Below, piece after piece: positions 1 through 14,559 of a stretch of DNA of 14,559 bases. The notes below the pieces were generated by a model that was given only the letters and a program-made list of their open reading frames with translations, was not told where the DNA came from and did not search any database. Position numbers and translations under genes: made by a program. The stretch is from the NCBI GenBank assembly GCA_001723855.1, contig MCBC01000021.1:1-14559 (forward strand). Direction: 5' to 3'. The DNA comes from Candidatus Altarchaeales archaeon WOR_SM1_86-2 (GTDB taxonomy: Archaea > Altiarchaeota > Altiarchaeia > IMC4 > MCBC01). Positions within the stretch are counted from its first letter, which is position 1, and every line of letters begins with the position of its first letter.

Positions 1-56
1 GCCTTTTTCACAACACTTTCATCCGACTTGCTGCCAGCGATGATTAATATATCCAT
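1..56 (-). CDS. purE: N5-carboxyaminoimidazole ribonucleotide mutase-like protein (PurE), N-terminal fragment
   Basis: This is the first 18 codons of a minus-strand gene cut by the window edge. It starts at ATG 56-54 and reads MDILIIAGSKSDESVVKK. A hydrophobic first beta strand followed by the GSKSD motif is the signature of the PurE nucleotide-binding loop. PurE acts in de novo purine synthesis, interconverting or carboxylating AIR-derived intermediates in the cytoplasm. The gene is divergent from rpl1 with a 56-base AT-rich gap that must hold both promoters. Only the N-terminus is visible, so class I versus class II PurE cannot be decided, and a PurE-like paralogue is possible. Confidence 0.7.
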   Translation of the reverse strand, partial: MDILIIAGSKSDESVVKK

Positions 57-80
57 TTGATTTGATTTTTATAATTTAAT

Positions 81-90
81 TTTTAATATA
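81..90 (+). promoter_or_regulatory. TATA-like box of rpl1
   Basis: The AT-rich decamer ttttaatata is centred about 27 bases before the GTG start of rpl1. This is the usual archaeal TATA-to-transcription-start distance, so the rpl1 transcript may be leaderless or nearly so. The assignment rests on spacing and composition only. Confidence 0.45.
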
Positions 91-112
91 AAGAATAATA
101 AGAAATAAAAAG

Positions 113-742
113 GTGGACAAAAAAGTTATGACAAAGGCGATTAAAGAAGCATTGGAGAAAGGGAAGAAAAGGAAATTTACCCAGTCCGTGGAGCTGGCAA
201 TAAATTTCAAAAATGTTAAAATAGAATCTGACGATAAATTAAATCTGACTCTTGTGCTGCCGAAGGGCAGGGGTAAAGATACCAGTATCGGGGTTTTTGC
301 GGAAGGGGACATGGCAGTTAGAGCCAAAAAGTTAACGAAGTATGTTCTCTCTGCAGCAGAAGTAAATGATTACACCAAGAGCAGGAGGAAGATGAGAAAG
401 TTCGCCGAATCCTGCGAATTCTTTGTGGCACAGCCGGATATGATGGCAAACATCGGAAAGAAGTGGGGTATTGTTCTCGGACCGAGGGGGAAGATGCCGC
501 AGCCGGTCCCGCCGACAGCAGACCTTGAGCCTGTTTTCAACAGATTAAAGGATACCGTGGCGGTAAGGTCCAAGAAAAACCCGACCGTTCACGTTCCCAT
601 CGGCACGGAAAACATGAGCCCCGGGGATCTGGCAGATAATGCTTTAGCGGCCCTGGATTCGTTAGAGCAGAAGATCATAAAGGATAAATTTGATTCCGTG
701 TATGTTAAGACAACGATGGGCGAGGCGGTGAAGGTTGAATAA
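113..742 (+). CDS. rpl1: 50S ribosomal protein L1 (uL1)
   Basis: This encodes archaeal ribosomal protein uL1, which binds 23S rRNA at the L1 stalk and helps release E-site tRNA. It can also act as a translational repressor in archaea. The 209-residue protein has the expected length. Family hallmarks are FTQSVEL near residue 23, LPKGRGKD near 49, and the highly conserved GIVLGPRGKMPQPVP near 120. It ends in YVKTTMGEAVKVE. The GTG start at 113 is preferred over ATG 128 because MDKKVMTKAIKEA aligns with the N-terminus of archaeal L1 (methanogen proteins begin MDREALLQAVKEA). The usual partners L11, L10 and L12 are not adjacent. An accessory island begins directly after the stop codon, and the last 132-180 bases of this gene recur twice downstream. 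Confidence 0.96.
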   Translation: MDKKVMTKAIKEALEKGKKRKFTQSVELAINFKNVKIESDDKLNLTLVLPKGRGKDTSIGVFAEGDMAVRAKKLTKYVLSAAEVNDYTKSRRKMRKFAESCEFFVAQPDMMANIGKKWGIVLGPRGKMPQPVPPTADLEPVFNRLKDTVAVRSKKNPTVHVPIGTENMSPGDLADNALAALDSLEQKIIKDKFDSVYVKTTMGEAVKVE

Positions 743-761
743 AAACTTTTATAAAAGTTTT
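742..761. terminator. AT-rich palindrome at the rpl1 stop codon
   Basis: AAAACTTTT, a two-base AT loop and AAAAGTTTT form a perfect 9-bp inverted repeat overlapping the rpl1 stop codon. It could mark transcription termination between the convergent rpl1 and STAND genes. The same sequence with small changes follows rpl1 3'-end copy 2, where a hairpin element interrupts it. It may therefore be a recombination or insertion site as much as a terminator. Confidence 0.4.
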
Positions 762-798
762 ATCAAAAGGTGCTATCTTCGCTTCGCTCGATAACACA

Positions 799-3540
799 TC
801 AAATTTTCTCGATTTTATTTAATATTTCCTCCGCCTTCTTAAGCGCAGGCACATACCCACACGAAGCCCGCTCTTTTGCAATTTCACCATGCTCCTCCGC
901 CTTCTCCGAATCCCCCGCATCTAAACAAAATTCCGCAAGGAAGTTGTGGATGTCCGCCTGCTTCAGCCGGTATTCGCAGCGGTCAGCAATCCCAAGGGCT
1001 TCCCGTGCAAACTTCAGCGATTCATCGTTGTGTCCCTGCCGCAAGCGGAGTTTAGCAAATCCTAAAAGAATGTCTGGCTCAGATTCAACGAGATTGATTT
1101 TCCTGTCGCGGGTTAATGCTTCGGTTAAATGCTTCTCTGCTTCGGTAAGATTTCCTTTCATGATGTAAGCGGCGCCGAGAAGGTATTCCGCTTGGATGAT
1201 GTCTCTTTCTAACTTATTGATATCTGCAAGTTCACGAGATTTTTTAGCGGAGGTGAGGGCTTCATCGGCGCTGGACATTAAGAGGGAGCGGATGGAGCGG
1301 TATGCAAGCACAATGGATACAAAATTAGTCTGAGTGGGACCATACTTGTCAAACACTTTTTGTGCTTTCACAAGTTCCTTCCCAGATTCCTCAAAATTTC
1401 CCCTGTAAGATAATAATCTACCGAGTTCCTGATTACTGACTGCTTCCATAAATTCATCATTAATCTCACGGCAGATTTCAATTCTACGCTTTAAGTTGGA
1501 TTCCGCGGCATCAAGTTCACCGAGTTTAATTTGATCAAGAGAGAGGTTGCCCAGACCGACAGCAATATTCTCCTTATCACCTGCTTTTTCCCTTAATTTA
1601 TTATGCATCTCCCGCAGTGACACTGCTCGTCTGGATCGACCTGAAAATGAATAAGAAGATCCAAGTGTATTCAGCGTCCATCCCTGATAGCGTTCATTTT
1701 TTAATTTCGGCGGTTTGTCTTCACCATCGGGAAATAAAGCACGAAGGAGTTCAATTATTGTTTGATATGCTCCAAATCTATAATGTAGTTGCTCGCCAAA
1801 CCTATCATAAAATAAATCACATGCCTCATCATACCTCTCCGCCCCAACCGTATGATAATACAACTCAATAACCGCCGCTAAATCGTCCACCGACTCAAAC
1901 TTCTCCGGCTCTGGAATTTCTTTAAAATAATCCCTGAGTTTAGAATGAACCCCCTTCTTATCAATTAACCGGTTATAACAGTAATTTCTCACAATAGGAT
2001 GCAGGTCAAATTTATTATGCTTTTCATCCCTGAACAATAAACCCCTGTTTGTAAGTTCAATCAAAACATCATTGAATTTTTCCTCGCTGTAAAAATCATT
2101 GAAAATTAATAATGAATTATAATCCATTGGGTTTCTGAATGCGGAAATTTTGCTGATTAACGCCCTCTTTTTGTCGTCAAGGGAGTCGTAGGCAAGTTCA
2201 AGGATGTGATGCTCTTTCGGGACTAACTCTGGGATAGGATTATGTCTCGTCCATGCTTTGATGTCGCCCGCGTATTTTGTGTCTTTAACAATCATGCCTG
2301 AGAGAAGACGAAGGCACAAAGGGTGGTAGCCGTGAGCACAGCAGACATCTTCAATTTCCGCTCTTGTTCCTTTAACGCCCTGTTTTATGAAGAATTCAAC
2401 GGCGTCTTCTTTGTTCATAACCTCTAAATTTACTCTCCGGCATCCTGCAATCCCCTCAAGTTCCTTAGGGAAAAGTCGGCTCGTAATCAGTATTTTGGTT
2501 TGAGGACAACCAGCAGAAAGCCTTTGAAGGAATTGAGCCGCATTCGGGTCAATACACGCCCTGAAATCCTGTTTTTCGTCTTCTTTTACAGCATCTCCTT
2601 TGTAAGGTGAGCCCATGCCTGCGTATGCTCTCAGAATCCGTTCAAGACCGTCAAGAACAAGGAAGAAATTTGAATTTTTGAATAAATCAAAAAAAGTTTG
2701 CATTTTATCCCATGTTGACCTTATCTCCTTTGGATTAATCTTTTTCCCGCTCGCGTAACTTATTGAATCATCCAGAAACTTCTCAAAACTTGACTTCTCA
2801 TCATAAAAAGACCACCAGAATACTCCGTCAAACTTCTTACCTTTCTTTAGTAAATCTTCATTAAGCCAGTACCATGACAAAGCTGATTTTCCCATCCCGC
2901 CAATCGCAGTCAATGCTAACATGGGAGTCGGGTCGTTTTCCAGCCATTCCGAAAGCAAATCCCGCTCTTTTTGCCTGCCGACAAAGTTTTCCTGCATCGG
3001 GTACGGGTGAGCAAAATACGGCTCAAGCATTATTCTTTTTTCAACTTTTTGAGTTTCTTCTTCACTCTTTTTGCTCAGTTTAACCATAAGTTTGGTTAAA
3101 TGCTCATCAACAATATCCTTGAAATTTTCATCCCCGTTGTAGCTCCACGCTAATCCTTCTTGAAACATAGAATCCCGGAAATTTATCACCTTTTCCATTT
3201 GCTTCAAGTCATCTGTAGTGTTGGGTGTGAATGGTTTTTGATTAAAGTAAAACATAATGTGTGGAGTGCCAAACTTTTTAAGGCAGTCAAAAGCAAGATT
3301 GAATTCCTCCTCAGTGCCAGATTCTGCTTCTCCTGTTGGAGTTCCAAACCTTTTCCACATGATGCCGATGAATATGTCGTAAGGTTCAATTTGCTTATTT
3401 ATAATCGCCTGGGGTCTGTCACCCATCTCAGGGATAACATTTTCCCAGCCCACGACTTTCAAATTAAATCCAAATTCATGTGCAATGCACTCGTTTATTT
3501 TATCAGCAATCTTTCGCAGGTGTTCTCTTTCCTTTGCCAC
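799..3540 (-). CDS. STAND NTPase: DUF4062 - NB-ARC - TPR (NLR-like)
   Basis: This is a 913-residue NLR-like signal-transduction ATPase. An N-terminal DUF4062 (TIR-like fold) domain covers residues 1-95, with YDIFIGIMWKRFGTPTG and SGTEEEF typical of the family. The NB-ARC module begins at FVGRQKERDLL (about 186-196). It has Walker A GGMGKS (214-219), Walker B FFLVLDGLE (292-300), the ITSR sensor (352-355) and a GYHPL motif (404-408). The C-terminal third is helical TPR-like repeats, presumably the sensor. Proteins of this build are often antiphage or programmed-death systems, but the family alone does not prove that. GTG 3540 is the first usable canonical start, yet homology continues upstream in frame (see 3541-3624). 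The gene converges on rpl1 with a 56-base gap. Confidence 0.88.
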   Translation of the reverse strand: MAKEREHLRKIADKINECIAHEFGFNLKVVGWENVIPEMGDRPQAIINKQIEPYDIFIGIMWKRFGTPTGEAESGTEEEFNLAFDCLKKFGTPHIMFYFNQKPFTPNTTDDLKQMEKVINFRDSMFQEGLAWSYNGDENFKDIVDEHLTKLMVKLSKKSEEETQKVEKRIMLEPYFAHPYPMQENFVGRQKERDLLSEWLENDPTPMLALTAIGGMGKSALSWYWLNEDLLKKGKKFDGVFWWSFYDEKSSFEKFLDDSISYASGKKINPKEIRSTWDKMQTFFDLFKNSNFFLVLDGLERILRAYAGMGSPYKGDAVKEDEKQDFRACIDPNAAQFLQRLSAGCPQTKILITSRLFPKELEGIAGCRRVNLEVMNKEDAVEFFIKQGVKGTRAEIEDVCCAHGYHPLCLRLLSGMIVKDTKYAGDIKAWTRHNPIPELVPKEHHILELAYDSLDDKKRALISKISAFRNPMDYNSLLIFNDFYSEEKFNDVLIELTNRGLLFRDEKHNKFDLHPIVRNYCYNRLIDKKGVHSKLRDYFKEIPEPEKFESVDDLAAVIELYYHTVGAERYDEACDLFYDRFGEQLHYRFGAYQTIIELLRALFPDGEDKPPKLKNERYQGWTLNTLGSSYSFSGRSRRAVSLREMHNKLREKAGDKENIAVGLGNLSLDQIKLGELDAAESNLKRRIEICREINDEFMEAVSNQELGRLLSYRGNFEESGKELVKAQKVFDKYGPTQTNFVSIVLAYRSIRSLLMSSADEALTSAKKSRELADINKLERDIIQAEYLLGAAYIMKGNLTEAEKHLTEALTRDRKINLVESEPDILLGFAKLRLRQGHNDESLKFAREALGIADRCEYRLKQADIHNFLAEFCLDAGDSEKAEEHGEIAKERASCGYVPALKKAEEILNKIEKI

Positions 3541-3624
3541 ATCGCCGGGGGAAGCTACAAATACTCTTACATTCTTGAGTATTTCCTCTGATCGCCTTCC
3601 AGAATCGTTTCCCTTAATGGAATA
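3541..3624 (-). other. In-frame DUF4062 N-terminal extension without a canonical start
   Basis: Read in the frame of the STAND gene, the bases before GTG 3540 encode SEEILKNVRVFVASPGD, which joins VAKEREHLRK. VFVASPGDV followed by KEREHLRK is the canonical first strand and helix of DUF4062. The frame is open back to a TAA at 3627-3625 but contains no ATG, GTG or TTG, only ATT (3618-3616) and ATA. An out-of-frame ATG at 3572-3570 is followed at once by TAA. Possible explanations are a non-AUG start, a small indel at the start codon, or an internal GTG start giving a shortened domain. Confidence 0.6.
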
Positions 3625-3727
3625 TTACAAGTTTTAGTTGTAATTGCCTATATTTCAACTTAATTATTATTTCAACCCTTAGAAATTAAAATACAATAAG
3701 CCATTAAATGTTTTTCCAGATATGTCA

Positions 3728-3913
3728 TTATGGTTTTGGAATATCAAGGTCTTTACAGATTTTGATTGCGAGTTTATCTACGATTTCAGTATGGCGAGGC
3801 ACAGATGTTGTTTTTCTGTTAGTGACATTATAGTAGATTGAATGTTTGGCACCTTCTCGCAGCAATTCGCATCCGTGCTTCCTTATATGTTTTAATAATA
3901 CACGACGCTTCAT
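3728..3913 (-). CDS. hicA: HicA-type mRNA interferase toxin
   Basis: This 61-residue protein belongs to the HicA family, double-stranded-RNA-binding-fold toxins that cleave mRNA. It has the full expected length. The pattern LLKHIRKHGCELLREGAKHSIYYN is typical, with the conserved catalytic histidine at about residue 24, and it ends in the usual SVPRHTEIVDKLAIKICKDLDI helix. It lies 6 bases downstream of hicB on the same strand, so the two are surely co-transcribed with antitoxin first. It sits in the first accessory cassette between the STAND gene and the second rpl1 3'-end copy. Nothing in the sequence suggests loss of function. Confidence 0.93.
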   Translation of the reverse strand: MKRRVLLKHIRKHGCELLREGAKHSIYYNVTNRKTTSVPRHTEIVDKLAIKICKDLDIPKP

Positions 3914-3919
3914 CGTTCA

Positions 3920-4141
3920 TCATACTGCTACTGACATCTCTTCGCGAATAACTTGATGATCTACAGTTTCACGCCGTGCCAACTCCCGGTTCGCTTCAAT
4001 AATCAACTGCACTGCTTCCTTCAGATTTTCTCGCGCTTCATCTAAAGTTCTGCCCTGTGTGTTTGCACCCGGCAGTTCTTCAACATATCCAATCCACCAG
4101 TCATCTACTTTCTCGAATACCGCAGTAAATTTATTCTCCAT
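3920..4141 (-). CDS. hicB: HicB-type antitoxin
   Basis: This 73-residue HicB-family protein has a partial RNase H-like fold and is expected to bind and block HicA. The core FTAVFEKVDDWWIGYVEELPG, followed by NTQGRTLDEARENLKEAVQLIIE, is the family hallmark. No C-terminal helix-turn-helix or ribbon-helix-helix follows, so self-repression by this subunit alone is uncertain. The gene ends in tandem TGA codons just before hicA. AT-rich stretches upstream (about 4148-4178) could supply a promoter. The rpl1 3'-end copy 2 begins about 58 bases upstream, so that repeat forms the far side of this operon's control region. Confidence 0.92.
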   Translation of the reverse strand: MENKFTAVFEKVDDWWIGYVEELPGANTQGRTLDEARENLKEAVQLIIEANRELARRETVDHQVIREEMSVAV

Positions 4142-4199
4142 TTTTTATTATTATATATTTGAAACATAAAAATATTATCGTTTTCTGCAGTATTTACAG

Positions 4200-4331
4200 A
4201 ATATGGACTCCGGGGATTTAACAGATAACGCTTTAGCGGCCCTGGATTCGTTAGAGCAGAAGATCATAAAGGATAAATTTGATTCCGTGTATGTTAAGAC
4301 AACGATGGGCGAGGCGGTGAGGGTTGAATAA
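4200..4331 (+). pseudogene. rpl1 3'-end copy 2
   Basis: This duplicates the last 43 sense codons and the stop codon of rpl1, in the same orientation (constant offset 3589 from rpl1 611-742). The frame is open and reads NMDSGDLTDNALAALDS through VRVE and stop. By eye the right part is almost identical to rpl1: two mismatches between 641-757 and 4230-4346, running past the stop into the following palindrome. The first 30 bases differ at about eight positions. It has no start codon or upstream half, so it cannot encode L1. It marks the boundary between the two accessory cassettes. Confidence 0.93.
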
Positions 4332-4335
4332 AAAT

Positions 4336-4520
4336 TTTTATAAAAGTATTCAATACAAGTTTGTTGTATTGAATGTGTCCCACACAAAGTGTAAGCCACA
4401 TTTTATCAAAAAGTGTGGAAGACACTATGTGTCTTACACGTGTCAGACATTTATGTCTGCCACATGCTATGCATAAAATCGCAAAGCGATTTTGGCACAT
4501 CAAAATCACTTCGTGATTTT
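4336..4520 (+). repeat. Multi-hairpin repeat array R1
   Basis: This is a run of six or seven closely packed inverted repeats. Stems are 4348-4358/4364-4374 (11 bp, perfect), 4382-4385/4389-4392, 4419-4425/4429-4435, 4444-4450/4453-4459, 4464-4467/4471-4474, 4475-4482/4486-4493 (8 bp) and 4502-4509/4513-4520 (8 bp). Linkers carry recurring gtgtc and ccacat motifs. The first 60 bases match the repeat before chorismate mutase (10012-10065). Relative to the rpl1-STAND junction at 742-797 the array looks inserted. It encodes no convincing protein and is not a CRISPR array, since units differ and spacers are absent. Confidence 0.8.
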
Positions 4521-4548
4521 GCTTGTCTTCGCTTCGCTCGATAACACA

Positions 4549-4674
4549 TCAAATTTTCTCGATTTTATTTAAGATTTTCTCTGCCTTATTTAGCGCTGGT
4601 ACATACCCGCACTCTGCCCGCTCTTTTGCAATCCCTACGTGTTCCTTTGCTTTCTCCAAATCCCTGGCATCTAA
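4549..4674 (-). pseudogene. Remnant of a second STAND/TPR gene (last 41 codons)
   Basis: On the minus strand this reads 41 codons plus TGA, matching the C-terminus of the STAND protein encoded at 799-3540. Both share the end GYVPAL-x-KAE-x-ILNKIEKI. By hand count 33 of 41 residues are identical. DNA similarity continues past the stop into the shared tcttcgcttcgctcgataac segment. Homology stops at about 4675, just before a GC-rich hairpin, and no other part of the gene remains. The whole rpl1-to-STAND junction was therefore present twice and the second STAND gene was almost completely deleted. Confidence 0.9.
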
Positions 4675-4680
4675 TGAACT

Positions 4681-4703
4681 ACCCCGGGGCAGAGCCCCGG
4701 GGT
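4681..4703. repeat. Perfect GC-rich hairpin
   Basis: Two 10-base arms, ACCCCGGGGC and GCCCCGGGGT, surround an AGA loop. The hairpin sits exactly between the truncated STAND remnant and the 3' end of the hepT-like gene. It could be a terminator for hepT or the scar of the deletion. It is far more GC-rich than its surroundings. Confidence 0.7.
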
Positions 4704-4716
4704 ATCATAATGAAAA

Positions 4717-5115
4717 TCAAAACTCCTCTAAGAATTTTTCAATTTCAGACCTTAATTCCTTGAAAGTATGTTCCAATCTTAAGAAGAGGTGCCTAAATCT
4801 TCCCCATTTGAGTTCAAAGCCATAGATGTGCCTGAACAGATGACGGAAACGCATATATTCTTTCAAAGTGCTCATAAATTCCGTGGTAATAACCTCACCT
4901 CTTACATCCTTCCATGGATCAGCCATCTGAACGAGGAGATCTGCATGCCAACTTTCACCTGCGGGCAAGTTTTCATCAACATTTACGGCAATTCTCTCAA
5001 AAATTTTCTCAACCCCGCAATAAAAATCATGGAGAATACTTCCCGCGGCTCTTGTTTCTACAAAACCAGGCGTATTATCTTTTTTTTCAAGTAATTCTTT
5101 TGCATCATTGAGCAA
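4717..5115 (-). CDS. HepT-like ribonuclease toxin, N-terminus interrupted
   Basis: The HEPN-fold toxin of a MntA-HepT pair. It carries the RX4HXY motif expected for HEPN nucleases, as RHLFRHIY at residues 91-98 of this frame. The preceding SILHDFYCGVEKIFERIA, a WH pair and the helical C-terminus resemble the HepT-like family rather than short DUF86 proteins. The frame listed starts at TTG 5115. The natural start is almost certainly ATG 5172, overlapping the mntA stop, but codon 9 from there (5148-5146) is TGA. Either the gene is recently inactivated, or a shortened product starts at a TTG or ATT. In this family MntA normally neutralises HepT by adding AMP groups to a tyrosine near the active site. 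Confidence 0.8.
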   Translation of the reverse strand: MLNDAKELLEKKDNTPGFVETRAAGSILHDFYCGVEKIFERIAVNVDENLPAGESWHADLLVQMADPWKDVRGEVITTEFMSTLKEYMRFRHLFRHIYGFELKWGRFRHLFLRLEHTFKELRSEIEKFLEEF

Positions 5116-5172
5116 TCTTTCAAGATTCTCTAATTCAAACTTAATTCATTCTTCAAGTTTATCTTTATCCAT
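5116..5172 (-). other. hepT N-terminal segment with in-frame TGA at codon 9
   Basis: ATG 5172-5170 lies in the hepT frame and overlaps the mntA stop (ATGGATAA), the usual coupling in such pairs. It reads MDKDKLEE, then TGA at 5148-5146, then IKFELENLER and on into the toxin. The residues on both sides of the TGA look like normal HepT N-terminal helix. A single C-to-T change from CGA (Arg) would explain it. Confidence 0.75.
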
Positions 5173-5461
5173 ATATGATTTCACCTTCCTGAATTGTCTT
5201 CTTTTTTAAACTTTCGTAAGCATCCTCAAAAGGAATGAGATTGAGTTCTACACCAGGCAGCAAGAGGTCATACAGTTCTGTGAGAGCTTTTATATACATC
5301 TCCGGATCCAACCCCTCAACCACAAGATCAATATCAGATTTAGCATGGATATGTCCTTTAACCACGGATCCGATCAAAAAGACCCTTCTGACATTGTAGT
5401 TATTCCTTAACACTTCTGCGCACTTCAAAGCCAACTTTTTCAGATCATCTCGTTTGTTCAT
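5165..5461 (-). CDS. mntA: MntA-type nucleotidyltransferase antitoxin
   Basis: This 98-residue minimal nucleotidyltransferase has the pol beta motif GSVVKGHIHAKSDIDLVV. Gly31-Ser32 and the metal-binding pair Asp43 and Asp45 are intact, and an acidic residue in VELNLIP (Glu72) is a candidate third ligand. Such proteins are antitoxins that AMPylate the partner HepT. The gene starts at ATG 5461 behind a good Shine-Dalgarno sequence. Its stop overlaps the hepT ATG, so the two are translationally coupled. It lies 45 bases from the third rpl1 3'-end copy. The antitoxin looks intact although its toxin carries a nonsense codon. Confidence 0.9.
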   Translation of the reverse strand: MNKRDDLKKLALKCAEVLRNNYNVRRVFLIGSVVKGHIHAKSDIDLVVEGLDPEMYIKALTELYDLLLPGVELNLIPFEDAYESLKKKTIQEGEIIYG

Positions 5462-5464
5462 GGT

Positions 5465-5470
5465 TCACCT
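5465..5470 (-). promoter_or_regulatory. Shine-Dalgarno of mntA
   Basis: AGGTGA, read on the minus strand, lies three bases before ATG 5461. It is one of the clearer ribosome-binding sites in the window, where most starts have only AT-rich leaders. Confidence 0.6.
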
Positions 5471-5506
5471 ATTGTTTTATAATTTTATTTCATTAAAATA
5501 AATAAA

Positions 5507-5686
5507 GCAAGGTCAAAGAAAAACCCGACCGTTCACGTTCCCATCGGCACGGAAGATATGAGCCCCGGGGATCTGGCAGATAATGCTTTAGCGGCCCTGG
5601 ATTCGGTAGAGCAGAAGATCACAAAGGATAAGTTTGATTCCATCTACGTTAAGACAACGATGGGCGAGGCGGTGAGGGTTGAATAA
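5507..5686 (+). pseudogene. rpl1 3'-end copy 3
   Basis: The longest duplicate of the rpl1 3' end, same orientation and no indels (constant offset 4944 from rpl1). From 5509 to 5691 I count ten mismatches against rpl1 565-747. The frame is open and reads RSKKNPTVHVPIGTEDMSPGD to VRVE and stop. Substitutions are conservative (Leu to Val, Val to Ile, Lys to Arg). Similarity ends at aaaac after the stop, and the sequence that follows differs from that after copies 1 and 2. This copy abuts the non-island chromosome, so it may be the original 3' end displaced by insertion. Confidence 0.95.
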
Positions 5687-5774
5687 AAACCCGATAATTA
5701 TCTAAGTTAGATCCTCTTTTTATAAAGAAATGTTGATAAATTTATAAACCATAAACATATATACAACAGATTAT

Positions 5775-6308
5775 TTAAAAATTTGGTATGGCGGGCGCTA
5801 TTACCCTGCTCACGTTGATTTCCTCCTCGTATAAATGCTCGTCATCTCCAAGGAGATATATGCGGCTTCCTTCAATTCTCACTTCATTTTTGTCTGAAAC
5901 GAGAATATAGATTGCCTGGTCAATGTCACAGCTCTGCGGTGTCTTTAGCGCCGGTTGGGAAAACGGCTTAGGAACATCTTTAAATGTAAGCGATGAGTCA
6001 AGATAACAGCTCTCGTTTTCTTTTATGTAGGAATAAACGTATTCTGGAGAGCCTTCCGAACTGCTCAGCACACCAATAGCATGATAAAGCGCCTGTGTCC
6101 CATTAAAACTCTTTGGGTAATCCCTTGCAATTATCCTGCCGTCCCATATTATGTTTATCTCGTAAGAATCGGCTACGATATCTCTGATCTTTGACATGTT
6201 TTCAGGGTAGGTTACATCGCCAGAATCACCGCGTGTATCAAGGAGACAGCCCGCAACGAATCCCACGGCAATAACCAGTGCGATTATTATGATGTTTTTA
6301 TTGTCCAT
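5775..6308 (-). CDS. Putative lipoprotein of unknown function
   Basis: A 177-residue protein with a charged start, a hydrophobic stretch (residues 6-17) and a lipobox-like VAGC ending at Cys21. It is probably anchored outside the membrane by a lipid. The remaining 155 residues are hydrophilic and mixed alpha/beta, with three cysteines after the lipobox that could form a disulfide. I do not recognise the family. It starts 6 bases after the eL21 stop on the same strand and is likely co-transcribed with rpl21e, although the two have no obvious functional link. Confidence 0.75.
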   Translation of the reverse strand: MDNKNIIIIALVIAVGFVAGCLLDTRGDSGDVTYPENMSKIRDIVADSYEINIIWDGRIIARDYPKSFNGTQALYHAIGVLSSSEGSPEYVYSYIKENESCYLDSSLTFKDVPKPFSQPALKTPQSCDIDQAIYILVSDKNEVRIEGSRIYLLGDDEHLYEEEINVSRVIAPAIPNF

Positions 6309-6314
6309 CTTATC

Positions 6315-6599
6315 CTATTTCAATCCAACCAGATGCTCTGGCGTCACCAGAATCCTCTTCTCCTTGTTCTTATCTTTAATCTCGATATAATATGCTCTTC
6401 CCTGGCGGCCGACAACCCTTCCGCTCTTGCCCCTGAATCTCGGGTGTGGAATTGCCTGGAAACTCGGGTTTATAGCGATCGAAACCATGTCGCCCTCATT
6501 AAACTCCTGCAGGTATTGCTTTATCTTCACCTTCCCCCTGTCCCTGGTCTCCACCCTTAAATTCCGAGTTTTGTGCCTATATCCTTTTGAACCTTTCAT
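6315..6599 (-). CDS. rpl21e: 50S ribosomal protein L21e (eL21)
   Basis: A 94-residue archaeal/eukaryotic-type ribosomal protein of the large subunit. It has the characteristic KGSKGYRHKTRNL start, the HPRFRGKSGRVVGRQGRAYYIEI core and a VTPEHLVGLK tail. The length is as expected. The start ATG 6599 lies about 30 bases after a TATA-like box (6625-6633), so the transcript may be leaderless. A lipoprotein gene follows 6 bases after the stop. Confidence 0.97.
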   Translation of the reverse strand: MKGSKGYRHKTRNLRVETRDRGKVKIKQYLQEFNEGDMVSIAINPSFQAIPHPRFRGKSGRVVGRQGRAYYIEIKDKNKEKRILVTPEHLVGLK

Positions 6600-6624
6600 T
6601 GTTTCAGTATTAATATTACTTTAA

Positions 6625-6633
6625 TATTATAAA
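6625..6633 (-). promoter_or_regulatory. TATA-like box of rpl21e
   Basis: An AT-rich box reading TTTTATAAT on the minus strand lies about 30 bases before ATG 6599, a spacing compatible with a leaderless transcript. Confidence 0.4.
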
Positions 6634-6661
6634 AAAGCCTTTTAGAAAAAAAAATAAAAAT

Positions 6662-7102
6662 TTATTCGTACGGTCCGCTTATCCTTCCGGAACTCATGTG
6701 CGTTTCTTTCACCCCCGCTATTTCTTTAGTATATTCAACAGATACATCTACACGGTAAACGTCACTGCCGGCAGTACCCGTACCGCAGTCGGTTGCAGTT
6801 ATCCGGAATACGTCTCCCGGAGAGATATGTGTGTCGGCCGGCAACTTAAAAGTGCAGTCGCCGCTCACATCGGTAATGGTTACAGGTGCTCCCTCACCGC
6901 TTGTCATGGTAATCACGCCACTCCCGTCTTCATACACCGCCCAGCTCAATGGTTTCACCGCTCCAAATCCTGTGAAGGTTTTGGCTGGCTCTCCCAGGTT
7001 GAATACACCTATGTACCACAGCGCGACACCGAAAATAACCACTATGAAGATCAGCAGAAAAATGGCCGCAGCCGCCAAAATAATAATATGAAGTGTTTTC
7101 AT
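6662..7102 (-). CDS. Single-pass membrane protein of unknown function
   Basis: A 146-residue protein with one long N-terminal hydrophobic helix (about residues 4-32) and a short linker. The rest is a predicted beta-rich extracytoplasmic domain containing EPAKTFTGFGAVKPLSW and two cysteines (in GDCTF and TDCG) that may pair. The layout resembles pilin-like or surface-anchored archaeal proteins, but no processing site for a prepilin peptidase is clear. I do not recognise a named family. It lies upstream of rpl21e on the same strand. Confidence 0.75.
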   Translation of the reverse strand: MKTLHIIILAAAAIFLLIFIVVIFGVALWYIGVFNLGEPAKTFTGFGAVKPLSWAVYEDGSGVITMTSGEGAPVTITDVSGDCTFKLPADTHISPGDVFRITATDCGTGTAGSDVYRVDVSVEYTKEIAGVKETHMSSGRISGPYE

Positions 7103-7145
7103 CGTTTTTTTTAAATATTATGCGTGTTAATAAAAATAAACCGCG

Positions 7146-7565
7146 CTAAAATATATGCGTCTGCAGGTAGACTAAATGCCCCACCATATACGAATACGCC
7201 AATGTTTTCCCGATTACGACAATGCTTGCAACCTGTGCCATCCCAAAGAGAGCGCCTGTGGCAAAACGCATCGGGTTATTGCTTTCCCTTTTTCCAAGTG
7301 CCTGTGTTGTGCCGTCGATTGCTATCGGAATCGTAAAAAGTAAAACGAGCAGGATTGTCGGGCGGATTATTTCGAAGTGAAATATGGGCATCAATAACAT
7401 CCCTATGATAATCCCGGTGCATCTTGCACAAACCGGGGATTGTCTTCCGAACAGGAAAAACGAACGCTCTGGAAGCCGGTGACATAATGCCAATTTTATG
7501 TCTTTTTCCCTGAGCCCTCTGTTGATCTCACGATACCTATCTATGATCCCCATCCTAATAATCAT
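7146..7565 (-). CDS. DUF2085 family membrane protein
   Basis: A 139-residue polytopic membrane protein of the DUF2085 family. Diagnostic motifs are CHRLPERSF (28-36), PVCARCTG (44-51) and IDGTTQALGKRESNNPMR (83-100), followed by a TG-x-LFG membrane segment. The conserved Cys-His and CARC residues suggest metal or redox chemistry, but the function is unknown in the literature I know. The start could be ATG 7565 or ATG 7553. The former overlaps the upstream zinc-finger gene by 11 bases and the latter begins just after its stop. The two genes are probably one transcription unit. Confidence 0.9.
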   Translation of the reverse strand: MIIRMGIIDRYREINRGLREKDIKLALCHRLPERSFFLFGRQSPVCARCTGIIIGMLLMPIFHFEIIRPTILLVLLFTIPIAIDGTTQALGKRESNNPMRFATGALFGMAQVASIVVIGKTLAYSYMVGHLVYLQTHIF

Positions 7566-7917
7566 ATAAATACGGGTCTGAACCTATCATTGCGGCTATA
7601 AATAAGAAATACAGAACGATAAGTACAATATAAAGCACGGCTATACCTATGCATATATACCCTGATTGTTTTGCCTTTTCTGGCTTGCTGTCTCTCCAGA
7701 TAAGCCACACGACAAGTGCCATAACCGGCGACAGGCAGACTGAACCAAAAATAATCGCAATCGCTTCTACCGCATCAAGTCCTCCTTGCGACTGAACATC
7801 GCATTGTCTGCAGTACCCCTTTTCATTTTTTTGCACAACACAATCTTTACATAGCCCTTTACCGCATGACGAACAAGTCATAACCGCGTCCGCAGTTGGA
7901 TGATAAAAACATTTCAT
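7555..7917 (-). CDS. B-box-like zinc-finger membrane protein
   Basis: A 120-residue protein if started at ATG 7917, which gives MKCFYHPTADAVMTC. A start at 7950 would add an unlikely AT-rich leader. The N-terminal 40 residues hold a Cys-His pattern (CFYHP, CSSCGKGLCKDC, YCRQC) typical of small B-box-type zinc-binding domains that precede membrane segments in prokaryotes. Two predicted transmembrane helices follow, one through VCLSPVMALVVWLIW and one through GIAVLYIVLIVLYFLF. It is coupled by overlap to the DUF2085 gene downstream. A role in membrane homeostasis is only a guess. Confidence 0.85.
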   Translation of the reverse strand: MKCFYHPTADAVMTCSSCGKGLCKDCVVQKNEKGYCRQCDVQSQGGLDAVEAIAIIFGSVCLSPVMALVVWLIWRDSKPEKAKQSGYICIGIAVLYIVLIVLYFLFIAAMIGSDPYLYDY

Positions 7918-7965
7918 TTTTTGTATTTTATTATTATGTATTATTAACATAAAAAGAAAAGAACC

Positions 7966-9249
7966 TTAGACCTGTACGGCTGAATAAGGAATTATGGTCG
8001 TTCCGGCTGGACCCCCGCTCATTGTATAATACTGGAGTTCCGCCCTGATTTTATCATTAACTTTTGCATCCAGGTTTAGAGCCGCCGGGAAATGCCCGTT
8101 ATCTCTTACCTGCGTAAGTGTCCCGTCAAAGACCACATAATAATCCATAGAAATGAAGCCGTTTATGTTCATTCGTATATCACTTACATTATGTGCAATT
8201 AGAGTGGCGTTAACTGCGGATGTGTCGGCATCTAACGGTAACCTGAAACTTAATGCCCCGTTATTTCTGGTGTAATTCATTCTCGTGGAGTCTAAAATTT
8301 TCGTTATTTCTTCAACGGAATTGTTAAACGATACGGTTGTTACGTTCGTGTCATTGTTCAATTGGGCACTTACCCCGCTTAAATTATTCAGTTGATTCAT
8401 AACGGCTTCACCGGGGGGTATTTTTTTAATAACCGTTTTGTTTACCAGCCGGATTATTGTTTCATTGGTTGTTTCATTAATGCTTGCTTCAGCAGCGATG
8501 ATTGTTTTTTCTTCAGTTCTCGGATTTACAACAAAGTTTGCGGGTTTATGGGCTGTACCGGTCATGTCAGAAATCTCTTCCTTCAGCTCTTCCAGATCAA
8601 AGTTTGAGGTAATACCCGCGCCCACGGATATATCGGTCGTTTCATTTACTTCTGCATAGATCGTTGGACCTTCCGGTATCGATCTTTTTTCCAAGCCGAA
8701 CAGCTCGGGCACCGTCATGGTTTCATTCTTTTTCTGGTACACGTCAGCCCAAATGTAATCTCCTTTTTTGGTGTGTAATCCCGCTGTGATATAAATAACC
8801 TCTCCATAGCCCAGACGCTTACCCATATACCCCCGGAATGTTATGTTCGCCCTAATCGGATACAAAACATTCTCATTAATCTCCTTTACGATCTCTGCAT
8901 TTGGGGCAGGGACCCTGAATTTAAATACAAAAGTTCCATGGTTCCATACCTCCACGCTCATACCATCTGTTCCGTTAACGGATTGCGATAAATTATACAT
9001 GCCGTCCATAAACCCCGGAGCTGCCGGATTATTTGATATGGCAATCAATTCAGAGGTTTCGTTGGTAATGTTCACGATCGCATCGGAAGCAATTTGCTGT
9101 ATCTCATAATAGGCGACCGGCGCCTTAATTTCCCTGCCCGTGTCTGCAGGTCCTCCCCTTTGCTCCTGGTCATAGCCAAAGAAAGGAAATACGAACCCGA
9201 TACAGATCGCTGCCGTAACCGCAAGTATCAAAATCTGTTTTATATTCAT
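7966..9249 (-). CDS. Secreted or membrane-anchored protein rich in N-glycosylation sequons
   Basis: A 427-residue protein with an N-terminal hydrophobic segment (about 5-25) acting as signal or anchor. The rest is hydrophilic and predicted extracytoplasmic. I count roughly 17 N-x-S/T sequons (for example NIT, NET, NLS, NGT, NKT, NVT, NYT, NAT), many clustered near residues 255-345. There are no cysteines in the exported part. I do not recognise a domain. Its upstream region contains a multi-hairpin element (9267-9391) only 17 bases before the ATG. If transcription starts near 9412, this would lie in the mRNA leader. Confidence 0.85.
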   Translation of the reverse strand: MNIKQILILAVTAAICIGFVFPFFGYDQEQRGGPADTGREIKAPVAYYEIQQIASDAIVNITNETSELIAISNNPAAPGFMDGMYNLSQSVNGTDGMSVEVWNHGTFVFKFRVPAPNAEIVKEINENVLYPIRANITFRGYMGKRLGYGEVIYITAGLHTKKGDYIWADVYQKKNETMTVPELFGLEKRSIPEGPTIYAEVNETTDISVGAGITSNFDLEELKEEISDMTGTAHKPANFVVNPRTEEKTIIAAEASINETTNETIIRLVNKTVIKKIPPGEAVMNQLNNLSGVSAQLNNDTNVTTVSFNNSVEEITKILDSTRMNYTRNNGALSFRLPLDADTSAVNATLIAHNVSDIRMNINGFISMDYYVVFDGTLTQVRDNGHFPAALNLDAKVNDKIRAELQYYTMSGGPAGTTIIPYSAVQV

Positions 9250-9266
9250 TATTATCGTCTCTTTCC

Positions 9267-9391
9267 ATAAACTTGGAATGTGACTGACCTTTGGTCAGAC
9301 ATGTGGCCGAGCTTCGCTCGGACACACTCGGGAGCTTCGCTCCCGCGTGCACTCGGAACTGAAAGTTCCGCGTGCTTTGTTCCAAGTTTAT
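9267..9391 (-). repeat. Nested multi-hairpin element R2
   Basis: A perfect 12-bp outer inverted repeat (9267-9278 with 9380-9391) encloses four perfect hairpins with three-base loops. Their stems are 9284-9289/9293-9298, 9307-9312/9316-9321, 9329-9335/9339-9345 and 9354-9360/9364-9370. Two loops are TTC and one is GAA. Linkers such as acatgtgg and cgtgcact recall those of R1. The fold would be a multi-branched structure of about 125 nt. It lies directly upstream of the 427-residue protein gene. It may be a structured leader, a small RNA or a non-autonomous mobile repeat. Confidence 0.8.
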
Positions 9392-9399
9392 TTTTGATT

Positions 9400-9418
9400 A
9401 AACTTTTTTTAAAAGTTT
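9400..9418. repeat. AT-rich palindrome beside R2
   Basis: AAACTTTT and AAAAGTTT flank a TTT loop. This resembles the palindrome at the rpl1 stop codon and the sequences bordering R1 and R3, which links R2 to the same repeat family. Confidence 0.5.
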
Positions 9419-9472
9419 ATTATCTATTTACAAGTTATATAAATAACCATAGAAAAAACGCATTTCTTTACC

Positions 9473-9952
9473 TTACCTGCTCCATATCGGTCTGACACTG
9501 AAATCTGATCTCTCCATCCCCGCGTGTTCATAGACCACCTTAACCCTCAAATCAAACCCGCTGCTCAAGATTTCCTCGTTAAATGAGATTGCGTGCCTGT
9601 CCAGGCTCAAATCATCCGCCAATCTTTCAATCACCTCTCGAGCCTCTGTCCCTGCAGGATCCCAGAAAAGCTCAGCGACCATATCGTCACAGGTTCTTAG
9701 GTAATCGTTCTTATACCTTGCTCTCAAGTAATTTTTTATCTTAGCCGAAAGAGCATTATCCGGCAAATCCACCACCAGATCCTTTGAGAAGAAGTAATTT
9801 GTTAAATGGCGGCTGCATCTCGGGCATATTATATTAACGCTCTTACCGTCAACCACCAGCTCCAGACCCCGGTGGCTGCAGCTGCTGCACACATCATTGC
9901 TCCAAAAAATCTTATGTCCCACTTCTTTGTACATGAATTTTTTGGGCGTCAT
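9473..9952 (-). CDS. Zinc-ribbon protein of unknown function
   Basis: A 159-residue cytoplasmic protein. The start is taken at ATG 9952 (MTPKKFMYKEVGHKIFW). A longer reading frame runs into repeat R3 and is an artefact. The N-terminal third has a zinc ribbon formed by CSSC and CPRC pairs about 20 residues apart. The remainder is mixed alpha/beta with a charged helix (AREVIERLADDLSLDRH). I do not recognise the family. A TATA-like sequence about 30 bases upstream suggests a leaderless transcript. The gene is divergent from chorismate mutase, with R3 between them. Confidence 0.8.
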   Translation of the reverse strand: MTPKKFMYKEVGHKIFWSNDVCSSCSHRGLELVVDGKSVNIICPRCSRHLTNYFFSKDLVVDLPDNALSAKIKNYLRARYKNDYLRTCDDMVAELFWDPAGTEAREVIERLADDLSLDRHAISFNEEILSSGFDLRVKVVYEHAGMERSDFSVRPIWSR

Positions 9953-10011
9953 TTTGATGTTTATTTTATAATAATCCCAAGATATAAATAAAAAACTTTT
10001 TAGAAAAAAGT

Positions 10012-10065
10012 ATTCATTACAACATAGTTGTAATGAATGTGTCTTACACGAAGTGTAAGCCACAT
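10012..10065 (+). repeat. Two-hairpin repeat R3
   Basis: A perfect 12-bp hairpin (10012-10023/10027-10038, loop ATA) is followed by a 7-bp hairpin CTTACAC-GAA-GTGTAAG (10043-10059) inside an outer ATGTG/CACAT pair. It matches the first 55 bases of R1 with compensating changes in the stem. It sits between flanks resembling AAACTTTTTATAAAAG and TTTTATCAAAAA, as in R1. It ends 16 bases before the chorismate mutase ATG. A TATA-like ATATAAATA at 9982-9990 would start transcription close to its left edge, so it may form the gene's leader. Confidence 0.8.
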
Positions 10066-10081
10066 TTAATCAAAAACTTAA

Positions 10082-10366
10082 ATGGTTGATGAAGATATAG
10101 CCGGCCTGAGGGGGGAGATCGATAAAATCGACCGGGAGATAGTTTGCCTGCTCAAGAAAAGGGTTGAGATTACAAAAAAGATCGGGCAGTTAAAGGCGAA
10201 CAGGTCAATGGACATAGAGGATACGGACAGGGAGCATGAAGTTTTCAAGAATGTTTCGGATGCATCAAAGGAATCCGATCTGGACGGGGAATTTGTAAGA
10301 AAAATATTTGGATTAATCATCGGCCACTGCAAAGGCAAAGAGAAAGAGATTTTTAACTTTAAATAA
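10082..10366 (+). CDS. aroQ: Chorismate mutase (AroQ class)
   Basis: A 94-residue monofunctional AroQ-type chorismate mutase. It converts chorismate to prephenate in phenylalanine and tyrosine synthesis. Residues matching the active site are Arg10, Arg27 and Lys38 from the long first helix, Asp47 and Glu51 in the EDTDRE segment, and Glu87 where the bacterial enzyme has Gln88. Glu at this position is also found in the yeast enzyme. The length fits a single-domain enzyme without a prephenate dehydratase or dehydrogenase fusion. The DUF58 gene starts 2 bases after its stop, so they are co-transcribed. Repeat R3 occupies its leader. Confidence 0.92.
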   Translation: MVDEDIAGLRGEIDKIDREIVCLLKKRVEITKKIGQLKANRSMDIEDTDREHEVFKNVSDASKESDLDGEFVRKIFGLIIGHCKGKEKEIFNFK

Positions 10367-10368
10367 AA

Positions 10369-11247
10369 ATGATAGAACAGGATTTTTTCCAGCAGTTGAA
10401 CAGGTTCAATTTTATCGTAAAAAAGAGAATATCGAGTGTTTACGCGGGATCGAGAAAATCAATCAGGTACGGCAAGGGGATAGAGGTCGTGGATTACCGT
10501 GAATATTTTCCGGGGGATGATTTCAGGACAATTGACTGGAATATATACTGCAGGACAGAAAAACTGCATGTTAGACGATACGAGGAAGAAAAATCCGCAA
10601 CCACCCATATCCTGATCGATACCAGCAAATCAATGGATTTCTCCACGAACCATATGACAAAGTATGATTATGCAGCCATGATCGGTTTAGGATTTGCGTA
10701 CATTGTCACAAACACAAATGAAAAGTTTGCTTTAGCGACATATGCCGAAAGACTGAGGGATATTTTAAGACCCAAGCGCGGGAGAACCCACTTCTTTAAG
10801 GCGTTTGATCTTCTGAACGGAATGTGCTCGGGTCTTCAGGGAAAAACAAACCTATCCACGGCATCCAGCGGTTACATCAAGATGATAAAATCAAAATCGT
10901 TCGTCGTTATAGTGTCTGATTTCCTGGAGGATATCGGCTCGATCCGGGAGGGGATCTACAGGATGGCCAGATTCAGGAATGATTTGATGGTGGTGCATGT
11001 CGCGGACCCCGGGGAACTGGACCTGAAATGGAGCGGGGATGTGAAACTGCATGACCTGGAAACCGCGGGTGTCAGAAAAACCTATATAAGCCCGAAATTC
11101 AAGAAGGATTACCACAAGAGGTTAAAAGAGCACCTGTCCATGATAGAAGAATCCTGCGGTGACGTCGGAGCAGATTTCTTTTCCGTCCGCACGGACACAC
11201 CTATATTTGAAACCTTCCTTGAGTTGATGGAGCATAAGAGGATGTAA
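10369..11247 (+). CDS. DUF58 domain protein (vWA-like)
   Basis: A 292-residue DUF58 protein. The signature VDYREYFPGDDFRTIDWNIY, followed by LHVRRYEEEK, lies at about residues 41-75. A von Willebrand A-type metal site DTSKS (D84, S86, S88) follows. Such proteins usually act with a MoxR-family AAA ATPase in assembling or maturing protein complexes. No MoxR gene is next to it here; instead it follows chorismate mutase by 2 bases. There are no transmembrane helices, unlike longer DUF58 proteins. The precise role is unknown. Confidence 0.93.
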   Translation: MIEQDFFQQLNRFNFIVKKRISSVYAGSRKSIRYGKGIEVVDYREYFPGDDFRTIDWNIYCRTEKLHVRRYEEEKSATTHILIDTSKSMDFSTNHMTKYDYAAMIGLGFAYIVTNTNEKFALATYAERLRDILRPKRGRTHFFKAFDLLNGMCSGLQGKTNLSTASSGYIKMIKSKSFVVIVSDFLEDIGSIREGIYRMARFRNDLMVVHVADPGELDLKWSGDVKLHDLETAGVRKTYISPKFKKDYHKRLKEHLSMIEESCGDVGADFFSVRTDTPIFETFLELMEHKRM

Positions 11248-11262
11248 GAGGATGTAATCTGT

Positions 11263-11529
11263 TTATCCGGATTTGAATGGTTTTGATACAACATTATTCC
11301 TTTCATCCGCCTCATCAATCAGATCATCTGGATCAACAACCACCATTATCGTATAATTCCCTTCTTTTGCAATCCAATTGAAACTTACATCTTTCTCTGC
11401 TTTAGATGCTAAATTTAAAACTTTATAATCCTCAAAGATTAAGGAGTAAATATCAAGGATTGCGACTTTCTGATTCTTCTTTTGTAATGTTGTTAATCCA
11501 TAGTTGCATTGAGTATTCCAGTAAAACAA
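11263..11529 (-). pseudogene. CARDB-domain gene fragment
   Basis: This minus-strand frame of 88 codons ends in VSFNWIAKEGNYTIMVVVDP and then DLIDEADERNN. That is the typical C-terminal half of a CARDB (cell-adhesion-like, beta-sandwich) domain found in archaeal surface proteins. There is no signal peptide and no ATG, only a TTG shortly after stop codons, and the domain is incomplete. It lies opposite the neighbouring genes and 15 bases past the end of DUF58. It is best read as a degraded remnant of a larger surface-protein gene. A short expressed protein cannot be excluded. Confidence 0.55.
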
Positions 11530-11626
11530 GGATTGCTATCAACTGAAAGGGCAAAACAAAGTTTCTTTTTGGGATGAAACACTTTTTAAATCTAAATAAT
11601 AATCTAATAACAGAAAAAAATTGACG

Positions 11627-11881
11627 ATGGAAAAAAGAAAACTGCTTGACTGCATTGTAATTGACCCGAAGGTGATGGTTGGAAAGCCGGTCATCAGGGG
11701 GACACGGTTGACCGTCCAGTACATCCTGGGGTTATTATCCCGCGGTGCTGCAATGAATGAAATCTTGCAGGAATATGAAGGGTTGACAAGGGAGGATATC
11801 TTAGCATGTCTTTTGTTTGCAGCAGAGGCGATGGAAGACAATGCTTTCGTGCCGTTGACTGAGGGGGTGGTTTCTGGATGA
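11627..11881 (+). CDS. DUF433 antitoxin-like protein
   Basis: An 84-residue DUF433 protein from ATG 11627 (a TTG at 11621 would add two residues). The core CIVIDPKVMVGKPVIRGTRLTVQYILGLLSRG, followed by the helix-turn-helix-like MNEILQEYEGLTREDILACLLFAAE, is diagnostic. Members are commonly the DNA-binding antitoxin of pairs with a DUF5615 PIN-like toxin encoded immediately downstream. Here the overlapping ATGATGG at the stop leads into TAA within three codons, so the expected toxin is missing. A TATA-like tttttaaat lies at 11584-11592. It is probably an orphan antitoxin or a stand-alone regulator. Confidence 0.9.
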   Translation: MEKRKLLDCIVIDPKVMVGKPVIRGTRLTVQYILGLLSRGAAMNEILQEYEGLTREDILACLLFAAEAMEDNAFVPLTEGVVSG

Positions 11882-11910
11882 TGGGATAACGCGGTAAATC
11901 TAATCTCACA

Positions 11911-11928
11911 CTATTATAATAATATAAA
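11911..11928 (+). promoter_or_regulatory. TATA-like region before the SEC-C mini-gene
   Basis: A stretch of alternating A and T (ctattataataatataaa) is centred about 30 bases before ATG 11949, as expected for an archaeal promoter giving a leaderless transcript from that ATG. Confidence 0.4.
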
Positions 11929-11948
11929 CTGTCTTTTTGGGATAAATT

Positions 11949-12079
11949 ATGGTAAAGCCGAATTTGAGGAAAAGCCGAAAGTTAGGGGAAAGAAAAAAAC
12001 AGGGAGAAACGAACCATGTCCTTGTGGGAGTGGGAAGAAGTATAAGAAATGCTGCGGGAATCCCGCAAAATTAAAATAA
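11949..12079 (+). CDS. SEC-C zinc-motif mini-protein, possible -1 frameshift
   Basis: The frame ending at TAA 12077-12079 encodes [20 protein letters not shown], a complete SEC-C zinc-binding motif (CxCx8CC) as at the C-terminus of SecA and many small proteins. That frame has no canonical start. It is open back to the DUF433 stop and its upstream residues [15 protein letters not shown] look coding. The only well-placed ATG, 11949, is in another frame, whose codons reach an A7 run (11993-11999) set exactly as A AAA AAA. A -1 slip there gives a 43-residue basic protein ending in the SEC-C motif. Alternatives are an indel pseudogene, transcriptional slippage, or an assembly error in the homopolymer. 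The 409-residue protein gene follows 7 bases later. Confidence 0.6.
12053..12067. repeat. Short GC hairpin near the end of the SEC-C frame
   Basis: TGCGGG and CCCGCA arms enclose AAT within the last SEC-C codons and precede an A/T-rich stretch. It may be a weak terminator or may limit read-through into the next gene. It could also be a chance product of the Cys-Gly-Asn-Pro codons. Confidence 0.35.
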
Positions 12080-12086
12080 CCATAAA

Positions 12087-13316
12087 ATGGATGACAATAA
12101 AATATTAGAATACTGGAAATCACTAACCGGACTTGATAGATCTGAAATGCGGGGGATCAAGAAGGATCTTATAGGGGTCGTGAAGAGGGTTTATTTTGAA
12201 TATTATTACCGGGAACATTCCTGGTTCGATATTTCGGATTACATTAGAGAGGATGCATTATGCACCCACATACCGTTTGAGTTGAGCAAATCAGATCTTG
12301 ACGGGGATGTAAAGAAAAAGTTAATGGTTCTGATGCTTGAACATTCCGGTAATGAATACGGATACAGGAAACTCCCATACCATTTTATGGTGAGTGAGAT
12401 TATGGATGACGGCATAAGGAAATGGCTGAGATACATGGTAAGGAAAGACCCCGTAACGCCCAGGGATGTAATATTTAAAAATTCCGGAAAAGTTATGGCA
12501 TCAAAAGATGTCAGCGGCACGGAAAAGATGCTCTATTATTTTTCCCTGCCAAATGTCTTTAAAAACAATGCTTTTTTTAATGAATTCACAGCAAATCTGC
12601 TGAAGTCCTCGCCCTCAATATCCGGGGAGATGAAGACAGACATTGCAAACTTGATCATGAACCCGGATGAATTAGCGGAATTTCTAAAGGAGGCAGGCAG
12701 TGCCCTTACCCTTTCAAGCATCAAGACGGGTGATCTAAAATTTGAAGACGCTCCCTTTTTAGATAACCTGCCCGATTTTAAGCCAATCGTCTCAGATGAT
12801 CTGATTAATGATTTTCGTATGTCGCTGTGGAATGTACGCATTTCAAGTTTTGAACATACCCGCAGGCATGTTTGTAAATGGATGCTCTCCCTGCTGTCTT
12901 TAAAGGATAAGAAAAAGGTAATTAAGGATATAATGAGTGAAAATGATAAACCTATGCTCTTAGGAGCGGGGGATTATCTTCAATTCCATGGAGATGAATT
13001 TGACAATGACTTTTTGAAGAAGACAATAGAGGGGGGGATAGATTCTGTGGAAAGTGATATAAGAGCATTGTTTTATGGGTTGGCATTTATCTTACTTGAC
13101 GATATTGAAGGATACATAGATAAGTCATTGAACGATAAAGCAATAAAGGTGAGACATACGCTTGCGAATGTGACGCTGTCCCCTTATAAGTATAAGGATA
13201 TGGACGACGAGAGAAAGGGAAAATTGATAAAATATATTATTGACAGGAATGTTAAGTTAACTAAAAGGCAGCGTGGGAGGCTGAAAAAATTTAAAATGAA
13301 ATTCATGAAAAAATGA
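12087..13316 (+). CDS. Uncharacterised helical protein
   Basis: A 409-residue protein that I do not recognise. It is predicted soluble and mainly alpha-helical, with no signal peptide, no P-loop and few cysteines. The C-terminal half (VRHTLANV, FLKKTIEGGIDSVESDIRALFYGLAF) could be HEAT-like repeats. The tail, KLTKRQRGRLKKFKMKFMKK, is strongly basic and may bind nucleic acid. The start ATG 12087 follows the SEC-C mini-gene by 7 bases. The stop overlaps the coaB start as ATGA, so translation of the two is coupled. Coupling to coenzyme A synthesis may be only positional. Confidence 0.8.
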   Translation: MDDNKILEYWKSLTGLDRSEMRGIKKDLIGVVKRVYFEYYYREHSWFDISDYIREDALCTHIPFELSKSDLDGDVKKKLMVLMLEHSGNEYGYRKLPYHFMVSEIMDDGIRKWLRYMVRKDPVTPRDVIFKNSGKVMASKDVSGTEKMLYYFSLPNVFKNNAFFNEFTANLLKSSPSISGEMKTDIANLIMNPDELAEFLKEAGSALTLSSIKTGDLKFEDAPFLDNLPDFKPIVSDDLINDFRMSLWNVRISSFEHTRRHVCKWMLSLLSLKDKKKVIKDIMSENDKPMLLGAGDYLQFHGDEFDNDFLKKTIEGGIDSVESDIRALFYGLAFILLDDIEGYIDKSLNDKAIKVRHTLANVTLSPYKYKDMDDERKGKLIKYIIDRNVKLTKRQRGRLKKFKMKFMKK

Positions 13317-13945
13317 AAGTTCTAATAACACTCGGCCCGACGCAGGAGCCGATAGATCCTATAAGGCATATCACAAACCCGAGTTCCGGGAAGATGGGTC
13401 TGGCGGTGGTGAAAGAGGGAATTGACAGGGGGCATGATATAACCGTTGTCTTGGGACCTGTTCAAATTCCAATGCCCGGGGAAGTAAAAGTTTACCGGGT
13501 CAGAACCGCGCAGGAGATGACAAACCGAGTTTTGAATGAGTTAAAAGAGAATTACGACATATTCATCTGCACCGCCGCGATTGCAGACTATACCCCTGTA
13601 AAAGCGGAGTATAAAATAAAGTCCGGGAAGAAGGAACTGGTATTGATGCTGAAGCCGACCAGGAAGCTAACCCGGGAGGCAAAGGAAAAGTTCCCGGACC
13701 TTTTTGTCGTGGGATTTAAGGCAGAGCATGATGTCGGCGGCGATGAACTGGTAAAGATCGCAAGGGAAAAACTAACCCGCGAAAATCTGGACCTGATAAT
13801 CGCAAATGATGTAAGCAGGAATGGATTCGGCTCGGATGAGAACGAGGTCTTCATTGTTGGAAGGGATGACTCAGAGCATGTGCCGAGAAATACAAAAGAT
13901 GCGGTGGCGGAAAAAATCTGGGATGCGATTGAGAATTTAATTTAA
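13313..13945 (+). CDS. coaB: Phosphopantothenate-cysteine ligase (stand-alone CoaB domain)
   Basis: A 210-residue protein equal to the C-terminal (CoaB) half of the usual CoaBC fusion. It joins 4'-phosphopantothenate to cysteine using a nucleotide triphosphate, in coenzyme A synthesis. Signatures are LGPTQEPIDPIRHITNPSSG near residue 7, AAIADYTP near 88, KIKSGKK near 100, FKAEHD near 143 and NDVSRNGFGSDENEV near 163. No flavin-dependent CoaC decarboxylase domain is present or adjacent, so that activity must be encoded elsewhere. It overlaps the upstream gene by 4 bases. It could in principle be an inactive paralogue, but all motifs look intact. Confidence 0.9.
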   Translation: MKVLITLGPTQEPIDPIRHITNPSSGKMGLAVVKEGIDRGHDITVVLGPVQIPMPGEVKVYRVRTAQEMTNRVLNELKENYDIFICTAAIADYTPVKAEYKIKSGKKELVLMLKPTRKLTREAKEKFPDLFVVGFKAEHDVGGDELVKIAREKLTRENLDLIIANDVSRNGFGSDENEVFIVGRDDSEHVPRNTKDAVAEKIWDAIENLI

Positions 13946-13984
13946 ATTTTTAAATTTTAAATCAATAAAAATTAAAAAGTAAAA

Positions 13985-14536
13985 ATGAGAGCTGTGTTAA
14001 CAGGGGTCCCGGGAACGGGAAAAACAACCGTGTTGAGGAGGGCGACGGAGAAAGGGGGCGATAAGAAGTATGAGATTGTGAACTATGGTGATGTTATGTT
14101 CAAGGAAGCAAAATCAAGAGGTCTGGCGGATGATAGAGACGATATGCGGAAATTGAATTCTGGGGTGCAGAAGGATATACAGAAAAATGCCGCCGAAAAA
14201 ATCGGCGCCATGGAGGATGTGATCGTGGATACGCACTGCACGGTCCTGACGCCAAAAGGCTATCTTCCGGGGCTGCCCCAGTGGGTGCTCAAAGCCCTTA
14301 ACCCGGATCTGATTGTTTTAGTTGAGGCAAAGCCGGAGGAGATAGCATGGCGGAGAAGGAACGATTCAACAAGGATAAGAAAAGCGGACCCTGAAGAAGT
14401 GAAGAGTCACCAGGAGATGAACCGTGCCGCTGCAATATCCTATGCTGTACTCACGGGTGCAACGGTTAAGATAATTATGAACGCCAACAATAAATTAGAT
14501 GAAGCCGCTTCTGAACTGAGAGGTGTGCTTTTCTAA
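13985..14536 (+). CDS. adkA: Archaeal adenylate kinase (AdkA type)
   Basis: A 183-residue adenylate kinase of the archaeal AdkA family, which interconverts AMP plus ATP with two ADP. The P-loop GVPGTGKTT is at residues 7-15. VNYGDVMFKEAKSRGL, DTHCTVLTPKGYLPGLPQWVL and LVEAKPEEIAWRRRNDSTR-x-RK are characteristic of the archaeal form and distinct from bacterial Adk. It is slightly shorter than the roughly 190 residues of methanogen enzymes. It follows coaB after a 39-base AT-rich gap that may hold its own promoter. The gene ends 23 bases before the window edge. Confidence 0.96.
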   Translation: MRAVLTGVPGTGKTTVLRRATEKGGDKKYEIVNYGDVMFKEAKSRGLADDRDDMRKLNSGVQKDIQKNAAEKIGAMEDVIVDTHCTVLTPKGYLPGLPQWVLKALNPDLIVLVEAKPEEIAWRRRNDSTRIRKADPEEVKSHQEMNRAAAISYAVLTGATVKIIMNANNKLDEAASELRGVLF

Positions 14537-14559
14537 TTTTGGATTTCACTCAAATCCTT

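Follow-up and report, generated by a model that had tools for sequence, protein, structure and literature searches.

We analysed a window of 14,559 nt, the whole stretch of DNA taken from Candidatus Altarchaeales archaeon WOR_SM1_86-2, in which the working gene for ribosomal protein L1, rpl1 (113..742, + strand; Pfam Ribosomal_L1, 3.8e-45), is accompanied by repeats of its own 3′ end. Those of its 120 listed homologues that carry an organism name are Altiarchaeota. Copy 1 (565..747) contains the last part of the gene itself, 565–742; copy 2 lies at 4200..4346 and copy 3 at 5509..5691. Each lies on the + strand with the reading frame and stop codon of rpl1 preserved, so that the end of the target gene is regenerated as direct, in-frame repeats. 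Copies 1 and 3 align without gaps over 565–746 and 5509–5690 (94.5% identity, 10 mismatches in 182 bases, or 11 in 183 when base 747 is counted), and copy 2 aligns with copy 1 from base 611 onward, also without gaps (92.7% for 4200–4350 against 611–761; 10 mismatches for 4200–4346 against 611–757). Because BLAST within the window returns these repeats with E-values of 8e-63, 1e-48 and 1e-39, they are not chance similarities. The original prediction had described three same-strand rpl1 ends framing two cassettes, with an indel-free match of ten mismatches between copies 1 and 3 and a shorter copy 2, and the alignments confirm this geometry.

The cargo is also as predicted, and all of it lies on the minus strand. 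Unit 1 contains a STAND-type ATPase (799..3540; PADLOC PDC-S60, 5.1e-36, and Pfam), with a DUF4062-like N-terminus, an NB-ARC-like domain and tetratricopeptide repeats (TPRs). Its first standard start codon, GTG at 3540, comes after the first strand shared with its homologues: the frame is open back to a TAA at 3627–3625, and their common NVRVFVASPGD stretch falls between the two. The GGxGKSA motif of the P-loop NTPase core is invariant in all nine aligned sequences, the TPRs would serve as sensor repeats, and the DUF4062 N-terminus, just over the Pfam cut-off, is the putative effector; this make-up is that of a predicted STAND anti-phage ATPase. A HicA-like toxin (3728..3913; Pfam HicA_toxin, 2.1e-7) and a HicB-like antitoxin (3920..4141; UPF0150, 1.4e-6; HicB_lk_antitox, 3.1e-4, below its cut-off) complete the unit. 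Unit 2 holds a remnant of a STAND 3′ end (4526..4674, 84.6% identical to 776–924), a HepT-like gene (4717..5115; Pfam HepT-like_2, 6.5e-33), whose frame from ATG 5172 is interrupted early by a TGA at 5148–5146, and an MntA-like nucleotidyltransferase (5165..5461; Pfam Polbeta, 2.2e-12). HicBA and MntA-HepT are predicted toxin-antitoxin pairs, both partners being adjacent in each.

The two units share more than the rpl1 repeat. A junction block from the rpl1 stop to the STAND end (748..798 in unit 1) is common to both, with 776–822 identical to 4526–4572, and the STAND 3′ ends then diverge, from 0 mismatches in 47 bases over 776–822 to 23 in 102 over 823–924. In an alignment with five STAND ends of other genomes, the distance between the two units is 0.29, and that from unit 1 to the five is 0.22–0.30. 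The unit 2 block contains an array of small hairpins (4335..4540), and a perfect G+C hairpin (4680..4704) lies at the junction of the STAND remnant and the HepT-like gene. The sequence after copy 3 is unrelated to what follows copies 1 and 2; it is probably the original downstream side of rpl1 (5692..6599), in which orf177 has a family match to ribosomal protein L21e. Among IMG/VR viral carriers we found no real relative of the STAND protein, the rpl1 end or HepT (one match, L096, covers 14 residues only), and a plasmid search with the STAND protein gave three weak cyanobacterial matches (26–38% identity). In the wider set, one of the 394 genomes nearest G362 has a STAND match at E < 1e-120.

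We now turn to which copy is the resident end. Copies 1 and 3 differ at five residues, and the nearest relative (P0001, 85% identical) agrees with copy 3 at four of them and with copy 1 at none; this pattern makes copy 3 the strongest candidate for the original rpl1 end, and copy 1, as originally predicted, would be the incoming one. Two residues of copy 1 are rare or absent among the 120 listed homologues (L184 in 1, I189 in 0). Identity to P0001 is 48/58 for copy 1, 52/58 for copy 3 and 134/151 for the N-terminal part of rpl1, the difference between copy 1 and the N-terminal part not being significant (Fisher p 0.26). Copy 1 itself switches its likeness: over bases 611–640 it has 2 differences to copy 3 and 8 to copy 2, and over 641–742 it has 7 to copy 3 and 1 to copy 2. 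Between copies 1 and 2, 8 of the 11 mismatches over 611–761 fall within 613–640 and are followed by 91 identical bases, a run with p 1e-4 in 20,000 random placements. Except for the hairpin array, the two units are nearly identical over 641–822 and their flanks differ by about 27% and 22.5%, as after recombination between the copies. The protein collection also contains a 42-residue open reading frame (ORF) with the start specific to copy 2 (MDSGDLT...), listed for a 3,688-base contig and with four member sequences; it has K207 and hence does not come from the window's own letters, though its cluster may include the window's copy 2.

In the relatives, rpl1 is present in 28 of 29 Altiarchaeota genomes, the closest no nearer than 63% in rpl1, and its end is single in 27 of the 29 and was not found in the remaining two. 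In the rpl1 regions of 27 of the 28, no window gene besides rpl1 was matched, except a DUF433-like gene in two, and no adjacency of rpl1 to the sequence of 5692..6599 was found. Across genomes, one empty site was tested, that between pstB and phoU, a known operon pair chosen for that reason. The two genes adjoin in all 14 other genomes that have both on one contig and are apart in the single-cell genome WOR_SM1_SCG, where at this one locus an orphan gene end lies beyond the cargo, next to its original neighbour. An empty site at rpl1 may be proposed by analogy only, through pstB–phoU. Outer-neighbour synteny, with partial data for 18 events, yielded nothing.

Scars of this kind are also found at unrelated genes, at their 5′ as well as their 3′ ends, and rpl1 is not special in this respect. 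We searched 1.33 Mb of two other Altiarchaeota for repeats of at least 60 bp and at least 80% identity, 250–10,000 bp apart and not inside one ORF, and called a one-end repeat a short-range pair in which one copy is the end of a long gene and the other an orphan. The filter returned 34 direct pairs (20 one-end, 1 both-ends, 7 mid-gene) and 4 inverted pairs (1 one-end, 3 mid-gene), so that one-end repeats are direct in 20 cases and inverted in 1 (p 1e-5). Eighteen of the 20 events lie in WOR_SM1_SCG and 2 in 400 kb of IMC4; 400 kb of G227 contained no event of the expected geometry. Read from the list, 12 events concern 3′ ends and 8 concern 5′ ends. In 19 of the 20 the orphan is on the outer side of the gene end, which is partly forced by the dropping of pairs inside one ORF. 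Repeat lengths range from 66 to 250 bp, indicating variable break points, and most copies differ by several percent, one event (L167) being 100% identical. Toxin-antitoxin or defence-type genes occur in 11 of 22 listed inserts, the other 11 being without any nameable one (Pfam on 39 of 47 cargo ORFs, 20 of these singly, with 25 of 62 families listed in one scan). An event at a contig end (L174) was later left out, one mid-gene pair (L170) was used for cargo and hairpins only, and four other mid-gene pairs were unused. A terminal hairpin had appeared by eye at several WOR_SM1_SCG inserts and was rejected as an element end, a G+C hairpin lying at most 110 bp from the insert end in 1 of 20 (counted without L106 and L167).

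The mismatches between working and orphan ends are distributed as in coding sequence. In 21 events they fall 27:16:75 by codon position, with 75 of 118 at the third, more than one third (p 2e-11) and more than the roughly 45% of a hand estimate for a pair in which one copy works and the other decays (p 4e-5); the mismatches were pooled and treated as independent, and two pairs classed as mid-gene (L085 and L158) were added by hand. This bias implies that the two ends differ as working alleles do, and not as one sequence decaying; at rpl1 alone it is weak (3:2:5). Across 1.69 Mb (887 kb of WOR_SM1_SCG, 400 kb of IMC4 and 400 kb of G227) and under a looser filter (45 bp, 75%), 10 of 29 ParE, HicA or PIN toxin genes lie between direct repeats and 1.5 were expected, an enrichment that is partly circular, since the families were picked after the cargo had been seen, and that may count repeats of paralogues. 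By genome, the counts are 8 of 15 in WOR_SM1_SCG, 1 of 13 in IMC4 and 1 of 1 in G227. In a 242-kb E. coli control, one toxin in 10 is flanked by direct repeats (yafQ, with repeats around rayT) and one, higB, by inverted repeats.

The observations are thus the copies themselves, the switch of likeness in copy 1, the direct-repeat bias and allele-like divergence in two relatives, and the empty pstB–phoU site. We think it fairly probable that the rpl1 copies are scars of integrase-free, homology-anchored insertion that displaced the resident gene end, and from these data we infer how the DNA was joined, in what order events took place at rpl1 and that the cargo came from related strains. Incoming DNA of a related strain, with that strain's rpl1 3′ end followed by an immune cassette, would recombine by homology inside rpl1, and its far end would be joined, with no homology, within the resident rpl1. 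Copy 1, the incoming 3′ end, would thereby become part of the working gene, and copy 3, the end of the resident gene, would be stranded beyond the cargo beside its old neighbour. Insertion would have been repeated, copy 2 stemming from an earlier, related unit, and the copies may later have exchanged sequence by recombination. In at least one relative the same process would have acted at many genes, leaving toxin-antitoxin, defence and other genes between a working end and its displaced twin. The orphan beside its original neighbour, the mark of displacement by homology-facilitated illegitimate recombination, is found at pstB–phoU; at rpl1 the residues of copy 3 suggest it. Against this reading counts that such recombination is called quite rare where it was measured (PMC5361080). 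So do the concentration of the events and of the toxin count in WOR_SM1_SCG, the 11 inserts without a nameable toxin-antitoxin or defence-type gene, the weak third-position bias at rpl1 and the non-significant P0001 difference.

Alternatively, the cassettes may be mobile units for which the borrowed end of a host gene serves as a portable attachment site. A circle with one gene end, excised by recombination between flanking copies, would home by homologous recombination alone to that gene in any related cell and regenerate it on landing. We regard this as unlikely. If true, any core gene end could serve, an immune cassette would be mobile without an integrase, and the exchange between copies 1 and 2 and the K207 variant of copy 2 would be traces of this traffic.

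It is quite unlikely, in our estimate, that the units are decayed remnants of site-specific integration, resembling CIMEs, whose integrase was lost or acted in trans and which accreted in tandem at an attachment core inside rpl1. The exact stretches common to copies 1–3 (e.g. 641–661 and 704–731) would fit such a core, ribosomal-protein 3′ ends are targeted in streptococci and accretion of decayed elements is described (PMC5704250), and 14 of 68 thaumarchaeal elements sit in 3′-distal regions of protein genes (PMC6563490). However, the unequal left borders, 565 for copies 1 and 3 and about 611 for copy 2, cannot be reconciled with a single crossover site unless the elements brought unequal extra lengths of rpl1, and a scar of no fixed length at unrelated genes and at 5′ ends is beyond one site-specific enzyme. 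The window has 65 ORFs of at least 50 residues, and no integrase or phage integration gene is among the families listed for the 39 scanned (Pfam; 31 also with PHROGs; 25 of 26 families listed in one scan), which bears out the predicted absence of a visible integrase. That the cassettes are insertions, as the prediction held, is supported. A dedicated rpl1 landing pad for site-specific elements is not supported, given the lack of a second rpl1 end in 27 of 29 Altiarchaeota and the scars at other genes. Nor is a ribosomal-protein gene an unusual 3′-end target in bacteria, where rplL, rpmE, rpmG and rpsI are listed (PMC5704250).

Tandem duplication of local sequence, or an insertion that left a very long target-site duplication, with later decay of the orphan copy, would explain why the repeats are direct and close, and tandem duplication would give the downstream block common to copies 1 and 2. 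Yet copy 3 has another downstream neighbour, for which tandem duplication alone is insufficient; the residues of the nearest relative are kept by the orphan and not by the working end; the third-position bias speaks against a single copied, then decaying sequence; and the STAND ends of the two units are about as far apart as those of different genomes. We consider this reading decidedly improbable. An artefact, either a chimeric assembly of strain variants or amplification chimeras in a single-cell genome, is conceivable for the 100% event and the contig-end event, and WOR_SM1_SCG was MDA-amplified (PMC4975002), but it is extremely improbable as a general explanation. Most copies are several percent apart with a coding-type bias, whereas chimeras that arise in amplification are copies of one template; the junctions at 4199 and 5508 lack a long overlap with rpl1; the variant copy-2 ORF is listed for a 3,688-base contig; and two events lie in IMC4.

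Several known systems resemble this arrangement in part. Integron cassette arrays add small toxin-antitoxin cassettes serially, as here, but the repeats here are coding gene ends. Thaumarchaeal integrated elements as a rule carry an integrase or a casposase. Some lie in the 3′ regions of protein genes, including tandem casposons, and so share the archaeal host, the site and the tandem insertion, but their att or target-site repeats are described as generally short (PMC6563490), whereas the repeats here measure 66–250 bp and the window yielded neither enzyme. IMEs and CIMEs in rplL, rpmE, rpmG and rpsI, with tandem accretion, share the regenerated ribosomal-protein 3′ end, the stacked units and the decayed members without an integrase (PMC5704250); unlike them, the present units show no recombinase, apparently no fixed core and variable repeat length, and the families seen include no transfer genes. 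Homology-facilitated illegitimate recombination has been proposed for the orphan immunity-gene arrays of Vibrio type VI secretion systems and for orphan Rhs ends. These resemble the present case in the homologous anchor, the non-homologous far end, the old gene part pushed downstream, the arrays built by repeated events and the lack of a known integrase. In those systems it is parts of the toxin locus that are displaced (PMC5361080); here the insertions are anchored in unrelated housekeeping genes, the cargo is often toxin-antitoxin or defence genes, and displacement affects 5′ as well as 3′ ends, at many loci in an archaeon. In the open-access papers searched, we found no description of the displaced-gene-end pattern.

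Small toxin-antitoxin and defence genes that move between genomes without integrases seem here to leave a readable scar, a displaced end of the gene beside which they landed. The scar orients each insertion, distinguishes resident and incoming alleles and can be looked for in any genome. Because related archaea bear the same kind of scar at other genes, our analysis suggests that sets of toxin-antitoxin and immunity genes are inserted by ordinary DNA recombination that pushes the old gene end aside.

The three copies of the rpl1 3′ end noted in the original prediction are real. All lie on the forward strand with reading frame and stop codon intact: copy 1 (565–747), the end of the working gene, aligns with copy 3 (5509–5691) at 94.5% over 182 bases without a gap, and copy 2 (4200–4346) aligns with copy 1 at 92.7% across 611–761. 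The cargo of both intervening units is on the opposite strand. Unit 1, between copies 1 and 2, comprises a STAND-type ATPase with TPRs (913 residues), HicA and a HicB-like protein. Between copies 2 and 3, unit 2 comprises the 3′ remnant of a STAND gene, a HepT-like protein and an MntA-like protein. The STAND frame of unit 1 runs open 5′ of GTG 3540 (3625–3540), including an NVRVFVASPGD stretch common to homologues, and has no ATG, GTG or TTG start between TAA 3627–3625 and GTG 3540. The HepT frame starts at ATG 5172 and meets TGA at 5148–5146; the listed HepT ORF begins further in. A short ORF with a CARDB domain (11263–11529) is possibly the remnant of a larger surface protein. Neither a tRNA gene nor an Rfam family was found in the window, and no integrase or transposase family is seen among the families of 39 of the 65 ORFs that reach 50 residues or more.

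The original prediction treated rpl1 as a landing pad, a reading that we replace with a more general displacement of gene ends: the rpl1 end is single in 27 of 29 Altiarchaeota genomes (and was not found in the other two), and similar repeats occur at other genes. Relatives of the STAND gene occur in 2 of the 29 genomes, with four matches in the single-cell genome WOR_SM1_SCG (G362). There, three copies of the gatB 5′ end, including that of the working gene, surround an N6-methylase-domain protein of 1,051 residues (L085 3466–8748, G362:C267); a 30-bp upstream segment is also repeated around the methylase-type gene, a serial case resembling the window. Same-family STAND 3′ ends are stranded in another genome (G348:C19; L088 268–594, 2685–2848) and in WOR_SM1_SCG (G362:C247; L087 714–851), with no long STAND frame adjoining within the DNA examined.

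The gatB copies, met while examining STAND relatives, prompted a survey of 1.33 Mb (∼0.93 Mb of WOR_SM1_SCG and 400 kb of IMC4, G278, both genomes being recognised by their identical proteins) for repeats no shorter than 60 bp, with at least 80% identity, 250–10,000 bp apart and not within a single ORF. Such repeats were direct in 34 cases vs 4 inverted. Counting only pairs in which one copy forms the end of a long ORF (at least 100 residues) and the other is an orphan, we found 20 direct vs 1 inverted (p = 1e-5), with 18 of the 20 direct events belonging to WOR_SM1_SCG. The host genes of nine events include uvrA, pheS, purB, a guaA-type GMP synthase gene, pstB and gatB, together with a RuBisCO-like gene, an isopropylmalate-synthase-type gene and prephenate dehydrogenase. 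In 400 kb of a further Altiarchaeota genome (G227), there were zero events with the expected geometry; its sole HicA gene found sits between 73-bp direct repeats (83.6%). Other Altiarchaeota loci (278 kb) yielded three one-end pairs, all at one locus (L089), and Theionarchaea and Thermococci loci (42 kb) yielded none.

The 22 inserts listed span 117–5,149 bp, and 11 of them carry genes of toxin-antitoxin or defence type: HEPN-MNT, ParE (three), PIN, HicA, an AAA_21/DUF4276 pair, two proteins with a TIR domain, a Schlafen AlbA_2 protein and two DNA methylases. In the remaining 11 there are genes for radical SAM proteins or acetyltransferases, one gene that by eye looks like secF, ORFs without a name, or no gene. 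Across 1.69 Mb of WOR_SM1_SCG, IMC4 and G227, 10 of 29 ParE, HicA and PIN genes lie between direct repeats vs 1.5 expected from coverage (p = 1e-6), an enrichment that we treat as indicative, since these families were chosen after the cargo had been seen. By genome, the counts are 8/15, 1/13 and 1/1, respectively. Inverted repeats enclose 1 of the 29 (0.23 expected); in E. coli, one of 10 toxins lies within direct repeats and one of 10 within inverted repeats. One ParE toxin pair (L160 11126–12344, G362:C229) sits inside nested direct repeats, 76 bp within 131 bp, as if by insertion within an insertion.

We next consider how the two ends of an event diverged. Across 21 events outside the window, comparison of each working end with its orphan over 2,490 coding bases in total gives 118 mismatches, distributed 27:16:75 over codon positions 1, 2 and 3; a recheck reproduced these totals and the coordinates. 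The third-position share exceeds both equal positions (p = 2e-11) and our hand estimate of ∼45% for a pair made up of one dead and one working copy (p = 4e-5); with ungapped events alone it is 45 of 70 (p = 9e-4), and the rpl1 copies alone give 3:2:5. By this third-position excess, both ends were probably working genes while they diverged, matching the expectation for one derived from another strain. An empty site is seen for pstB. WOR_SM1_SCG has 1,969 bp between pstB and phoU, and just 12 bases separate the phoU ORF from the orphan pstB end and its flank. The two genes adjoin, with gaps of 4–314 bp, in 14 of 14 other Altiarchaeota genomes having both on one contig (at the limits used, two further genomes showed just a pstB-like match and one just a phoU match). 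At this locus, therefore, the orphan is the original end, next to its original neighbour.

Copy 3 is likely to be the original rpl1 end, as originally predicted, judging from a small count of residues at which it agrees with the nearest relative (P0001) and the working gene deviates. P0001, 85% identical, is the best of 120 homologues listed and lies on an 859-base contig; those labelled by organism are Altiarchaeota, and we accordingly take the host to be an altiarchaeote. Five residues distinguish copy 1 from copy 3 (167, 184, 189, 196 and 207): D, V, T, I and R in copy 3, D, V, T, M and R in P0001, and N, L, I, V and K in copy 1; L184 occurs in 1 and I189 in 0 of the 120. A merely dead duplicate would be expected to be the odd one, yet the odd residues sit in the working gene. 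Identity to P0001 is 52/58 for copy 3, 48/58 for copy 1 and 134/151 for the N-terminal part, copy 1 being lower than the latter without significance in this small count (p = 0.26).

The copies and units also form a mosaic. Eight of 11 mismatches between copies 1 and 2 fall within 613–640, after which 91 bases are identical (run-length p = 1e-4), and copies 1 and 3 have three mismatches in 565–640 and seven in 641–742. Copy 1 is thus nearer copy 3 before ∼641 and nearer copy 2 beyond. The units are near-identical up to 822 (0/47 mismatches in 776–822), except for the hairpin array of unit 2, and past that point likeness drops (23/102 mismatches). The STAND remnant, at a distance of 0.29 from the unit 1 gene, is only slightly nearer to it than to five STAND ends of other genomes (0.32–0.38). 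For this pattern, recent recombination between old, related units is a better explanation than a tandem duplication of recent date. The protein collection includes a variant copy-2 ORF that has K207, as copy 1 does, so the rpl1 copies seem to vary between strains.

Intergenic arrays of small hairpins (7–12 bp stems, 3–5 nt loops) occur at 4335–4540, 9262–9400 and 9995–10076, without an Rfam match; 4335–4412 and 9999–10076 are 85% alike. The whole window has 16 hairpins vs 0–6 in ten first-order randomisations. A perfect hairpin, TACCCCGGGGC-aga-GCCCCGGGGTA (4680–4704), has the STAND remnant on one side and the HepT gene on the other.

If the joint inside the gene is homologous and the one at the far end is not, the result would be a working end, cargo and an orphan; the same process has been put forward for the immunity arrays of T6SS and for orphan Rhs ends (PMC5361080). 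Alternatively, a circle bearing one gene end could integrate by a single crossover and give the same arrangement. We favour this homology class as a whole, with no preference between the two routes. Site-specific elements integrating at gene ends have precedents at ribosomal-protein genes, with accretion (PMC5704250), and in the 3′ ends of archaeal protein genes (PMC6563490), but they require a recombinase and a fixed core. With general evidence that comes mostly from one single-cell genome and includes a single tested empty site, we read the rpl1 arrangement not as a landing pad but as a case of general gene-end displacement.
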